From positions 1-64,000 of the forward strand of contig KE159595.1 in the NCBI GenBank assembly GCA_000403255.2: a DNA stretch of 64,000 bases, read 5' to 3'. Positions 1 through 64,000 of the stretch are shown piece after piece (position 1 is the first letter of the stretch; every line of letters begins with the position of its first letter). Origin of the DNA: Lachnospiraceae bacterium 3-1. Its GTDB lineage: Bacteria; Bacillota; Clostridia; Lachnospirales; Lachnospiraceae. The notes under the pieces are model-generated. The model did no database searches, was not told the origin of the DNA, and saw only the letters and a list, made by a program, of their open reading frames with translations. The position numbers and the translations under genes are program-made.

Positions 1-1310
1 TTGATATCCTGCGCAGACGCATTGATGACGAAGCATTTATCACATTGATGTGGAAGTTTTTAAAAGCCGGATATATGGAACAATGGCAGTACAACAGGAC
101 ATACTGCGGCACACCGCAAGGTTCTGGCATCAGTCCTGTTCTGGCAAATATTTATCTGCATGAACTGGATATGTACGTGGAGGAATATAAGGCAGGCTTT
201 ATAAAAGGAAACAGGATAAACCGCAAAGTGAATCCGGAATACGCCAGACGGAACCGTGAGGTGCAGAGGTTTATGCGCCAGAACAGGGAAGTATGGGACA
301 GCCTTAGTGAAGCCGAAAAGAAAGAACGTGCCGGGGAATTACGCAGACTGCGGGAGAAACAGAGGGAAATCCCGTCTAAGCAGTTTCGGGATGAAACTTA
401 CAAAAACCTGCAATACGTCCGTTATGCGGATGATTTTATCATAAGCATTATCGGGAGCAAAAAGGATGCAGAAGCCTTAAAAGCAGATTTAGCCGTGTTC
501 CTCAAAGAAAAACTGAACCTTACACTGTCAGTGGAGAAAACCAAAATCACTCACGCAACTGACCGGGCGAGGTTTCTTGGCTACGATATTTCAATTTCAA
601 AAAGCCGGGAAGTCACAAAACGTCAGGGAAGGAAAGTGAAGGGATACAGCGGCGCAGTGAAACTATATATGCCGCATGAGAAATGGGAATCGAAACTATT
701 GGAGTATGGTGCAATCCGTATCAAAAAAGACAAAGTTACACACAAAGAGCACTGGAAAGCCATTCACAGACCACAGCTCATTAACCGCAAAGACATTGAA
801 ATTCTGTCAAAGTACAACTCTGAAATCAGAGGTCTGTACAACTACTACTCACTGGCATGTAATATATGCGCAATGAGCAAGTTTGCGGGTCTGATGCATT
901 ACAGTATGCTGAAAACATTCGCAAATAAATACCGCACAAAGACCAGAAAGATTAAGAAGAAATATTTTAGAGATGGACGGTTTACAGTCATTTACAAGAC
1001 AAAAAGCGGTATGAAAGAGAGCGTATTTTACAGGGGGCCTTTTATCCGCAAGGATAAGCCCAATGTGCCGCAGGCAGATATTCTTCCGGCCTACAAACGG
1101 TATGACAGAGCAAACCGCATAGCGGCAAAACTGCGCTCGAAAACTTGTGAACTCTGCGGACAGTACACAAATGACGTGGAGATTCATCAGGTAAAACGGC
1201 TGAAAAGCCTTAGCGGTGAATATGAGTGGGAAAAAGTTATGCTGAAGAACCGCAGGAAAACGCTGGCAGTATGCCCGGCGTGCCACCGTGAGATACACGG
1301 AAAAGACTGA
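1..1310 (+). CDS. ltrA: Group II intron reverse transcriptase/maturase with HNH domain, 5' partial
   Basis: The open frame enters from the left edge; the first ATG is at 45, but the frame is already RT-like before it. The protein copies intron RNA into DNA during retrohoming and helps the intron fold for splicing. Visible motifs are the RT signature TPQGSGISPVLANIYLHELD (about 100-160), the catalytic YADD box (423-434), a basic maturase/X region, and a C-terminal HNH endonuclease with CELC (near 1146) and CPACHREIH (near 1280). The HNH domain indicates a mobile intron able to cleave the second target strand. All core motifs seen are intact. The N-terminal RT0-RT3 blocks lie outside the window. 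Confidence 0.93.
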   Translation, partial: DILRRRIDDEAFITLMWKFLKAGYMEQWQYNRTYCGTPQGSGISPVLANIYLHELDMYVEEYKAGFIKGNRINRKVNPEYARRNREVQRFMRQNREVWDSLSEAEKKERAGELRRLREKQREIPSKQFRDETYKNLQYVRYADDFIISIIGSKKDAEALKADLAVFLKEKLNLTLSVEKTKITHATDRARFLGYDISISKSREVTKRQGRKVKGYSGAVKLYMPHEKWESKLLEYGAIRIKKDKVTHKEHWKAIHRPQLINRKDIEILSKYNSEIRGLYNYYSLACNICAMSKFAGLMHYSMLKTFANKYRTKTRKIKKKYFRDGRFTVIYKTKSGMKESVFYRGPFIRKDKPNVPQADILPAYKRYDRANRIAAKLRSKTCELCGQYTNDVEIHQVKRLKSLSGEYEWEKVMLKNRRKTLAVCPACHREIHGKD

Positions 1311-1334
1311 CTTTGTTAGTTGACGGCATATGGA

Positions 1335-1368
1335 GAGCCGTGTGCATCGAGAGGTGCCCGCACGGTTC
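1335..1368 (+). ncRNA. Group II intron domain V
   Basis: This is a 34-nt hairpin whose GAGCCGTG arm pairs with CACGGTTC (one G-U pair), with an upper stem capped by a GAGA tetraloop. The catalytic AGC triad lies at the base of the 5' strand. It sits 24 nt after the maturase stop, the expected place. Domain V is the active-site hairpin of the ribozyme. The following GAGG...CCTC stem (about 1370-1398) with an unpaired A is the likely domain VI carrying the branch point. Confidence 0.85.
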
Positions 1369-1400
1369 GGGAGGGAGCGTCCACGAGGCGCTTACCTCAT

Positions 1401-1751
1401 GACCTTTACAACACTTCCGACACAAGGGGTACATCACAGTCCTACGGTCTGAATTACCAAAAGACCGGGAAGGCGTTGATGAGCCAGGATGAGATTGCGG
1501 TCATGGACGGCGGGAAATGTATCATGCAGCTTAGAGGCGTCAGACCATTCTTCTCGGATAAATTCGATATAACGAAGCATAGCAGGTACAAAGAGCTGTC
1601 CGATTATGACCCGAAAAACACCTTTGACATTGAGGACTATGTGAAGCATCTGCAGCACATGAAAGTTACTCCAAATACAGAGGTGGATGAAGCGTTTGAC
1701 TGCGGGGAAGTCAGCGGGCAGGAGGATAATTCCCCGACTACAACTGAATAG
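1401..1751 (+). CDS. virD4: VirD4/TraG-type coupling protein, 3' exon
   Basis: This is the C-terminal part of the ATPase that hands the relaxase-bound DNA to the mating channel at the membrane. The readable frame contains GTSQSYGLNYQKTGKALMSQ, then EIAVMDGGKCIMQLRGVRPF and FSDKFDITKH, a block typical of VirD4 proteins of Firmicute ICEs. It ends with an acidic tail and a TAG at 1749. The Walker motifs would be in the 5' exon, outside the window. It is expressed only if the intron upstream splices. A second, diverged copy of the same C-terminus lies at 13078-13329. Confidence 0.85.
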   Translation, partial: DLYNTSDTRGTSQSYGLNYQKTGKALMSQDEIAVMDGGKCIMQLRGVRPFFSDKFDITKHSRYKELSDYDPKNTFDIEDYVKHLQHMKVTPNTEVDEAFDCGEVSGQEDNSPTTTE

Positions 1752-1754
1752 CGG

Positions 1755-1777
1755 CTTCTGGACATTGTGTCCAGAAG
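1755..1777. repeat. 23-bp palindrome, copy 1 (intergenic)
   Basis: Arms CTTCTGGACA and TGTCCAGAAG flank a TTG centre. It begins three bases after the virD4 stop. Two further copies with the same arms are at 44108 and 63827, both inside genes. It could act as a terminator-like hairpin or protein site here, but it has no T-tract. Confidence 0.9.
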
Positions 1778-2034
1778 TACAAAACGACAACTGAATATGG
1801 AACTTGTAAATCTTTGGCATAAAGCCAAAATCAGGAGTTTTGTATGTACTTTGGGAACGGACAAAACAGGACACCCGGCACAGCCTATCGCCAAACAGAA
1901 TGTACCGGATGCCCGCACGGGGTTCTCCTAAAGGATTCCCCTGCCCTTATTGTACCACAAAGGGCGGGGGATTTACATATCAAAGCTCTTTCTTTATCAA
2001 AAAATCAAATTTAAGGAAAGAAAGAGGTAGAAAA

Positions 2035-2165
2035 ATGAGTTTTTTCACAACAGCGGTAACAGGATTAAAGACAGTCGTAACAGCAATCGGCGCAGGCGTG
2101 GCAGTATGGGGTGTTATCAATCTGCTTGAGGGATATGGGAATGATAACCCTGGGGCAAATGCTCA
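2035..2165 (+). pseudogene. maff2: Maff2-family small membrane protein, 5' half, split by IMEs
   Basis: The reading begins at ATG 2035 after an AAGAGGTAG ribosome site and runs MSFFTTAVTGLKTVVTAIGA, a hydrophobic helix, then WGVINLLEGYGNDNPGANA. The Maff2 family is a short (about 70 aa) membrane protein found between virD4 and virB6 in these ICEs; its job in transfer is not established. After GCTCA at 2161-2165 the frame leaves the family and stops at 2173. Joining this point to 37107 gives an in-frame 71-residue protein, so both halves belong to one gene cut by about 34.9 kb. Several IME recombinases target this gene. Confidence 0.85.
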
Positions 2166-2257
2166 TGTACGGTAAAGAAGCAAGCAACCGAAAACAAGAG
2201 ATAGACCGCCAGCACCACACTATTCCGAACCAAAGAAGCCAAAGACCAAAAGACAAA

Positions 2258-2405
2258 CATTATGGAAATGTGCATAACAGGCTATGGAATCATGGATAAC
2301 TCTATTCACAGCACATGGAAAAGCTAAAGTGCAGCTTTCCCACGTCCTGCAAACAGAGTTACCCACAATTCCATGAGACAGCCAGTTATACACATTCCCA
2401 CAATG
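2258..2405. repeat. 148-bp imperfect inverted repeat with DnaA-box-like sites (IME1)
   Basis: The two halves are reverse complements over about 70 bases each, around AGCTAAAGTGCAGCT. Inside are four DnaA-box-like nonamers: TTATGCACA (minus strand, 2269-2277), TTATCCATG (minus, 2291-2299), TTACCCACA (2359-2367) and TTATACACA (2386-2394). The same structure is at 13547-13695 in IME2. Symmetry plus DnaA-like sites suggests an origin or a control site; it holds no gene. Confidence 0.75.
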
Positions 2406-2426
2406 CCGATGACGACGGAATCCCTC

Positions 2427-3396
2427 TCATTCATTCATACTTGTTTCCAAACTGCAATAATGCTGATGTAATTCATATATTTTTTGCTGCATTAGTTTTA
2501 TTAGCTCCAATGGTGCTAACACAGTGGCGTTGTTCCCAAATGGCAATATATAATCGGCAACCCATTCTAAAGCTGCATGATTTATTTCCATGTTGATTAT
2601 CCCGCCGCCCGTTGGAAATGTTGTTAATCCGCTTGCAAGTAAACATTCACTTTCACAGCGTTTAACGCCTATATCCGTTAGTTGGATTTTCATATGGTAA
2701 TCATTCCTAACATCTGTTTTTTCAAGATATTCTTGAATAGACGTAGGAATAGGGTATTTCCCTTTTGGATAGGGCTTTTCCTCTATGATTTCTTTAATAC
2801 GGTCAACCCGGAATACTCTGATTTGATTTGCCGTTGTACAATAGGCGGGGCAATACCAAAGTCCATTCATAGCATATAAGCCGATAGGTATAATTGTGCG
2901 TGTACTTTCAGAATATGTTGACGAATACCGTATTGTTGCGGCATGACGGTTTATCACAACAAGGAACATTGATTTAAGTAATGGCGAATCGCAATGTCTG
3001 TCTGGAATCCAAAATACTACCTTGTTTTGAATCTGCGTAATACTGTTTTGTACATCTAATGGCAGACAATTCAAAAATTTTTTTTAGGACGGATATGGTT
3101 TCCTGTTCAAACGGCAAGTCACGGTGATATTGCAAGGCTTGACAGGCAAAGAAAATAGCTTTTGCTTCGCTTTCTGAAAAAGCAATAGGCGGCAAAATGC
3201 GTTCTTTTAAGATATGATACCCACCCGCCGCCCCAACTTCGGAGTAAAGAGGGAAACCAGCTTGTTCCAATTCTTGCAAGTCACGTAGTATGGTTCTTTT
3301 TGATACGGAAAATTCATTTGCCAATTCGCCTACAGTAAAATCTTTTTTTGCATTTATTGTTATCATCATCTCGATAAGCCGTTCTGCTTTTGACAT
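2427..3396 (-). pseudogene. WYL-domain (YafY-type) transcriptional regulator, frameshifted
   Basis: The 5' part (3396 down to about 3080) encodes a helix-turn-helix region: MSKAERLIEMMITINAKKDF, then ELANEFSVSKRTILRDLQEL. The 3' part (about 3074-2427) encodes the WYL ligand-binding domain with TIRYSSTYSESTRTIIPIGL and GLWYCPAYC. The two are in different frames, joined at a run of eight A on the coding strand (about 3081-3088). Removing one A gives a continuous VLKKFLNCLPLDVQN. An AAGGAG site precedes the ATG. WYL proteins are one-component repressors that sense ligands or nucleic acid. The frameshift may be a lesion, slippage-based switching, or a sequencing error. IME1-specific cargo. Confidence 0.8.
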
Positions 3397-3525
3397 TTTT
3401 GAACTCCTTTCCGAATGGTGACAGCCCTTGTCACTATTCTATGATAAACTATCCATGTACCAAATGCAATATAGCATTAAAACGAAACCATGCACGCCCC
3501 ATGTGGGAGAAAGGGGGAATCATTT

Positions 3526-3985
3526 ATGGCTTGTACAGAAGCATACAAAGAACATATCATGTATACGTTCAACGGCTTTTGCAAGACCGTCATACGCTTT
3601 GCGGCTATCAACGCATGGCGTGACAGGAGCAGACGGCGGACAAAAAGAAATATCCCTTGAATACCTCATAGAAGAAAAGTTTTACCCTTTAGGCACAACA
3701 GACGAATATTTTGAAGCACCCTATGAAGAATACTCCATTACGATGTGCGGTCAGACAGTTATCCTCACCAACGGAAAACTTGCCGCCGCCCTGTTAGCCC
3801 TGCCGGAGAAAAACCGGGAAATCATTTTCCTTTACTTTTTCAGGCATTACACACAGCGGGAAATCGGGGAAATGTACGGACGCTGCCGGAGTACGACCGG
3901 GTATCAAATCCATAGGACTTTACAACTCCTGCATAAAGAAATGGAGGTGCTTTCACATGGGGAATCCGAATCTTTTGCCTTATGA
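3526..3985 (+). pseudogene. Sigma-70-like regulator (Tn916 orf7 type), frameshifted
   Basis: The start at 3526 follows an AGAAAGGGGG site and reads EAYKEHIMYTFNGFCKTVIR as in IME2 (14836). At about 3640 IME1 has one extra A (GGCGGACAAAAAG against GGCGGCAAAAAG), which throws it to a stop (44 codons). The downstream part in the shifted frame keeps the region 4-like helix-turn-helix, with LPEKNREIIFLYFF and REIGEMYGRCRSTTGYQIHR. Such small sigma-like proteins regulate conjugative element genes. The intact sister at 14836-15294 makes this a clear single-base lesion, unless it is a sequencing error. Confidence 0.85.
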
Positions 3986-4169
3986 AACGATTGTCCGGGC
4001 GACCAGAGGAGAGCCGGAAGCCGTGGAAGAGGTTTTATGCCATTACAGCAAGCGTATCCGTATGGCAGCCCTTGAAAATGGTCATATAGATACAGACACC
4101 GAGGATAGCATAAAACAGCGGCTTATCTCTGCTTTGTTCCGTTTTCGGTTTGACGGACAGGCTACATAA
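3957..4169 (+). CDS. Helix-turn-helix small protein (Tn916 orf8 type)
   Basis: Seventy residues starting MGNPNLLPYETIVRATRGEP, overlapping the sigma-like gene by 29 bases, with GGAGG placed 11 bases upstream of the ATG. Proteins of this size and start are the usual partner of the sigma-like protein in Tn916-related elements and are annotated as helix-turn-helix domain proteins. The overlap implies coupled translation. The IME2 copy (15266-15478) is about 85% identical by eye. The function is regulatory by association only. Confidence 0.8.
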   Translation: MGNPNLLPYETIVRATRGEPEAVEEVLCHYSKRIRMAALENGHIDTDTEDSIKQRLISALFRFRFDGQAT

Positions 4170-4175
4170 TGGGAG

Positions 4176-4604
4176 GTGAGATTTGTCGGGAAAATAGTCA
4201 TGCTTACATTCAATGGCACAGAAGAAAAAGCGATTGAAAAAGCCATAGCTGGCCTTGCCCATATAATACCGCTGGAAGCCATGCCGCCGCCACACTTCCC
4301 CACACTGATTTTTCCAGGATTGGAAATCAGATTACACCAACGCCGGGTACTGAAAGGCGGGGCAGACATAAATCTCACCCGTTTAGAGTATGGCGCACTC
4401 TGTTGCCTTGCCACCAGTCCGGGGAGGGTATTTACAAAGGCGCAAATCTTTGAAACTGTATGGAGCATGGAAAGTGAAAGCTGCCAGTCAAGCGTTGCCA
4501 ATGTAATTTGCAACTTGCGAAAAAAGATAGAGCCGGACAACCGCAAGCCTACCTACATAAAGACCGTTATAGGCGTGGGCTATAAGTTTGTTTCCAGAGA
4601 ATGA
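4176..4604 (+). CDS. OmpR/PhoB-type winged-helix protein without receiver domain
   Basis: The C-terminal 100 residues match the DNA-binding domain of OmpR/PhoB response regulators: NLTRLEYGALCCLATSPGRV, then QIFETVW, SSVANVICNLRKKIE and YIKTVIGVGYKF. The N-terminal 45 residues are too short for a phospho-acceptor receiver, and no receiver aspartates are seen. It is therefore probably a stand-alone transcription factor. The start is uncertain: GTG 4176 sits inside the GGGAGGTGA ribosome site, TTG 4182 is better spaced, and ATG 4200 is also in frame. It occupies the second cargo slot, where IME2 has an unrelated gene. Confidence 0.8.
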   Translation: MRFVGKIVMLTFNGTEEKAIEKAIAGLAHIIPLEAMPPPHFPTLIFPGLEIRLHQRRVLKGGADINLTRLEYGALCCLATSPGRVFTKAQIFETVWSMESESCQSSVANVICNLRKKIEPDNRKPTYIKTVIGVGYKFVSRE

Positions 4605-4683
4605 CAGACAGATTGCTATTGCCGGATAAATATAATATAAATACCCTCAGTGAATCCCCATAGAATGTAAAGGAGAAAATCGT

Positions 4684-4983
4684 ATGGAAAAATTGATGTA
4701 TATGATGATGATTGAGAAAAGCAAGACCTATAATAAAATGACAAAACAGGTAGTTATGGAACACGTTGAGAACATAAGAAAGCTGGACGATGAGGGAAAG
4801 CTGGAAATCTGCGGTGTCTTTAAAGGCTATCCGGGAATGGCAGGTATGTATATCCTAAAAACAGAGAGCCGTGAAGAAGCAGAAGAAATTTGCAAAGCAG
4901 AGCCGCTGGTTATGGGAGGATATGCAACCTACAAATTGGTTGGTTTGCAGATTGCAAACCGGGAAAATAATTACTTGCTGTAA
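4684..4983 (+). CDS. YCII-like domain protein
   Basis: This 99-residue protein opens with MEKLMYMMMIEKSKTYNKMT and contains EHVENIRKLDDEGKLEICGV, then GMAGMYILKTESREEAEEIC and EPLVMGGYATYKLV. That is the size and pattern of the YCII/muconolactone isomerase-like fold (dimeric ferredoxin-like). Members are putative small enzymes of unknown substrate. An AAAGGAG site lies 8 bases upstream. It shares the IME1 second cargo slot with the winged-helix gene and may be under its control; this is inference. Confidence 0.7.
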   Translation: MEKLMYMMMIEKSKTYNKMTKQVVMEHVENIRKLDDEGKLEICGVFKGYPGMAGMYILKTESREEAEEICKAEPLVMGGYATYKLVGLQIANRENNYLL

Positions 4984-5070
4984 TTGCGAAAAGGAACAAT
5001 ACTGGGGCAAATTAAATCCGGCTTATTTGTAAACTGAATAACCGCCGCTACATGGAACGGCACACCAAGA

Positions 5071-5102
5071 CAGGAAATCAAGAAAAGGTTTCCTGTTTTT
5101 TT
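5071..5102 (+). terminator. Terminator/attenuator upstream of mobC (IME1)
   Basis: CAGGAAA and TTTCCTG form a stem followed by seven T. The same hairpin with the same flanks recurs upstream of mobC in IME2 (16059-16090), and a related one precedes the relaxase gene of IME3 (31155-31188). The conservation suggests a control point for mobilization genes. Confidence 0.75.
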
Positions 5103-5488
5103 GCGCCCATTTTTGGCATTTTGAAAAATCGCCAGTATTATGCCGTGCAAAGGGGATAGAAAGAAATTTCCTCTTCCATTTGGCAAATCCGCAAGCTGTC
5201 CGTGGAGGGCAGGCAAAGAGAAATTTCCGTAAATCTCCGCCTATTCCGGCTTGTGTGGTGTTGTAAGGAATAAGGGGAAATTTCCGCAAATCAACGTCCA
5301 TTTTGCATTTTGCAGGTTTGTAGGTATCAGAGGGAGAAATGTTTCCGCAGCTTTGGCAAAATCCCCGTTTGCGGCACTAAAGGTATTGACGGAAGCCCAC
5401 ACAGAGGAAGCCGCCACTTTCTTAGAGCAAGATTCTACCACAGTACCAAATTTCGCCTACCGGCTCATTTTGTCCTATGGGAATCTTG

Positions 5489-5506
5489 TTGGGGTTGCCA
5501 CCCCAA
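5489..5506 (+). other. Candidate oriT hairpin upstream of mobC (IME1)
   Basis: TTGGGGT and ACCCCAA flank a TGCC loop, followed by a GC-rich stretch; the structure and flanks are kept exactly in IME2 (16363-16380), 63 bases before the mobC start. The 4985-5568 stretch holds no convincing gene. Position next to mobC and the relaxase is the only reason to propose an oriT. Confidence 0.4.
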
Positions 5507-5568
5507 GCCCGCCTTTTTGCGGCTTGCGCCGCTTGAAAAAATCCACCCACGAAAGGAGGTTCACAGTC

Positions 5569-5964
5569 ATGAAAAGATACAACATGCCCCACCGAAGCCG
5601 GGTAATCAAGACACGCTTGACCGAGGAAGAATATGCAGAGTTTTCCGAGCGTATCACCCTCTGCAAAATGAGCCAAGCCGAGTTTATCCGGCAAGCCCTT
5701 ATCAAGTCAAGCATACGCCCGGTCATTACCGTTTCCCCGGTCAATGATGAATTACTCTCTGCCGTTGGAAAACTCACAGCCGAATACGGAAAAATCGGCG
5801 GCAACTTGAACCAGATTGCCCACTGTCTGAACGAGTACGGCGCACCCTATAACGCCCTCTCCCAAGAGGTACGAGCCGCCACAGCGGAGCTTGCCGCCTT
5901 GAAGTTTGAAGTCTTGCAGAAAGTAGGTGAAGCCGTTGGCAACGTTCAAACATATCAGCTCTAA
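5569..5964 (+). CDS. mobC: MobC-like relaxosome accessory protein
   Basis: The chosen ATG (5569) follows a GAAAGGAGG site and yields 131 residues; an in-frame extension to 5251 lacks conservation. It contains KTRLTEEEYAEFSERITLCK, a ribbon-helix-helix-like DNA-binding start, then MSQAEFIRQALI and the typical MobC segment GKIGGNLNQIAHCLNEYG. MobC proteins bind oriT and help the relaxase open the nick region. The gene overlaps the relaxase start by 38 bases, implying translational coupling. The IME2 homologue (16442-16837) is nearly identical. Confidence 0.9.
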   Translation: MKRYNMPHRSRVIKTRLTEEEYAEFSERITLCKMSQAEFIRQALIKSSIRPVITVSPVNDELLSAVGKLTAEYGKIGGNLNQIAHCLNEYGAPYNALSQEVRAATAELAALKFEVLQKVGEAVGNVQTYQL

Positions 5965-7567
5965 AAACGCCGACTATGGAGCTGCCGAGCAGTACCTAAC
6001 CTCCCGGCATGACGAGTTTACCATGAAGCCCACCCTTGATGAAAACGGGCGGCTTATACCCCGTGATGATTACCGCATATCTTCCCTTAATTGCGGCGGG
6101 GAGGATTTCGCCATAGCGTGTATGCGCTCCAATCTCCACTATAGGAAAAACCAAAAGAGGGAGGACGTAAAGAGCCACCACTATATCATCAGCTTTGACC
6201 CCCGTGACGCACCCGACAACGGCTTGACCGTAGACCGGGCGCAAGCATTGGGCGAGGAATTTTGCAAGACGCATTTCCCCGGACACCAAGCCCTTGTATG
6301 CACCCACCCGGACGGACATAACCACAGCGGTAATATTCATGTGCATATCGTAATCAATTCTTTGCGGATTGCGGAAGTGCCGCTGCTTCCCTACATGGAA
6401 AGACCAGTCGACACAAGGGAGGGCTGCAAGCACCGCTGTACGGACGCAGCTATGGAATATTTCAAAGTGGAAGTCATGGAGATGTGCCACCGGGAAAGCC
6501 TCTATCAGATTGACTTGCTGAACGGGAGCAAGAATCGCATTACCGAGCGTGAGTATTGGGCGAAGCGGAAAGGACAAGCCGCACTGGATAAAGAGAACGC
6601 TCCCCAAGCCGCCACGGGAGAGCCGCCTAAGCAGACCAAGTTTGAAACCGACAAGGAGAAATTACGGCGCACAATCCGAGCCGCCCTGTCCTCTGCCGTT
6701 TCCTTTGAGGATTTTTCCGGGAAGCTGCTACAACAGGGCGTGACCGTCAAGGAGAGCCGGGGGCGGCTATCCTATCTCACGCCGGACAGGACGAAGCCCA
6801 TCACCGCCCGGAAACTGGGTGATGATTTTGACCGTGCCGCCGTACTGGAAGCACTCACCCAAAACGCACAGAACGCCGCCAGAGCCGCCGAAAAGCCCCT
6901 ACCCAAACAGGAATACCCCCGGAGCATAAAAGACCGCTTACAGCGCAACAAAGCCGCTGTAAACGCCCCGAAAAATGACGGAGTACAACGCATGGTAGAC
7001 CGGGAAGCGAAGCGAGCCGAGGGCAAGGGTATAGGATATGACCGCTGGGCGGCTGTTCACAATCTAAAGCAAATGGCGGCTACCATGAGCGTTTACGAAG
7101 AATCCAGCTTTTCTTCCCCAGAGGAACTGGAAGCCGCCCTTGCCGCCGCCAGTACAGAACTGCATGAAACCACCGGGGAACTGAAAGCCGTGGAAAGCAC
7201 CTTGCGGGAGAAAAAGGACTTGCAGAAACAGCTATTGGCGTACATCAAGACCAAGCCAGCCCGTGACGGATTGCGGGCGCAGAAAACGGAGAAAGCCCGG
7301 AGAGCTTACCGGGAGCAGCACGAAAGCGAGTTTATCATTTCCGAATCTGCCGTCCGGTATTTTAAGGCACAGGGAATCTCCAAGCTGCCAGCGTCCAAAA
7401 CATTACAGACCGAGATTGAGCTGCTTACCAAAGAGAAAAACGCCCTTTACAACGAGTACTGGGAGAAGAAAGCAAGTGTTCGGGAATTGCAGACCGTGAA
7501 AAGCAATATTGACAAAATATTGCGCCGTGAGCCGGAACGGGGAAAGGGGCGGGAAAATGAACGGTAA
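5927..7567 (+). CDS. MobP-type relaxase
   Basis: The 546-residue protein nicks oriT and leads the strand into the mating channel. The start is GTG 5927, inside mobC. The metal-binding histidine motif lies at about residues 126-142 (HPDGHNHSGNIHVHIVINS), and the N-terminal region (GAAEQYLT) holds candidate tyrosines. The C-terminal third is charged and coiled-coil-like. IME2 has a homologue differing at few positions (16800-18440). No lesion is seen, so IME1 may still be mobilizable in spite of its other broken genes. Confidence 0.9.
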   Translation: MKPLATFKHISSKNADYGAAEQYLTSRHDEFTMKPTLDENGRLIPRDDYRISSLNCGGEDFAIACMRSNLHYRKNQKREDVKSHHYIISFDPRDAPDNGLTVDRAQALGEEFCKTHFPGHQALVCTHPDGHNHSGNIHVHIVINSLRIAEVPLLPYMERPVDTREGCKHRCTDAAMEYFKVEVMEMCHRESLYQIDLLNGSKNRITEREYWAKRKGQAALDKENAPQAATGEPPKQTKFETDKEKLRRTIRAALSSAVSFEDFSGKLLQQGVTVKESRGRLSYLTPDRTKPITARKLGDDFDRAAVLEALTQNAQNAARAAEKPLPKQEYPRSIKDRLQRNKAAVNAPKNDGVQRMVDREAKRAEGKGIGYDRWAAVHNLKQMAATMSVYEESSFSSPEELEAALAAASTELHETTGELKAVESTLREKKDLQKQLLAYIKTKPARDGLRAQKTEKARRAYREQHESEFIISESAVRYFKAQGISKLPASKTLQTEIELLTKEKNALYNEYWEKKASVRELQTVKSNIDKILRREPERGKGRENER

Positions 7568-7943
7568 ATGCCCCTACATGGACTACCCACAGTACAGAGC
7601 CGCTAGCCGCCTTGTGCATGAGTGCTGCAACTACGATAACGGCAACTGTATCTTGCTGGATAACGGCGAGCCTTGCGTATGCGTCCAGAGTATCAGCTAT
7701 TCGCTTATATGCCGCTGGTTTAGGATAGCCGTACTGCCATTGGACGGGAAACTGGAAGCCGCCTTACTCCACCGGGCAGACAGGAAACGCTGTACCGAGT
7801 GCGGCGGGTATTTTCTCCCCAAGTCAAACCGGGGGAAATACTGCCCGGATTGCGCCGCAAGAGTGTGCCGCCGGAAAGAAGCCGACAGACAGCGGAAAAG
7901 ATACCACCTTTCTACACATTTAGGCTATGAAAGAAGCCCGTAA
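7557..7943 (+). CDS. Cysteine-rich VLP protein
   Basis: The ATG at 7557 overlaps the relaxase 3' end by 11 bases with GGGGCGGG upstream. The 128-residue product has N-terminal cysteines (HECCNYDNGNCILLDNGEPC) and a C-terminal zinc-ribbon-like block RCTECGGYFLP with CPDC. This is the cysteine-rich VLP family, always found after relaxase genes in such elements. A zinc-binding role in the relaxosome or in replication control is possible but not shown. The C-terminus differs from the IME2 copy, which ends in another basic tail. Confidence 0.8.
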   Translation: MNGKCPYMDYPQYRAASRLVHECCNYDNGNCILLDNGEPCVCVQSISYSLICRWFRIAVLPLDGKLEAALLHRADRKRCTECGGYFLPKSNRGKYCPDCAARVCRRKEADRQRKRYHLSTHLGYERSP

Positions 7944-8044
7944 ATCAAGGCTTTTTTGACCGCCCTCAACGGGTAGGCGATACATTTATCCTTTACCCCC
8001 GAAAACAGCGTTTTAACTGCGTAACAGGAAGCCACAGACAGGAG

Positions 8045-8809
8045 GTGAGAACCATAACCGATTACATCACAGCCGACACCATCATGCCGCCATTTTTCCG
8101 ATACCCCCGTTTTCTGCTGAAAATGGACTTGTCACAGACCGTAAAACTGCTTTATTCGTTGCTGTTAGACCGTTCCGAACTCTCCCAGAAGAACGGCTGG
8201 CAGGACAATGAGGGCAGGACGTACATTGTCTACCCCGTTGCGGAGATAGCGGAAATGCTGGATAAAGGCAGCACCGCCATAAAAAGCGCACTGAACGAGC
8301 TGGACGCTGCCGGGCTTTTAGTGCGGGAACGCCGGGGCTTCTCCGCACCCAACCGCCTTTATGTGAAAATACCGCAAGTGCCAGTGGTACGGTTTTCCGA
8401 CCATATGACAGCCATACAGCCGGAAAACCGACCCTCTGATAGCCGGAAAAGCGACCCTCATAAGGGCGGAAAACCGACCTTTGCGTTGGACGGAAAACCG
8501 ACCCCTAACCAACTTACTATAAACCAACTAAAAGAGAACCAACTAAAAGGAGCGAGTGAGAAGCCGCCCGCCCCGTTTGGCAGATACCAGAATGTTTTAC
8601 TCTCTGAAAGCGAATATGCGGAGCTGAAAGAGGAATACCCGGACAGGCTGGAACGGCTCATTGAGGAAATGAGCGAGTTCATAGCTGCCACCGGGAATGA
8701 TTATGTGTGCCATGCCGCCGCATTGCGCCGCTGGTTAAACCGGGAGAAAAAGGAGAACCCGAAAAAGGGAATCCCCGCTTATTCCTACAAAGAGGGCGAG
8801 AGCCTTTGA
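8045..8809 (+). CDS. Replication initiator, RepA_N-type N-terminus
   Basis: The 254-residue protein starts after GGAGGTGAGAACC. Its N-terminal 120 residues (PPFFRYPRFLLKMDLSQTVK, KLLYSLLLDRSELSQKNGW, AEIAEMLDKGSTAIKSALNE) are a winged-helix RepA_N-like initiator domain. The middle section is low in complexity and is encoded by the iteron-like repeats at 8421-8504. The C-terminal 80 residues (APFGRYQNVLLSESEY to GIPAYSYKEGESL) match the C-terminus of the IME2 initiator although the N-termini are unrelated. RepA_N plasmids carry their origin inside rep, which fits. A DnaC-like loader follows, so the excised element may replicate. Confidence 0.8.
   Translation: MRTITDYITADTIMPPFFRYPRFLLKMDLSQTVKLLYSLLLDRSELSQKNGWQDNEGRTYIVYPVAEIAEMLDKGSTAIKSALNELDAAGLLVRERRGFSAPNRLYVKIPQVPVVRFSDHMTAIQPENRPSDSRKSDPHKGGKPTFALDGKPTPNQLTINQLKENQLKGASEKPPAPFGRYQNVLLSESEYAELKEEYPDRLERLIEEMSEFIAATGNDYVCHAAALRRWLNREKKENPKKGIPAYSYKEGESL
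8421..8504 (+). repeat. Four iteron-like repeats inside rep (IME1)
   Basis: CGGAAAACCGACC recurs at 8421, 8444 (one change), 8467 and 8491, spaced 23, 23 and 24 bases, about two helical turns. All lie in the rep coding region between its conserved N- and C-terminal domains. Regular spacing and position suggest initiator binding sites, hence the replication origin. Confidence 0.75.
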
Positions 8810-8885
8810 CCGCATAGACACAACGCCCCGTAAAGCACAACGCCCCAATGGGGCGTAAAAGACCATGAACAAGGAGGACGATTTT

Positions 8886-9740
8886 ATGTGTGATTACGAT
8901 AACGCCATTTTCCGGCTTGCCACGGCACAGGGAGCAGAGCCGGAGGACTACACCGGGGAGGACGGGCTTTTATACTGCGGGAGCTGCCGCCAGCCCAAAG
9001 AAGCCTACTTCCCGGAGGGCAAGACCTTTTTCGGACGTGACCGCCACCCCAAAGAATGTGACTGTCAGCGGAAACGCCGGGGAACGCTGGAAGCCAGCCA
9101 CCGGGAATACAAGCACCGGGAGGAAGCGGAACGGCTGAAATGAAAGGGATTTACAGACCCGGCTATGCGGGAATGGACGTTTGAAAACGACAACGGGAAA
9201 TGCCCCCAAATGCACAAAGCCCATGCTTATGTAGAGTGTTGGGAGGAAATGAAAGCCACAAATACCGGCTATCTGTTATGGGGCATGGTAGGCACAGGCA
9301 AGAGCTATTTTGCCGGGTGTATTGCCAATGCCCTCATGGAGAAAGAGATTTCCGTGTGCATGACAAACTTTGCCTTGATACTCAATGACCTTGCCGCCAG
9401 CTACAAGGGCAGGAACGAATACATAGCCCGCCTTTGCGGCTTCCCTCTGCTTATCCTTGACGATTTCGGCATGGAGCGTGGCACGGAATACGGGCTTGAA
9501 CAGGTTTACAACGTGATTGACAGCCGATACCGCAGCCAAAAGCCGCTGATTGTCACAACAAACTTGACGCTGGAGGAATTGCAGAACCCGGAGGACACCG
9601 CCCACGCCCGTATCTATGACCGCCTTACGGAAATGTGTACCTCCGTCTGCATTACCGGGGAGAATTTCAGGAAAGCCAAAGCACAGGCGAAAATGGAACG
9701 CCTTAAAACGCTGCTGAATGGAAAGGAGATTTGCCTATGA
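8886..9740 (+). pseudogene. DnaC-like helicase loader, broken by a nonsense codon
   Basis: The ATG 8886 follows AAGGAGGACG. The N-terminal part has a zinc-finger-like set of cysteines (CGSCRQPKEAYF, CDCQRKR). At 9141 a TGA replaces the CGA arginine codon found in IME2 (20011), a single C-to-T change. After it the frame continues with the AAA+ core: GMVGTGKSYFAGCIANALME (Walker A), LLILDDFGMERGTEYG (Walker B) and IVTTNLTLEEL (sensor). The intact sister is 19756-20610. The downstream part (9165-9740) could restart internally and would still contain the whole ATPase domain. Confidence 0.88.
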
Positions 9741-9925
9741 CCGACACCAAAAAGAACCGCCCCGCCCGCCGCCCGGATTGCGTGACCGAGGTACGCCGGG
9801 GGAACACCGTCCTTGTGGTTTCCGGCTACTTCAAGCAAGGCACGACCGCCACCGCCGCCGACAAGATGATGAAAGTGCTGGAAGCGGAAAGCGCAGCCGG
9901 ACACAAGCCGCCTTTTACCGTCTAA
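9737..9925 (+). CDS. tnpW: TnpW-family transposon-encoded small protein
   Basis: Sixty-two residues from ATG 9737, overlapping the DnaC-like gene by 4 bases, with GGAAAGGAG upstream. The core TEVRRGNTVLVVSGYFKQGT and TATAADKMMKVLEAE is the TnpW signature found beside large serine recombinases. Its role is unknown; a recombination directionality or regulatory factor has been supposed by location. IME2 has a near-identical copy (20607-20798). Confidence 0.85.
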   Translation: MTDTKKNRPARRPDCVTEVRRGNTVLVVSGYFKQGTTATAADKMMKVLEAESAAGHKPPFTV

Positions 9926-9980
9926 GCCGTGACATTGAAAAGCGGTCATGCCAGGGAGTGTGACCGCTGGAATGAAAATA

Positions 9981-10610
9981 TTAAATAGAGAGGTTTTTTT
10001 CAAAATCTATTTGTACCAGTTTTTTGCCATTAGGCAACAAATGTTCTAAAGTTTTGATTGTATGGTAATCAATTTTGAGCATGGCTTTTTCCAATGACTG
10101 TTCTTCCATTTGATGATGTACCTGTTCCAGTCCGTCAAATACATGAAGATAGGGGGAATCTGATACCCAGTTATCTTCCATATTGATTTGAATAATACAT
10201 GAAACATACTTCGGGCTTGCCTGTACGATAGCTTTTTGAAAGCAACCATATCCGATATACTCAATCAATAGATTTGCAATGACCATATCTGCCTTTGGTA
10301 GTTTATCTGTTTCATTTATCAAATCAATGCACAGACATTCCAAAAGACCGTTCAATTTAGAATACCTTTGAATGACTGATTGCAGATAAAGAGGGTTGAT
10401 GTCAATGCCATATATTTTATTAAACTTGTCTTTTTGGATATGTTCAAGACCGTTGCCACCTGCAATACCAAATATCATTAAACTTGACACGGGATATGTA
10501 TAAAATTGACCTATCATCATTTCATTTAGAACTTGCAACTGCATAACCGAATCAAGTTGCATATGATTTTCATATTCAGTTAATGAAATTTCTTCCCATG
10601 GATTTTTCAT
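9981..10610 (-). CDS. Class I SAM-dependent methyltransferase
   Basis: This 209-residue protein shows the Rossmann methyltransferase pattern: SSLMIFGIAGGNGLEHI (motif I glycines), KIYGIDINPLYLQSVIQRY (acidic end of strand 2) and KADMVIANLLIEYIG (motif IV-like). It resembles small-molecule or protein methyltransferases; the substrate is unknown. It is on the opposite strand between tnpW and the recombinase, a position empty in IME2, so it is an insertion into a cargo slot. Its lower GC content also sets it apart. The stem AGCGGTCA/TGACCGCT (about 9937-9971) downstream may terminate transcription. Confidence 0.75.
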   Translation of the reverse strand: MKNPWEEISLTEYENHMQLDSVMQLQVLNEMMIGQFYTYPVSSLMIFGIAGGNGLEHIQKDKFNKIYGIDINPLYLQSVIQRYSKLNGLLECLCIDLINETDKLPKADMVIANLLIEYIGYGCFQKAIVQASPKYVSCIIQINMEDNWVSDSPYLHVFDGLEQVHHQMEEQSLEKAMLKIDYHTIKTLEHLLPNGKKLVQIDFEKNLSI

Positions 10611-10755
10611 ACTCTTACCTCGTCAAATGCAAATTTGTTATTTGAACCGATTAGAGTATATCACAGCCCTTTGGATTTTTCTATCACTGATTTATTGCGA
10701 CAATATAATCTCCTAAAATTATCATTTTCATAGAATGTAAAGAAGCAAAAATCGC

Positions 10756-10785
10756 TGTACAACCGCCCCTATCCAATGGTATAAT
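10756..10785 (+). promoter_or_regulatory. Promoter of the IME1 serine recombinase
   Basis: TGTACA and TATAAT are 18 bases apart, followed by a leader CCTACGGAATAGTG and GGCTGGCTGTCGGAAA that is almost identical in IME2 (20857-20886). Confidence 0.6.
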
Positions 10786-10830
10786 AAACCTACGGAATAG
10801 TGAGGCTGGCTGTCGGAAACGGAGGACATT

Positions 10831-11565
10831 ATGCCAAGACAGACCACCCAAAAACTGATTACCGCCCTATATCCGAGATTGTCGCACGAGGACACGCTCC
10901 AAGGCGAATCCAACTCCATAAGCAACCAGAAGCGAATCCTTGAAGCCTACGCAAAACAGAACGGCTTTTCCAACCTCAAATGGTACACGGACGACGGATT
11001 CTCCGGGGCAAATTTCAACCGCCCTTCGTTTAAGCGTCTGATTGCCGACATTGAAGCTGGGAAGGTGGGCTGCGTGATAACCAAAGACCTTTCAAGGCTT
11101 GGGAGGAACTATATTGAAGCGGGCAGTTATATCGAAATCTTTTTCCCAAAACACAATGTAAGGTATATAGCGGTCACGGACGGCGTGGACAGCCTGACAA
11201 GGCAGGAAATGGATATTACGCCGTTCAAAAATATCCTGAATGATATGTACAGCCGGGATATTTCAAAGAAAGTGCTGGCCGGGCGCATGACACGCTCCCG
11301 CCAGGGGAAGTTTTGCGGCGGGCAGCCGCCCCTTGGCCTGATGCGTGACCCGGAGGAAAAGGGACACCTTATCCTTGACCCGGACACTGCGCCGACTATC
11401 CGTAAAATCTATGACCTTGCCTTAAACGGCTGGGGGTGTATGCGGATAGCCAAACAGCTTATGGAGGATAAAATCCCCATCACACGGGTAAAGGGCAATA
11501 CGGAATGTGACGTGAATTATTACTCATGGGGGAGCGCACGGATTAGCCATATCCTGCCACAATAA
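10831..11565 (+). pseudogene. Large serine recombinase, 3'-truncated and chimeric
   Basis: The frame encodes 244 residues starting after CGGAGGACATT. It has the catalytic serine in ALYPRLSHED, the conserved GFSGANFNRPSF block and ITKDLSRLGRNY. It stops at about the position where the recombinase zinc-ribbon/coiled-coil part should begin (SARISHIL, then a foreign stop), so roughly 300 residues are missing. The first 62 codons are almost identical to the IME2 recombinase, but after 11016 the sequence switches to another subfamily. The catalytic domain alone cannot be expected to integrate or excise IME1. Confidence 0.88.
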
Positions 11566-11580
11566 TTTTGCAAAATTATT
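11561..11580. terminator. Perfect 20-bp palindrome at the recombinase truncation
   Basis: AATAATTTTG is followed directly by CAAAATTATT. It overlaps the premature end of the recombinase frame and the end of the minus-strand lipoprotein gene, so it may be that gene's terminator or a scar of the joining event. Confidence 0.55.
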
Positions 11581-12121
11581 CACCTGTGATTATTACAATT
11601 TTCACAGCTTGAGTTGGATGTTCTTCATCATCAAGTGTCCCCCGGTAACTGATCTCAACTTTATCGCCCACAGCAATCGTGGAACCTCCTTTTGCCTCAT
11701 GGGCACTTTCCGTGGAATGCCCTTCTAATATCGGGGTATTTTCCATAAAAAAATAATAGAGCATATCGTCCTCCGGAGTCCTGAGTGTAAGTATGTTTTC
11801 TTCATACTTTTCAATAATTCCTGCTATGGGATCGCCCGCTGGGATTTCTTCGACCGGGATTTCTTCGAGCGGAATTTCTTCGGCTTCCGAAGTGGTTTTT
11901 TTGGTTTCTTCTGTAATCTCTGACTTTGACGATTCTGTAACTTTTGCTTCTGTTTCTGTAGTTTTTGCATCTACAGTTTTTACATCTGCTACTTCTTCCT
12001 GAACCGTTTCTTTCGGGGAATCATTCTCCACAGATGTTTCATTCTTTTTTTGTTCCGATGAGCATCCGATCATCCCCATAGTTAAAGCTATCATAAACAT
12101 CAGTATCAATTTCCTTTTCAT
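11576..12121 (-). CDS. Lipoprotein of unknown function (EIPxE-repeat)
   Basis: The start at 12121 gives MKRKLILMFMIALTMGMIGC, a lipoprotein signal peptide with a C-S-S lipobox; an upstream ATG (12136) is possible. A Glu/Thr/Lys-rich linker follows and contains EIPLEEIPVEEIPAGDP, a 5-residue repeat seen in the DNA as a 15-base period (about 11838-11882). The C-terminal 80 residues (GIIEKYEENILTLRTPEDDM and KVEISYRGTLDDEEHP) look like a small beta-barrel. It lies 18 bases after a second lipoprotein gene in the same direction. The function is unknown; a role at the outer face of the membrane is inferred. Confidence 0.7.
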   Translation of the reverse strand: MKRKLILMFMIALTMGMIGCSSEQKKNETSVENDSPKETVQEEVADVKTVDAKTTETEAKVTESSKSEITEETKKTTSEAEEIPLEEIPVEEIPAGDPIAGIIEKYEENILTLRTPEDDMLYYFFMENTPILEGHSTESAHEAKGGSTIAVGDKVEISYRGTLDDEEHPTQAVKIVIITGE

Positions 12122-12139
12122 AATCTTTCCCATCACTTT

Positions 12140-12691
12140 CTAAAAGAATCGTATTTCCTTGGCATAAAATTTATCATTTTTAAAGCTGCCCTTCATTTCA
12201 ACAGACATATGTACCTTCAAGTCCTGAAATTCAGCCTTTGTGTCCTCATAGCTTTCTCCATTTCCATCAGTGGTTTTTAAATAAAAACGGGTATCATCTT
12301 CCAAAATCACATGAATCAACTGAGAATCAGGGAGATCGGCATTGGAGCTTGGAGAACTGTATGATAAGGAACCGTCATCAAGAATTTTTACTTTCTTTTC
12401 GGCAATGAAAAATGAGTCTTCTTCAATCTTCCAGACCTTACCCAGAAAATCCGCATCAACAGCAGCAGCGACATCCGGCTCTAGTACCTGCCATTTACCT
12501 GCTGTATTTTCCTGCAGTCCATCCGTGTTTCCATCAATCTCTTTTGACGGCGCATCATTTAATTCCTCTAATAATGCTTCGTCTGTCTGGTTTTCTTCTG
12601 TCTTAGCAATAGAACCGGAACCACATCCTGTAACCATTGTATTCAATATACAGACAGTACCGAGTAATATCATTACTTTTTTTAGTTTCAT
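12140..12691 (-). CDS. Lipoprotein of unknown function
   Basis: The 183-residue product opens MKLKKVMILLGTVCILNTMV followed by TGCGSG, a lipobox. An acidic linker leads to a C-terminal region (FLGKVWKIEEDSFFIAEKKV, LIHVILEDDTRFYLKT, AEFQDLKVHMSVEMKGSF) that resembles the last domain of the neighbour at 11576, suggesting an old duplication. An AGGGAGG site is 6-7 bases upstream of the ATG. The pair lies between the truncated IME1 recombinase and the second virD4 remnant and has no mobile-element relatives in the window. Confidence 0.7.
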   Translation of the reverse strand: MKLKKVMILLGTVCILNTMVTGCGSGSIAKTEENQTDEALLEELNDAPSKEIDGNTDGLQENTAGKWQVLEPDVAAAVDADFLGKVWKIEEDSFFIAEKKVKILDDGSLSYSSPSSNADLPDSQLIHVILEDDTRFYLKTTDGNGESYEDTKAEFQDLKVHMSVEMKGSFKNDKFYAKEIRFF

Positions 12692-13077
12692 AAATTACCT
12701 CCCTGTTATCATAGAAATAACAGATATTATAGTTTGTCTAAATCATTTAAACAACCTATTTGTTGTGAAATGCTTCTTAAGTGTAGCAAACGTCCTTAAA
12801 CCTCTCTTAACGATTTATCTTCTCTGTCCACCTTAATCCCAAATAAGGTTTAATTCTCTGTAGCTCTGCTGCACAGCAAGCTAATACCGAGCAGAGCAAG
12901 GCTGGTTTTAATACCCCGTAGCTTGTGTTTCTTGTAGTGGCGGCTCTGCTTTGTTTAAATAATGGATATTCAGGGGAACGCCTAATAAGGGAGGGAGAGG
13001 ACAGCAGATCGACAGCTTTCACAATCATATTATAATAAACAAAAATCCAAAAGAGTGAAGTATTCACTTGACAATGT
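12692..13077. other. Gene-free stretch before the second virD4 remnant
   Basis: No supported gene is seen. The first 50 bases hold the lipoprotein promoter region. The rest has short T- and A-rich tracts, a possible -10 TATAAT on the plus strand near 13030, and no clear repeat. It ends abruptly where VirD4 homology begins (13078), so one mosaic junction lies here. Confidence 0.5.
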
Positions 13078-13329
13078 GGCAAAGAACTGATGAGCCAGGA
13101 TGAGCTTGCGGTGATGGACGGGGGAAAATGTATCCTCCAGCTGCGGGACGCCCGCCCGTTTTTGTCGGATAAGTATGACATCACCAGGCACCCCAATTTC
13201 CAGTACACCGCTGACGCGGACGATAAGAACGCCTTTGACATTGAAGCGTTTCTGTCCACCCGGCTCAAACCAAAACCCAACGAGGTCTACGATGTGTTTG
13301 AGGTTGACGTAGACACCGAGGGCGAATAA
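13078..13329 (+). pseudogene. VirD4 C-terminal fragment of a second ICE
   Basis: The frame GKELMSQDELAVMDGGKCIL, then QLRDARPFLSDKYDITRHPN, matches the VirD4 C-terminus at 1470-1690 but differs at many codons, so it is not a recent duplication. Everything upstream of GKELM is missing and is replaced by unrelated DNA at 13077. It has a normal stop at 13329 and its own acidic tail (YDVFEVDVDTEGE). It marks the left border of a second ICE remnant into which IME2 is inserted. Confidence 0.88.
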
Positions 13330-13389
13330 TCCCGTTCCGCGAGAAAGGAGTGATCTTATCTACCCGTCAGGGTCTCTGAAACCTGCCTC

Positions 13390-13454
13390 GGTATCTGGGG
13401 CGTCATCAACCTGCTGGAAGGTTATGGCAATGACAACCCTGGGGTCAATGCTCA
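13390..13454 (+). pseudogene. Maff2 fragment carrying the IME2 left junction
   Basis: The frame GIWGVINLLEGYGNDNPGVN matches Maff2, but the N-terminal helix is absent: bases 13330-13389, after a good GAAAGGAGTG site, do not encode it. At GCTCA (13450-13454) the sequence leaves Maff2 just as it does at 2161-2165. The missing N-terminus shows that this copy was damaged independently of IME2. Confidence 0.8.
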
Positions 13455-13546
13455 TATATGGTAAAGAAGCAAGTAACCGAAAACAAGAGATAGACCGCCA
13501 GCACCACACTATTCCGAACAAAAGAAACAAAAGACCAAAAGACAAG

Positions 13547-13695
13547 CATTGTGGAAATGTGCATAACAGGCTATGGAATCATGGATAACTCTGTTCACAG
13601 CATATGGAAAAGCTAGAGTGCAGCTTTCCCACATCCTGCAAACAGAGTTACCCACAATTCCATAAGACAGCCAGTTATACACATTCCCACGAATG
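13547..13695. repeat. 149-bp imperfect inverted repeat with DnaA-box-like sites (IME2)
   Basis: Each arm reads GTGGRAATGTGYATAAC, then TATGGAAT and GGRTAACTCTGTT outward to inward, around AGCTAGAGTGCAGCT. DnaA-box-like nonamers are at 13558-13566 (minus), 13580-13588 (minus), 13648-13656 and 13675-13683. Position relative to the left end is the same as in IME1. Confidence 0.75.
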
Positions 13696-13874
13696 CCGAC
13701 TGCTACGGAATCCCTCTCATTCTTTCATTCACTCAAAATATATGGCATTTCTTTTTTGAAAGATTGAATTGACGTACATAAATAGACCTCTCCATAGTAA
13801 GATACGAAGAATTAACCCCGTAAGAGATTAAATATTTTCTGTATAGAAAAGCATTACATAGAGTAAAAGTGGTA

Positions 13875-13921
13875 TCGCAACTTCAAGTTGCGAAAAAGCA
13901 CGACAAAATTGGTGGTATAAT
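13875..13921 (+). promoter_or_regulatory. Operator palindrome and promoter of the IME2 XRE gene
   Basis: TCGCAACTT and AAGTTGCGA form a 19-bp palindrome (13875-13893). Its right half includes a -35-like TTGCGA and lies 22 bases before TATAAT (13916-13921). This fits autoregulation by the XRE protein encoded at 13971. Bases 13696-13870 hold no gene. Confidence 0.55.
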
Positions 13922-13970
13922 AAAGAGTATAGGTTAAAATAAAACCATCAAAAATAAGGAGGGCATACAA

Positions 13971-14645
13971 ATGGTGTTTGCTGATAAATTACAGAGTTTG
14001 CGAAAATCAAAGGGATTGTCGCAGGAAGAGTTGGCTGAAAAGTGCAATGTAACAAGACAGTCCGTTTCAAAATGGGAAACAGGTTTAGGATACCCCGAAA
14101 CGGAAAAGTTATTGATACTTTGCGAAATATTAGATGTTGATTTAGACTATCTTATGCGAGATAAAACTGCAACAGCAGAAGATTGTAGCGTACAAAGGGA
14201 AATATCGTCTTATGAATCTTATGTTGGAAAATGGGTGCGGATTTTTTTGAAAGACCGAGAGTTTAACGGTTTGCACTGCGTTGCTCTTGTATCAATTCAG
14301 AAGTCATATTTAATTATTATGAATGACAAGGGTAAGCTGGGATTTATAGACGGATATTCTGTTAGCACCATTTCTGATTTTGTTGATAAGAAAAAGCAAA
14401 TGAAGCTACCACCTATTCCAAGCAAAGAATCCATTAAGGATATTGGCAATTACCTTGTAGGGAAAAGATGTGATGTGAGATTGAAACAAAATAATTTGCT
14501 TTTGGGATTAGGATTTAATAAACCCGGAGGATTTTATTCAGTAACTATTGAAAACATTTCCAATGATGAAGTGATTGCTTGTGATTTGAATAAATGTAAG
14601 TATACCAGCAGATTATCAGATGTTTTATATATCAAAGAATGCTAA
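13971..14645 (+). CDS. XRE-family regulator with unknown C-terminal domain
   Basis: The protein (224 aa) starts after AAGGAGGGCATACAA. Residues 1-70 are a classic helix-turn-helix (LSQEELAEKCNVTRQSVSKW, ETGLGYPETEKL). The C-terminal 150 residues (ESYVGKWVRIFLKDREFNGL, KSYLIIMNDKGKLGFIDGYS) are probably a sensor domain with a beta-rich pattern, not recognised further. It fills the first cargo slot, where IME1 has the WYL regulator, so both elements put a one-component regulator here. It is AT-rich compared with the mob genes. Confidence 0.8.
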   Translation: MVFADKLQSLRKSKGLSQEELAEKCNVTRQSVSKWETGLGYPETEKLLILCEILDVDLDYLMRDKTATAEDCSVQREISSYESYVGKWVRIFLKDREFNGLHCVALVSIQKSYLIIMNDKGKLGFIDGYSVSTISDFVDKKKQMKLPPIPSKESIKDIGNYLVGKRCDVRLKQNNLLLGLGFNKPGGFYSVTIENISNDEVIACDLNKCKYTSRLSDVLYIKEC

Positions 14646-14835
14646 AAACAAAATTCTAATAGGGGAAAGTCAACAGAAATATGAATATTGTTTTATTCTG
14701 CTATTGATAACAGCATCAAGTATTATTATCGCTATTTAGAGGGACGATAACAAAAAGTGTTGCCGCCCCTCTAAATTATAAAAATGTATCCATAAACCAT
14801 GCACCGCCCTATGTGGGAGAAAGGGGGAATCGTAT

Positions 14836-15294
14836 ATGCCTTATGCAGAAGCATACAGAGAACACATCATGTATACTTTCAATGGCTATTGCAAGACCGT
14901 CATACGCTTTGCGGCTATCAACGCATGGCGTGACAGGAGCAGACGGCGGCAAAAAGAAATATCCCTTGAATACCTCACAGAAGAAAAGTTTTACCCTTTA
15001 GGCACAACAGACGAATATTTTGAAGCACCCTATGAAGAACACCCTATAACGATATGCGGTCAGACAATTATCCTCACGAATGGGAAACTTGCTGCCGCCC
15101 TGTTATCGCTGCCAGAGAGAAACCGGGAAATCATTTTCCTTTACTTTTTCGGGGATTACACACAACAGGAAATCGGGGAAATGTACGGACGCTGCCGGAG
15201 TACGACCGGGTATCAAATCCGCAGGACTTTACAGCTTCTGCATAAAGAAATGGAGGTGCTTTCACATGGGGAATCCGAACCTTTTGCCCTATGA
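14836..15294 (+). CDS. Sigma-70-like regulator (Tn916 orf7 type)
   Basis: Intact 152-residue relative of the broken 3526 gene. The ATG follows AGAAAGGGGGAATC. Region 2-like residues (YREHIMYTFNGYCKTVIRFA) lead to region 4 with LPERNREIIFLYFFGDYTQQ, then EIGEMYGRCRSTTGYQIRRT, a helix-turn-helix for promoter -35 contact. Related proteins in Tn916-type elements act on transfer-gene expression. It overlaps the next gene by 29 bases. Bases 14646-14835 upstream hold no gene. Confidence 0.85.
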   Translation: MPYAEAYREHIMYTFNGYCKTVIRFAAINAWRDRSRRRQKEISLEYLTEEKFYPLGTTDEYFEAPYEEHPITICGQTIILTNGKLAAALLSLPERNREIIFLYFFGDYTQQEIGEMYGRCRSTTGYQIRRTLQLLHKEMEVLSHGESEPFAL

Positions 15295-15478
15295 AACTAT
15301 TGTCCGGGCGACTAGCGGAGAGCCGGAAGCCGTGGACGAGGTTTTAAGGCATTACAGCAAGCGAATCCGAATCGCCGCCATTGAAAACGGACATATCGAC
15401 AGAGATACCGAGGATAGCATAAAACAGCGGCTTGTCGCTGCCCTGTTCAAGTTCCGTTTTGATGAACAGGAAGTCTAA
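15266..15478 (+). CDS. Helix-turn-helix small protein (Tn916 orf8 type)
   Basis: Seventy residues from ATG 15266, the IME2 counterpart of 3957-4169, sharing MGNPNLLPYETIVRATSGEP and the DTEDSIKQRL block. It is translated from inside the sigma-like gene (GGAGGTGC upstream). Regulatory role by association. Confidence 0.8.
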   Translation: MGNPNLLPYETIVRATSGEPEAVDEVLRHYSKRIRIAAIENGHIDRDTEDSIKQRLVAALFKFRFDEQEV

Positions 15479-15557
15479 GAAGTCCTTTTGTTTTTCGATA
15501 AAAGGAAATATAATAAAGCAATGGAAAAGTGAAAGTTGCAAAGGAAGTGGAATTGAA

Positions 15558-15995
15558 ATGTGCATGGAATGTTATATTGATGAAAACAGAATAACACCAT
15601 TATTAAAGCCATTGGATTGTTTAGCAAATCACACACAATACATTTGTGGAACTTGTGGGCGGTGTATTTGTATTGAACATGACCCCAAGCGTGGATTGCA
15701 ACGGTGGAATTTCCCTTTTAAGTCGTTAGAAATTGCAAAATTGTATTTGCGTACTGCTGATTACAGTATGAAAAAGCCATGTGGCATTTATGAGATAAAA
15801 AGTAAAAATGGCAGACTTTCATACAAAATCTTTGCGGACAGCGAGGCTATGCAATTATATCTAAAAAACAATAATGGAAAAACTTGTGAAACAATGAAGC
15901 CTATTTTCATTGTTGATGAATACAAAGAATACCCAAATACACAGGTAAGAAAATTAACGTTTGATGAAATACAGAAATATATGTCAGAGCGATAA
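15558..15995 (+). CDS. Hypothetical cysteine-rich protein, putative zinc binding
   Basis: The ATG at 15558 follows AAGGAAGTGG and gives 145 residues. CMEC near the start and CGTCGRCICIEH at about residue 35 form a possible four-cysteine zinc site. The middle part (LQRWNFPFKSLEIAKLYLRT) and the end (TFDEIQKYMSER) are not recognised. It replaces the winged-helix and YCII genes of IME1 in the second cargo slot. Low GC content marks it as recently acquired cargo. Confidence 0.6.
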   Translation: MCMECYIDENRITPLLKPLDCLANHTQYICGTCGRCICIEHDPKRGLQRWNFPFKSLEIAKLYLRTADYSMKKPCGIYEIKSKNGRLSYKIFADSEAMQLYLKNNNGKTCETMKPIFIVDEYKEYPNTQVRKLTFDEIQKYMSER

Positions 15996-16058
15996 ATTCC
16001 CGCTTAAATTGTAGTCAAAAACTGAATAACCGCCATTACATAAAATGGTATAACAAGA

Positions 16059-16090
16059 CAGGAAATCAAGAAAAGGTTTCCTGTTTTTTT
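16059..16090 (+). terminator. Terminator/attenuator upstream of mobC (IME2)
   Basis: Same CAGGAAA/TTTCCTG stem with a T-run as at 5071 in IME1. A candidate oriT hairpin (TTGGGGT/ACCCCAA, 16363-16380) follows. No gene is seen between 15996 and 16441. Confidence 0.75.
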
Positions 16091-16441
16091 GCGTCCATTT
16101 TTGGCATTTTGAAAAATTGCCAGTATTATGCCGTGCAAAGGGGATAGAAAGAAATTTCCGCAAATCTCCGTCATTTTTGCTTTGCGTGGTGTTGTAGGTA
16201 GTAGGGGGAGAAATATCGCCGCAGCTTTGGCAAAATTACCGTTTGCGGCACTAAAGGTATTGACGGAAGCCAGCACAGAGGAAGCCGCCACTTTCTAAGA
16301 GCAAGATTCTACCACAGTACCAAATTTCGCCTATCGGCTCATTTTGTCCTGCGGGAATCTTGTTGGGGTTGCCACCCCAAGCCCGCCTTTTGCGGCTTGC
16401 GCCGCTTGAAAAAATCCACACACGAAAGGAGGTTCACAGCC

Positions 16442-16837
16442 ATGAAAAAATATAACACGCCCCACCGCCACAGGGTAATCAAGACACGCTTAACCGAGGA
16501 AGAATACGCCGAGTTTGCCGAGCGTGTCACCCTCTGCAAAATGAGCCAAGCCGAATTTATCCGGCAAGCCCTCATTAAGTCAAGCATACGCCCGGTTATC
16601 ACCGTTTCCCCGGTCAATGATGAATTGCTCTCTGCCGTTGGGAAGCTAACCGCCGAGTACGGGAAAATCGGCGGCAACTTGAATCAGATTGCCCGCTGTC
16701 TGAACGAGTACGGCGCACCTTATAACGCCCTCTCAAAAGAGGTACAAGCCGCCATAGCGGAGCTTGCCGCCTTGAAGTTTGAAGTCTTGCAGAAAGTAGG
16801 TGAAGCCGTTGGCAACATTCAAACATATCAGCTCTAA
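16442..16837 (+). CDS. mobC: MobC-like relaxosome accessory protein
   Basis: The 131-residue product is nearly identical to the IME1 MobC, with KTRLTEEEYAEFAERVTLCK and GKIGGNLNQIARCLNEYG. The start ATG 16442 has GAAAGGAGG 9 bases before. It overlaps the relaxase by 38 bases. The near identity with IME1 suggests that the proteins could act on either element's oriT. Confidence 0.9.
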   Translation: MKKYNTPHRHRVIKTRLTEEEYAEFAERVTLCKMSQAEFIRQALIKSSIRPVITVSPVNDELLSAVGKLTAEYGKIGGNLNQIARCLNEYGAPYNALSKEVQAAIAELAALKFEVLQKVGEAVGNIQTYQL

Positions 16838-18440
16838 AAATGCCGACTATGGAGCTGCCGAGCAATACCTAACCTTTGAGCATGACGAGTTTACCATGAA
16901 GCCCACACTGGACGGAAACGGGCGGCTTGTTCTCCGTGATGATTACCGCATTTCCTCTCTGAATTGCGGTGAGGAAGATTTTGCAATCGCCTGTATGCGT
17001 TCCAATCTCCGATACGGCAAGAACCAAAAACGGGAGGACGTAAAGAGCCACCATTACATTATCAGTTTTGACCCCCGTGACGCACCAGACAACGGCTTGA
17101 CTGTAGACCGGGCGCAAGCGTTGGGCGAGCAGTTCTGTAAAGAGCATTTCCCCGGACATCAAGCGTTGGTATGCACCCACCCGGACGGGCATAACCACAG
17201 CGGCAACATTCATGTGCATATCGTAATCAATTCCCTACGGATTGCGGAAGTACCACTATTGCCGTACATGGAAAGACCAGCCGACACAAGAGAGGGCTGC
17301 AAGCACCGCTGTACGGACGCAGCTATGGAATACTTCAAAGCGGAAGTCATGGAGATGTGCCACCGGGAAAACCTCTATCAGATTGACTTGCTGAACGGGA
17401 GCAAGAACCGCATTACCGAGCGTGAGTATTGGGCGAAACGGAAAGGACAAGCCGCACTGGATAAGGAGAACGCTTCCCAAGCCGCCACGGGAGAGCCGCC
17501 CAAACAGACCAAGTTTGAAACCGACAAGGAGAAACTACGGCGCACAATCCGAGCCGCCCTGTCCTCTGCCGTTTCCTTTGAGGATTTTTCCGGGAAACTG
17601 CTACAACAGGGCGTGACCGTCAAGGAGAGCCGGGGGAGATTATCGTATCTCACGCCGGACAGGACGAAGCCCATCACCGCCCGGAGATTAGGTGATGATT
17701 TTGACCGTGCCGCCGTACTGGAAGCATTCACCCAAAACGCACAGAACGCCGCCAGAGCCGCCGAAAAGCCCCTACCCAAACAGGAATACCCCCGCAGCAT
17801 AAAAGACCGCTTACAGCGCAACAAAGCCGCTGTAAACGCCCCGAAAAATGACGGAGTACAACGCATGGTAGACCGGGAAGCGAAGCGAGCCGAGGGCAAG
17901 GGTATAGGATATGACCGTTGGGCGGCTGTTCACAATCTAAAGCAAATGGCGGCTACCATGAGCGTTTACGAGGAATCCGGCTTTTCTTCCCCGGAGGAAT
18001 TGGAAGCCGCCCATGCCGCCGCCAGCGCAGAGCTGTCAAACGTCCATGCGGAACTAAAAGCCGTGGAAAGCACTTTGCGGGAGAAAAAGGACTTGCAGAA
18101 ACAGCTATTGGCGTACATCAAGACCAAGCCCGCCCGTGACGGGCTGAAAGCACAGAAAACAGAGAAAGCCCGCAAGAGCTACCGGGAGCAGCACGAAAGC
18201 GAGTTTATCATTTCCGAATCTGCCGCCCGGTATTTCAAGGCACAGGGAATCCAAAAGCTGCCAGCTTCCAAGACCTTACAAGCGGAGATTGAGCAGCTTA
18301 CCAAAGAGAAAAACGCCCTTTACAACGAGTACTGGGAGAAGAAAGAGAACGTCTGGGAATTGCAGACCGTGAAAAGCAATCTTGACAAGATATTACGCCG
18401 TGAGCCGGAACGGGGAAAGGGGCGGGAAAATGAACGGTAA
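16800..18440 (+). CDS. MobP-type relaxase
   Basis: 546 residues, GTG start inside mobC. The histidine motif (HPDGHNHSGNIHVHIVINS) and the surrounding N-terminal domain are the same as in IME1; changes are scattered and conservative, with a short diverged stretch near residue 415 (AELSNVHAELKAVE). It is expected to nick the IME2 oriT. No lesions are seen. Confidence 0.9.
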   Translation: MKPLATFKHISSKNADYGAAEQYLTFEHDEFTMKPTLDGNGRLVLRDDYRISSLNCGEEDFAIACMRSNLRYGKNQKREDVKSHHYIISFDPRDAPDNGLTVDRAQALGEQFCKEHFPGHQALVCTHPDGHNHSGNIHVHIVINSLRIAEVPLLPYMERPADTREGCKHRCTDAAMEYFKAEVMEMCHRENLYQIDLLNGSKNRITEREYWAKRKGQAALDKENASQAATGEPPKQTKFETDKEKLRRTIRAALSSAVSFEDFSGKLLQQGVTVKESRGRLSYLTPDRTKPITARRLGDDFDRAAVLEAFTQNAQNAARAAEKPLPKQEYPRSIKDRLQRNKAAVNAPKNDGVQRMVDREAKRAEGKGIGYDRWAAVHNLKQMAATMSVYEESGFSSPEELEAAHAAASAELSNVHAELKAVESTLREKKDLQKQLLAYIKTKPARDGLKAQKTEKARKSYREQHESEFIISESAARYFKAQGIQKLPASKTLQAEIEQLTKEKNALYNEYWEKKENVWELQTVKSNLDKILRREPERGKGRENER

Positions 18441-18816
18441 ACGCCCCTGCATGGACTACCCACAGTACAGAGCCGCCCGCCGCCTTGTACATGAGTGCTG
18501 CAACTACGATAACGGCAACTGTATCTTGCTGGATAACGGCGAGCCTTGCGTATGCGTCCAGAGTATCAGCTATTCGCTTATATGCCGCTGGTTCATTACC
18601 GCCGTTCTGCCGCTGGACGGGAAACTGGAAGCCGCCCTACTCCACCGGGCAGACAGGAAACGCTGTACCGAGTGCGGCGGCTATTTTCTCCCCAAGTCAA
18701 ACCGGGGGAAATACTGCCCGGATTGCGCCGGACGCATGAAAAGAATCAGAGCCGCACAGCGCAAGCGGAAACAGAGGGATAAATGTCACGCTTTAGGATA
18801 TTCCAAACCCCCGTAA
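18430..18816 (+). CDS. Cysteine-rich VLP protein
   Basis: 128 residues, start overlapping the relaxase by 11 bases. The N-terminal 110 residues equal the IME1 copy, including the RCTECGGYFLP and CPDC zinc-ribbon residues; the basic tail (GRMKRIRAAQRKRKQRDKCH) differs. The divergence begins just before the rep genes diverge, so this tail marks one edge of the swapped replication module. Confidence 0.8.
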   Translation: MNGKRPCMDYPQYRAARRLVHECCNYDNGNCILLDNGEPCVCVQSISYSLICRWFITAVLPLDGKLEAALLHRADRKRCTECGGYFLPKSNRGKYCPDCAGRMKRIRAAQRKRKQRDKCHALGYSKPP

Positions 18817-18928
18817 ATCAAGGCTTTTTTGACCGCCCTCAAAGGGTAGACGATAGTTATATCCTTTACCCCCGAAAACGGCGTTCTAAAGCGTAACAGA
18901 AGCCCAAAACAGACCAAAGGAGGAACGA

Positions 18929-19693
18929 ATGGCAGACAACCGCAAATATTACTACCTAAAGCTGAAAGAGAGCTATTTTGACGAGGACGCTATCGTGCTG
19001 CTGGAAAGTATGCAGGACGGTATGCTCTACTCAAACATTCTCTTGAAGATGTACCTAAAATCGCTGAAAAACGGGGGAAAGCTCCAGCTTGCCGAGAATA
19101 TCCCCTACACCGCACAGATGATAGCCACCATCACCCGCCAGCAAGTCGGCACAGTGGAGAGGGCTTTGCAGATTTTTATGAAACTGGGGCTTGTAGAACC
19201 CTTGCAGAACGGGGCTTTGTACATGAGCAACATAGAACTCTTAATCGGTCAGTCCTCTACCGAGGGGGAGAGGAAACGCCGTGCAAGGCTGGCTTTACAG
19301 GAACAGAAAGCCTTGCCGGAAGCCGTGGCGGACAAACGTCCACCATATGGGGCGGACATTTGTCCACCAGAGATAGAGATAGAGAAAGAGATAGATATAG
19401 AGTTAGAGATAAAGAGAGAGGGAGAGATAAAGACAGGACAGACAGCCCCCGCCCCTTTTGGCAGATATGAAAATGTATTCCTGTCAGAAAAAGAGCTTGC
19501 GGAGCTGCAAGAGGAACTTCCCGGCAAATGGGAGTATTACATAGACCGCCTATCCGGCTATATCGCTTCCAGCGGGAAGAAATACAAGAACCATGCCGCC
19601 ACTATCCGGCGTTGGGCGGCTGATGACAGGGCAAAGGGGAAGCCGAAAAAGGGAATCCCCGATTATTCCTACAAAGAGGGCGAGAGCCTTTGA
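18929..19693 (+). CDS. Replication initiator, phage replisome-organizer-type N-terminus
   Basis: The 254-residue product begins ADNRKYYYLKLKESYFDEDA and continues LLESMQDGMLYSNILLKMYL, the phage replisome organizer N-terminal pattern (winged helix). It is unrelated to the N-terminus of the IME1 initiator. From PAPFGRYENVFLSEKELAEL onward the C-terminal 80 residues are homologous to IME1 (GIPDYSYKEGESL). The middle is encoded by two symmetric repeats and a purine tract. The design is that of an exchangeable origin-recognition head on a shared tail, which probably contacts the loader encoded next. Confidence 0.82.
   Translation: MADNRKYYYLKLKESYFDEDAIVLLESMQDGMLYSNILLKMYLKSLKNGGKLQLAENIPYTAQMIATITRQQVGTVERALQIFMKLGLVEPLQNGALYMSNIELLIGQSSTEGERKRRARLALQEQKALPEAVADKRPPYGADICPPEIEIEKEIDIELEIKREGEIKTGQTAPAPFGRYENVFLSEKELAELQEELPGKWEYYIDRLSGYIASSGKKYKNHAATIRRWAADDRAKGKPKKGIPDYSYKEGESL
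19328..19440 (+). repeat. Iteron-like pair and polypurine tract inside rep (IME2)
   Basis: GCGGACA...GTCCACCA units of 18 bases lie at 19328-19345 and 19352-19369, period 24, each with internal dyad symmetry (GGAC/GTCC). They are followed by a 70-base AGAGAT-rich purine tract (19370-19440). Repeats next to an easily melted or asymmetric tract are expected for an origin within rep. Confidence 0.65.
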
Positions 19694-19755
19694 CCGCATA
19701 GACACAACGCCCCGTAAACAGGGCGTAAAAGACCATGAACAAGGAGGACGATTTT

Positions 19756-20610
19756 ATGTGTGATTATGATAACGCCATTTTCCGGCTTGCCACAGAAGCA
19801 GAGCCACAGCCGGAGGACTACACGGGCGAGGACGGGCTTTTGTACTGCGGGAGCTGCCGCCAGCCCAAAGAAGCCTACTTCACCGAGGGGAAAAACCTTT
19901 TCGGACGTGACCGCCACCCGAAAGAATGTGACTGCCAGCGCAAACGCCGGGAAACGCTGGAAGCCAGCCACCGGGAATACAAGCACCGGGAGGAAGTGGA
20001 ACGGCTGAAACGAAAGGGATTTACAGACCCGGCTATGCGGGAATGGACGTTTGAAAACGACAACGGGAAATGCCCCCAAATGCACAAAGCCTATTCCTAT
20101 GTGGAGCAATGGGAACGGGTAAGCACCGGGAACTATGGATTGATTTTGTGGGGGAATGTCGGCACAGGCAAAAGCTATTTTGCCGGGTGTGTTGCCAATG
20201 CCCTTATGGAGAAAGAGGTTTCCGTGTGCATGACAAACTTTGCCTTGATACTCAACGACCTTGCCGCCAGCTACAAGGACAGGAACGAGTACATAGCCCG
20301 CCTTTGCAGCTTCCCTCTGCTTATCCTTGACGATTTCGGCATGGAGCGTGGCACGGAATATGGCTTAGAGCAAGTCTATAACGTGATTGACAGCCGATAC
20401 CGCAGCCAAAAGCCGCTGATTGTCACCACAAATTTGACGCTGGAGGAATTGCAGAACCCGGAGGACACCGCCCACGCCCGCATTTATGACCGCCTTACAG
20501 AAATGTGTACCCCCGTCCGCATTACCGGGGAAAATTTCAGAAAAGCCAGAGCAAAGGAGAAAATGGAACGCCTTAAAAAGCTGCTGAACGGAAAGGAGAT
20601 TTGCCTATGA
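19756..20610 (+). CDS. DnaC-like helicase loader ATPase
   Basis: The 284-residue protein starts at ATG 19756 after AAGGAGGACG. An N-terminal zinc-binding-like region (CGSCRQPKEAYF, CDCQRKRRE) precedes an AAA+ domain with Walker A GNVGTGKSYFAGCVANALME at about residue 133, Walker B LLILDDFGMERGTEYG and sensor IVTTNLTLEEL. Such proteins load the replicative helicase at an origin marked by the initiator, and the rep gene is directly upstream. It is the intact sister of the broken IME1 gene. Confidence 0.9.
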   Translation: MCDYDNAIFRLATEAEPQPEDYTGEDGLLYCGSCRQPKEAYFTEGKNLFGRDRHPKECDCQRKRRETLEASHREYKHREEVERLKRKGFTDPAMREWTFENDNGKCPQMHKAYSYVEQWERVSTGNYGLILWGNVGTGKSYFAGCVANALMEKEVSVCMTNFALILNDLAASYKDRNEYIARLCSFPLLILDDFGMERGTEYGLEQVYNVIDSRYRSQKPLIVTTNLTLEELQNPEDTAHARIYDRLTEMCTPVRITGENFRKARAKEKMERLKKLLNGKEICL

Positions 20611-20798
20611 CCGACACCATGAAAAAAGACCGCCCCACCCGCCGCCCGGATTGCGTGACAGAAGTACGCCGGGGGAACACCGTCCTTGTGGTTTCCGGCT
20701 ATTTCAAACAAGGCACTACCGCCACCGCCGCCGACAAGATGATGAAAGTGCTGGAAGCGGAAAGCGCAGCCGGGGGAACAGCCGCACACGCTATGTAA
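20607..20798 (+). CDS. tnpW: TnpW-family transposon-encoded small protein
   Basis: Sixty-three residues overlapping the loader gene by 4 bases. The core TEVRRGNTVLVVSGYFKQGT is identical to IME1; the last residues differ (GGTAAHAM). It precedes the recombinase promoter. Confidence 0.85.
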   Translation: MTDTMKKDRPTRRPDCVTEVRRGNTVLVVSGYFKQGTTATAADKMMKVLEAESAAGGTAAHAM

Positions 20799-20856
20799 TG
20801 CGATAATCCTTAATAAAATAATGTGATATTTTTCGACATAAAGTAGCAAAAAGGAC

Positions 20857-20886
20857 TGTACAGCAAGCCCCGCCCTATGGTATAAT
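20857..20886 (+). promoter_or_regulatory. Promoter of the IME2 serine recombinase
   Basis: TGTACA and TATAAT with an 18-base spacer, and the same leader as IME1 leading to the GGAGG site before the start. Confidence 0.6.
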
Positions 20887-20931
20887 AGACCTACGGAATA
20901 GTGGGGCTGGCTGTCGGAAATGGAGGAAACC

Positions 20932-22554
20932 ATGACAAGACAGACAACCCAAAAACGCATTACCGCCCTATATCCGAGATTGTCGCACGAGGACACGCTT
21001 CAAGGCGAATCCAATTCCATAAGCAACCAGAAGCGAATCCTTGAAGCCTACGCAAAACAGAACGGATTTAACAACCTCAAATGGTACACGGACGACGGAT
21101 TCTCCGGGGCAAATTTCCAAAGACCCGGCTTCCAGTCCATGCTTGCCGACATTGAAGCGGGGCTTGTGGGAACGGTTATCGTAAAGGATATGTCAAGGTT
21201 AGGGCGAAATTACTTACAAGTGGGAATGTACACAGAAATGATTTTCCCACAGAACGGCGTCCGCTTCATTGCAATCAATGACGGCGTAGACAGCGCACAG
21301 GGCGAGAATGATTTTGCGCCCTTGCGTAACATTTTTAACGAATGGCTGGTGAGAGATACGAGCAAGAAAATCCGGGCGGTAAAACGCTCAAAAGGCATGA
21401 GTGGGAAGCCCGTCACAAGCAAGCCCGTGTACGGCTACCTCATGGACGAGGACGAAAATTTCATCATTGACGAAGAAGCCGCCCCGGTAGTAAGGCAGAT
21501 TTACAGCTTATGCCTTGCGGGGAATGGACCGACCAAGATAGCCCGTATGCTTACCGAGCAGGAAATCCCCACGCCGGGAACGCTGGAATACCGCCGGACG
21601 GGAAGCACACGCCGCTACCACCCCGGCTACGAGTGCAAGTGGGCGGCGAACACCGTGGCACATATCCTTGAAAACCGGGAATACACGGGCTGCCTTGTGA
21701 ACTTCAAGACCACCACACAATCCTACAAGTGCAGCAAGATTATCTACAACAGCGAGGACAAACAGGCAATCTTTGAGAACCACCACGAACAGATAATCGA
21801 CAGGGACACATGGGAACGGGTGCAGGAGCTACGCAAGCAGCGCAAACGCCCTAACCGCTATGATGAAGTGGGCTTGTTCTCCGGCATACTCTTTTGTGCC
21901 GACTGTGGCAGCGTCATGTACCAGCAGAGGTATCAGACCGAAAAACGGCGGCAGGACTGCTATATCTGCGGCAGCTACAAGAAGCGCACGGCAGACTGTA
22001 CGGCGCACTTTATCCGCACCGACCTTTTAACCGCCGGAGTGACCGAGAACCTACGGAAAGTCACCAGCTACGCCGCCAGGCACGAAGCCCGGTTTATGAA
22101 GCTGTTGACCGACCAGACCGAGGACGGGAGCAAACGCCGCAACGCCGCAAAGAAGAAAGAGCTGGAAGCGGCAGAAAAAAGGATTGCGGAACTCTCCGCC
22201 ATCTTCAAGCGGCTGTATGAGGACAGTGTGACCGGGCGCATATCGGACGAGCGTTTCACGGAACTTTCTGCAGACTACGAAGCCGAGCAAAAGGAACTGA
22301 AAGAGAAAGCCGCCACTTTGCAGAGCGAACTTTCTAAAACGCTGGAAGCCACGGCAAACGCTGAAAAGTTTATGAAAGTGGTACGCAAGTACACCAGCTT
22401 TGAGGAACTCACCCCTACCCTGTTACGGGAGTTTGTGGAGAAAATCGTAATCCACGAATCGGAAGCCCTTGACGGGAAACGCCGGGGGAAGCTCCGCAGA
22501 CAGGAAATCGAAATCTATTACTCTTTTGTCGGCAAGGTAGAATTGCCCGACTAA
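20932..22554 (+). CDS. Large serine recombinase of IME2
   Basis: 540 residues from ATG 20932 (GGAGGAAACC directly upstream; an ATG 12 bases earlier is less well spaced). Catalytic serine in ALYPRLSHED, then GFSGANFQRPGF and VKDMSRLGRNYLQVG. A recombinase domain follows, then a zinc ribbon (CADCGSVMYQQRY with CYICGSY), then a long coiled coil (about residues 385-470). It integrates and excises the element at maff2; the right junction is 90 bases downstream. It appears complete. The weak GTCCGGC/GCCGGAT hairpin with a T-run after it may terminate the transcript. Confidence 0.92.
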   Translation: MTRQTTQKRITALYPRLSHEDTLQGESNSISNQKRILEAYAKQNGFNNLKWYTDDGFSGANFQRPGFQSMLADIEAGLVGTVIVKDMSRLGRNYLQVGMYTEMIFPQNGVRFIAINDGVDSAQGENDFAPLRNIFNEWLVRDTSKKIRAVKRSKGMSGKPVTSKPVYGYLMDEDENFIIDEEAAPVVRQIYSLCLAGNGPTKIARMLTEQEIPTPGTLEYRRTGSTRRYHPGYECKWAANTVAHILENREYTGCLVNFKTTTQSYKCSKIIYNSEDKQAIFENHHEQIIDRDTWERVQELRKQRKRPNRYDEVGLFSGILFCADCGSVMYQQRYQTEKRRQDCYICGSYKKRTADCTAHFIRTDLLTAGVTENLRKVTSYAARHEARFMKLLTDQTEDGSKRRNAAKKKELEAAEKRIAELSAIFKRLYEDSVTGRISDERFTELSADYEAEQKELKEKAATLQSELSKTLEATANAEKFMKVVRKYTSFEELTPTLLREFVEKIVIHESEALDGKRRGKLRRQEIEIYYSFVGKVELPD

Positions 22555-22642
22555 AGCCCGACCCGTCCGGCAGTCAGCCGGATAGGGAACGGCAAAATTT
22601 TTTACACTTCTTTTACTTCTTTATCTCACATGAGAAAAAAGC

Positions 22643-22672
22643 CAGGGGATCAAGCAGGTCATGGCTAATTAG
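22643..22672 (+). other. IME2 right junction with a maff2 3' remnant
   Basis: CAGGGGATCAAGCAGGTCATGG encodes QGIKQVMA, the segment that follows the insertion point in Maff2 (GITQLMA at 37107). It then ends in AAT TAG, so the C-terminal GGG helix is gone and another mosaic joint lies near 22668. Confidence 0.7.
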
Positions 22673-22807
22673 AGGTAATCAAAAGAAGAAAGGAAAAGCA
22701 CAATCCAGACGGAACCGGCGATACCGTCAAGAAATATTTGTGAGTTAGCAAGAATCCTGATATAATGGGTACAAACGCCCATCCGGGGCAGAAAGGCAGG
22801 GAGAAAA

Positions 22808-23080
22808 ATGCACATCAGCTACAAACCGCTCTGGCACACACTGATAGAGCGCAACATGAGGAAAGAGGATTTAAGGCTTGCCGCTGGCCTGACCACAAAT
22901 ATGATAGCCAACATGGGAAAAGAAGGGAAACATATCAGCATGGATACACTTGCCCGTATTTGCGAAACGCTGGATTGTGGCATTATGGACGTGATTGAGC
23001 TGGCCGGTGACGAGCCTTCCACCACAGGAGGGGACGACAATGGAAAAACTGAAAGAAAGAATCACAGAGAACGGCATTGA
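22808..23080 (+). CDS. XRE-family regulator next to tnpV
   Basis: Ninety residues after GGCAGGGAG. The helix-turn-helix (DLRLAAGLTTNMIANMGKEG, ISMDTLARICETLDCGIMDV) is of the short YozG-like type. The gene overlaps the downstream tnpV by 41 bases. Such XRE-TnpV pairs are common in Clostridial elements; control of the neighbouring genes is likely but unproven. Confidence 0.8.
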   Translation: MHISYKPLWHTLIERNMRKEDLRLAAGLTTNMIANMGKEGKHISMDTLARICETLDCGIMDVIELAGDEPSTTGGDDNGKTERKNHRERH

Positions 23081-23719
23081 TTATATTCTGGTAGGCGACT
23101 ACTACATCCCGGACTTGAAGCTGCCGGAGGAGAACCGCCCCATCGGACGCTATGGGCGGCTGCGCCGGGAATATCTCAAACAGGAACACCCGGCACGGTA
23201 CAGCTCCCTTATCCTGACCGGGAAATTATGGACGTACCTTGCCGACCTGAACGAACAGGCAGAGGAAAGGCTGGACTTAATCATCGAGCAGATGAAATCC
23301 GCCGAGGGAGTGACCGAGGAACTGAAAGCCCGGAATCAGCTTGAATGGGTTCAGAAAATCTAAACTTTTGGATTTTTCCTAAAATCCAAACTTAGGAGAA
23401 ATCCAAACTTTTCTGAAAATGGCTTGATAATAGGGGATTCTTGTAGAAAAAAGTTTGGATTTCATTTCGCCAAATGCAATGCTCCAATTATGACAAAATG
23501 AGAAAAACACTGTTATTTAGCTCTGTTCCAACTAATTTATTTCCATTTTTGACAAAAGAAAGCCAAAACAAAATCCAAACTTTTTTGTCAGAAAACGCCT
23601 TAAATAAAGGATTTACAGAAGAAAGTTTGGATTTCTCAAAAGTTGGGATTTTAGGCCGGATGAACAATATCCGCAACCGGGCGGAGGAAATCATAAACAG
23701 CGAACTGATTTATATTTGA
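23040..23719 (+). pseudogene. tnpV: TnpV gene split by a MITE-like insertion
   Basis: ATG 23040 follows AGGAGGGG. The first part reads GDYYIPDLKLPEENRPIGRY, then LRREYLKQEHPARYSSLILT and AEERLDLIIEQMKSAEGVTE up to LEWVQKI and a stop at 23361. The missing family C-terminus appears in frame with a new ORF at 23657-23719 as MNNIRNRAEEIINSELIYI. The 300 bases between carry inverted repeats and no gene of their own. The C-terminus can be compared with the intact TnpV at 60941, which ends MNGIRHSAEETVLTELVYSL. TnpV function is not known. Confidence 0.85.
23357..23656. mobile_element. MITE-like insertion with inverted AAATCCAAACTT repeats
   Basis: CCTAAAATCC...GAGAAATCCAAACTTT at 23378-23414 is matched by its reverse complement at 23609-23655 (allowing a few mismatches). 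Further copies of AATCCAAACTT or its complement are at about 23385, 23401, 23451, 23575 and 23622. A 10-bp hairpin (TTTGGATTTT/AAAATCCAAA, 23367-23390) sits at the left end. The element encodes no protein of its own; exact ends are uncertain by a few bases. Confidence 0.7.
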
Positions 23720-23727
23720 TTGGACAT

Positions 23728-23758
23728 GGAAAGGCCAGCCGACACCCGGCTGGTCTTT
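23728..23758. terminator. Bidirectional terminator
   Basis: AAAGGCCAGCCG and CGGCTGGTCTTT form a strong stem between the convergent tnpV remnant and the minus-strand XRE gene. Confidence 0.85.
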
Positions 23759-24085
23759 CTAACTTTCCTTACGCTCCAATACCGCACGAATCATGGCAAC
23801 GGCGATTTCCTGCTGGCTGGGCGATGTGCTTTCCCATAGTTCCGCCAGCTCCCGTATTTTGCTGACCTCATTATCTTCCAGCGCATCTCGCAGCAGATAA
23901 TCAGGGGAGATTTTCAGTGCATTGCAGATATTGATAAATACGGGCAGACTGGGAACCTTTGTTCCGCCCTCAATCTGCCGGAGGTAAGTTGCGTTGATAT
24001 TGCACAGCTCCGAGAGCCTGTCCGCCGTGAATCCCCGGTCTTTCCTCACCATGTTGATACGTCTGCCTAATCCTTTTCCTTCCAT
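23759..24085 (-). CDS. XRE-family repressor divergent from the SymE pair
   Basis: The product of 108 residues begins MEGKGLGRRINMVRKDRGFT; an upstream in-frame ATG at 24103 is less likely. The helix-turn-helix is LSELCNINATYLRQIEGGTK, followed by LPVFINICNALKISPDYLLR, the usual repressor layout. It faces a 140-bp divergent promoter region with three TAGACTA-like repeats. It probably represses itself and the genes at 24225-24583. Confidence 0.85.
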   Translation of the reverse strand: MEGKGLGRRINMVRKDRGFTADRLSELCNINATYLRQIEGGTKVPSLPVFINICNALKISPDYLLRDALEDNEVSKIRELAELWESTSPSQQEIAVAMIRAVLERKES

Positions 24086-24123
24086 AATGCCCACCCATTT
24101 CATAAGCTATCAGCATTTATTTT

Positions 24124-24211
24124 GTTCACTTTTAGACTACATCACGCATAGGGATTGCAATAGATTCTAAAAGACTATATAATATTAGCTAATAGACTAC
24201 AAACTATGAAA
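24124..24211. promoter_or_regulatory. Divergent control region with TAGACTA repeats
   Basis: TTTTAGACTACA, CTAAAAGACTATA and CTAATAGACTACA occur at about 24130, 24168 and 24190, with a TATAATAT -10-like element between. Direct repeats in a divergent promoter beside an XRE gene are the expected operators. Confidence 0.65.
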
Positions 24212-24224
24212 GGGGAACAACAGA

Positions 24225-24413
24225 ATGGAACTGAACTATTTTAGGGACAGGCTTTTTGATTTACTGAATGACAGCGAGGGGATGGGGATTGCTGACCTGA
24301 ACGCAGACGAACGGAGCAGCCTTCTTACTGTCAGGACAGAGGACGGGAACATATTTGAAATCGTATGCCGGAAGGCAGCGGGGAAGGAGGACGGATGGAC
24401 GACCGCAAACTGA
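24225..24413 (+). CDS. Small protein upstream of SymE-like gene
   Basis: The 62-residue product follows AAAGGGG, reads MELNYFRDRLFDLLNDSEGM and SSLLTVRTEDGNIFEIVCRK, and overlaps the next gene by 19 bases. It is not recognised to a family. The coupled arrangement with a SymE-like protein and a divergent repressor makes it a candidate partner, perhaps an antitoxin-like or regulatory protein. Confidence 0.6.
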   Translation: MELNYFRDRLFDLLNDSEGMGIADLNADERSSLLTVRTEDGNIFEIVCRKAAGKEDGWTTAN

Positions 24414-24583
24414 CCGTTTATAATGGGCGAGGGGCTTTCAAAAAATCGCCGCCGCAGATTCTATTACAAGGGAACTGGCTGGAACAGGCCGGATTCTCCG
24501 CAGGAGACAAAATCACCGTGAAATGCCAGCAGGGGCAGCTAATTATTACTAAGAACGAACCATCAGCAGAGCATGAAAAATAA
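24395..24583 (+). CDS. SymE-type toxin-like protein
   Basis: Sixty-two residues from ATG 24395 (GGAAGGAGGACGG upstream). The core PQILLQGNWLEQAGFSAGDK followed by ITVKCQQGQLIIT is the SymE toxin signature, an AbrB-like fold. In E. coli SymE is an SOS-controlled toxin restrained by an antisense RNA. Here no antisense promoter was identified, and an XRE repressor takes the regulatory position. Toxicity is inferred from family only. Confidence 0.75.
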   Translation: MDDRKLTVYNGRGAFKKSPPQILLQGNWLEQAGFSAGDKITVKCQQGQLIITKNEPSAEHEK

Positions 24584-24657
24584 ATATAGACAAAGGCCGC
24601 TTTTGCAGTATAATAGAAACGGCAACAAGTCAGCCAGTGCTGGAGGAACATTTTAAA

Positions 24658-25167
24658 ATGCTTGAAACGGAGAGCCTGATTCTTGATAAGGCAAAGTTTT
24701 CAGATTGGAAGGAAATGTATTGCAATGTCTGGTCACAGCCGGAAAGCGCAAAATACATGGAATGGAATATTACTACAAGCGAAGAAAACGCCAAAATAAG
24801 AATCATGAAAACCATTGCATTTCAGAAAGAGCATGATACCTATCTAGTTTATGAAAAAGCAACCGGTAAGGCGATTGGATTTGCTGGGGTAGAAAAAATT
24901 GAACCTTACATCTATCAGGAAGCGGGGATATGTTTGGGGCCAGATTACGTGGGAAAAGGGTTTGGCAAGCAGATTCTTCAAGTCTTGATACAATATTGCA
25001 AAGAAGAATTTAGTGCAAAAAAGTTTATTTATTCAACAAGAGAGGAAAACAGGGCTTCCAATCAATTAGCAAAGTCATTAGGATTTACAGTGATTTCTTC
25101 AGTACCTAAAACAGACAGCAAAGATGGACACAGTTATAATCTTTTGCAATATAGCTTAAAACTATAA
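24658..25167 (+). CDS. GNAT-family N-acetyltransferase
   Basis: The start ATG 24658 is 10 bases after TGGAGGAA; an earlier GTG lies inside that site. The 169-residue protein has LETESLILDKAKFSDWKEMY at its start and the acetyl-CoA binding stretch GPDYVGKGFGKQILQVLIQY, then REENRASNQLAKSLGFTVIS. It resembles RimJ/RimL-like acetyltransferases acting on protein or antibiotic amines; the substrate is unknown. It opens a block of four enzyme-like genes. Confidence 0.85.
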   Translation: MLETESLILDKAKFSDWKEMYCNVWSQPESAKYMEWNITTSEENAKIRIMKTIAFQKEHDTYLVYEKATGKAIGFAGVEKIEPYIYQEAGICLGPDYVGKGFGKQILQVLIQYCKEEFSAKKFIYSTREENRASNQLAKSLGFTVISSVPKTDSKDGHSYNLLQYSLKL

Positions 25168-25223
25168 CTGCCCATTTGGTAGGGCTGAATAAACAATGAA
25201 TGAAAAGTTGAAGGAGGGGCAAA

Positions 25224-25436
25224 ATGCCATACATTACAGTTGAAAGCGGCACTTTATCGGATAAGCAAAAGGAACTGCTGATAAAAAGATTGACAGAAGT
25301 ATCTTCTGAAATTATGAATGTGCCGCAGGAATTTTTTGTGACTACGATTAAAGAACTGCCAGATAAGAACTTTGGGATTGGCGGTAAAACGATTGATAAA
25401 GTGAAAGCGGAATATATACAGGCACATCAATCATAG
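25224..25436 (+). CDS. 4-oxalocrotonate tautomerase-like protein
   Basis: Seventy residues starting MPYITVESGTLSDKQKELLI after AAGGAGGGG. The N-terminal proline after the removed methionine is the catalytic base of this family. VPQEFFVTTIKELPDKNFGI is the usual second half. It converts keto-enol forms of small acids; the natural substrate is unknown. The spacing to the hydrolase gene is 19 bases, so the two are likely co-transcribed. Confidence 0.88.
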   Translation: MPYITVESGTLSDKQKELLIKRLTEVSSEIMNVPQEFFVTTIKELPDKNFGIGGKTIDKVKAEYIQAHQS

Positions 25437-25455
25437 TGGGAAGGGATTGGAGATA

Positions 25456-26217
25456 ATGGATAACTGGTTTACAATAGACAAGATTGATAATGAAACCATA
25501 ATCATAAGCGAATACCGGCATTGGGAAGAAACCCACTGTTATCTATTGAATGGAAAAGAGAAAAGCCTGCTTATTGACACAGGGCTGGGGATTTCCAATA
25601 TATATGATGAAGTCCGTAAACTTACGGATAAACCGATTACGGCGGTTGCCACGCACATTCACTGGGACCATATCGGCGGGCATAAATATTTCCCGGAATT
25701 TTATGCACACGCAGAAGAATTGGACTGGCTGGACGGGAAATTCCCCCTGACAATCGAAACGATTAAGGAAATGGTGGTTGACCGTTGTGATTTGCCTGAC
25801 GGTTTTAATGTTGATGATTATGTATTCTTTCAGGGTACGCCAACAAGAGTATTAAATGACCATGATATGATTGATATTGGCGGCAGGGAAATTGAAGTGC
25901 TGCATACGCCCGGACACTCTCCCGGACATTTATGTTTTTGGGAAAAAGACAAAGGATATTTGTTTACCGGCGATTTGGTCTATAAAGATACCCTGTTTGC
26001 CTATTACCCTTCCACTGACCCGGAAGCCTATCTTGCTTCACTGGAAAAAGTTGCGGCACTGCCTGTAAAAAGGGTATTCCCTGCACACCATTCGCTGGAT
26101 ATACAGCCGGAAATACTAATCCGCATGGCAAATGCGTTCCGCCAGTTAAAGGCAGACGGGAAGCTCCATCATGGCAGCGGTACATATCATTATGGCGATT
26201 GGGGCGTATGGCTGTAA
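25456..26217 (+). CDS. Metallo-beta-lactamase-fold hydrolase
   Basis: The start ATG 25456 follows GGATTGGAG and gives 253 residues. The zinc motif VATHIHWDHIGGHKYFPEFY (HxHxDH), then HTPGHSPGHLCFWE, TGDLVY and FPAHHS are all present. This set is typical of broad MBL-fold hydrolases (glyoxalase II-like, lactonase-like), not of true antibiotic-degrading enzymes. It lies between the tautomerase and an NTF2-like gene, suggesting a short detoxification or small-molecule pathway. Confidence 0.88.
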   Translation: MDNWFTIDKIDNETIIISEYRHWEETHCYLLNGKEKSLLIDTGLGISNIYDEVRKLTDKPITAVATHIHWDHIGGHKYFPEFYAHAEELDWLDGKFPLTIETIKEMVVDRCDLPDGFNVDDYVFFQGTPTRVLNDHDMIDIGGREIEVLHTPGHSPGHLCFWEKDKGYLFTGDLVYKDTLFAYYPSTDPEAYLASLEKVAALPVKRVFPAHHSLDIQPEILIRMANAFRQLKADGKLHHGSGTYHYGDWGVWL

Positions 26218-26254
26218 AACGGGATTAGCGGAAGAAAACGGGAAAGGGGATTTC

Positions 26255-26674
26255 ATGGAAAAACGAGAAGAAACCATTCGGCTATGGTTTGATATGTGGC
26301 TGAAAAAGTGTGATTTAGGCATATTGGATATATTCTCTGAAAATGCTGTTTACACTGAAAGCTGGGGGCCGGAGTATCATGGCCCATTAAAAATAAAACT
26401 ATGGTTTGATGAATGGAACAGGCGTGGCACAGTTCTCCAATGGGATATTAAACAGTATTTCCATAAAGGAAACCAAACGGTTGTAGAATGGTATTTTAAA
26501 AATACGGTGGACGATGGGAAGGTTGAAGCATTTGATGGAATTTCTCTCATTAAGTGGGCGCAGGATGGGCGAATACAATCCTTAAAAGAATTTGGCTGCA
26601 ATACAGACAACTATGACCCTTATCAAAATGGGAATGTCCCACAATTCAAAGATACTCCGTCTATGTGGTTTTGA
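26255..26674 (+). CDS. NTF2/SnoaL-like protein
   Basis: ATG 26255 follows GGAAAGGGG; 139 residues. REETIRLWFDMWLKKCDLGI, then FSENAVYTESWGPEYHGPLK and WFDEWNRRGTVLQWDIKQYF show the cone-shaped NTF2-like fold used by SnoaL-type enzymes and small isomerases. TVVEWYFKNTVDDGKVEAFD completes the barrel. It is the last gene before a strong terminator. Confidence 0.8.
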   Translation: MEKREETIRLWFDMWLKKCDLGILDIFSENAVYTESWGPEYHGPLKIKLWFDEWNRRGTVLQWDIKQYFHKGNQTVVEWYFKNTVDDGKVEAFDGISLIKWAQDGRIQSLKEFGCNTDNYDPYQNGNVPQFKDTPSMWF

Positions 26675-26711
26675 TTTTATGTGCAAGTAAAAATGGAATA
26701 AAAACTCTGGA

Positions 26712-26750
26712 AAATGCCGTTGCATGGAAAAATCCCAAGCAACGGCATTT
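26712..26750. terminator. Bidirectional terminator
   Basis: AAATGCCGTTGC and GCAACGGCATTT form a perfect 12-bp stem between convergent genes. Confidence 0.9.
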
Positions 26751-26751
26751 C

Positions 26752-27561
26752 CTATTTCCGTTTCTTCCTCTGGCCGACATAGCTTTTGAAGAATTTCGAT
26801 TTTTCAAGGATATGTACAAGCTGCCGGAACTCCACATCAGACAGCTTGTTATAATTGATACCCAGCCGCTTGCAGTAAAGCGCAGCCTGTTTTTCAAGAG
26901 GGCTTCCCTTGAAATTTGCAACATCCTCTAAATCCTGTTTCAATTCTTCGGCAATGGTAGTTGGCGGCGCACTCTCACTGTCAGACTTGTGCGCAGCACG
27001 AATATCACGGACGATTGCGCTTATGTCGTCCTGTATCATGTGGCTGAAATATTCGTCATCCTCAATGTGTGCAGCCTGCAAAATCCGGAGGTACGGGTCA
27101 TCTTCCCCAGGGCGGTAGCGTTCTATGATTTCGTGCCGGACGGTATCAACAAGGGAGTTGAGGTTTTGAATCTGCATGGAAGCAATCCCATCCACATAAA
27201 CCTCAATGTCAGCCAGAAACTTTATAAAATCCTTGTGGGTGGCAAGTTCACATAGCAGGCGGTTGTTAATCCGGCCGCTTTTCAGAAGCGCAACCATTTC
27301 GTCATTCAAATGCAATTCTGTTAAAGGCGTGTTGGCCTGCTCCCTGTTTTCTGTCCGGCATAACAGATAATCAACGGACACCCCATAAAAATCTGCCAGC
27401 GTGATAAGGTTGCCATGATTGATTTCTTTATTATCTTTGGATTCATAGCTGGCAAGGGCAGATTTTGAAATCTGCGTCAGCCGTGCCAGTTCTTCCAGAT
27501 TCAGCCCTTTGTCCTTGCGCAGATCCCAAAGGCGTTCCTGTATGGTAGTCGCTCCTTTCAT
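26752..27561 (-). CDS. XRE-family regulator with long C-terminal region
   Basis: The start ATG at 27561 gives 269 residues; longer in-frame extension to 27888 runs through a non-coding region. Residues 1-70 form a helix-turn-helix (LNLEELARLTQISKSALASY, then INHGNLITLADFYGVSVDYL). The remaining 190 residues are helical and end QRKKRK; NNRLLCELATHKDFIKFLAD, then IQDDISAIVRDIRAAHKSDS are in a region common in regulators of Firmicute ICEs. It may mark the left part of IME3 or an older remnant. Confidence 0.82.
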   Translation of the reverse strand: MKGATTIQERLWDLRKDKGLNLEELARLTQISKSALASYESKDNKEINHGNLITLADFYGVSVDYLLCRTENREQANTPLTELHLNDEMVALLKSGRINNRLLCELATHKDFIKFLADIEVYVDGIASMQIQNLNSLVDTVRHEIIERYRPGEDDPYLRILQAAHIEDDEYFSHMIQDDISAIVRDIRAAHKSDSESAPPTTIAEELKQDLEDVANFKGSPLEKQAALYCKRLGINYNKLSDVEFRQLVHILEKSKFFKSYVGQRKKRK

Positions 27562-28090
27562 GGGCGCACACTCCTTTCCGGCGGCTGCTTCCTGCCGCTT
27601 AACTGGATTATACCATACTTTCCACAATCGTGGAAATTTCTGATATTTGCCCTTAATTCCTTTTTTGTGGACATACGGCACAGGGTACAAAAATGTCCTA
27701 TGATATAGGCAGTTCATCGATGGATTATTCCAATCGAATGACCGGCCTGTATGGGATATGCTCCCCGGCGATGTAGCGCAACGACTTCCGGCAGGGAAAC
27801 GGAGGAACCCTGACCGCAACGAGCGTACCAAGCGGAGCGAAACGCCGCCAAAGACGGGGGCAGGAACGACAGTAGAGGGAACCGGCAAAAATGAACACCG
27901 AAACGATACCGAAACATAACAATTTCACAGGGCATAGTCTGCCCTGCCCGTAATACCAAGGGAGATTTTGGGGCGGCTCCATGGCCGTATTTCCCCTGAA
28001 AATCGCCCCGAAACGCTACACAAAAAACCACTATCCGCCCATTCCGGCTGTTACTGCTGAATCGGGCGGTTTTTCTATGAAGGAGGCGCT
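27562..28090. other. Gene-free stretch left of IME3 genes
   Basis: No supported gene is seen. It contains GC-rich inverted repeats (for example GGGCGG...CCGCCC-like pairings around 27970-28020). At 28035-28075 CCGCCC and GGGCGG with a TTTTT tail form a terminator/attenuator just before the gene at 28091. The rest of the stretch gives no clear signal, though it is a plausible place for the IME3 left end. Confidence 0.5.
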
Positions 28091-28282
28091 ATGCCGAGAA
28101 TGTCAAAGAAGTTGAAGAAAGAGCTTGCTTTCTTCTTAAACGACCGGGGGCGCAGAAGCTACAATGAAGTCTGCCGGAAATGCCAGCATGAGTGTAAGCA
28201 GAGTTTCCGGGCTGTCATGATTGACTGCCCCCGCTATCTATCCAAACGAGCCAAAAGGAGGATACCACCCAATGAATTGTGA
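28091..28282 (+). CDS. Small conserved basic protein of ICE/IME
   Basis: Sixty-three residues after GAAGGAGGCGCT. KKLKKELAFFLNDRGRRSYN then CRKCQHECKQSFRAVMIDC shows four cysteines that may bind zinc. Proteins of this kind occur at the start of mobilization modules. No function is known. It overlaps the next gene by 11 bases. Confidence 0.65.
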   Translation: MPRMSKKLKKELAFFLNDRGRRSYNEVCRKCQHECKQSFRAVMIDCPRYLSKRAKRRIPPNEL

Positions 28283-28610
28283 ATTTATGATAGCCAGTAC
28301 GCCCCTGCCGCCCTGTATGCCGCTCCCAAAGGCAATGCTCCGGCTTCCAGTCAGCAATACGGCAAAGGTCATGTATGCCCGCCTGCTGGATGAAATCCTG
28401 ACAAGGGGAACCGAGGACAGCAACGGGATTCTGTTTATCCGCTTCCCTGTCATGGAGATAGCGGCGGCGCTCTCCCGAAGCCCCCAGACCTGCAAGCGTT
28501 CCTTAAACGAACTGGAACAGGCCGGGATGATTATGCGTGTCCGTCAGGGAATCGGGGAGGTCAGCCACATCTATATCCTGCTCCCCAGGGAGGGCGCCGC
28601 CCATGAATGA
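28272..28610 (+). CDS. RepA_N-like winged-helix protein, short
   Basis: The start ATG 28272 follows AAAAGGAGG; 112 residues. LPKAMLRLPVSNTAKVMYAR, then VMEIAAALSRSPQTCKRSLN and ELEQAGMIMRVRQGIGEVSH are the winged-helix pattern of replication initiator A. It lacks the C-terminal part of full initiators, so it may act as a DNA-binding regulator rather than a complete initiator. Confidence 0.7.
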   Translation: MNCEFMIASTPLPPCMPLPKAMLRLPVSNTAKVMYARLLDEILTRGTEDSNGILFIRFPVMEIAAALSRSPQTCKRSLNELEQAGMIMRVRQGIGEVSHIYILLPREGAAHE

Positions 28611-28896
28611 GAAGCTGGAAAAACTGAATCAGGAGATTGAAAAGACCGAAGCAAGGCTGCGGCGGGCGCAGCATAAGGAGAAAATGCTGGAACACCAGAT
28701 AAAGACCCTGAACCGGAAGGAACGGACGCACCGGCTCTGTACCAGAGGGGCAATGCTGGAAAGCCATCTACCCCACCCGGAAGCCGTGACGGACGGGCAG
28801 GTCAGCACCATCTTAAAAGTATTGTTCCACCGGGGCGACACGAAGCGTCTTGTGGCACAGGTTCTTACCGAAAACCGGAAGGAGGACACGGAATGA
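28603..28896 (+). CDS. DUF3847-family protein
   Basis: Ninety-seven residues overlapping both neighbours (8 and 4 bases). The N-terminal half is a coiled coil (LEKLNQEIEKTEARLRRAQH), then RTHRLCTRGAMLESHLPHPE and DGQVSTILKVLFHRGDTKRL, the family pattern. IME4 has a member at 51660. Found next to MOBQ relaxase genes; the role is unknown. Confidence 0.78.
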   Translation: MNEKLEKLNQEIEKTEARLRRAQHKEKMLEHQIKTLNRKERTHRLCTRGAMLESHLPHPEAVTDGQVSTILKVLFHRGDTKRLVAQVLTENRKEDTE

Positions 28897-29408
28897 AATT
28901 TTCAAAAAGCGAGCTGGACATTATCTACCAGTATGCCGCACCGACCAAGGCGGAAACACTTGCAGGTATGAAAGAAACCGTGCCGGTGATAAAGGACTTA
29001 CTGACAAAGGCAATCGTGGAGAACGCCATCCGAAAACTGGAAAAGATACCGGAGCCGGAGTGCAGCCAGTTTGTCGCAGCCACAAAAGCCCGGTTCCTTG
29101 CAGAGCGTGACAATTCCATCCGCCAGCGGCTTGCGGCGGCAAAGGCACAGGAGCCGATTTTGCAGGGGCATGACCTGTCAGGGATAGAACGGTTCCATCC
29201 GGAAACCCGGCACATGATTACGCTGGAAGTACAGAAGGATTGCTTTGTCGGTTTTAAGGGGGAGCGGTTCCGCTTCTACCTCTCCGATGAAGGCTACCGG
29301 AACGCAAAGCGCAGTGAACAGGAGGGGGAAATTAAGATAAAAAGCCATGCCGCCGTTGCTGCTGGGAAGCTCTATCCTGACAAAAAGCCCCGACAGCAGG
29401 AGCGATAA
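28893..29408 (+). CDS. Conserved IME protein of unknown function
   Basis: The 171-residue protein starts after GGAGGACACGG and overlaps DUF3847 by 4 bases. MKFSKSELDIIYQYAAPTKA, then RFLAERDNSIRQRLAAAKAQ resembles part of the IME4 protein at 49428 (IYQFGEQSKAETCASLSAIL and ERDHSIKTRLANAKEQ). The C-terminal part (LEVQKDCFVGFKGERFRFYL) is not recognised. It comes just before the palindrome cluster and could bind it; that is speculation. Confidence 0.6.
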   Translation: MKFSKSELDIIYQYAAPTKAETLAGMKETVPVIKDLLTKAIVENAIRKLEKIPEPECSQFVAATKARFLAERDNSIRQRLAAAKAQEPILQGHDLSGIERFHPETRHMITLEVQKDCFVGFKGERFRFYLSDEGYRNAKRSEQEGEIKIKSHAAVAAGKLYPDKKPRQQER

Positions 29409-29423
29409 AAAAGCCTGTTCCAG

Positions 29424-29548
29424 AATCAAAGTGCGCCGGGCGCGCCTTGATTTTTGCAGGGAAGTTCTAACGTGGACGAGCCGGGCGCACTCACGTTGGC
29501 GGCTTTTCATGTGTGGAAAAATCAGAACGCGCCGGGCGCGTTCTGATT
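29424..29548. repeat. Three 29-bp palindromes with a common GCCGGGC centre
   Basis: Units at 29424-29452, 29469-29497 and 29520-29548 are each 29 bases, each centred on the G of GCCGGGC. The third is a perfect palindrome with 14-base arms (AATCAGAACGCGCC); the first and second have a few mismatches and G-T pairs. A fourth 29-bp palindrome (32886-32914) shares the ends of the second. Confidence 0.85.
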
Positions 29549-29654
29549 TATGCCGCCTATGGCACAATTGGTACGGCTGATTCCCGACTGCCGGATATTC
29601 CGCTTGCAATTTTGGCTTCCAAAGTGAAAAGCTGGAAAATCCCCCTCTGAAAGA

Positions 29655-29705
29655 GGGCGCAATTATACACCACTTAGGAAAGTGATGCATTGCGCCCTGC
29701 CGGGA
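29655..29705 (+). other. Candidate MOBQ oriT of IME3
   Basis: GGGCGCAAT (29655-29663) pairs with ATTGCGCCC (29689-29697), with an inner CACTT/AAGTG stem. The 3' side GCATTGCGCCCTGCC resembles the TAAGTGCGCCCT nick region of RSF1010-type oriTs. IME4 has the same layout at 52056-52095. The rest of 29549-29945 holds no gene but has another hairpin-rich stretch. Confidence 0.65.
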
Positions 29706-29945
29706 GCGTCCTGCGGACAGCGGATGATTTCCGTAGATTTTCAATCTGCTCCAATCATCACAGGGGACGCTACCCTTCCTCTGCGCTGGCTCCGCCAGCT
29801 ACCCCTTTGCGGACTTGCCGCCCGGAATTATCTTACACTGCAAGCTGCTCCTGTCCAACAAGTTTTCCGAAATCCAGCTATACTTTTTTGACAGGATAGC
29901 GTATAATGAAGCCAGTGAAAAATCGAAATTTGAAAGGAAAAATTG

Positions 29946-30572
29946 ATGAAGACTATTTTTATACACGGTTCGGGCCATAAATCAACAAGTTGGAATGAAA
30001 CAATTTCACATATGGAAGACAATAGAGATATCTTGTGTCCAGACCTATCTACAATTCTTAATGGCAAGGAAGCTTGTTATAAAAATTTATATTCTTCATT
30101 CAAAGAATATTGTAATAATAATGACGGACAAATAAACTTGTGCGGCATTTCGTTAGGGGGAATATTAGCATTACATTACACATTGGATTTCCCCGATAAA
30201 GTGAAATCACTTGTTTTGATTGGTACTCCTCATAAAATTCCCAGGGTAATATTTGGCATTCAAAATATCATTTTTAGACTTTTACCCAGATCAATGTTTG
30301 AAAATATGGCGTTTAATAAAAAAGACACTTTCATTTTGGGAAACTCCATGAGAGCATTGGATTTCAGTGACAGCATTAACAGTATAAAATGTCCTACTCT
30401 TTTGATTTGCGGAAAAAAAGATAGCGCCAACATTAAATCTGCGTATTATTTCCACCAAAATATTCAAAATGCAAAATTAGAAATCATCGAAAACACCGGA
30501 CACGTTGTAAATGAAGAAAATCCTCTACTTTTAGCCCAAATATTAAACAAATATTATAACGAAACAAAATGA
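29946..30572 (+). CDS. Alpha/beta-hydrolase-fold protein
   Basis: 208 residues from ATG 29946. IFIHGSGHKSTSWNETISHM (oxyanion HG), then INLCGISLGGILALHYTLDF (nucleophile elbow G-x-S-x-G), CPTLLICGKKDSANIKSAYY (acid region) and ENTGHVV (histidine) are the hydrolase triad pattern. It resembles carboxylesterases or lipase-like enzymes; the substrate is unknown. It is AT-rich and lies between oriT and the relaxase, where IME4 has nothing, so it is cargo. Confidence 0.85.
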   Translation: MKTIFIHGSGHKSTSWNETISHMEDNRDILCPDLSTILNGKEACYKNLYSSFKEYCNNNDGQINLCGISLGGILALHYTLDFPDKVKSLVLIGTPHKIPRVIFGIQNIIFRLLPRSMFENMAFNKKDTFILGNSMRALDFSDSINSIKCPTLLICGKKDSANIKSAYYFHQNIQNAKLEIIENTGHVVNEENPLLLAQILNKYYNETK

Positions 30573-30630
30573 AGCCTGCTACATTTATAGAATTGAGAGA
30601 TAAAAATTCAGGTTTGTAAGGGAGAATACC

Positions 30631-31080
30631 ATGTCAGTTAATATAGCAGAAACATTTGAATTATTGTTCGATAAAAACAATAGTGTTGCTTACAAAGCAT
30701 TACAAGAATTACAGAAAGAAAGCAAAAAAACGGATTGCGTTTATCCTTACATGGATAGGTTAAGCGATATGCTTGACAGCGACAATTCTTATATCCGCAC
30801 GAGAGGGCTTACATTGATTGCCTGTAATGCAAAATGGGATAAAGATTATAAGATTGATGAAATCATTGATAAATATTTGAAACACATAACAGACATCAAA
30901 CCCATTACAGCACGACAATGTATCAAACTATTGCCTGTTATTGCAAAAGATAAGCCCGAATTGAAGGATGATATTCTTTCCGCACTCCATAAGGCAAATA
31001 CATCTGTTTATGAAGATAGTATGCAGCCATTAGTTTATAAGGATATTCAAAAAGCAATAAAAGAGATACAAAAAACTTAA
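30631..31080 (+). CDS. HEAT/ARM-repeat-like small protein
   Basis: 149 residues after AAGGGAG. ALQELQKESKKTDCVYPYMD, then LSDMLDSDNSYIRTRGLTLI and QCIKLLPVIAKDKPELKDDI are the paired-helix repeats of ARM-type folds, here about three or four units. Similar proteins are often annotated as SufBD- or HEAT-like without a known task. AT-rich cargo with the hydrolase. Confidence 0.65.
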   Translation: MSVNIAETFELLFDKNNSVAYKALQELQKESKKTDCVYPYMDRLSDMLDSDNSYIRTRGLTLIACNAKWDKDYKIDEIIDKYLKHITDIKPITARQCIKLLPVIAKDKPELKDDILSALHKANTSVYEDSMQPLVYKDIQKAIKEIQKT

Positions 31081-31154
31081 AAGGCTGTTTCTCATCTATC
31101 AGGCTGCTAACCAATCTGACAACTAAATACCCGCCGCCCACCAGCGGCACACCC

Positions 31155-31188
31155 AAGCAGGAAACTGAAAAAGTTATCCTGCTTTTTT
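31155..31188 (+). terminator. Terminator/attenuator upstream of the IME3 relaxase
   Basis: AAGCAGGA and TCCTGCTT with a T-run, in the same sequence context (ACACCCAAG) as the hairpins before mobC in IME1 and IME2. Confidence 0.75.
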
Positions 31189-31223
31189 CATGCCCGGAAT
31201 CCGGGAGAAAGGAGGGCGCACAC

Positions 31224-32813
31224 TTGCCATGCCCGCACTGTAAAATCACCATCATCAAGCGGAGCAGCAATGAATCCGCTGTTTCTGCCGCCGCCTACCA
31301 GAGCGGCGAGAAGCTGTTCTCTGAATATGACCAAGAACAGAAGTATTATCCCTACAAGAACGAAGTCACCCACAAAGAAATCCTGCTCCCGCCCCATGTG
31401 CCGCCGGAGTTTGCAGACCGCAACACCCTATGGAACTCTGCCGAAGCGCAGGAAAAACAATGGAACTCCCAGCTTGCCCGGAGGTTTGTGCTTGCCATCC
31501 CAAGGGAAATCCCGCCGGAACAGTATGCCGACCTTATCCGTGACTACTGCCGGGAGTTTTTTGTTTCCAAGGGAATGATTGCCGACTTTGCCATCCACGA
31601 CAAAGGGGACGGCAACCCCCACGCCCATATCCTGCTCACCATGCGGGCGATGGACGAAAAAGGGAAATGGCTCCCCAAGAGCCGAAAAGTATATGACCTT
31701 GATGAGAATGGGGAACGCATCCGGCTCCCGTCCGGCAGATGGAAAAGCCACAAGGAGAACACCGTAGATTGGAACGACCGGAAATACGCTGAAATCTGGC
31801 GGCAGGGATGGGCGGACACGGCCAACCGCTATCTGGAAGCCAACAGCCGCCCGGAACGGCTTGACCTGCGCTCCTATGCCCGACAGGGGATTGATAAAAT
31901 CCCCACCGTCCACATGGGGCCTGCCGTCTGTCAGATGGAGAAGAAGGGAATCCAGACCAACATCGGCAACCTGAACCGGGACATCAAATCCGCCAACTCC
32001 CTCATGCAGTCCATCCGCCAGATGGTGCGCCACTTAAAAGGCTGGATTGCCGACCTGAAAGAGAAAAAGGCCGTGCTGCTGGAAGTGTTGGAACAGGCCA
32101 AGGAGCCGACACTCCCGGAGCTGCTATTCCGGTATCTGGAACTGCGGAGTGGGGAACGTGCCGGCTGGACTTCCAGAGGGAAGCTGAAAGGAACCGTTGC
32201 CGACTACAATAAAGTGCAGGCGGCTATGGATTTCCTGCGGAAAAAGGGAATCTCCACCGTGGAGAGCCTTGACGCCCGGCTGGATGAAATCAGCAATACT
32301 GCAGTTTCTGTCATGGGGAGCATGAAAAAAAGCGAGAAGCGTATCAAAGCCATCAACACCATGCTGTCCTATATTGACAAATATGAAGCGAACAAGCCAG
32401 TCCATGCGGAGTATACCGCCATCGGCTGGAAGAAGAAAAAGGAGAAGTTTGCGGAGAGCCACAAGGAGGAACTGGACGCTTACAATGCCGCTATCCGGTA
32501 TTTGAAAGCCAACCTGAAAGGCAATTCCTACTCCCGTAAAGATTTGGAATCCGAACGGGAACAGCTTGCCGCCGCCCTGCCCGGACAGAGGAAGGAACTG
32601 GAAGCGGTTCAGGCAGATGTGAAGGTACTCCGTGACGTGCGCCACTGGCTCAATCAGGTATTGCCGCCCGAACAGTACCGCCAGACCGCCGAGCCGGGAA
32701 AGAAGCCGTCCGTACAGGAGAGCCTGAAAGGGCGGCAGGAACGCATCCGGCAGGAGCAGGCAGGGAAACAGAAGCCGAGCCGGACACAGAAACAACAGAA
32801 TATGGAACTTTAA
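31224..32813 (+). CDS. MobA/MobL (MOBQ) relaxase of IME3
   Basis: 529 residues from TTG 31224 (AAAGGAGGGCG upstream). The N-terminal domain contains SAVSAAAYQSGEKLFSEYDQ (with the candidate active tyrosine), RRFVLAIPREIPPEQYADLI, then AIHDKGDGNPHAHILLTMR, the metal-binding H-x-H motif of MobA/MobL relaxases. The C-terminal half is coiled-coil rich, with an arginine-rich end. It nicks oriT for transfer by a helper ICE. The oriT candidate lies 1.5 kb upstream, separated by cargo. Confidence 0.92.
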   Translation: MPCPHCKITIIKRSSNESAVSAAAYQSGEKLFSEYDQEQKYYPYKNEVTHKEILLPPHVPPEFADRNTLWNSAEAQEKQWNSQLARRFVLAIPREIPPEQYADLIRDYCREFFVSKGMIADFAIHDKGDGNPHAHILLTMRAMDEKGKWLPKSRKVYDLDENGERIRLPSGRWKSHKENTVDWNDRKYAEIWRQGWADTANRYLEANSRPERLDLRSYARQGIDKIPTVHMGPAVCQMEKKGIQTNIGNLNRDIKSANSLMQSIRQMVRHLKGWIADLKEKKAVLLEVLEQAKEPTLPELLFRYLELRSGERAGWTSRGKLKGTVADYNKVQAAMDFLRKKGISTVESLDARLDEISNTAVSVMGSMKKSEKRIKAINTMLSYIDKYEANKPVHAEYTAIGWKKKKEKFAESHKEELDAYNAAIRYLKANLKGNSYSRKDLESEREQLAAALPGQRKELEAVQADVKVLRDVRHWLNQVLPPEQYRQTAEPGKKPSVQESLKGRQERIRQEQAGKQKPSRTQKQQNMEL

Positions 32814-32815
32814 AC

Positions 32816-32859
32816 AGGCACTTGTTTTGTGATTGGAAACCGCAGGCAAGTGCCTTTTT
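32816..32859 (+). terminator. Terminator after the IME3 relaxase
   Basis: AGGCACTTG and CAAGTGCCT with a TTTTT tail, starting just after the relaxase stop codon. Confidence 0.85.
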
Positions 32860-32885
32860 CTTTGCAACAAAATGGATTTACAGAC

Positions 32886-32914
32886 AACGTGGGCGACATT
32901 GTGTCGCTCACGTT
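32886..32914. repeat. 29-bp palindrome upstream of the primase
   Basis: AACGTGGGCGACA and TGTCGCTCACGTT (one mismatch) around TTG. It is the same length and has the same ends as the palindrome at 29469, and its GACATTGTGTC core equals that of the 23-bp palindrome at 1755. Confidence 0.75.
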
Positions 32915-32938
32915 GGGATTATCAGGAGGGAACGCCTA

Positions 32939-33586
32939 TTGAACGTATTTGAAGCCGTGAAACAGTCCGTCACCACAAGGCAGGCTGCGGAGCGTTATGG
33001 AATCAAAGTAAACCGGAACGGGATGTGCGTCTGCCCGTTCCACAACGACAAAAACCCAAGCATGAAGACCGACCGCCGCTTCTTCTGCTTCGGATGCGGA
33101 GCCACCGGGGACGTGATCGACTTTGTTTCCCGGCTCCACGGCATCGGGAGCAGGGAAGCCGCCCTCATGCTGGCGCAGGACTTCTCCATCCCCTATGAGG
33201 ACGGGAGGAACGCCGGGAAGCAGCCTATCCGTCCATGCCTGCGGAGGGAAACCGAGGAACAGAAATTTAAGCGCATGGAGCGGCACTGTTTCCGTGTGCT
33301 GTCTGACTATTACCATCTCCTGCGCCGCTGGAAGGAGGAATATGCCCCACGTCAACCGGACGAAGCATGGAACCCCCGTTTTACGGAAGCCCTGCAGAAC
33401 ATGAGCCGTCTGGAATATTTAATGGACGTACTCCTGTCCGGGGAGCTTCCGGAGCGGGCAGCGCTTATCATAGACTGCGGAAAGGAAGTGAGGAATCTTG
33501 AAAGACGAATGGCAGAGCTTACCGCCAGAGATACGGCAGGAAATAACGAACATGGCAGACAGCACAGAGCCGCCCCGGAGCGTTGA
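32939..33586 (+). CDS. CHC2 zinc-finger primase-like protein
   Basis: 215 residues from TTG 32939 (AGGAGGGAACG upstream). The zinc finger is CVCPFHNDKNPSMKTD with FCFGCGATGDVIDFVSRLHG, the CHC2 fold of DnaG-type primases. No TOPRIM catalytic domain follows, so it probably binds DNA as the accessory half of a primase. It overlaps the VapE-like gene by 89 bases. Together the two would start replication of excised IME3. Confidence 0.88.
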   Translation: MNVFEAVKQSVTTRQAAERYGIKVNRNGMCVCPFHNDKNPSMKTDRRFFCFGCGATGDVIDFVSRLHGIGSREAALMLAQDFSIPYEDGRNAGKQPIRPCLRRETEEQKFKRMERHCFRVLSDYYHLLRRWKEEYAPRQPDEAWNPRFTEALQNMSRLEYLMDVLLSGELPERAALIIDCGKEVRNLERRMAELTARDTAGNNEHGRQHRAAPER

Positions 33587-34895
33587 GGAGGTCAAGTCCA
33601 TGCTGGAAACCACAGAGAAAGGCGGCTTCCGCAACAGCATGAGCAACTGCCTGACCGTGTTCCAGCGCGACCCGCTCCTGTCCGGGGCGGTTGCCTACAA
33701 CCTGCTGACCGACCGCACCGATATATTAAAGCCTATTGGATACAAAAGAACCACCGGAAGCCCCATGACTGACACGGACATGAAATATATCCGGCTGTAT
33801 CTGGAAAAAACCTACGGCCTGACAAGCGAGAAGAAGATACAGGACGCCGCCAGCCTTGCCGCCGATGAGAACAGCTACCACCCTGTCCGGGAGTATTTAA
33901 ACAGCCTGACATGGGACGGAACTGAACGGATACGCTCCTGCCTGCGACACTTTTTAGGAGCAGCCACCGACCAGTACACCTATGAAGCCCTGCGCCTGTT
34001 CTTATTGGGAGCCATCCACCGGGCATTTTCCCCCGGATGTAAATTCGAGGTCATGCTCTGCCTTGTGGGAGGTCAGGGAGCCGGGAAGTCCACCTTCTTC
34101 CGCCTGCTGGCGGTCAAAGACGAGTGGTTCTCCGATGATTTACGGAAGCTGGACGACGACAACGTATACCGCAAGCTGCAAGGCCACTGGATAATCGAGA
34201 TGTCGGAGATGATTGCCACCGCAAACGCAAGGAGCATAGAGGAAATCAAGTCATTTTTGAGCCGCCAGAAGGAGGTTTACAAGATACCCTACGAAACCCA
34301 CCCGGCAGACCGCCCAAGGCAGTGCGTGTTTGGCGGCACGTCCAATGCCCTTGACTTCCTGCCCCTTGACCGCTCCGGCAACCGCCGTTTTATTCCCATA
34401 CAGGTATGTCCGGAACAGGCGCAAATCCATATCTTAGAGGACGAAGCCGCTTCCAGAGCCTATTTAAGCCAGGTATGGGCGGAAGCGATGGAGATTTACA
34501 AAAGCGGCAGATGGAAGCTGACATTCAGCCCGGAAATGGTGCGCTATCTAAAAGAACACCAGCGGGACTTTATGCCGGAGGACACCAAAGCCGGGATGAT
34601 TCAGGCTTTCCTTGACAGCTACCCCGGCGATACCATCTGCTCCAAGCAGCTCTACAGGGAAGCCCTGAACCATGCCTTTGACGAGCCGAAACAATGGGAG
34701 ATACGGGAAATCAACGAGATTATGAACCAGTGCGTCACCGGCTGGAAGTATTTTTCCAATCCCCGGATGTTCGCCGGGTACGGCAGGCAGAAGGGATGGG
34801 AACGGGGGCAGGCGGCAACGGACACCGGCAACGGGGCTGAAAAAACCCCTGACGGATTCCAGCCAGTGCCGGAACAGATGGAGCTTCCATTCTGA
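33498..34895 (+). CDS. VapE/D5-like primase-helicase ATPase
   Basis: 465 residues, TTG start 33498 inside the primase gene. Walker A is LVGGQGAGKSTFFRLLAV at about residue 190, followed by GHWIIEMSEMIATANARSIE (Walker B region) and FGGTSNALDFLPLDRSGNRR, the arginine-finger block of the virulence-associated E family. Such SF3-like helicases unwind phage and island origins. Paired with CHC2, it forms a common satellite-type replication module. Confidence 0.88.
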   Translation: MKDEWQSLPPEIRQEITNMADSTEPPRSVEEVKSMLETTEKGGFRNSMSNCLTVFQRDPLLSGAVAYNLLTDRTDILKPIGYKRTTGSPMTDTDMKYIRLYLEKTYGLTSEKKIQDAASLAADENSYHPVREYLNSLTWDGTERIRSCLRHFLGAATDQYTYEALRLFLLGAIHRAFSPGCKFEVMLCLVGGQGAGKSTFFRLLAVKDEWFSDDLRKLDDDNVYRKLQGHWIIEMSEMIATANARSIEEIKSFLSRQKEVYKIPYETHPADRPRQCVFGGTSNALDFLPLDRSGNRRFIPIQVCPEQAQIHILEDEAASRAYLSQVWAEAMEIYKSGRWKLTFSPEMVRYLKEHQRDFMPEDTKAGMIQAFLDSYPGDTICSKQLYREALNHAFDEPKQWEIREINEIMNQCVTGWKYFSNPRMFAGYGRQKGWERGQAATDTGNGAEKTPDGFQPVPEQMELPF

Positions 34896-34917
34896 AAAAA
34901 TCCGGTCAGGGACAGCC

Positions 34918-35102
34918 CGTTGCACACTTCGTTGCTATCCCGTTGCCGAGCCGGTTGCCGGGGAAAATCCCGTAACTATCGGCTTTTCTCCCCTTTAACA
35001 ACCAAAGCAACAGAAAAATAAAAGAAAAAGTATAAAATAACCCAACCGCCAGACAAGGATTAGTTTCATGGTTTTTTGAAGCCCGTTGCCGGACTTCGTT
35101 GC
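34918..35102 (+). repeat. CGTTGC iteron-like array downstream of VapE
   Basis: CGTTGC at 34918, 34930 and 34941, GGTTGC at 34953 (spacing 11-12), then CGTTGC at 35084 and 35097. The 250-base intergenic stretch otherwise shows only an A-rich run at 35010-35040, so the whole may be an origin: repeats plus an easily melted tract. Confidence 0.55.
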
Positions 35103-35145
35103 CGCTTCCCTGTCTGGCCTTTTCATGTATGGAGGACAACTGCCT

Positions 35146-35343
35146 ATGGCGAAAAATAAAACAGAGATTCATGTCACCACAGTATTTGACGGCGAGCTGG
35201 ACGCTACGGACGTTTTCGTGAGCCTTATCGCACAGAAACACAGCAGAAAAACAGATAAAGAATATCTTGCTAAAGCACAAGAAATAGGGTATAATAAAGA
35301 CGAGGTTCACAGTGACCGTGTTCCGTCTGGATTGTACGGGTAA
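35146..35343 (+). CDS. Small protein preceding the recombinase
   Basis: Sixty-five residues from ATG 35146 (TGGAGGACAAC upstream). KTEIHVTTVFDGELDATDVF, then SLIAQKHSRKTDKE is the layout of small proteins that take the TnpW place just before serine recombinases. The IME4 counterpart is at 54738. It lies 6 bases before the recombinase start. Function unknown. Confidence 0.65.
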   Translation: MAKNKTEIHVTTVFDGELDATDVFVSLIAQKHSRKTDKEYLAKAQEIGYNKDEVHSDRVPSGLYG

Positions 35344-35349
35344 ACGGTT

Positions 35350-37014
35350 ATGATGAACGGAATTGATTATGATGTGATTGGAACGGCACTTGCCGGGGGA
35401 TTCCGGGCAGCTATCTATTGCAGGCTGTCCAAAGACGATGACCTTGACGGGACGAGCGCCAGTATCGAGAACCAGCGAGATATGCTGGAAAAGTTCTGCG
35501 AGAAGCAGGGATGGGAGGTTACGGCAGTCTATCAGGACGACGGCTTCACCGGCCTGAACATGGAACGCCCCGACCTGAAACGGATGTTGAAAGCCATTGA
35601 GCGGAAGCAGATAAACCTTGTCATTACGAAGGATTTATCAAGGTTAGGACGGAACTACTTGCAGACCGGGCAGCTTATCGAGGACTTCTTCCCAAGGAAC
35701 GGCGTGCGCTACATCGCCATGAATGACGGTATCGACACCATGCGGGACAACAACGACATTGCGCCCTTCAAAAACATCCTGAATGAGATGTACAGCAAGG
35801 ATATTTCCAAGAAAGTCCATTCTTCCTATGTGCTGAAGGCGCAGAAAGGCCAGTTCACCGGCTGCCTTGCCCCCTTCGGCTACCGGAAAGACCCGGAGGA
35901 TAAAAACCGCCTGCTGGTGGACGAGGAAACCGCCCCGGTTGTCCGGCAGATTTTCGGGTATGCGCTGGACGGGCACGGCCCCAACTACATCCGGCGCAGG
36001 CTGGAGGAAGGGAAGCACCCCTGCCCCACATGGTGGAACCGGAAGCGGGGACACCGGAACATCCATACCAAATGGGAAAAGAAAGACCCGGAGAACGGGC
36101 GGTACGTCTGGGACTTCTCCGTGATTAAGGAAATCCTGATGAACCCCGTCTACACCGGCGCAATCGCTTCCCAAAAGACCGAGTACCGCTTTAAAATCGG
36201 CACGATCCGGGACAAGAAGCCGGAGGACTGGATTGTGGTGGAGGGGACGCATGAGCCGCTGGTAGACAAAAAGAGCTTCGCCATCGTGCAGGAAAAGCTG
36301 AAATCCCGCCAGCGACCGGGCAAGTCCGGGGAGCCGAGTATCTTTGCAGGGCTGCTCAAATGCGGCGAATGCGGGAAGTCGCTGACCATCCGCTACACCA
36401 ACGCAAAGCACCCACAGCAGATTTACTCCTGCAAGACCTACAATGCCTACGGGAAGCAGCACTGCACACAGCACCGGGTTGAGTTTGACACCCTCTATGC
36501 CCTTGTGCTGAACAAAATCCGGGAGTGCGCCGCCGCTGCCCTGACCGACAGCGAAGCGGTGGCCGGACGGCTGACCGACACCTGCCAGGCCGAGCAGAAA
36601 GACCAGCGGGAAGCGATGGAACGCACCCTTGCCAAAGACGAAGAACGGATTGAAGTGCTGGAAAAGATGGTATTACGGCTTTATGAGGACATGGTAGCCG
36701 GACGAATCACAGAGGAAAACTTCGATCTCCTGCTGGAAAAGACGCAGAAGGAACAGGCAGAATTAAAAACCAAGGTTGAGGAAGGACGGAAACGCCTTGC
36801 CGATGAAATCCGGCTTGCCGTGGACGCAAGGCAGTGGGTGGAATCCATACAGGAGTACCGGGATATCACCGAGCTGGACGCTCCCACCCTGAACCGCCTG
36901 ATTAAAGAAATCGTTGTCCATGAAACCATAGACAGCGACAAAACAAGACACATTTCTATCGAAATTCATTTTAATCTCAAACCCATACCGGAAGTGGAGC
37001 AGGTCACAGGCTGA
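35350..37014 (+). CDS. Large serine recombinase of IME3
   Basis: 554 residues. The catalytic serine is in AIYCRLSKDDDLDGTSASIE, followed by DDGFTGLNMERPDLKRML and ITKDLSRLGRNYLQTGQLIE. Then come the recombinase domain (GCLAPFGYRKDPEDKNRLLV), a zinc ribbon (CGECGKSLTIRYTNAKH, SCKTYNAYGKQHC) and a coiled coil near residue 420-490. It appears complete. It lies 93 bases from the junction with maff2, the expected place for an integrase that targets that gene. Confidence 0.92.
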   Translation: MMNGIDYDVIGTALAGGFRAAIYCRLSKDDDLDGTSASIENQRDMLEKFCEKQGWEVTAVYQDDGFTGLNMERPDLKRMLKAIERKQINLVITKDLSRLGRNYLQTGQLIEDFFPRNGVRYIAMNDGIDTMRDNNDIAPFKNILNEMYSKDISKKVHSSYVLKAQKGQFTGCLAPFGYRKDPEDKNRLLVDEETAPVVRQIFGYALDGHGPNYIRRRLEEGKHPCPTWWNRKRGHRNIHTKWEKKDPENGRYVWDFSVIKEILMNPVYTGAIASQKTEYRFKIGTIRDKKPEDWIVVEGTHEPLVDKKSFAIVQEKLKSRQRPGKSGEPSIFAGLLKCGECGKSLTIRYTNAKHPQQIYSCKTYNAYGKQHCTQHRVEFDTLYALVLNKIRECAAAALTDSEAVAGRLTDTCQAEQKDQREAMERTLAKDEERIEVLEKMVLRLYEDMVAGRITEENFDLLLEKTQKEQAELKTKVEEGRKRLADEIRLAVDARQWVESIQEYRDITELDAPTLNRLIKEIVVHETIDSDKTRHISIEIHFNLKPIPEVEQVTG

Positions 37015-37068
37015 CCGCTCCCTCGCTCCGGGGGATTCTTAAAAACTCCATATATATTTCTTGACGTG

Positions 37069-37136
37069 CCGCCGCCCGCCAGAAAGCTGTATTGTTCCTA
37101 CTAATTGGGGATAACACAGTTGATGGCGGGCGGCGG
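37069..37136. repeat. 12-bp inverted repeat across the IME3 right junction
   Basis: CCGCCGCCCGCC (37069-37080) in the IME is the reverse complement of GGCGGGCGGCGG (37125-37136) in maff2, with the junction near the middle. Confidence 0.7.
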
Positions 37137-37191
37137 TATTGTAATTGTGGCGCAGACGGTGATTCCACAGCTTACAACACTGTTCTCATAA
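37107..37191 (+). pseudogene. maff2: Maff2-family protein, 3' half
   Basis: The frame GGGG-ATA-ACA-CAG reads GITQLMAGGGIVIVAQTVIP, then QLTTLFS and a stop at 37189, the C-terminal helix of Maff2. It follows directly on the 5' half at 2035-2165 if the inserted DNA is removed: GCTCA plus GGGGATA restores CAG GGG ATA. The stop lies 3 bases before the VirB6-like gene, so the native operon would be virD4-maff2-virB6. Confidence 0.85.
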
Positions 37192-37194
37192 TTC

Positions 37195-38067
37195 ATGGGT
37201 GCGATCATTGACAAAATCACTGAATTTATAAAGGAAATGCTGCAAGGGTGGGTGCTTGACAACCTCGGCACGATGTTCACGGACGTGAATACAAAAGTGG
37301 GCGAGATTGCCGGGGAAGTCGGGCAGACACCCAGCGCATGGAATGGGAGTATTTTTTCCATGATCCGGAACCTTTCAGAGAATGTCATGATACCCATAGC
37401 GGGGCTTATCATCAGCGCAATCCTGTGTTATGAACTGATAACAATGGTAATGGACAAAAACAATATGCACGAGGTAGGGAGCGAGTTCTTTTTCCGCTAC
37501 CTCGTGAAAGCGTGTATCGCCGTGATGTTACTCAGCAAGACTTTTGACATCACGATGGCGGTTTTCGATGTGGGCAACCATATCGTGACCAATGCGGCGG
37601 GCGTCATATCAGGCTCCACGAGCATTGACGTGACGTCCACGCTTACCACCATGTTCAACAACCAGCTTTCCACTATGGGCATTGGCGAACTGATCGGGCT
37701 TGGGATAGAAACCATGATCGTCAGCTTGTGTATGAAAATCATGTCCGTCCTCATCACCGTCGTTTTATATGGGCGCATGATAGAGATATACCTTTATATT
37801 TCAGTGGCTCCGGTTCCCTTTGCCACTTTGAGCAACCGGGAATGGGGCAGCATCGGCAACAATTATATCAAAGGGCTTTGCGCCCTTGCGTTTCAGGGAT
37901 TTTTCATTATGGTCTGCGTGGGCATCTATTCGGTACTCGTTGCCAGTGTTGCGGTGGCGGGCAACCTGCACACGGCGCTCTGGTCGGTGGCGGCATATAC
38001 CGTTATCCTTTGCTTCAGCCTGTTCAAGACAGGTTCGCTCAGTAAAAGTGTGCTGAATGCCCATTAG
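37195..38067 (+). CDS. VirB6/TrbL-like mating channel membrane protein
   Basis: 290 residues with about six membrane helices: MIPIAGLIISAILCYELITM, ACIAVMLLSKTFDITMAVFD, IVSLCMKIMSVLITVVLYGR, ALAFQGFFIMVCVGIYSVLV and AAYTVILCFSLFKTGSLSKS. It belongs to the VirB6-like proteins of ICE secretion systems, forming part of the inner-membrane channel. It is followed by prgI and virB4. Its ribosome site and promoter were originally at the virD4-maff2 side, now 35 kb away, so expression may depend on a promoter in the IME3 end. Confidence 0.88.
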   Translation: MGAIIDKITEFIKEMLQGWVLDNLGTMFTDVNTKVGEIAGEVGQTPSAWNGSIFSMIRNLSENVMIPIAGLIISAILCYELITMVMDKNNMHEVGSEFFFRYLVKACIAVMLLSKTFDITMAVFDVGNHIVTNAAGVISGSTSIDVTSTLTTMFNNQLSTMGIGELIGLGIETMIVSLCMKIMSVLITVVLYGRMIEIYLYISVAPVPFATLSNREWGSIGNNYIKGLCALAFQGFFIMVCVGIYSVLVASVAVAGNLHTALWSVAAYTVILCFSLFKTGSLSKSVLNAH

Positions 38068-38111
38068 CCAGACCGGAATTTTAATAACAGCAGGAAGGAG
38101 GAAATGCCGGA

Positions 38112-38543
38112 ATGAAATCATTTCCGGCCAGAATGCTTATGGCAATATCGGTAGCAGTGCCAAAAAATTTAAGCGGCATCAAGACAAAGGTGGCGATGAA
38201 CCTTACCAAACGCCAGCTTATCTGCTTCGGCGGCGCAGCGGCTGTGGGAATCCCTTTTTACCTTGTGACAAAAGGCGTATTGGGAACACAGGCTTCGGCG
38301 CTCATCATGGTAGCGCTCATGCTGCCGTTTTTCTTTTTGGCAATGTATGAAAAAGACGGGTTCCCGGCAGAGAAGATTCTGTACTTCATGGTACGGCAGA
38401 AGCTGCTCACGCCGGGGATTCGCCCTTATAAATCGGAAAACCTCTACAAGCAGTTGGAGGAACGGGAGAAATTAAAGAAGGAGGTGCGTTATCTTGAAGA
38501 AAAAGCCGCAGGGCAGCAAAGCCACGCCAAAAACGGGGCTTAA
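38112..38543 (+). CDS. prgI: PrgI-family (VirB3-like) conjugation protein
   Basis: 143 residues after AGGAGGAAATGCCGG. Two hydrophobic helices (LICFGGAAAVGIPFYLVTKG, then SALIMVALMLPFFFLAMYEK) precede a basic C-terminus, the PrgI layout. PrgI proteins sit in the inner membrane beside VirB4. It overlaps virB4 by 50 bases. Confidence 0.9.
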   Translation: MKSFPARMLMAISVAVPKNLSGIKTKVAMNLTKRQLICFGGAAAVGIPFYLVTKGVLGTQASALIMVALMLPFFFLAMYEKDGFPAEKILYFMVRQKLLTPGIRPYKSENLYKQLEEREKLKKEVRYLEEKAAGQQSHAKNGA

Positions 38544-40959
38544 TTTTTCAGAGAAGAAACGGTTACGGGAGCTAAAAAACACCCTTGCCGGGAATGACAG
38601 AAAACAGGAAAAGCCGGACACGGCGCAGAAAACAATCACATTCAAAAAGATGTACCGTGACGGCATCTGCCAGGTGGCTTCCGGCTGTTACACAAAGATG
38701 GTCGAGTTTTTTGACATCAACTATGACCTTTTGGAGATAGAGGATCAGGGCGAGATTTTAGAGCAGTACAGCAGGCTCATCAATTACTTTGACCCGTCCA
38801 TACGGTTTGAGCTGTTTTTGTTCAACAGGCAGGTCAACGAGCAGACGCTGATAGACCAGTTTGACATTCCTCTGCAGGGCGATGATTTTGACGACATTCG
38901 TGAGGAATACACGGAGATGTTGAAGAAACAGGCGGCAAAGGGGAATAACGGGATTATTAAATCAAAATACCTTATTTTTGGCATTGAGTGTAAGGGGTAC
39001 AAGGAGGCAAAGGCGAAACTGGGCAGCATAGAAGCCGATGTTATAAAGAATTTCCTAAACCTCGGCACCCATGCCAGAAGCCTTGACGGGAAGGAGCGCC
39101 TGCGTGTCCTGCATGAGTATTTCAAACAGGACACAATGGAGCCTTTCCGTTTTTCTTTTAAGGAACTGTCGGAGTCGGGAAAGAGCGTAAAGGACTACAT
39201 AGCTCCTCCGGGGTTTGACTTCCGTTACCCAAGCCGCTTTAAGTCGGGGAGGATGTACGGGAGCGTCCATTATCTCGACATCATTGCGCCCAGGTTCAAT
39301 GACGAGCTGTTAAAGAAGCTCCTTGACATTGATGATAACCTGACGATCACGCTCCATATGCAGACGATGGATCCGGTAAAGGCAATCAAGATGTTAAAAG
39401 GGGCGCTCACCAATATCCAGAAAATGAAGATCGAGGAACAGAAGAAGGCAGTACGCTCCGGTTATGACATGGATATACTGCCCACGGACATTATCACTTA
39501 CGAAAAAGACACTTTGGAACTGCTTGACGATCTGAACACCAGCAACCAGAAAATTCTCAAAGTGACTTTCCTCATTACCTGCTATGGCAGGAGCAAGCGG
39601 GCGTTAGAGAACATCACGCAGCGGGTGTCAGGCATTATCCAGCAGGCGAACTGCAACCTGCGGTGCTTGCAGTATTTACAGGAGCAGGGGTTGATGGCGA
39701 GTGCGCCCATTGGCTGCAACGATACGGGGATTGAGCGTGTGCTGACTACAAAAAGTACGGCGATTTTGGTTCCGTTCTGTACGCAGGAGCTTTTCATGCC
39801 TGCCCCGGCAATCTACTATGGCCTGAACGCACTCAGCAACAACATGATCATGGCAGACCGGAAAAAGCTGCGGACACCCAACGGGGTAATCCTCGGCACA
39901 CCCGGCTCCGGGAAGTCCTTTTCCGCAAAGAGGGAGATTTTATCCTGTTTCCTTATGACGGAGGACGATATTATTGTCTGTGACCCGGAAGGAGAGTATT
40001 TTGCCCTTGTAGGCGCTCTGAACGGGCAGGTGGTAAGGCTTGCCACCAATTCAAAAGACTATCTGAATCCGATGGATATCCAGCTTTCCCATAAGAATGA
40101 CCGGGAAGCGTTAAAGCTGAAATCGGATTTTATCATTACCCTGTGTGATCTGATCGCCGGAGGGAAAAACGGTCTGGAGAATGACGAAAAGGGCATCATC
40201 GACACCTGCATCAAGCATATCTATGATGATTATTTTGAAAATCCCATGCCGGAGAATATGCCCATACTGGAAGATTTATATAACGCCCTGTTAAAGTATG
40301 AGCCGAAGGACGTTGCGCCGGAATTACGGCAGGAAGCGAAGAAAAAGGCGGTGCGGATCGCCAACAGCCTTGTGCTGTATGTGCATGGCTCTCAGAATTA
40401 TTTCAACCACCGCACAAACGTGGATTCCCAGAACCGTATCATGTGCTTTGACATCAGGGATTTGGGAAACCAGCTCAAAGAGCTTGGGATGCTGATCGTG
40501 CAGGATGCGGTCTGGAACAGGGTATCGCAGAACCGGGAGAGGAAGATCGCCACAAGGTACTATTGTGATGAATTCCATTTGCTTTTAAAGGAAAGGCAGA
40601 CAGCAATCTATTCCGTGGAGATCTGGAAAAGGTTCCGGAAATGGGGCGGCATACCTACAGGATTGACGCAGAACGTGGGCGATTTTTTGAAATCGGAGGA
40701 AATCGAGGGGATACTCGGTAACTCCGATTTTGTCTACCTGCTGAACCAGAATGCAAAAGACCAGGCGATACTTGCCGACAAGTTGGGGCTGTCGGAGAAG
40801 CAGCTTGCCCATGTGACCAACTCCGAGCCGGGAAGCGGGCTTATCCTGTTTGACAACGTGGTAATCCCATTCGTGGATAAGTACCCGTCCGACACAAAGA
40901 CATTCAGGGTGATGAACACAAAACCGGAGGAAAGCGTGAAACAGGGGGAAAAAGAGTGA
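38494..40959 (+). CDS. virB4: VirB4-like secretion ATPase
   Basis: 821 residues, TTG start 38494 after AAGGAGGTG. Walker A is GTPGSGKSFSAKREILSCF at about residue 467, and DDIIVCDPEGEYFALVGALN follows (Walker B-like and the conserved DPEGEY). The later stretch CDEFHLLLKERQTAIYSVEI, then IPTGLTQNVGDFLKSEEIEG is the VirB4 C-terminal block. It powers assembly and substrate transfer. The gene is complete and overlaps the radical SAM gene by 4 bases. Confidence 0.95.
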   Translation: MKKKPQGSKATPKTGLNFSEKKRLRELKNTLAGNDRKQEKPDTAQKTITFKKMYRDGICQVASGCYTKMVEFFDINYDLLEIEDQGEILEQYSRLINYFDPSIRFELFLFNRQVNEQTLIDQFDIPLQGDDFDDIREEYTEMLKKQAAKGNNGIIKSKYLIFGIECKGYKEAKAKLGSIEADVIKNFLNLGTHARSLDGKERLRVLHEYFKQDTMEPFRFSFKELSESGKSVKDYIAPPGFDFRYPSRFKSGRMYGSVHYLDIIAPRFNDELLKKLLDIDDNLTITLHMQTMDPVKAIKMLKGALTNIQKMKIEEQKKAVRSGYDMDILPTDIITYEKDTLELLDDLNTSNQKILKVTFLITCYGRSKRALENITQRVSGIIQQANCNLRCLQYLQEQGLMASAPIGCNDTGIERVLTTKSTAILVPFCTQELFMPAPAIYYGLNALSNNMIMADRKKLRTPNGVILGTPGSGKSFSAKREILSCFLMTEDDIIVCDPEGEYFALVGALNGQVVRLATNSKDYLNPMDIQLSHKNDREALKLKSDFIITLCDLIAGGKNGLENDEKGIIDTCIKHIYDDYFENPMPENMPILEDLYNALLKYEPKDVAPELRQEAKKKAVRIANSLVLYVHGSQNYFNHRTNVDSQNRIMCFDIRDLGNQLKELGMLIVQDAVWNRVSQNRERKIATRYYCDEFHLLLKERQTAIYSVEIWKRFRKWGGIPTGLTQNVGDFLKSEEIEGILGNSDFVYLLNQNAKDQAILADKLGLSEKQLAHVTNSEPGSGLILFDNVVIPFVDKYPSDTKTFRVMNTKPEESVKQGEKE

Positions 40960-41191
40960 AAATCGGGTTGATTGACGTGGACGGACACCGTTTCCCCAAC
41001 CTGTGCCTGATGAAGCTGTCCGCTTACCATAAGGCAAGGGGCGATACGGTGGAATGGTACGATGATAAAAAGCATTATGACCTTGTTTATATGAGCAGGG
41101 TGTTTACAGACACTTATTCCAAAGATTATGCGGGGAGCGTAAAGGCTTACCATGTCATAAAAGGCGGCACAGGGTATGGTCTTGACAATAA

Positions 41192-42495
41192 GGAATTGTG
41201 CAAAAATAAATTTACACTTTCATCCATTGACAATTACCTTCTGGGTTTGATTACATAGTTCCAGTTTCCCAAAATCTCACAGGGAAACAATTGTATTTTT
41301 GTAAATTCTTCATCTGTGACCTTACGTTTCAGTTCGTATTTGTTTGTATCGACCTGACATTTTACTTTCAGGCCTTTGGCAGTAGTAGTTCCTGATATCA
41401 GATTCACGACAGTTTCTATATCAACCAGCGGCTGACCCTGCCAGGTTTTCGTTATATAGCAGAAAAGCCGGTGCTCTATCTTATTCCACTTTGATGTGCC
41501 AGGCGGAAAATGTGATACATGGATCTCAAGGCCGGTATAATCTGCAAGCTGCTGCAGCTCATATTTCCAAAGATGCAGACGGCTGCCATTGCTTCCCCCA
41601 TTGTCACAGTTGATGTAGATCCTGTCTGCTTCCGGAAAAGTCCGGCTCCCTATACATGTCCACCAGCGGAGTATGCTTTCCGCAGCAAATTCTGCAGTAT
41701 CATGGTCAGTGCCAAGGTTGACAAATCCTGTGTTGTCATTCAATACGTATACGCCGTAGGGGGCAACCTTGCCGAGTTCCGGGATTGGGAAGTCATGGTC
41801 CAGAACCTTACGTGGATCCTTTGTTTTTCTGTATTCCTCTCCGTTGTTCTTGAAATTGCCGATATTCTCCTTTTTCTTTGCATCGACAGAAATCACTGGC
41901 AGCCCCTTTTCAAGAAAATCGGCAGCTTTGCTGTTTATGAATTCAAACTGCTCATTCCTGTCAGGATGGGGTTCGCCAACCTGGAGCATTTTCTGGTTTG
42001 CCTGTTTGCTGTACCCCAGTTTTTCCAGAATGCTGCTGACAGAGCGGAAGCTGATGTCTATATGAAATTTTTCGGCAAGGATATCCTGGATCTTCCGCAG
42101 GCTGAGGGTCGTATAAGACAGTACTTTTTGGGGGTCTCCATAGGTACTGCCGTCCACAATTTCCTGTATATGCCTTTCGATATCTGGGATGTTGTCCTGG
42201 AGTTTTTTCCGGCCAGCCCCCTGGAGCCGCATTTTTTCCTTCCGCTCAATCGGCTCGCCGCTGTCAATCTCTTTAAGCCCCTGCCTTATGGTGTAAGGGG
42301 CAACACCGCTTAGCCTGCTCACGGTGGAGATTCCGCCCCTTCCGTATGTTTTTGCTTCCGCAGCAAGAAATATGCGCCGCTGCCTCTCATCAAGTAATGG
42401 CAGCATAATACGAATTCGTTCTTCCATGGTCATACCTCCGTATGACCATTATACCATATATTGCCAAAACAGTAAATTTATTTTTGCACAGTTCC
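41192..42495 (-). mobile_element. ISAzo13-like insertion sequence, 1304 bp
   Basis: Terminal inverted repeats start GGAATTGTGCAAAAATAAAT on the left and, reversed, GGAACTGTGCAAAAATAAAT on the right. TAA occurs on both sides (41189-41191 and 42496-42498), and removing one copy restores the host frame. The only gene inside is the transposase. Confidence 0.88.
41234..42433 (-). CDS. ISAzo13-family transposase
   Basis: 399 residues. The N-terminal region has a helix-turn-helix (GISTVSRLSGVAPYTIRQGL). Catalytic-type motifs follow: LPVISVDAKKKENIGNFKNN (first D), YINCDNGGSNGSRLHLWKYE (second D) and FPPGTSKWNKIEHRLFCYIT (E). These are the hallmark blocks of the ISAzo13 family. The frame is complete, so the IS is potentially active. 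TIRs lie 42 and 62 bases outside it. Confidence 0.9.
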   Translation of the reverse strand: MTMEERIRIMLPLLDERQRRIFLAAEAKTYGRGGISTVSRLSGVAPYTIRQGLKEIDSGEPIERKEKMRLQGAGRKKLQDNIPDIERHIQEIVDGSTYGDPQKVLSYTTLSLRKIQDILAEKFHIDISFRSVSSILEKLGYSKQANQKMLQVGEPHPDRNEQFEFINSKAADFLEKGLPVISVDAKKKENIGNFKNNGEEYRKTKDPRKVLDHDFPIPELGKVAPYGVYVLNDNTGFVNLGTDHDTAEFAAESILRWWTCIGSRTFPEADRIYINCDNGGSNGSRLHLWKYELQQLADYTGLEIHVSHFPPGTSKWNKIEHRLFCYITKTWQGQPLVDIETVVNLISGTTTAKGLKVKCQVDTNKYELKRKVTDEEFTKIQLFPCEILGNWNYVIKPRR

Positions 42496-43177
42496 TAAGC
42501 TGCCGGATATTGTGGAGCATACGCACCCGGACTATGGGCTGTACCCGCAGTTTGCAGGCACAGCCTACGGCTTCCTTTCCAGAGGATGCCCCCGTGGGTG
42601 CGGGTTCTGCATTGTGGGGGAGAAGGAGGGCAGAAAGACGGTTGCGGTAGCTGACCTGGATGAATTTTGGGGCGGCGAAAAAGAGATCAAGCTCCTTGAC
42701 GCCAATATTTTAGCCTGCCCGGATTGGGAGAGGCTTTTAGGGCAGCTTGCGGACAGCGGGGCGGAGGTGGACTTTACGCAGGGGCTGGATGTACGGCTGG
42801 TTACGCCGGAAAAGGTGGCGTTATTGAATAAAATCCATACAAAAATGCTGCATTTCGCATGGGATAACCCGGAAGATGACCTGATACCGTATTTCAAGAA
42901 GTTTTTAGAACTGACAACAGTAAAGGACAAGCGGAAAAGGCGTGTCTACGTCCTTACCAACTACGGCAGCACCCATGAACAGGATTTATACCGTATCTAT
43001 ACTTTGCGTGATATGGGGTATGACCCGTATGTAATGGTGTATGAAAAGCCAACTGCGCCGGAGGAAACACGGAGGATGCAGAGATGGGTAAATAACAAAT
43101 GGCTGTTCTACTCCGTGAAAGATTTTAAGGATTATGAGCCAGGCGGTTATAGAAAAATGAAAGGGGAGAAATGAGCC

Positions 43178-43960
43178 ACGGATAAAGAAATAAAACTGCA
43201 GAATTACATTTACTGCATGGACTGTATGGATTTGATGCGGCATCTTGCGGACAGTGCAGTATCCATGATACTGACTGACCCTCCCTATGGAATTTCCTAC
43301 CAAAACAACTTTACAAGAAAACGGCATGAGATTTTAGCGGGGGATTGCGGAATGGACTATGAGAAATTCGCAAGGGAAAGCTACCGTATTTTAGCGGAAA
43401 ATGCCCATGCTTATTTTTTTACACGTTTTGACTGCTACTCGTATCATTATGAGTGCCTGAAAAATGCGGGATTTCATATAAAAAACTGCATGGTGATTGA
43501 AAAGGGAACAGTTGGAGGGATTGGAGATCTGCAGGGAAGTTACGCAAACAATTCTGAATGGATTATCTTTTGCCAAAAAGGAAGGCGTATTTTTAACCAT
43601 ACCACATTACTGGAAAATAAAAAGAAAGAGGGAAAGCAATTCCACAGGGGAAGGGAACTAAGCAAAAGATATAAAACGAGATTCAATTCCTGCTGGTTTG
43701 GGGAGGAATATCCAAAAGCCACCTATAATTCCACATGGCAGAAGAAAAACCAGATATACCACCCGACAATCAAAAATGTGGAACTTCTGTCATGGCTGAT
43801 ACAGATTTCAAGCCTGCCGGGGGAATTGATTTTTGATGGTTTTATGGGAACAGGAAGCACAGCGATTGCGGCAATCAGGACAAAAAGGGATTTTTTAGGT
43901 GCGGAGATTAACAGTGAATATCATCAGACCGCAATTAAGAGAATCATGGAGGAATGTTAA
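43178..43960 (+). CDS. DNA adenine/cytosine-type methylase with ACG start
   Basis: The product has DPPYGISYQNNFTRKRHEIL (motif IV DPPY) and FDGFMGTGSTAIAAIRTKRD (motif I FxGxG), in the order of beta-class N4/N6 methylases. The frame upstream of ATG 43217 reads DKEIKLQNYIYCMDC and has no ATG before the radical SAM stop; ACG at 43178 is 9 bases after AGGGGAG and would be the start. Otherwise ATG 43217 would lack a ribosome site and lose 13 residues. It has no restriction partner nearby and may protect the ICE on entry. Confidence 0.8.
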   Translation, partial: TDKEIKLQNYIYCMDCMDLMRHLADSAVSMILTDPPYGISYQNNFTRKRHEILAGDCGMDYEKFARESYRILAENAHAYFFTRFDCYSYHYECLKNAGFHIKNCMVIEKGTVGGIGDLQGSYANNSEWIIFCQKGRRIFNHTTLLENKKKEGKQFHRGRELSKRYKTRFNSCWFGEEYPKATYNSTWQKKNQIYHPTIKNVELLSWLIQISSLPGELIFDGFMGTGSTAIAAIRTKRDFLGAEINSEYHQTAIKRIMEEC

Positions 43961-46746
43961 TGACAGAAAAAAAGAAAAAACAGCCGGCTGCGTTTGCGAG
44001 GGATAAAAATACTTTTGCTGACGGCAGTTCCGCAAAGGGAGATACTGTCGCAAAAAGGGCAAAACAAAAGCAGCCTGGCGCACACCAGCCGAGGGATGCA
44101 GATACCACTTCTGGACATAATGTCCAGAAGCCTCAGCAGCCGAAACCTTTTGAACACGATGCCAATAATTCTGCAAGGCGGGATGGCTTGAAGCCGGGAG
44201 GCAGATCAGGCAATGCCGATATGTGGGAGAACCACAGCAGTTTTCATAGTGACACACGGAAAACAGCGGGGCAGAAAGCAAAGTCCAGTCAGGAAAAACG
44301 CAGACAGCAGGGGCAGTTTCAAAAGGAAAATAGCTTTACCGGGCAGAAAGAGAAGTTTGACTGTGATAATGCAGACGGCAAGAAAGAAAGCGGTTTTTCC
44401 CAGGAGCAGAACGCTTTTACGGAGCAGGGCGGCGGTGAACAGACTGGAGATACAAAGGAATTTAAGGACGATTACCGCCGCAGGGACACCTACCACCAAA
44501 GCGAAAAAAAGGGCAGATACCGCAGGCGGGAACATCAGGACAGGGAACGCACGAAAAAAAGTGATTCCGGGCGTGACTTCCAGACGAAGGATAACACCTT
44601 TACGGAAAACAATTCCTTTACCGATGGCGCAGAACCGGAATTTCAGAGCAGCAAGAAATTAGAAAAGCTGCAAAAGAAAGCGGAGAAAGCCGGAAGAAAG
44701 ACACAAGCCGCAAGGAAGAAGCTGCCGAAGAAAAAGGAATATTCCTTAGAGCGTGTCTTTGACGAAAAAACGGGCAGGGCAAAGTATATGCTGACTGCTG
44801 TGGTAAAGGAGAAACCTTTCAAGGCGGACAATCCAGTAAAGCGGATGGCGGGCAGAACCGGATCGGAATTTACAAACATTGCGCACGGCAAGGTTGCCGA
44901 GGTGGAGAAAGAAAACTCCGGCGTGGAGGGCGCACACAAGACGGAGCAGAGGGCCGAGGATGCCTACCGCTTTGTGAAGCGGCATTATAAGAACAAGGAG
45001 CAGCGGCAGCGTGGGAAAGTGGCGAAGCTGGAGAAAAAGCAGTTTAAAAAGGAAGTCAATTTCCGCTACCAAAAGTTCCTGGAAGAAAACCCGGAAATGC
45101 AGGAAAAGACCTTAAAGAAGCAGCTCCAGAAACGGTTACAGAAACGGCGCATCAAGCGTGAGTACGCAAAGGCAAAGCGGGCGGGGCAGGCGGCGAAAAA
45201 TACAAAGGAAGCGGCTGTAAAATCCGCCAGTTTCACCACAACCGTAGCGAAGAAAGTGCAGGAGATAGCGGCAAAACACGCTTCCTTCCTTGTTGCAGTC
45301 GGGGCGTTTGCGCTCCTGCTCATTATGATCATGACTTCCGTATCGTCCTGCGGGGCGATGTTCTCACAGGGGATGAGCGCTACGCTGGCAGGAAGCTATA
45401 TGAGCGCCCCGGCAGAGATTGACGCTGCGGATTTAGCATTTTCGGAGCTGGAAATGGAATTGCAGAAAGAGATCGATTCCATAGAAACGGATTACCCGGA
45501 CTATGACGAATACCGCTATAACCTTGCTCCAATCGGGCATGACCCGTTTGCGCTCATCAGTTACCTCTCCGCAGTCCATACGGAATTTACGGCGGCGGAC
45601 GTGCAGGGCGAGATTGAAAGCCTTTTTGACGAAATGTATGAGCTGACCTTAAACCCGACAACGGAAACGAGGACAAGGACAGTAACCAAGACAGGCACAC
45701 ACACCGTCACAGACCCGGTGACGGGGGAGGAAACCGAGGAGGAATATGAGTACGAGGAGGAAGAAGAATACACCGTAACCATACTGGAGGTCACGCTGAC
45801 CGCTAAAAATTTAAACGTGGTGGCTGCCGGGCATATGGACAGCGAGCAGAAAGAAATCTATGCGCTCTATAATGAAACGCACGGGTTGACACAGCAGTTT
45901 TATACGCCGTTAAATCTGTATTGGTACAATTATGTGAGCAGCTATTACGGCTACCGCATCAATCCGGTGACCGGAGCCAAGCAGCTCCACCGGGGCGTGG
46001 ACATAGCAGTGCCGACAGGAACCACCGTCCTTGCGGCGATGGACGGAACGGTCACAGCCGCTGCCTATGACAGCTATTACGGGAATTATATCGTGATCGA
46101 GGACAGTAACGACTACTGTACCAAGTATGCCCACATGGACACGCTAAGCGTCAGTGCGGGGCAGACTGTGAAACATGGGGATACCATAGGCACAACGGGG
46201 AACACGGGGAGCAGCTCCGGAAGCCACCTGCATATCGAATGCCAGTATAACGGGGAGTATTATAACCCGTTATTTTATTTTGAGGCAGGGGAGGGAACGC
46301 TTTACGGAGAAGCAGGTGCGCCGGGCAGCGGCGGGGGGAATGCCATACCGCCGGATTCCTATGATGACGCAACCGTACAGGCGCTTATGGAGGAAGCCGC
46401 AAGATATTTAGGCTATCCGTATGTATGGGGCGGCTCAAGCCCGTCCACAAGTTTCGACTGTTCCGGTTTTGTCTGCTGGGTATTCACCAACAGCGGGGTG
46501 CATAACCTGCCACGGACTACGGCACAGGGCATTTATGACCAGTGTACTCCGGTTTCAGCAGCGGATGCAAAAGCGGGTGACATTATCTTTTTCACAGGCA
46601 CTTATAATTCAGCCGGGGCGGTGAGCCATGTGGGGATTTACTGTGGGAATGGAACGATGATCCATTGCGGAGATCCAATCAGTTACGCAAACATCAACTC
46701 TTCCTACTGGCAGAGCCATTTTTATGCGTTTGGCAGATTAAATTAA
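43960..46746 (+). CDS. CD1108-like bifunctional hydrolase (M23 peptidase and NlpC/P60)
   Basis: The start ATG 43960 overlaps the methylase stop by one base, with GGAGGAATG upstream; 43954 is an alternative. The first 430 residues are highly charged and repetitive, with a cytoplasmic look, and contain the peptide TSGHNVQK from the 23-bp palindrome. A single membrane helix (FLVAVGAFALLLIMIMTSVS) is near residue 440. Outside follow an M23 peptidase (HRGVDIAVPTGTTVLAAMDG and SSGSHLHIE) and a C-terminal NlpC/P60 domain (SFDCSGFVCWVF, SHVGIYCGNG). It opens the cell wall for the mating channel. Confidence 0.93.
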   Translation: MTEKKKKQPAAFARDKNTFADGSSAKGDTVAKRAKQKQPGAHQPRDADTTSGHNVQKPQQPKPFEHDANNSARRDGLKPGGRSGNADMWENHSSFHSDTRKTAGQKAKSSQEKRRQQGQFQKENSFTGQKEKFDCDNADGKKESGFSQEQNAFTEQGGGEQTGDTKEFKDDYRRRDTYHQSEKKGRYRRREHQDRERTKKSDSGRDFQTKDNTFTENNSFTDGAEPEFQSSKKLEKLQKKAEKAGRKTQAARKKLPKKKEYSLERVFDEKTGRAKYMLTAVVKEKPFKADNPVKRMAGRTGSEFTNIAHGKVAEVEKENSGVEGAHKTEQRAEDAYRFVKRHYKNKEQRQRGKVAKLEKKQFKKEVNFRYQKFLEENPEMQEKTLKKQLQKRLQKRRIKREYAKAKRAGQAAKNTKEAAVKSASFTTTVAKKVQEIAAKHASFLVAVGAFALLLIMIMTSVSSCGAMFSQGMSATLAGSYMSAPAEIDAADLAFSELEMELQKEIDSIETDYPDYDEYRYNLAPIGHDPFALISYLSAVHTEFTAADVQGEIESLFDEMYELTLNPTTETRTRTVTKTGTHTVTDPVTGEETEEEYEYEEEEEYTVTILEVTLTAKNLNVVAAGHMDSEQKEIYALYNETHGLTQQFYTPLNLYWYNYVSSYYGYRINPVTGAKQLHRGVDIAVPTGTTVLAAMDGTVTAAAYDSYYGNYIVIEDSNDYCTKYAHMDTLSVSAGQTVKHGDTIGTTGNTGSSSGSHLHIECQYNGEYYNPLFYFEAGEGTLYGEAGAPGSGGGNAIPPDSYDDATVQALMEEAARYLGYPYVWGGSSPSTSFDCSGFVCWVFTNSGVHNLPRTTAQGIYDQCTPVSAADAKAGDIIFFTGTYNSAGAVSHVGIYCGNGTMIHCGDPISYANINSSYWQSHFYAFGRLN
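44108..44130. repeat. 23-bp palindrome, copy 2 (in the hydrolase gene)
   Basis: Same arms as at 1755, centre TAA. It encodes TSGHNVQK in frame within the disordered N-terminal part. Confidence 0.9.
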
Positions 46747-46900
46747 GGGATAATTGTCTGATGATAATAAAGTTTGACAATATGAGAGTGAAATCTCAAG
46801 ACTTTCTACTGTCTTATCATTTTAGCACAAAAGCGCTTGAAATGTAAGACTTTTTAAGATATTAAAAAAGCTTTTTTTCAGTGCAGAAAGGAGAACAAAT

Positions 46901-47194
46901 GTGACAAAGGAACGGATTATAAAGGAGCTTTCCAAAGTCCGGAAGCAGCTTGCGGAATTGGAGGAAAAACAGAAGGATTTGGAGCGCCAGTTGCAGATGG
47001 CAGAGGATGCGGAGAAGATGAAATTCATTGAAAAGAATAAAATCTCTCTGGAACACCTGATCTTGCTGAATAAAGTCAGCGAGGAAGAAATATTGAGCCT
47101 GCTCCGCAAAAAGGAGCAGGAGGAACAGTTACAGCAACAGCAGACAGAAAGGGAGGCAGGAAGCCATGAACAGAAAAATGAAGTTACGTTATAG
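46901..47194 (+). CDS. DUF4315-family protein
   Basis: 97 residues from GTG 46901 (AAAGGAGAAC upstream). A coiled coil (LSKVRKQLAELEEKQKDLER) leads to KISLEHLILLNKVSEEEILS, then a glutamine-rich tail. This family always sits between the peptidase and DUF4366 in these ICEs. Role unknown. It overlaps the next gene by 29 bases. Upstream 46747-46900 holds a promoter-like TTGACA and an A-rich stretch. Confidence 0.85.
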   Translation: MTKERIIKELSKVRKQLAELEEKQKDLERQLQMAEDAEKMKFIEKNKISLEHLILLNKVSEEEILSLLRKKEQEEQLQQQQTEREAGSHEQKNEVTL

Positions 47195-48851
47195 GGCAGT
47201 GTTATCGCTTATGTTATCCGCAGTTTTATTCTGTATGCCTGCGGCGGCGTTTTCCATGAACGGGAACAATGCCATTGATGCGAGGGCAGAGGACAGCTTG
47301 GAGAATGGTTCTGAGGAAGAAACAGAAAACGCCACAGGGGAGAACTCTACGGAGCAGGAAACAGCAGATCAGGAAACAACAGAGCAGGAAACAGAGGGCA
47401 GCACGGAGGGAAATTCGGAGGAGCAGACAGGAAGCGGCACAGAGGGAGAATCGGAGGACGGAACCGTTTCAGGAAATGAAGTGCCTGAGCCGGAATGTAC
47501 CTGTGAGAAAAAATGCAGCGCCTATGATTCTGACAAAGACTGTGCGGTATGCGCCGCCGATTATAAGGATTGTAAGTATAAGATACCGAATGTGGTGATC
47601 CATATCAACAGTCCGGGCGGGTGGTACAACGAGAGAGCAACGGTGACTTTTTCTGTGTCCGACACGGGGCACACGGGGAATTTTGAACTGGCGAAGATTC
47701 AGGCAAAAGTCGGGCAGAATGGGAGCTGGACGGACGTGACGGAAGATAAGAAACTGGAGATTTCGGAGAACTGCACGGTCTATGTGCAGGTCACAGACCA
47801 GAAGGGCAATACATATGAGCGGAGCAGGGCTGTCCGGTGCTTTGACACCACGAAGCCCACGCTCAATGCGGCGGTCAGCGACGGGCTGTTAAGTGTTCAG
47901 GTGCATGACACGGATTCCGGCGCAAAGGCGGTCTATGTGAATGGGTATGAGTTTACGGAGCTGACCAACGGCACATTAAATATCCGTTTACAGCAGTTTG
48001 ACGCAGGCTATGAGTATTTCACCATTTCCGCTATGGACAATGCCGGGAATATGTCGGAAGTCTACAAGACCAAAAACCCGTATTACAAAGACCCTGCCGA
48101 TGAGAGCGACGAGAATCCGGCGAAGCAGCTCCCGGTGAGTGCCGAAGCCGCTAAACCGGGGAACGCCACAGGCACGGTCACAGAGCATACCAAAACGGAC
48201 GGTGACGGGAACACCGTTTCCCAGACACCGGAGGAACAGAAGAAACAGGAGTTTGCCAAAGCGGATGCGGCGGAAAAGGAGGAAAGCGGGGAGAAAGAAA
48301 AAGAACCGTCTGAGCAGGGAAAAGAATTTTATACAATCCAGACGGCATCGGACAAGGTTTTCTACCTCATCATTGACCGTGACGGGGAGGAAGAAATGGT
48401 GTACTTCCTTACGGAGATTACGGAAAATGACCTGTTAAACGCAACTTCCGACAACAGTGAAACCCTGCCGAAAAACTCCGCAGCTTTGGAATCGGCAATC
48501 CCTACAGAGGAAGGCGCACTGCCCAACAATAATGGGGAACAGCCGGAGGATACCGAACCGGCAGAGGAAAATGCAGGAGATACGGAAGATACCGAAAGTA
48601 CGGAGGAACCGGAGCCGGAAGAAAAGGCAGAGCCGAACCCTCTTGTTTCCTATATCCTTATGGGCGCACTTGCAGTCGCCTTTATCGGCGGCGCTTATTA
48701 TTTCAAGGTAGTCCGTAAAAAGAAAGAGGACTTCATCGAGGATGAAGATGAAGATGAGGATGGGGAAGATGAGGAGGAATACGAGAACGAGGAGGAAGAA
48801 CCGGAGGACGGTTCCGATGATGATTTTTTTGAGGACAAGGAGGATGAATGA
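47166..48851 (+). CDS. DUF4366-type surface-anchored ICE protein
   Basis: 561 residues starting after GGGAGGCAGG. Signal peptide (LRYRAVLSLMLSAVLFCMPA), a long Glu/Thr-rich stretch, a cysteine cluster (CTCEKKCSAYDSDKDCAVC), two Ig-like beta segments (NVVIHINSPGGWYNERATVT), a second low-complexity region, the DUF4366-like part (YTIQTASDKVFYLIIDRDGE) and a membrane helix near residue 491-512 before an acidic tail. It likely stands at the cell surface in the mating contact. The stop overlaps the topB start. Confidence 0.85.
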   Translation: MNRKMKLRYRAVLSLMLSAVLFCMPAAAFSMNGNNAIDARAEDSLENGSEEETENATGENSTEQETADQETTEQETEGSTEGNSEEQTGSGTEGESEDGTVSGNEVPEPECTCEKKCSAYDSDKDCAVCAADYKDCKYKIPNVVIHINSPGGWYNERATVTFSVSDTGHTGNFELAKIQAKVGQNGSWTDVTEDKKLEISENCTVYVQVTDQKGNTYERSRAVRCFDTTKPTLNAAVSDGLLSVQVHDTDSGAKAVYVNGYEFTELTNGTLNIRLQQFDAGYEYFTISAMDNAGNMSEVYKTKNPYYKDPADESDENPAKQLPVSAEAAKPGNATGTVTEHTKTDGDGNTVSQTPEEQKKQEFAKADAAEKEESGEKEKEPSEQGKEFYTIQTASDKVFYLIIDRDGEEEMVYFLTEITENDLLNATSDNSETLPKNSAALESAIPTEEGALPNNNGEQPEDTEPAEENAGDTEDTESTEEPEPEEKAEPNPLVSYILMGALAVAFIGGAYYFKVVRKKKEDFIEDEDEDEDGEDEEEYENEEEEPEDGSDDDFFEDKEDE

Positions 48852-49163
48852 TGGCAGTTTTAGTGGTAACGGAAAAGCCCAGTGTGGCACAGTCGATTGC
48901 CCATGTGGTCGGCGCTGGTGGGAGGAAAGACGGCTACATGGAGGGGAACGGCTATCTCGTTTCATGGTGCATCGGGCATCTGGTGGAGCTTGCACAGCCG
49001 GATGCCTATTCTGACGCATGGAAAAAGTGGGATTATGAGAGCCTGCCCATGATACCGGAACAGTGGCAGACGGAAGTAAAAAGCGGCACGGCGGCGCAGT
49101 ACAAGGTGCTGAAAAAACTGATGCACGATGACAGGGTTGACACAGTTGTGGAGGCCACGGATG
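48851..49163 (+). pseudogene. topB: Topoisomerase III, N-terminal part, split by IME4
   Basis: The frame AVLVVTEKPSVAQSIAHVVG is the TopB TOPRIM start, followed by GYLVSWCIGHLVELAQPDAY and EATD at 49157-49162. The next codon is GTT because IME4 enters after GATG. The remainder is at 56661-58448. Joined, TDAGREGE is restored exactly. The start ATG 48851 overlaps the DUF4366 stop. Confidence 0.92.
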
Positions 49164-49222
49164 TTGGATAGTGCGGAGGGGTGACAAAAAAATACAAATA
49201 AGAAAGGGACTTCCTCAATACT

Positions 49223-49259
49223 TAAAAGGCTATGACAGCAACGGTTATAGTCTTTTTTC
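49223..49259 (+). terminator. Terminator at the IME4 left end
   Basis: AAAAGGCTATGAC and GGTTATAGTCTTTTTT form an imperfect stem with a T-run. It blocks read-through from the topB fragment. No gene is seen up to 49428. Confidence 0.7.
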
Positions 49260-49427
49260 ATGTGGTAATTACCGTAAAAAATGAACTCCTATTTGCACAA
49301 GTGGAGAAACACCCAACAATAGTATTCCGCAATCCAATCTCCCGACAATAAGCCGAAGAAAATCATTTATCAGTACCAAAACTAATCAATCATATCAATC
49401 AATCCATATCACAGGAGGGCAAAGACC

Positions 49428-50036
49428 ATGAATAATAAGCAGGAACAGCAGATTTTGGACTATTACAGCACCACCGACAAATATATCCATAGCAAGACAC
49501 ACTCTAATGCGCATCAGACCGTATTCACCAAAGAAAGCGACAAATACCAGTGGCTTGTGTTGGAGCAGAAAAGCCAGTGTGAAGTCGAGGTAAGGCAGAC
49601 CGACAATCATGGAACAATCACATCAAGGGATAATTACGAACTGACAGGAAATCTCCCTAAGTGCGTGGGCGTGGAGCGTTTATGTGAGGGCGCAAATTTT
49701 CAGATACCTTTTAACGCTGATGAAATCAACTTAATCTATCAGTTTGGGGAGCAGAGCAAAGCGGAAACGTGCGCCAGTCTGTCCGCTATTCTTCCGCAGA
49801 TAAAGGACAGTGACACAAAGCAAATAGTAAGCGATACTTTGAAGAAGTTAAATGCCCTGTCAGAAAAAACGTGTGCGGAACTGACCGCCACCACCAAAAG
49901 ACGGAAACTGACCGAGCGTGACCATTCCATAAAGACAAGGTTAGCCAATGCAAAGGAGCAGGCAAAAAAGCTGACAGTTGCCGAGGGAAAACAGCACAGA
50001 ACCCACAGCAAGGAAAAGGGGGATATGGCACTATGA
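49428..50036 (+). CDS. Conserved IME protein of unknown function
   Basis: 202 residues after GGAGGGC. The middle reads HQTVFTKESDKYQWLVLEQK, and the C-terminal half FNADEINLIYQFGEQSKAET, then LTERDHSIKTRLANAKEQAK resembles the IME3 protein 28893. It ends overlapping the next gene by 4 bases. No domain is recognised. Confidence 0.6.
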   Translation: MNNKQEQQILDYYSTTDKYIHSKTHSNAHQTVFTKESDKYQWLVLEQKSQCEVEVRQTDNHGTITSRDNYELTGNLPKCVGVERLCEGANFQIPFNADEINLIYQFGEQSKAETCASLSAILPQIKDSDTKQIVSDTLKKLNALSEKTCAELTATTKRRKLTERDHSIKTRLANAKEQAKKLTVAEGKQHRTHSKEKGDMAL

Positions 50037-50335
50037 AACTTTCACGATATGAGCAGGAAACGATTGTCAATTACAATGCAGGAGAACAGACCGCCACCCT
50101 CTACACAAGGGATAAGGCGGTCATGCGGAAACTTGACACGCTTGTTGCCGACTTCCCCGACATATACAAATTGACAGAGCAGGACAAGATATCTAAAACC
50201 TATTCCTTTCCGAAATCACACGTCAGCTACCGCAAGCCGAGAACGGTCAGCATCGAACAGAGGGAGCGGGCAAGGCAGATGATGATTGCAAAAAATAAGG
50301 CAAAGGGCGATAAAGGGCGATTAAGCAAAATTTAA
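50033..50335 (+). CDS. Small conserved ICE/IME protein
   Basis: 100 residues reading MKLSRYEQETIVNYNAGEQT, then ATLYTRDKAVMRKLDTLVAD and VSYRKPRTVSIEQRERARQM. Proteins of this kind are common in Firmicute elements and are annotated without function. The KLD-L spacing and the basic C-terminus suggest nucleic-acid binding; that is a guess. Confidence 0.65.
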   Translation: MKLSRYEQETIVNYNAGEQTATLYTRDKAVMRKLDTLVADFPDIYKLTEQDKISKTYSFPKSHVSYRKPRTVSIEQRERARQMMIAKNKAKGDKGRLSKI

Positions 50336-50474
50336 TGGAATTGTGTGTGTTGTTGTGGTAAAATATTCACATTGGGTAGTTTGACAAAAATATTGAAAAG
50401 CACTCAAAAGTTTACATTCAGCAATCTTAACTTGCTATACATATTGTTAATAAAAAGATATAATAGGTGAGAAA

Positions 50475-51074
50475 ATGACAGCAGGCGAAAAATTAGCGTT
50501 GCTACGTGAGAAAAAAGGTATTACACAAGAAAAATTGTCTGAAATATTAAATGTATCCCGGCAGTCTGTTTCAAGATGGGAAACTAATATAAGTTTTCCT
50601 GAAACGGACAAACTTATTAAATTAAGCAAATTATTTGAATGCAGTACTGATTTTCTGTTAAATGAAGATATTCAAGAAAATGCAGAAAACAGCATTGATG
50701 TATCCATTGATAATTGCTATAAGTTTATATGCGAGTGTGGATATTTCTTTTTGGCAACATCATTTAATAACCAGCCAAAATTAAGACCTTTTGGTATGAT
50801 TTATTCAAATAAAAAGGCATTATATATTGCTACAGATAAGCGGAAAAATGTTTATTCTGATTTAGTCGGAAATCCACAGATTGAAATAGCAAGCTATAAT
50901 GTGAACACACGCAAATGGATAAGAGTTAATGGAAAAGCAGAAGTTGAAAATTCCATTATGATTAGGGACGAAATGATGAACAAATACCCTTTGCTAAAAC
51001 AAAAATTTTTTGATGAAACAGAAATGTTTCTTGCCATTTTCAAATTGATTATTGATAAAATTAGTATTTATTAA
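50475..51074 (+). CDS. XRE helix-turn-helix fused to a PNPOx-like flavin domain
   Basis: 199 residues. The N-terminal 70 residues are a helix-turn-helix (ITQEKLSEILNVSRQSVSRW). From about residue 80, NCYKFICECGYFFLATSFNN, then QPKLRPFGMIYSNKKALYIA and TDKRKNVYSDLVGNPQIEIA match pyridoxamine-phosphate-oxidase-like flavin binding proteins. The C-terminus is a helical segment. Such fusions could sense flavin, redox or a bound small molecule. It lies 15 bases before a second flavin-fold gene that it may control. Confidence 0.82.
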   Translation: MTAGEKLALLREKKGITQEKLSEILNVSRQSVSRWETNISFPETDKLIKLSKLFECSTDFLLNEDIQENAENSIDVSIDNCYKFICECGYFFLATSFNNQPKLRPFGMIYSNKKALYIATDKRKNVYSDLVGNPQIEIASYNVNTRKWIRVNGKAEVENSIMIRDEMMNKYPLLKQKFFDETEMFLAIFKLIIDKISIY

Positions 51075-51089
51075 ACATGGAGGATTAAA

Positions 51090-51527
51090 ATGGAAAAACT
51101 AACTTTGGAAACAAAGAAAATACTGAACGAGCGATTTAACAAGGACAGCATAATTGCTTTGGCAACGGTACAAGACGGAATGCCATATGTCCGTAATGTG
51201 AATGGATTTTATGAAGATAGTTCATTCTATGTGATTACATATGCACTTTCCAATAAAATGAAACAAATAGAAAAAAGTCCATATGTGGCAATTAGTGGCG
51301 ACTGGTTTACTGCACATGGAAAAGGAGTAAACTTAGGTTGGTTTTGCGCAGACAAAAATAGAAACATTGCCAAGAAACTAAGAGAGGCTTTTAAGGAGTG
51401 GATTGACAATGGACACAATAATTTTGATGATGAAAATACTTGTATTCTTCGCATTGAATTGACGGACGGTGTTTTATTCTCACATGGAACAAGATATGAT
51501 ATAGATTTTTGTGATAAGAGTTGTTGA
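51090..51527 (+). CDS. PNPOx-like flavoprotein
   Basis: 145 residues after CATGGAGGA. SIIALATVQDGMPYVRNVNG, then SSFYVITYALSNKMKQIEKS and PYVAISGDWFTAHGKGVNLG are the FMN-binding split barrel of the pyridoxamine oxidase family. Related small proteins reduce or bind nitro- or quinone-type compounds; the substrate is unknown. It is probably co-transcribed with the XRE-flavin gene. Confidence 0.85.
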   Translation: MEKLTLETKKILNERFNKDSIIALATVQDGMPYVRNVNGFYEDSSFYVITYALSNKMKQIEKSPYVAISGDWFTAHGKGVNLGWFCADKNRNIAKKLREAFKEWIDNGHNNFDDENTCILRIELTDGVLFSHGTRYDIDFCDKSC

Positions 51528-51572
51528 TGAATTAAAAATTTGTTTTTTGAAAACAGAATATTGTTTACCTTT

Positions 51573-51612
51573 AGGTAGCGGTTATCTTAACAGACAATCA
51601 GCTACCTTTTTT
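51573..51612 (+). terminator. Terminator after the flavoprotein gene
   Basis: AGGTAGC and GCTACCT with six T, 46 bases after the stop. Confidence 0.85.
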
Positions 51613-51659
51613 ATTTTCAGAACCTATCAACACAGCACAGAAAGAATGAGGTATCAGAA

Positions 51660-52001
51660 ATGATTGAGAGCAAACAGGAAATCAGCAAGGACTTAGAAAA
51701 AGCATTGCAGGCATTGAAACAGGCGCAACAGCGTGTAGCCAATGAAAAGAAAAAACAGAACGAGAAGAAACGGAAAGCCGAGAACCACCACAAGTACATC
51801 ATGGGCGGTATCATTGTGAAGTATTTCCCCGACTGCTACCGCTATGACGAGGGCGAGTTAAACCGTATCTTGTCGGTTGCCTTACAGACAAGGGAGTGTC
51901 AGCAGATTATCTCTAAAATCAAAGCGGAAAGCCGAGAAACTGCTCCCCCACAAACCACTCTCCCCAATGCCGAAAACGAAAGCGAGGGCGGTACAGAATG
52001 A
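51660..52001 (+). CDS. DUF3847-family protein
   Basis: 113 residues. A coiled coil (LEKALQALKQAQQRVANEKK) leads to NHHKYIMGGIIVKYFPDCYR, then LNRILSVALQTRECQQIISK. It is the IME4 counterpart of 28603. Again it is close to oriT and the relaxase, which supports a place in the mobilization unit. Confidence 0.75.
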   Translation: MIESKQEISKDLEKALQALKQAQQRVANEKKKQNEKKRKAENHHKYIMGGIIVKYFPDCYRYDEGELNRILSVALQTRECQQIISKIKAESRETAPPQTTLPNAENESEGGTE

Positions 52002-52040
52002 CGAGGGCAACGGAACTGGAAAGCCGAGATAACGTATTCA

Positions 52041-52100
52041 CCCCGTTTACGGGGTGCGCACAGATATACCACCAGAGGTGGTATGTGCGCTCTCCGAGGG
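52041..52100 (+). other. Candidate MOBQ oriT of IME4
   Basis: GCGCACA (52056-52062) pairs with TGTGCGC (52084-52090), with an inner ATACCACC/GGTGGTAT stem capped by AGA. A perfect CCCCGT/ACGGGG hairpin (52041-52054) lies before it, and GCGCTCTCC follows as the nick-like region. The layout matches 29655-29705 in IME3. The 52101-52307 stretch holds no clear gene. Confidence 0.65.
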
Positions 52101-52307
52101 GCAAGTTTCACTTGCATGGACTCCTGCGGAGGGCGTTGTCTGCCTTGCGGCAGCCAAAAGGGGAAACGACAATTCCCCTTCGCAAGCTGCGCTTGCTACT
52201 CCTTAGTGAACTTTGCGTTCAGACAAAAGCCAAAGTGCGGCTTTTATCTGCCCACAAAGTCTGTCCATGCGCTCCACTACCCTGTTGGCAGAATGTAGGT
52301 GTTGTGT

Positions 52308-53882
52308 ATGGGTAATGTCACAAAACAGGCAAGCACACGTTTCTCCATAGTCAAGCGGAGCAAGGGGCAGTCAGCGGTTGAGAAAGCGTCCTATATCAGC
52401 AGGAGTATTCTTGTCAGCGAGTTTGACGGGCAGACCTACCGCCCGAAATACCATGAAGATTTAGTCCACAGCGAAATCACTCTCCCACCCAATGCGCCCA
52501 AAGAATATGCAGACCGAGCCACCTTATGGAACGCTGTTGAACTGTCAGAGAAAGGGCAGAAATCACAGCTTGCGAGAATGTTGAAAGCGTCACTCCCCAA
52601 CGAATGGAGTTATGAACTTGCGGAGGAAGTTGTAAGGGATTATGTGCAGAGGAATTTTGTTGACAAGGGAATGTGCGCTGATTGGGCAATCCATGACAGC
52701 GAGAACGACAAAGGACAGCGCAATCTCCATATCCATGTTTTACTCACAATGCGCCCTCTCACTGAAAACGGGGAATGGGGAGCAAAACAAAAGAAGATTT
52801 ATGACCTTGACGAAAACGGCGAGAAAATACCAGTGATTGATAAAAGGACAGGTCAGCAGAAAGTTGACAAGCGGAACAGGAAACAGTGGAAATGCCACAC
52901 CGCCGACAGCACCGACTGGAACAGCAAAGAGAACGCCAAAATGTGGCGCAAGGATTTAGCCGACACAATCAATGCTACCAATGAGCAGTTGGGGATTGCG
53001 CTACATTGGGAACACCGCTCTTTTAAGGAACAGGGGATTGACAGAGAGCCGACAATCCATATCGGGGCGGTTGCCAACGCTTTAGAACGCAAAGGCATAC
53101 AGACCGAGAGGGGCAACATCAATCGGGAAATCGTCAAAAACAATATGCTGTTGGAACAGGCGAAAGAAATGCTCATGCTTGCCAAGCAGGAACTTCACAG
53201 CGCACAATACGCCAAGATTAAGAGTACAGCGGTCAGCGTAAAGAATGAAGTCATGGAGATGATTGCAAAAGTGAGGGAGCGCAAAGGCAGATTAGACTTG
53301 CCGATTGTCAGCGGAAAGCACCTAAGAAGAATATCCGACAGAACCGCCTTGCAGTCAGCCGATAATGCGGAGAAATTCATCACCACAAGGAAGATAGACA
53401 GCTTTGAGAGCCTTGCGAAATTCACAGCGGATAAGGAACAGAAATACAGCCAGCTTGAAACAGTGCATTTGTCAAAGGGGCAGAAACTAAACCGATTAAA
53501 GGAACTGTCAAAAATGTATGCCCTCTTTGCGCCGATCCAAGCCACCTATAAGGAGAGCCAGTCTCTCAAAGGACTTGCAAAAATGCGGTATGATAAGGAG
53601 CATAAGGACAGCTTATCGAAGTACCCCGAATTAAAGGAGCGTATGCAGAGCCTTTTACAGAATGGCGAGAAGATAACGCCGAAACAGTGGAAAGCAGAGA
53701 TACAGTCTTTGCAATCCGAGTATGACAGTATCGGCAAGGAGCAAAGCAAGACCGCAACAGAGTTAGCGTATGCAGAAATTATCAGCTACAACAGAAAGAA
53801 CCTTGAGAGGGAGCTTCAGAACGAGAGCCGACAGCATAACAGGCAACAAAACAAAACGAAACGGAGGGAGGAAGAAATTTAA
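52308..53882 (+). CDS. MobA/MobL (MOBQ) relaxase of IME4
   Basis: 524 residues from ATG 52308; in-frame TTG/GTG codons just upstream are alternatives. SIVKRSKGQSAVEKASYISR (candidate tyrosine), then MCADWAIHDSENDKGQRNLH and HIHVLLTMR give the metal-binding histidines. A coiled-coil C-terminus follows. The oriT-like hairpin lies 210 bases upstream. It diverges from the IME3 relaxase, so the two probably prefer their own oriT. Confidence 0.9.
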   Translation: MGNVTKQASTRFSIVKRSKGQSAVEKASYISRSILVSEFDGQTYRPKYHEDLVHSEITLPPNAPKEYADRATLWNAVELSEKGQKSQLARMLKASLPNEWSYELAEEVVRDYVQRNFVDKGMCADWAIHDSENDKGQRNLHIHVLLTMRPLTENGEWGAKQKKIYDLDENGEKIPVIDKRTGQQKVDKRNRKQWKCHTADSTDWNSKENAKMWRKDLADTINATNEQLGIALHWEHRSFKEQGIDREPTIHIGAVANALERKGIQTERGNINREIVKNNMLLEQAKEMLMLAKQELHSAQYAKIKSTAVSVKNEVMEMIAKVRERKGRLDLPIVSGKHLRRISDRTALQSADNAEKFITTRKIDSFESLAKFTADKEQKYSQLETVHLSKGQKLNRLKELSKMYALFAPIQATYKESQSLKGLAKMRYDKEHKDSLSKYPELKERMQSLLQNGEKITPKQWKAEIQSLQSEYDSIGKEQSKTATELAYAEIISYNRKNLERELQNESRQHNRQQNKTKRREEEI

Positions 53883-53962
53883 TGAAAATCTGATAGAAAT
53901 ATGAGTGTGATTGTGGTATTCTATTAAATGTACAAATCGGGATTGTTGGAGGATATTTAATT

Positions 53963-54619
53963 GTGAACAAGGCATGGTCAGAACTGAATAAAACAATGCA
54001 AACACAAATCAAAAAGAAAGACACCTATGAAGCAGGCATTGACACATTATTTGAATTGCGAAATCAGTTAATGGAAACCTTAAAATCATTTAACGAGGAA
54101 TTATGCAGAGAAGATTTTGACGCAATTCCATTTATAAATGCAGACGGTTATCATAGTAAAACGATTGCATATTCAATTTGGCATATTTTCCGTATTGAAG
54201 ATATAGTTGCACACACATTGATAAGCGAAAATGAGCAAGTGTTTTTTGCGGGCAATTATCAAGAACGTATCAATTCGCCTATAATTACAACAGGAAATGA
54301 ACTTGTAAAAGAGCAGATTGCAGATTTTTCAAAGCGACTTAACTTGAAAGAACTTTATTCCTATATTTTTGAGGTAAAGGATAGCACCGAGAAAATAATC
54401 AATAGCTTATCCTATGATGAATTGAAAAAGAAAATATCAGAAGAAAGAAAAGAACACTTAAAATTATTAAATGTTGTAAGTAATGATGAAAATGCAATTT
54501 GGCTTATTGATTATTGGTGCGGTAAAGATATTCGAGGGTTAATACAAATGCCTTTTTCAAGACATTGGATTATGCACATAGAAGCAAGTTTGCGTATAAA
54601 AAACAAGATACATTCATAA
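53963..54619 (+). CDS. DinB-like four-helix protein
   Basis: 218 residues from GTG 53963 after TTGGAGGATA. ADGYHSKTIAYSIWHIFRIE and MPFSRHWIMHIEASLRIKNK hold the histidines expected for the metal site of DinB/YfiT-type bundles. The family includes thiol-dependent transferases, but the task of this one is unknown. It is AT-rich cargo between relaxase and recombinase. Confidence 0.75.
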   Translation: MNKAWSELNKTMQTQIKKKDTYEAGIDTLFELRNQLMETLKSFNEELCREDFDAIPFINADGYHSKTIAYSIWHIFRIEDIVAHTLISENEQVFFAGNYQERINSPIITTGNELVKEQIADFSKRLNLKELYSYIFEVKDSTEKIINSLSYDELKKKISEERKEHLKLLNVVSNDENAIWLIDYWCGKDIRGLIQMPFSRHWIMHIEASLRIKNKIHS

Positions 54620-54683
54620 GTGCAAATTCCAGTTTGTCGAAACAACCATTGCCACAATCACAACAGAATAGTTACATAGCGTC

Positions 54684-54720
54684 AGAGCGTATAGAAAAAA
54701 GTCTATGCGCTCTATTTTAT
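54684..54720 (+). terminator. Terminator after the DinB-like gene
   Basis: AGAGCGTATAGA and TCTATGCGCTCT with a T-rich tail, 64 bases after the stop. Confidence 0.85.
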
Positions 54721-54737
54721 TGTAAAGGAGCAGATTT

Positions 54738-54911
54738 ATGAGTAAAGACAGCAAGGCACAGCATAGAGCCGCCCGACAGCACCAACCCACAAAAATAATC
54801 GTGGAAAGGCACTATGTAGGCACTGAAAAAATGGAAACGGTATTCAAGCGGATAGCCGAGGAACAGATAACAAAAAAGGTTAAGGAGATAGCGGAAAACA
54901 ACGTAAATTAG
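54738..54911 (+). CDS. Small protein preceding the recombinase
   Basis: Fifty-seven residues from ATG 54738 (AAAGGAG upstream): SKDSKAQHRAARQHQPTKII, then VERHYVGTEKMETVFKRIAE. It takes the position of TnpW and of the IME3 protein 35146. Basic start and helical end; function unknown. Confidence 0.6.
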   Translation: MSKDSKAQHRAARQHQPTKIIVERHYVGTEKMETVFKRIAEEQITKKVKEIAENNVN

Positions 54912-54981
54912 CACTGGAAACGGAAAAGGGAATATAGTATAATAGGAGTTGAGGAAGTCCCTTTTCATTAAGGAGGACGAC

Positions 54982-56619
54982 ATGAAAAGGGCAAAACTGA
55001 ATAACGACAAAATCACTGCTTTATATTGCAGGCTTTCCAAAGATGACGGCACGAACAATGAGAGCATGAGTATCAGCACACAGAAAACCATGCTGAAAGA
55101 TTATGCAAAGCGCAACGGTTTTCTGAACTGCCAGTTCTACGTTGATGACGGTTACAGCGGTACGAACTACGACCGCCCCGCTTTCCGACAGCTTATCGAG
55201 GACATACAGGACGGGGAAGTGTCAACGCTCATCACAAAAGACCTGTCACGATTGGGGAGGAATTATCTTGAAACGGGTACTTATATCGAGGTATTTTTCC
55301 CTAATCATAACGTGCGGTACATTGCAATCAATGACGGAGTGGACTCCATAGACAACGCACAAATGGATATTACACCATTCCGCAACATCATCAATGAAAT
55401 GTACGCAAAGGACACGTCAAGGAAAATTAAGAGCGCACTCCACGCAAGGAGAATGCAGGGCAAGTATATGGCTACTACCGCCCCATTCGGTTATCAGAAA
55501 GACGAGAAAGACCATAACCACCTTGTCATTGATGAAGTGACCGCCCCTGTTGTGGAACTGATTTTCTCAATCGCCGAGGAGGGTGTGGGGCTTCACACTA
55601 TCTGTAACCGCTTGCGAAAGGCAAAAGTGCTGAAACCGAGTTTTTACAAAAAGGAACTGTTTGAGCGGTTTATGGACGAGGAAAAAATGTATGACTGGGA
55701 CACTGCCTATGTCAGTCAGATATTGCACAATCCCGTCTATGCAGGAAACCTCACCGTTGCGGACAAGCCGACCAAGACCATGCGTTCCAAGAAAAGACAG
55801 TATATCCCGTATGCGGAGCGTGAAATCATCTATGGCACGCATGAGCCGATTATCGAACAGAACCGCTGGAACAACGTGCAGAAGATTTTGCAGAGCAGAC
55901 CGCCCGTTATCGGGGAAAGTTCAAGCGGATATGACAACATCTTCCGAGGGGTTATCAAGTGCGCCGATTGTGGGAGTGCCATGCTTGCCAAAGTCGAGCA
56001 GAAAAGAAAGCGGAACAATGTATTAGACAAGACTTTCTACTGCTGTACCAAATACCGCAAGTTTGGGAAAGAGGGCTGTTCGGCACACACCATTGAGGCG
56101 AGGACGGTTCACGAAGTGGTGCTTGCAGACATTCAGAAACACGCAGGACAGGCACTGACGGACAGGAAAGCTATGGTAACGGAGATTGCGGAGCGTCTTA
56201 ATCTCCAAATGTCGGCGGACAGGGAACAGCAGAAAAAGGAACTAAGGCAATGTAAACAGCGTGTGTCGGAGATTGAAAACCTGTATGCCAAGCTGTACGA
56301 GGACTTGACAAGGGAACTGCTGACCGAAAAGCGTTTTCAGATGTTGTCGGCAAGGTATGACAGCGAGCAGGAAGAACTGACAGCCAAGATAAAGGAACTT
56401 GAAAAAAGTGCCATAGCGGACAAGGAGCAGTTATTTTCCATTGAACAGTTTGCGGAGCAGATAAGCGGTTATGCAGGAATAACGGAACTCAATTTTAAGA
56501 TAATCAATCAACTGATAGAAAAAATTCTTGTTTCTGAACCCGTAGAAGTTGACGGGCAGAAAATTCAACGACTTACTATCCATTACAAATTCATAGGGGC
56601 ATTGGAAACCCTTGAATAA
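54982..56619 (+). CDS. Large serine recombinase of IME4
   Basis: The start ATG 54982 follows AAGGAGGACG and gives 545 residues. Catalytic serine in ALYCRLSKDDGTNNESMSIS, then DDGYSGTNYDRPAFRQLIED and ITKDLSRLGRNYLETGTYIE. A recombinase domain, a zinc ribbon (CADCGSAMLAKVEQKRK) and a coiled coil near residue 410-500 follow. It lies 41 bases from the junction with topB. It is apparently complete and responsible for insertion into the TDAGREGE codons. Confidence 0.92.
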   Translation: MKRAKLNNDKITALYCRLSKDDGTNNESMSISTQKTMLKDYAKRNGFLNCQFYVDDGYSGTNYDRPAFRQLIEDIQDGEVSTLITKDLSRLGRNYLETGTYIEVFFPNHNVRYIAINDGVDSIDNAQMDITPFRNIINEMYAKDTSRKIKSALHARRMQGKYMATTAPFGYQKDEKDHNHLVIDEVTAPVVELIFSIAEEGVGLHTICNRLRKAKVLKPSFYKKELFERFMDEEKMYDWDTAYVSQILHNPVYAGNLTVADKPTKTMRSKKRQYIPYAEREIIYGTHEPIIEQNRWNNVQKILQSRPPVIGESSSGYDNIFRGVIKCADCGSAMLAKVEQKRKRNNVLDKTFYCCTKYRKFGKEGCSAHTIEARTVHEVVLADIQKHAGQALTDRKAMVTEIAERLNLQMSADREQQKKELRQCKQRVSEIENLYAKLYEDLTRELLTEKRFQMLSARYDSEQEELTAKIKELEKSAIADKEQLFSIEQFAEQISGYAGITELNFKIINQLIEKILVSEPVEVDGQKIQRLTIHYKFIGALETLE

Positions 56620-56660
56620 TGGATATTCTCTAAGTCACCTATTCCAACTATCCAACAGAC

Positions 56661-58448
56661 GCAGGGCGGGAGGGAGAACTGATCTTCCGCCTTGTGTATG
56701 ACCAGGCAGGGTGCAGGAAACCCATAAAGCGGCTCTGGATTTCCTCTATGGAGGAAAGCGCAATCCGTGAAGGCTTTGCAAACCTGCGTCCGGGAAGCGA
56801 TTATGATAACCTCTACCACTCCGCACTGTGCAGGCAGAGGGCGGACTGGCTGGTGGGGCTGAACGGCACGAGGCTTTTTACAGTCCTGTATGGTGGCAAG
56901 GTATTAAAGGTCGGCAGGGTGCAGACACCAACGCTTGCGATGCTGGTGGAGCGTGAGGAAAAAATCAGGAATTTCAAAAAAGAACCATATTATACAGCGC
57001 ATATCCTGACGGGCGGCATGGATGCGGCAACGGAGAAGATAGCTGAAAAGGCGCAGGCAGAGGGCATCGCTGCAGCGTGTGAAAGCAAAACCGCCACGGT
57101 TGTTTCCGTCACAAAAGAGAAGAAAACCGTACAGCCGCCGAAACTCTATGACCTGACCTCGTTACAGAGGGATGCGAACCGCTTATTCGGCTTTACCGCA
57201 AAGCAGACCTTAGAATATACGCAGAGTCTTTATGAGAAAAAGCTGGTCACATATCCCCGGACGGACAGCCAGTATTTATCGGACGATATGGAAGATACGG
57301 CAAGGGCAGTGATCGGGGCGGTTTACAAGGCGATTCTCTTTGAAGAACTCTCCGGGGCAGAGCCGGATATAAAGAGGGTAATGGACAGCAAAAAAGTGAC
57401 AGACCACCACGCAATCATTCCCACAATGGAGATCGCAAAGGCTGACCTTTCCGTCGTGCCGGAGGGGGAGATGAAAATCCTCTCCCTTGCCGCCAACCGC
57501 CTGCTCTGCGCCACAGGACAAAAGCATGAGTATGAAACGGTCAGGGCAGAGTTTGACTGTAACAGCGCTGTTTTTACTGTTTCTGGGAAATCCGTAATAA
57601 AGAATGGGTGGAAAGATTTTGAAGCCGCACTGAAGCGTTCTTATAAAACCACGGAAGATAAGGAAAAAGAGGAAAAGAAGCTGCCGGAGCTTTCGAAAGG
57701 GATGGTTTTTGAAGGAGTGCAGACGAATGTAACGGAGCATTTCACGCAGCCGCCGAAGCATTTTACGGAGGACAGTTTATTGTCGGCAATGGAACGTGCC
57801 GGGGCGGAGGATATGGGCGATGAAGTGGAACGGAAAGGGCTTGGCACACCTGCTACACGGGCGGATGTGATTGAGAAGTTAGTCAAGGACGGTTTCGTAA
57901 AACGTGAGAAAAAGCAGATGATTCCTACGGAAGATGGAGTAAAGCTGATCACCGTGCTGCCTGATGTGATGAAATCCCCGCAGCTTACCGCTGATTGGGA
58001 AAATGCCCTTACCCTTGTGGCAAAGGGGGAATATCCCATGCAGGCGTTTATGGACGGAATTGCTGATCTGGTAAACGGGCTTGTGCAGATTTACCACAGT
58101 ATCAGTGACGAACAGAAATCCATGTTCGGGGGCGGCGCACAGGAAGTTTTTGGCAAATGCCCGAAGTGCGGCGGCGATGTGGTAAAAGGGAAATTCGGCG
58201 CTTATTGTAAAAATAAATGCGGCATGAACGTGTCCAGGGTAATGGGGGCAGCGCTTACCGACAGCCAGGCAAAAAGCCTGCTGGAAGGGAAAAAGACCCT
58301 TGTGAAAGGCTTGAGGGGGAAGAAAGGCAGCTATGATGCGTACCTGATACCGGAGGGCGTGGAGAATTACTCCTATACCAAAGACGGGAAGGAAATCAAA
58401 GGCTCGCAGTATAAAGTGAAGATGGAATTTCCCAAAAAGAAAAAATAA
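56661..58448 (+). pseudogene. topB: Topoisomerase III, C-terminal part
   Basis: The frame resumes as AGREGELIFRLVYDQAGCRK, the second half of the TOPRIM motif. Further on come the type IA active-site region (KKLVTYPRTDSQYLSDDMED) and GTPATRADVIEKLVKDGFVK. A C-terminal zinc-ribbon (CPKCGGDVVKGKFGAYC) closes it. Without IME4 the protein would be about 700 residues, the normal TopB size. Topoisomerase III genes in ICEs are thought to aid transfer or replication. An ORF from ATG 56694 could yield a fragment without a catalytic site. Confidence 0.92.
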
Positions 58449-58465
58449 CAGGGGAGGTAATCTAT

Positions 58466-59239
58466 TTGCATACGGAAGGAGTGCCTGCCGCAATGCAGGA
58501 TGGGCGGGTATTTGCGGACAGACTGAACTATGTGTACGGAACTGACTGTATGAACATATTAGCAAAACTGCCATGTGAAAGTGTCGATCTGGTTATTGCT
58601 GACCCGCCATATTACAGAATGAAAGGCGGATTCGATTTTGTGTTTCATTCTGAGGAGGAATATCTGGAATGGTGTTCCCTATGGGCGGCAGAGTGCTGCC
58701 GGGTATTAAAGTCGACAGGGGCGTTCTATTGTTGGGGAAGCTGCCTGATGATAGATAAACTTTCAGTCCTTGTTTTGGATCGGCTTGACTGGATAAAAAG
58801 AAATCTGATTGTATGGAATTATAAAACGGGGCGTCCGGCAAAGGCATCATACCGTAATGAAACAGAACTGCTTTGGTTTTATAGTAAAGCGCTGCACACA
58901 CTCAATATTGATGAAGTCAGAGTTGCTTACAGCAAAGGGGGTGAAAAGGACAAACGGAAAAATCCGAAAGGGAAGTCCTGTGGGAATGTGTGGGAATTTT
59001 CACGCATTATGCCCAATTATAAAGAATGGACAGGTCATCCCACGCAGAAACCGGAGAAACTGGCAGAGAGAATCCTGCTTGCAAGCAGTAAGCCGGGCGA
59101 TTTAGTGCTGATACCGTTTGCCGGAAGCGGTACGGAGATAGAAGCCTGCATCAGAACCGGGCGGAATTGGCTGGCGGCAGAGAAAGAAGAACAGTACATA
59201 CAGGATTTCATATTGCCAAGGATACAGTCTTTTACGTGA
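58466..59239 (+). CDS. DNA methylase (second)
   Basis: 257 residues from TTG 58466 (AGGGGAGGTAATC upstream). DLVIADPPYYRMKGGFDFVF is motif IV, HPTQKPEKLAERILLASSKP and FAGSGTEIEACIRTGRNWLA are the AdoMet-binding block. Beta-class order again. Neighbouring topB ends 18 bases earlier. It may modify the ICE against restriction or regulate its genes. Confidence 0.88.
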   Translation: MHTEGVPAAMQDGRVFADRLNYVYGTDCMNILAKLPCESVDLVIADPPYYRMKGGFDFVFHSEEEYLEWCSLWAAECCRVLKSTGAFYCWGSCLMIDKLSVLVLDRLDWIKRNLIVWNYKTGRPAKASYRNETELLWFYSKALHTLNIDEVRVAYSKGGEKDKRKNPKGKSCGNVWEFSRIMPNYKEWTGHPTQKPEKLAERILLASSKPGDLVLIPFAGSGTEIEACIRTGRNWLAAEKEEQYIQDFILPRIQSFT

Positions 59240-59253
59240 AGGACTGTAAAAAG

Positions 59254-59286
59254 AGCGCAGGGGCATAGCAATCTCCTGCGCTTTTA
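59254..59286 (+). terminator. Terminator after the second methylase
   Basis: AGCGCAGG and CCTGCGCT with a TTTTAT tail. Confidence 0.8.
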
Positions 59287-59316
59287 TATAAATTTGATAA
59301 AAGAGAGGAAAACAGT

Positions 59317-59604
59317 ATGAGTGAAGCAATGGAAAATGTAACAGAAAACATTCCTGCAGGAAAGACAGGGGAAACCAAAGCGGAGAAATTTATCCGGCTT
59401 GGGGAGTACCGCATCAATAAGGCGATGGATTCCATTGGCAGGATTGAGAACCTTGCCAACAGGTCGGCGTATGACTATACACCGGAACAGGTGGAGGCTA
59501 TGTTTTCCGTCCTGGAGTCTAAGGTGGCGGAAGTCAAAGCAAAGTTTGCAGCCACAAAAGCGAAAGAAAATACAGCTTTTTCTTTCGGCAGCAAAACAGA
59601 ATAA
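59317..59604 (+). CDS. Small conserved ICE protein
   Basis: 95 residues after AAAGAGAGG. It reads ETKAEKFIRLGEYRINKAMD, then SIGRIENLANRSAYDYTPEQ, VEAMFSVLESKVAEVKAKFA. It is helical and not recognised to a function; similar proteins precede the SNF2 gene in related ICEs. Confidence 0.65.
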   Translation: MSEAMENVTENIPAGKTGETKAEKFIRLGEYRINKAMDSIGRIENLANRSAYDYTPEQVEAMFSVLESKVAEVKAKFAATKAKENTAFSFGSKTE

Positions 59605-59611
59605 GGAGGGA

Positions 59612-59965
59612 ATGGCAATGGGAGCAGAGATTTTAAGCACAGGTGATAAGGTTTTAAATGCGATGAAAGAGATGGATATGAGTATACCGGGGCTGGCGGC
59701 ATTATCCGGCGTCCGTGAGGATACGCTCCTGGACATCATGGCGGGAATCCGTGAGGCGGACATAAACACGCTCTGCCAGGTTGCGGATGCGCTCGGTATT
59801 TGTGTGCGTGAGCTGTGTCCGGATGAGGAACGGTATTCAATCCCGGTAGAAAAGAATACCCTTGCGAAGCTGATCGTGGTCAGCGAGATAAACGGGGTGG
59901 AACTGGATGCGCTGGTGGCTTCCATTCTGGAAAAGGGCATTGAGGAAAACGGGTTCTATGATTAA
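59612..59965 (+). CDS. XRE-like DNA-binding protein
   Basis: 117 residues from ATG 59612 (AAGGAGGG upstream). MSIPGLAALSGVREDTLLDI, then NTLCQVADALGICVRELCPD is a helix-turn-helix of the short XRE type. The C-terminal part (KLIVVSEINGVELDALVASI) may make dimers. It ends 11 bases before the giant gene and may regulate it. Confidence 0.75.
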   Translation: MAMGAEILSTGDKVLNAMKEMDMSIPGLAALSGVREDTLLDIMAGIREADINTLCQVADALGICVRELCPDEERYSIPVEKNTLAKLIVVSEINGVELDALVASILEKGIEENGFYD

Positions 59966-59976
59966 GGAGGGTGCGG

Positions 59977-62900
59977 ATGGACAGAGGATACCTTGTTTCA
60001 AAGAAATACCATGAAATCTCCATACTGGCGGGGGAAACCGCAAGGCAGGTGTCTAAGAACGGGAGGGAATGGGCAAAATACCTGACAACTGCCGCAAGGC
60101 TGTACCGATACCCGTTTGAGGATCAGATGCTGATCTACGCACAGAGGCCGGGGGCCACAGCCTGTGCCACTATGGAAACATGGAATGAAAAAATGTTCTG
60201 CTGGGTGAACCGTGGGGCAAAGGGGATCGCCCTTTTTGACCGGGACAGCGAGCGCCCCAGGCTGAAATATGTTTTTGACGTGTCGGACGTGCATAAGGCA
60301 AGGCGGATCGGGAAAGACCCGTATCTGTGGGAACTGCGGGAGGAACACAAGGGCGCTGTGCTGGCGCAGCTTGAGAAGACCTACGGCGAAACGAATAAAA
60401 ATAATCCTTTTGAGGGCAGGCTCATAGAGATTGCCAGGAGGATTGCGGAAGATTATTACGGGGAGATTATGCAGGATATGTCCTACGCCAAGGAGGGCAG
60501 CTTCTTAGAGGAACTTGACGAGCTGAACGTGGGGCTGCGGCTTCGGGAAACACTCTCCGCAAGCATCGCATACACCCTGTTATCCCGGTGCGGCGCTGAC
60601 ATGGATTTCTGGAAGGACGAACTGAATTTTGACTATATCAGTGAGTTTAACACTTCAATGGCATTATCTGTCATTGGGAACGCAACTACGGATATGTGTA
60701 AGCCAGTCCTCATGGAGATCGGGAGGACGGTTGCCGCTTATGACCGCCAGATGGCACGGCAGAAAGCCGCAGATAAGGCGAGGGAGAGGACGGACGGGGC
60801 GCAGGCCGCCGCTGAAAAAAATCCTGAAAAAGTGCTTGCAAATGAACCGGAACCACGCTATAATGCTTTAAAGCGTGAAAGCGAAAACGAACCACAAATT
60901 GATACAGACACCAACCACATAGAAACGGAGGGCATTACGCATGGAACTGACATACGAGAAGAACGGGGATTACCTGATACCCAACCTAATTCCGGACAGC
61001 GAGCCGGAGGAGCCGCTGACCAAGTACGGGCTGATGCGGAAGAATTACCTGAAGGAACACCGGAGGGGGATTTACAGCGGGCTTCTGATGGAGGGCAGGC
61101 TGAAAGCGCACTGCCTGGAGATACAGAGGCAGGCGGAGGAAAGGATGGACTTCCTGACAGAGCAGATGGCGAAAGCCGAGGGAGTGGACGAAGCGCTGAA
61201 AGCGTCCGATCAGATGAAATGGGTGGCGAAGATGAACGGCATCAGGCACTCGGCAGAGGAAACCGTACTGACGGAGCTGGTCTACAGCCTTTAACCAGCG
61301 AAGCACAACCGAATAAGGAAACAGAAAAGCCGGATGATGGAGAGGATTCATTGTCCGGCTCTTTTTTGGATAACCTGGATTTTGCGGAAAAGGCGATGGA
61401 GGTTCAGAAAGGGGTTTTATGCTCTGACGATTTCCTTATCCATAAAAGGCCGGAGATAGCGGGATATTTCGCAGCAGAGCCGGACGCAAGCCTGCAAACG
61501 GAATATTTTAAGAACTGCTTCCATTTTAATACCTATTACGGGTATGAGGCGGCGGGCATTCCTGTCGGTTTTTATGCCAATGAGGAAGGGATTCACATCA
61601 ACATGACCGGAAAACCGGGTGTGGAGAATGAAACCCATATATCATGGGAGGATGCCCGTTTCTTTGTCAATTCCTATATGGAGGATGATGTATACCTGCT
61701 TCCGGGGGAAAAGGCGGAACAGATTGATACGAATGGGATGTATCAGCAGCTTGATTTATTTTCCCTGTTCTCGGAGCAGGTGGGCAGTATCGCCATGAAG
61801 GAGGCGGAGGAAGGCATTCTTCCGGCAGAGAAGGCAGGCCCCGGACAGCCAAAGGCAGCGTTTCCACAGGAGCAGGTTGACACAATCCTGCGCAGCGGGG
61901 GCGGCAGGGATGACAGCCGCAAGCGCATTTATGCCAAGTACCAGCAGGGCAAGATGCCGGAGGAAATGGCGGAATTTCTCAAAAAGGAATACGGCACTAC
62001 CGGGAAAGGCTTTGAGTTTGAGGGAAAACAGGTAGCTGTGTGGTTTGACGGCCAGGGAATGCGTGTCGGAAAGGGTACGTCTGCGATGGAGAATCCGGCG
62101 CTTACAATGGACTGGAAAGAGATTGAAGCACAGATACGCTCCCAGGTGGAAAACGGCTCTTATATGGGCGCAAATGAAGCCTACCTTGTGGACGAGGTGG
62201 AGCGTGGGCGGATTGCCAATTTTACGGCATATTTTTTCTATGATGGCATGGGGGAAATGCCGGAGGAAATCTTTGAGAAAGTCGGGAACCGCTCGGATGC
62301 CCATGAAAGAATGGTGGAGCTTTTATCCTCGCCAGAGGGGATTGACCTTGTTGCTTCCCACATGGATAAAGCACTGGAGCAGCTTGAAAGCGGCGAGAAA
62401 AAGCTGCGTTTCCGTTCTGTTATGCCCAAAGAGGAACTCAGGGCAGAGCTTGACAACCTGCTTTTACAGAAGAAAACATTCCCGGTATCTGACCATGTGG
62501 AAGTGAAGAAAGAGGATTTTATCACGCAGGACGAGATAGACCACAGGCTCGGCAGGGGGAGCAGCTTTGAACACGGCTCTTTCCGTATCTATGACTATTT
62601 CATGGAGGGGCATGGCAGCAAGGAAGCGGCGGCTTTTTTGAAAAAGGAATACGGGATCGGCGGCAGTACCCATGCGCTCGCCGGGGCTGACCACAGTTAT
62701 GAGAACCATGACGGGAAAGGCATCCGCCTGGAAAAAGGCAGCATCATGGAGCCTTACACAAAGGTGCTGTTGCCGTGGAAAGCGGTAGAGAAGCGTATCC
62801 GCAAACTTATCCAGGAAGATAAATATTTATCCCCAAAGGGCAAGGAAGCCTATGCAGAATACAAAGAGGAACAGGCGCAAAAAGAGCTTGAAAAAGCGCT

Positions 62901-64000
62901 GGCAAAGATAGAGCGTGACACAAAGGTTTCCTGCAAGGATGCCATTGACAGGGCTATCGCAGAGAATTTTGACGGACACCGTCTGCCAAAGGCAACGGCG
63001 GAGGGCGTTATCCGGGAATATGGCATAGAGCGTGTAAGCTATGTGCTTGCGAATACCGTCATGCACCGTAGTCAGGAAGAACGCATTTCCCCGGAGAATA
63101 AGGAATGGGCAAAGTCCATTGAACCGTATGCTATGTATGAGAGCCGGGATATAGTCGCCGCTTCCCACCCTGCCGTGCTGAACGGCTTCATCAACCAGGC
63201 AAGGAGATATATTGAGCGTGAGAAAGCGCTTGCGGCTCAGATCGAAGCAGAACGGGAGCAGACGCAGGAGGATGTGCTGGAGATTGCGGAAGGAGAATTA
63301 GAGTGGCACATCATACATGAGGCGGATGACGATAACGGACAGCCGGCACAGTGGAGCGCAAAGCTGCCGAATGGGGATTTTCTTTGGATTGACAAAGAAA
63401 CGGAAGGGTATGCCCTGTATGACACCCACGATACGGACGCAAGCCCGGTTTCCGTTTCGGAAACACTGGACGGGGCAAAGGAAAGTGGGGAAGATTACGC
63501 TTTAGATTCTGCCAATGCGGAAGAAATGGAGAAAACCACGGTTGCGTTGGAATCCTCAGAGGATTTTGCAGAACCGGCGATAGGATTTTATACCCACCAG
63601 TATGCGGACGGAAGGGAGGGAGTGCGTTACCGGCTTGTGACAACGGCGGAGGACGGGCTTCTGATACCTTATCCGGAGCATGGCCGATTTTTTATCAACC
63701 GGGAGTTGGCGCAGGAGTACATAGAGAATCACATAGATTTGATTGATGTGATTGGATATGATGATATGGTATTCCAGTCCATGCAGAAGCAGAGCCAGTA
63801 TAAAAGAGAACAGACACAGAAAGAAACTTCTGGACATGATGTCCAGAAGTCCGGCGAACCGATTTCCATTGACGGACAGGAGTGCGTAAAGGTGGATGAA
63901 TGGAATGCCGGGGATAACATATATGTCGTTGGCAATTCCGTGGAGGACAGCGATTTCTTCTATGCGTCGGTAAATGGGAAGGACTTTTTTGAGTATGACC
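59977..64000 (+). CDS. Giant SNF2/N6-methylase-type ICE protein, N-terminal part
   Basis: The frame starts at ATG 59977 after AAGGAGGGTGCGG and remains open to the window end (1341 codons). The first 250 residues (WAKYLTTAARLYRYPFEDQM, then CWVNRGAKGIALFDRD) are the N-terminal ArdC/SNF2-associated domain. A disordered linker of about 120 codons (60941-61294) has the tnpV gene in another frame. Then come repeated units of the YodL/DUF4316-like kind (MPEEMAEFLKKEYGTTGKGF, GSKEAAAFLKKEYGIGGSTH). Family members continue with a methylase and a SNF2 helicase; that part is outside. Proposed roles include anti-restriction. Confidence 0.85.
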   Translation, partial: MDRGYLVSKKYHEISILAGETARQVSKNGREWAKYLTTAARLYRYPFEDQMLIYAQRPGATACATMETWNEKMFCWVNRGAKGIALFDRDSERPRLKYVFDVSDVHKARRIGKDPYLWELREEHKGAVLAQLEKTYGETNKNNPFEGRLIEIARRIAEDYYGEIMQDMSYAKEGSFLEELDELNVGLRLRETLSASIAYTLLSRCGADMDFWKDELNFDYISEFNTSMALSVIGNATTDMCKPVLMEIGRTVAAYDRQMARQKAADKARERTDGAQAAAEKNPEKVLANEPEPRYNALKRESENEPQIDTDTNHIETEGITHGTDIREERGLPDTQPNSGQRAGGAADQVRADAEELPEGTPEGDLQRASDGGQAESALPGDTEAGGGKDGLPDRADGESRGSGRSAESVRSDEMGGEDERHQALGRGNRTDGAGLQPLTSEAQPNKETEKPDDGEDSLSGSFLDNLDFAEKAMEVQKGVLCSDDFLIHKRPEIAGYFAAEPDASLQTEYFKNCFHFNTYYGYEAAGIPVGFYANEEGIHINMTGKPGVENETHISWEDARFFVNSYMEDDVYLLPGEKAEQIDTNGMYQQLDLFSLFSEQVGSIAMKEAEEGILPAEKAGPGQPKAAFPQEQVDTILRSGGGRDDSRKRIYAKYQQGKMPEEMAEFLKKEYGTTGKGFEFEGKQVAVWFDGQGMRVGKGTSAMENPALTMDWKEIEAQIRSQVENGSYMGANEAYLVDEVERGRIANFTAYFFYDGMGEMPEEIFEKVGNRSDAHERMVELLSSPEGIDLVASHMDKALEQLESGEKKLRFRSVMPKEELRAELDNLLLQKKTFPVSDHVEVKKEDFITQDEIDHRLGRGSSFEHGSFRIYDYFMEGHGSKEAAAFLKKEYGIGGSTHALAGADHSYENHDGKGIRLEKGSIMEPYTKVLLPWKAVEKRIRKLIQEDKYLSPKGKEAYAEYKEEQAQKELEKALAKIERDTKVSCKDAIDRAIAENFDGHRLPKATAEGVIREYGIERVSYVLANTVMHRSQEERISPENKEWAKSIEPYAMYESRDIVAASHPAVLNGFINQARRYIEREKALAAQIEAEREQTQEDVLEIAEGELEWHIIHEADDDNGQPAQWSAKLPNGDFLWIDKETEGYALYDTHDTDASPVSVSETLDGAKESGEDYALDSANAEEMEKTTVALESSEDFAEPAIGFYTHQYADGREGVRYRLVTTAEDGLLIPYPEHGRFFINRELAQEYIENHIDLIDVIGYDDMVFQSMQKQSQYKREQTQKETSGHDVQKSGEPISIDGQECVKVDEWNAGDNIYVVGNSVEDSDFFYASVNGKDFFEYD
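60941..61294 (+). CDS. tnpV: TnpV-family protein encoded out of frame inside the SNF2-type gene
   Basis: 117 residues in the +1 frame relative to the giant gene, with its own CGGAGGG site 8 bases before ATG. NGDYLIPNLIPDSEPEEPLT, then YGLMRKNYLKEHRRGIYSGL, EERMDFLTEQMAKAEGVDEA and MNGIRHSAEETVLTELVYSL match the stand-alone TnpV at 23040 through the whole length. The host frame over the same bases encodes a low-complexity Gly/Asp/Glu/Arg linker. TnpV function is unknown. Confidence 0.85.
   Translation: MELTYEKNGDYLIPNLIPDSEPEEPLTKYGLMRKNYLKEHRRGIYSGLLMEGRLKAHCLEIQRQAEERMDFLTEQMAKAEGVDEALKASDQMKWVAKMNGIRHSAEETVLTELVYSL
63827..63849. repeat. 23-bp palindrome, copy 3 (in the SNF2-type gene)
   Basis: Same arms as at 1755 and 44108, centre TGA. 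It encodes TSGHDVQK in frame. Confidence 0.9.

Follow-up and report, generated by a model that had tools for sequence, protein, structure and literature searches.

A TnpV frame nested inside a giant SNF2-type gene of conjugative elements in Bacillota

Can a single stretch of bacterial DNA, lying within the frame of a very large gene, also code for a complete protein of another known family? This question is raised by a locus in a 64,000-nucleotide stretch of Lachnospiraceae bacterium 3-1 (contig KE159595.1, positions 1 to 64,000), the whole of which is called the window here. The initial annotation had proposed that a tnpV gene with its own ribosome site is overprinted in a giant SNF2-type gene, either because it entered that gene in a stop-avoiding frame or because the two evolved as a true dual-coding region. 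The features of the locus are as follows.

59971..63999, continuing past the window, + strand: giant polyvalent SNF2/methylase-type gene with GTG start (open reading frame and Pfam)
59998..60819, + strand: N-terminal domain, here called the header, with ArdC-like fold (AlphaFold model and Foldseek)
60920..60922, + strand: TAG in the TnpV frame, 7 codons 5' of the ATG (sequence reading)
60927..60932, + strand: Shine-Dalgarno motif GGAGGG of the nested tnpV, 8 nt 5' of the ATG (sequence reading)
60941..61294, + strand: nested tnpV, 117 aa, ATG start, in the +1 frame (PF14198, 143.2 bits)
60940..61293, + strand: the same DNA in the main frame, a hydrophilic linker (residue composition)
62860..63210, + strand: DUF3849 domain in the main frame (window position calculated from residues 967-1083 of L054:463-10968)

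The nested frame, its host gene and their distribution

Both frames are open over 60941-61294 as had been claimed, with an ORF of 117 residues that starts with ATG and lies inside the frame running from 59971 past the window end. The nested frame encodes a complete TnpV, as it matches PF14198 over positions 1-111 of 111 (E 3.9e-42, 143.2 bits, cut-off 27), and the ribosome site ascribed to it is the GGAGGG listed above. A profile search of NCBIfam gave no match. The description of the main frame over the same DNA as a hydrophilic linker also agrees with the wider data, since hydrophobic residues make up 11% of the linker and 34% of the N-terminal part (pooled over the 165 loci introduced below). 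The likeness to a free-standing tnpV near 23040 held in part: the two proteins are 46% identical over 92 aa, but the comparator is itself interrupted, and consists of the following pieces.

22995..23363, + strand: comparator free-standing tnpV, interrupted, the frame stopping at profile position 94
23474-23719, separate ORF: C-terminal remnant of the comparator tnpV (PF14198 profile match)

This interrupted free tnpV (22995-23719) lies downstream of a serine recombinase gene.

On L054, the fetched stretch that carries the window gene, the main frame is open for 3502 codons. Pfam finds DUF3849 and ResIII above cut-off in the giant protein, and Eco57I, SNF2-rel and Helicase_C below it. The AlphaFold model of the header (pLDDT 90.2) has as its top PDB matches the two structures 6sna and 6i89 of ArdC of R388, with Foldseek probabilities of 0.91 and 0.96 and E values of 0.016 and 0.036, which are weak; the Pfam family ArdcN gives no match in the window protein and a match below cut-off (E 0.019) in the homologue L016. 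The giant protein appears to be composed of a probably ArdC-like header followed by DUF3849, methylase-like and SNF2-helicase-like parts. It has what is expected of a polyvalent protein, several domains on one chain, encoded by a conjugative element. Pfam identifies further conjugation-type genes in the window, namely a TraG-type ATPase, NlpC/P60, CD1107-like, MobA/MobL and a topoisomerase, and the host element is probably Tn1549-like. A MobA/MobL relaxase gene (52299-53882) and a large serine recombinase gene (54949-56619) stand directly 5' of the topoisomerase ORF (56694-58448), for which the Pfam matches include no Toprim N-terminal domain; the region 52299-58448 gives the impression of a topB gene interrupted by a mobilizable element.

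The genome of the strain holds 22 TnpV matches, three of which are nested in giant genes in the same phase (the window locus L010 and the loci L016 and L017), although the N-terminal domains of the latter two are only 29% and 25% identical to that of the window. A search for the header domain in 250 Lachnospiraceae genomes gave a match in 69. The loci fetched were the well-covered header matches and a few partial ones, followed by plasmid records, and amounted to 103 loci or, as four places are present twice, 99 distinct places. TnpV was found in 98 of the 103, in all 98 on the + strand, in phase +1, inside the main ORF and after the ArdC-like N-terminal domain, and the TnpV profile had no match in the other five frames of the 103 loci. 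The five loci without TnpV are L070, L076, L103, L108 and L109, the last with a main frame of only 185 aa.

A second set came from a scan of genome contigs (80 listed of at least 587 relatives) and from viral contigs, and comprised 93 further loci after two repeats had been left out. A nested TnpV is present in 82 of them, among the matches listed. In L148 and L162 TnpV is present and the main frame is broken; nine loci have no TnpV, and in six of these the contig runs out no more than about 210 bases from the header match, the others being L159, L212 and L222. Pooled, and among the matches listed, there are 179 usable nested entries, of which 165 are distinct in sequence. They derive from Cohnella, Enterococcus, Virgibacillus, Aerococcus and S. 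agalactiae in the Bacilli, from Anaerococcus and Ruminococcus, and from many Lachnospiraceae. Of 299 genomes sampled across the phylum, 22 had a header match, the window's own genome being one of them. Diverged nested copies are still recognized as TnpV, seven of eight tested scoring above the Pfam cut-off alone, and the most diverged one, L121, reaching 20.1 bits, which is below it. Many loci are kin, and thinning to less than 70% header identity leaves 70 scored loci.

Start sites and putative cassette signals

Among the 165 distinct loci, the TnpV start is ATG in 162, TTG in two and unclear in one. It is preceded in 136 loci by a Shine-Dalgarno match of at least 5 nt and in 28 more by one of 4 nt, as against 7.2% (5+ nt) and 27% (4+ nt) at random places in the header, so that a 4-nt match is weak; because the start was chosen among in-frame candidates by the quality of the ribosome site, these counts are somewhat favoured. 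Judging from these sequence motifs, the nested tnpV probably has a translation start of its own. Two further elements flank it in the window.

60836..60864, + strand: putative sigma70-like promoter TTGCAA-N17-TATAAT, some 77 bp 5' of the nested tnpV start (consensus score)
61328..61367, + strand: intrinsic-terminator-like hairpin with T-run inside the main frame, beginning 34 bases 3' of the TnpV stop

Loose scans of the window alone gave one promoter-like and one terminator-like site, which does not exceed the shuffle means of 1.1 and 1.9. Across loci the signals stand out. A promoter score of at least 10 of 12 occurs upstream of TnpV in 65 of 163 loci, versus 4 of 489 header windows and 2 of 163 shuffled sequences, and an exact TATAAT in 63 of 163 versus 2 of 489 in the background. 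A hairpin with T-run follows the TnpV stop in 71 of 163 loci, versus 27 of 611 places further downstream, 16 of 366 within the header and 6 of 489 among shuffled sequences; under a stricter definition (at least 5 G-C pairs and 6 T) the figure is 51 of 163, versus 3, 0 and 0 for downstream, header and shuffled sequence. The shuffles in these comparisons across loci keep base composition only, whereas the window scans and the fold use dinucleotide shuffles. By the latter, the window hairpin (-24.4 kcal/mol) has a z of -5.54, compared with 0.35 for a control stretch.

In the wider clade of the window, 96.5% of the cells in the hairpin alignment pair, and the covariation score of 0.307 lies above 500 of 500 shuffles (0.244 for shuffled sequences), in a set of 19 chosen sequences that leans towards structure, since 18 were picked from 27 related loci and joined to the window, and loci with no hairpin or with a longer loop, as well as one near-copy, were left out. 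Two-sided changes in 4 of 12 hairpin pairs, matched by 104 of 500 shuffles, and the number of pair types, reached by 218 of 500, are unexceptional. Other clades have hairpins of different sequence at nearly the same place. In L163, L166, L171 and L173 no such hairpin was found in the stretch after the nested TnpV, and the main frame there seems to run directly into the next conserved part.

Taken together, at least one of the promoter and terminator signals is present in 110 of 161 loci and both in 25, and after thinning to less than 70% header identity in 46 and 10 of 70 loci, respectively. The cassette is not universal, since 51 of the 161 loci lack both a strong promoter match and a terminator in these scans. 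Judged by these motifs, the nested tnpV often looks like a self-contained expression cassette with a putative promoter and terminator.

A more far-reaching reading is that a full cassette uses its terminator as a switch, and that the TnpV family originally resided in the nested state, from which the free tnpV genes of transposons escaped as copies. Ribosomes on the giant frame would then melt the hairpin, and transcripts from the internal promoter would end after tnpV. We regard this as rather unlikely: 13 of 21 free-standing TnpVs (some of them near-copies) keep a terminator-like hairpin, but none of the 21 equals the nested copies in its promoter match by reaching a score of 10, in a search window counted from the TnpV domain and not from the ATG. 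On a phylogeny with 81 nested and 19 free TnpVs, the label changes five times, two of these changes being forced by well supported branches, compared with a shuffle mean of 17.6, but a tree that holds the free TnpVs together is not rejected (AU p 0.11); free copies may have escaped from the nest.

The start sites also bear on whether TnpV is a separate protein at all. By programmed frameshifting, ribosomes could slip from the N-terminal domain into the TnpV frame and produce a fusion of the ArdC-like and TnpV domains instead. In favour of this, the TnpV frame follows the header directly and leads the main frame by one base, and 23 of 165 loci have it open over more than 60 codons upstream of the TnpV domain. 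However, a stop lies within the 20 codons upstream of the TnpV domain in 69 of 165 loci, and in the window the in-frame TAG seven codons upstream of the ATG argues against a long fusion. As the ATG found in 162 of 165 loci and the Shine-Dalgarno match of 5 or more nt in 136 would moreover be superfluous in a fusion, we consider frameshifting improbable.

Constraint in both frames and common descent

Synonymous change was compared in 66 non-overlapping closest pairs of loci, one of which (L218/L221) was misregistered and was kept in the fourfold totals and dropped from the residue and upstream-bin analyses (65 pairs). At fourfold sites of the main frame, the rate of change was 0.278 before TnpV (1720 of 6192), 0.023 over it (64 of 2827) and 0.273 after it (1984 of 7260). 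This twelve-fold drop is the outcome of the synonymous-site comparison that the initial annotation had asked for, and it bears out the dual-coding proposal. The rate over TnpV was lower than that before TnpV in 63 of 65 scorable pairs, and in the two exceptions, L035/L056 and L075/L217, changes are very few. Within the TnpV stretch, change is fastest at main position 1 (0.204 versus 0.105 and 0.084), the site that corresponds to position 3 of the TnpV frame. Main position 1 exceeded main position 3 there in 63 of 64 pairs without ties, whereas the reverse held for the N-terminal part in 66 of 66. Residue differences (65 pairs) amounted to 13.0% in TnpV, 24.8% in the main frame over the same DNA and 14.7% in the N-terminal part.

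Both frames are therefore under selection. The stronger amino-acid constraint is on the TnpV frame, while the main frame is held open and its residues drift faster. That the linker residues are only lightly constrained also follows from TnpV's own fourfold sites, for which the rate is 0.200, or some 70% of that outside. A frame that is kept open with faster drifting residues most likely provides a flexible linker in the giant protein. The synonymous rate of the main frame is lowered already before the TnpV start, to 0.11-0.18 in the bins 40 to 20 codons upstream, and the promoter-like pair may explain part of this. In nested loci the dip spans 40 to 15 codons before the TnpV start.

An open main frame is not to be expected from TnpV alone. 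In all 13 free-standing TnpVs of the genome, the frame equivalent to the main frame contains 2-8 stops, compared with none in 98 of 98 nested copies. These 13 exclude six partial copies, which themselves have 1 to 6 stops in that frame, and include L005 and L011 with a stop in TnpV itself and L006 and L007 with identical counts. In a second listing, in which the own-genome loci are repeated, the -1 frame is open for up to 116 codons in the free copies except L265, and for at least 384 codons in the nested ones. L265 (G318:C1:148208-148537) is a free TnpV beside a serine recombinase with a -1 frame open for 162 codons, and is either a chance case or a former nested copy. When TnpV was recoded randomly with synonymous codons, the main frame stayed open in 0.3% of draws on average and in none of 200 for the window; in the reverse case, with the linker recoded, the TnpV frame stayed open in 23% of draws (165 loci). 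The open +1 frame by itself is thus weak evidence, and the open main frame is strong evidence.

These results speak to another explanation, by which a short header gene overlaps tnpV and a separate helicase gene follows downstream, the continuous main frame being incidental. Main frames of just 415-443 aa in L041, L050, L067, L070 and L079 and an annotated SNF2 gene that begins later in L119 fit such an arrangement. Yet no stop breaks the main frame over TnpV in the nested loci of the two sets (98 and 82), although TnpV alone would bring stops into it, and the downstream DNA in L041, L050, L067 and L070 is frameshifted or unrelated and looks like decay, so that we give two separate genes as little credence as a frameshift.

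It had also been suggested that relatives without the TnpV frame should lack the linker. This is the case in L076 and L103, whose main frames are open through the fetched stretch, and in L070, whose frame breaks later: they have neither TnpV nor its linker, and carry another short linker instead. The opposite pattern, a linker kept with a stop-filled +1 frame, was not found in the TnpV-less loci inspected. L070 and L076 nest inside a TnpV-bearing clade (SH-aLRT 99-100, the sole support measure), and this placement, together with the different short linker, indicates that TnpV and its linker were lost together. L103 and L108 have long branches and an unsure placement, and in L159, L212 and L109 the main frame is broken just 3' of the header.

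Over the 165 loci, the distances between headers and between TnpVs are correlated with r 0.906, the maximum among permutations being 0.105, which means that the pair was inherited together. The dual-coding pair is old. With r = 0.91 and constraint in both frames, the present state fits the second of the two alternatives offered at the outset, a true dual-coding region. That tnpV was recently dropped into one giant gene in a stop-avoiding frame and is now a passenger, as the 22 matches in this genome and the tnpV carried by some S. suis cargoes that insert in snf2 (passages of PMC9815147) might suggest, can practically be dismissed in view of the same phase and place in 98 of 98 loci, the congruent divergence, the long-term constraint and the finding that the main frame survives the recoding of TnpV in just 0.3% of draws.

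Proposed roles and relation to known systems

On the basis of the sequence comparisons, we think that the stretch very probably codes for two proteins, a giant polyvalent protein with a linker and a nested TnpV that is often cassette-like. TnpV would be translated from the internal ATG and ribosome site in the +1 frame, and the giant frame would be translated across tnpV to give the flexible linker. The promoter-like and terminator-like elements present in many lineages would be functional, and ribosomes on the main frame could cover the hairpin so that the giant message passes the terminator.

The model of TnpV consists of a strand pair and helices (pLDDT 87), and neither fold nor sequence gave a match for it in the PDB. 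Ten large neighbours of free TnpVs comprise three serine recombinases, two Mob_Pre relaxase-type proteins, one T4SS coupling protein, three others and one without a match, a mixture that speaks against a single partner of free TnpV. For the TnpV of Tn4451, an Xis-like help in excision has been postulated in PMC3158075, in the passages considered. By analogy, the nested TnpV may aid excision or DNA processing of its element, and our best guess is that it is an accessory factor of element DNA processing, made inside the gene of its companion protein. The nested protein belongs to the same Pfam family (PF14198) as the TnpV of Tn4451 and has its full domain; according to the same passages, however, the tnpV genes of Tn4451 and Tn6104 are standalone genes, whereas that of the window is nested and inherited with its host gene.

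The arrangement most likely arose once and early in conjugative elements of Bacillota, probably when a tnpV was read through in its -1 frame, as a rule the one less rich in stops, or was inserted in such a way. In 11 of 13 free TnpVs, stops are less numerous in the giant-gene frame than in the third frame, which may explain why this phase could be opened. The pair would have been lost with its linker at least once.

The giant proteins resemble the polyvalent proteins described in PMC5512222, which are large and multidomain, occur in Tn1549-like and other elements, often have ArdC-N at the N-terminus and contain a methylase-SNF2 dyad; the main text of that source, however, has neither the word "TnpV" nor "overlapping", and the passages considered mention no second gene in a linker. 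The most diverged copy, L121, from the S. agalactiae plasmid CP138365 with a name that includes "snf2", has a giant gene of the same type with a diverged TnpV-like frame at the same place, and judging from passages of PMC12942858 it probably corresponds to the snf2 of ICESa2603-family elements; its gene table, which is incomplete, lists nothing over the TnpV-like stretch. Cargo elements inserted in snf2 carry a tnpV gene according to passages of PMC9815147, the one paper in the literature covered in which both TnpV and SNF2 occur; these passages describe no nested frame. As in htgA/yaaW of E. coli, a second protein lies in another frame and the overlapped gene evolves slower, but htgA is described in the portions consulted of PMC2268670 as a new gene that arose by overprinting in one lineage, whereas the nested tnpV belongs to a known family, occurs in many Bacillota on the same strand as its host gene and often has promoter-like and terminator-like elements.

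The literature on TnpV, overprinting and overlapping or nested genes, covered by titles, abstract starts and passages of PMC3158075, PMC9815147, PMC11913394 and PMC10782964, with subscription journals mostly outside this scope, yielded no report of the nested tnpV/giant-gene pair. According to the abstract starts, the long overlapping genes of prokaryotes that count as fully established are few, and annotation systematically excludes such genes. In nine plasmid loci with the pair (L114, L118-L124 and L127), no gene table lists TnpV together with a header-bearing giant gene, these tables being incomplete: three list TnpV without a header-bearing gene, four only an SNF2/helicase gene and two neither. 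When the tables that list TnpV (L114, L118 and L119) are set against those that list an SNF2-type gene (L120 and L122-L124), the giant gene appears truncated or the small gene missing.

The annotation of such loci has a gap, and models of conjugative elements may miss a conserved protein. The pair is recognisable by homology in both frames and across many Bacillota, and stands out by its age and wide distribution among cases in which two proteins share one stretch of bacterial DNA. How two proteins are maintained on one DNA stretch over long times can thus be tested on 165 distinct natural variants, with the lineages that lost the pair as controls.
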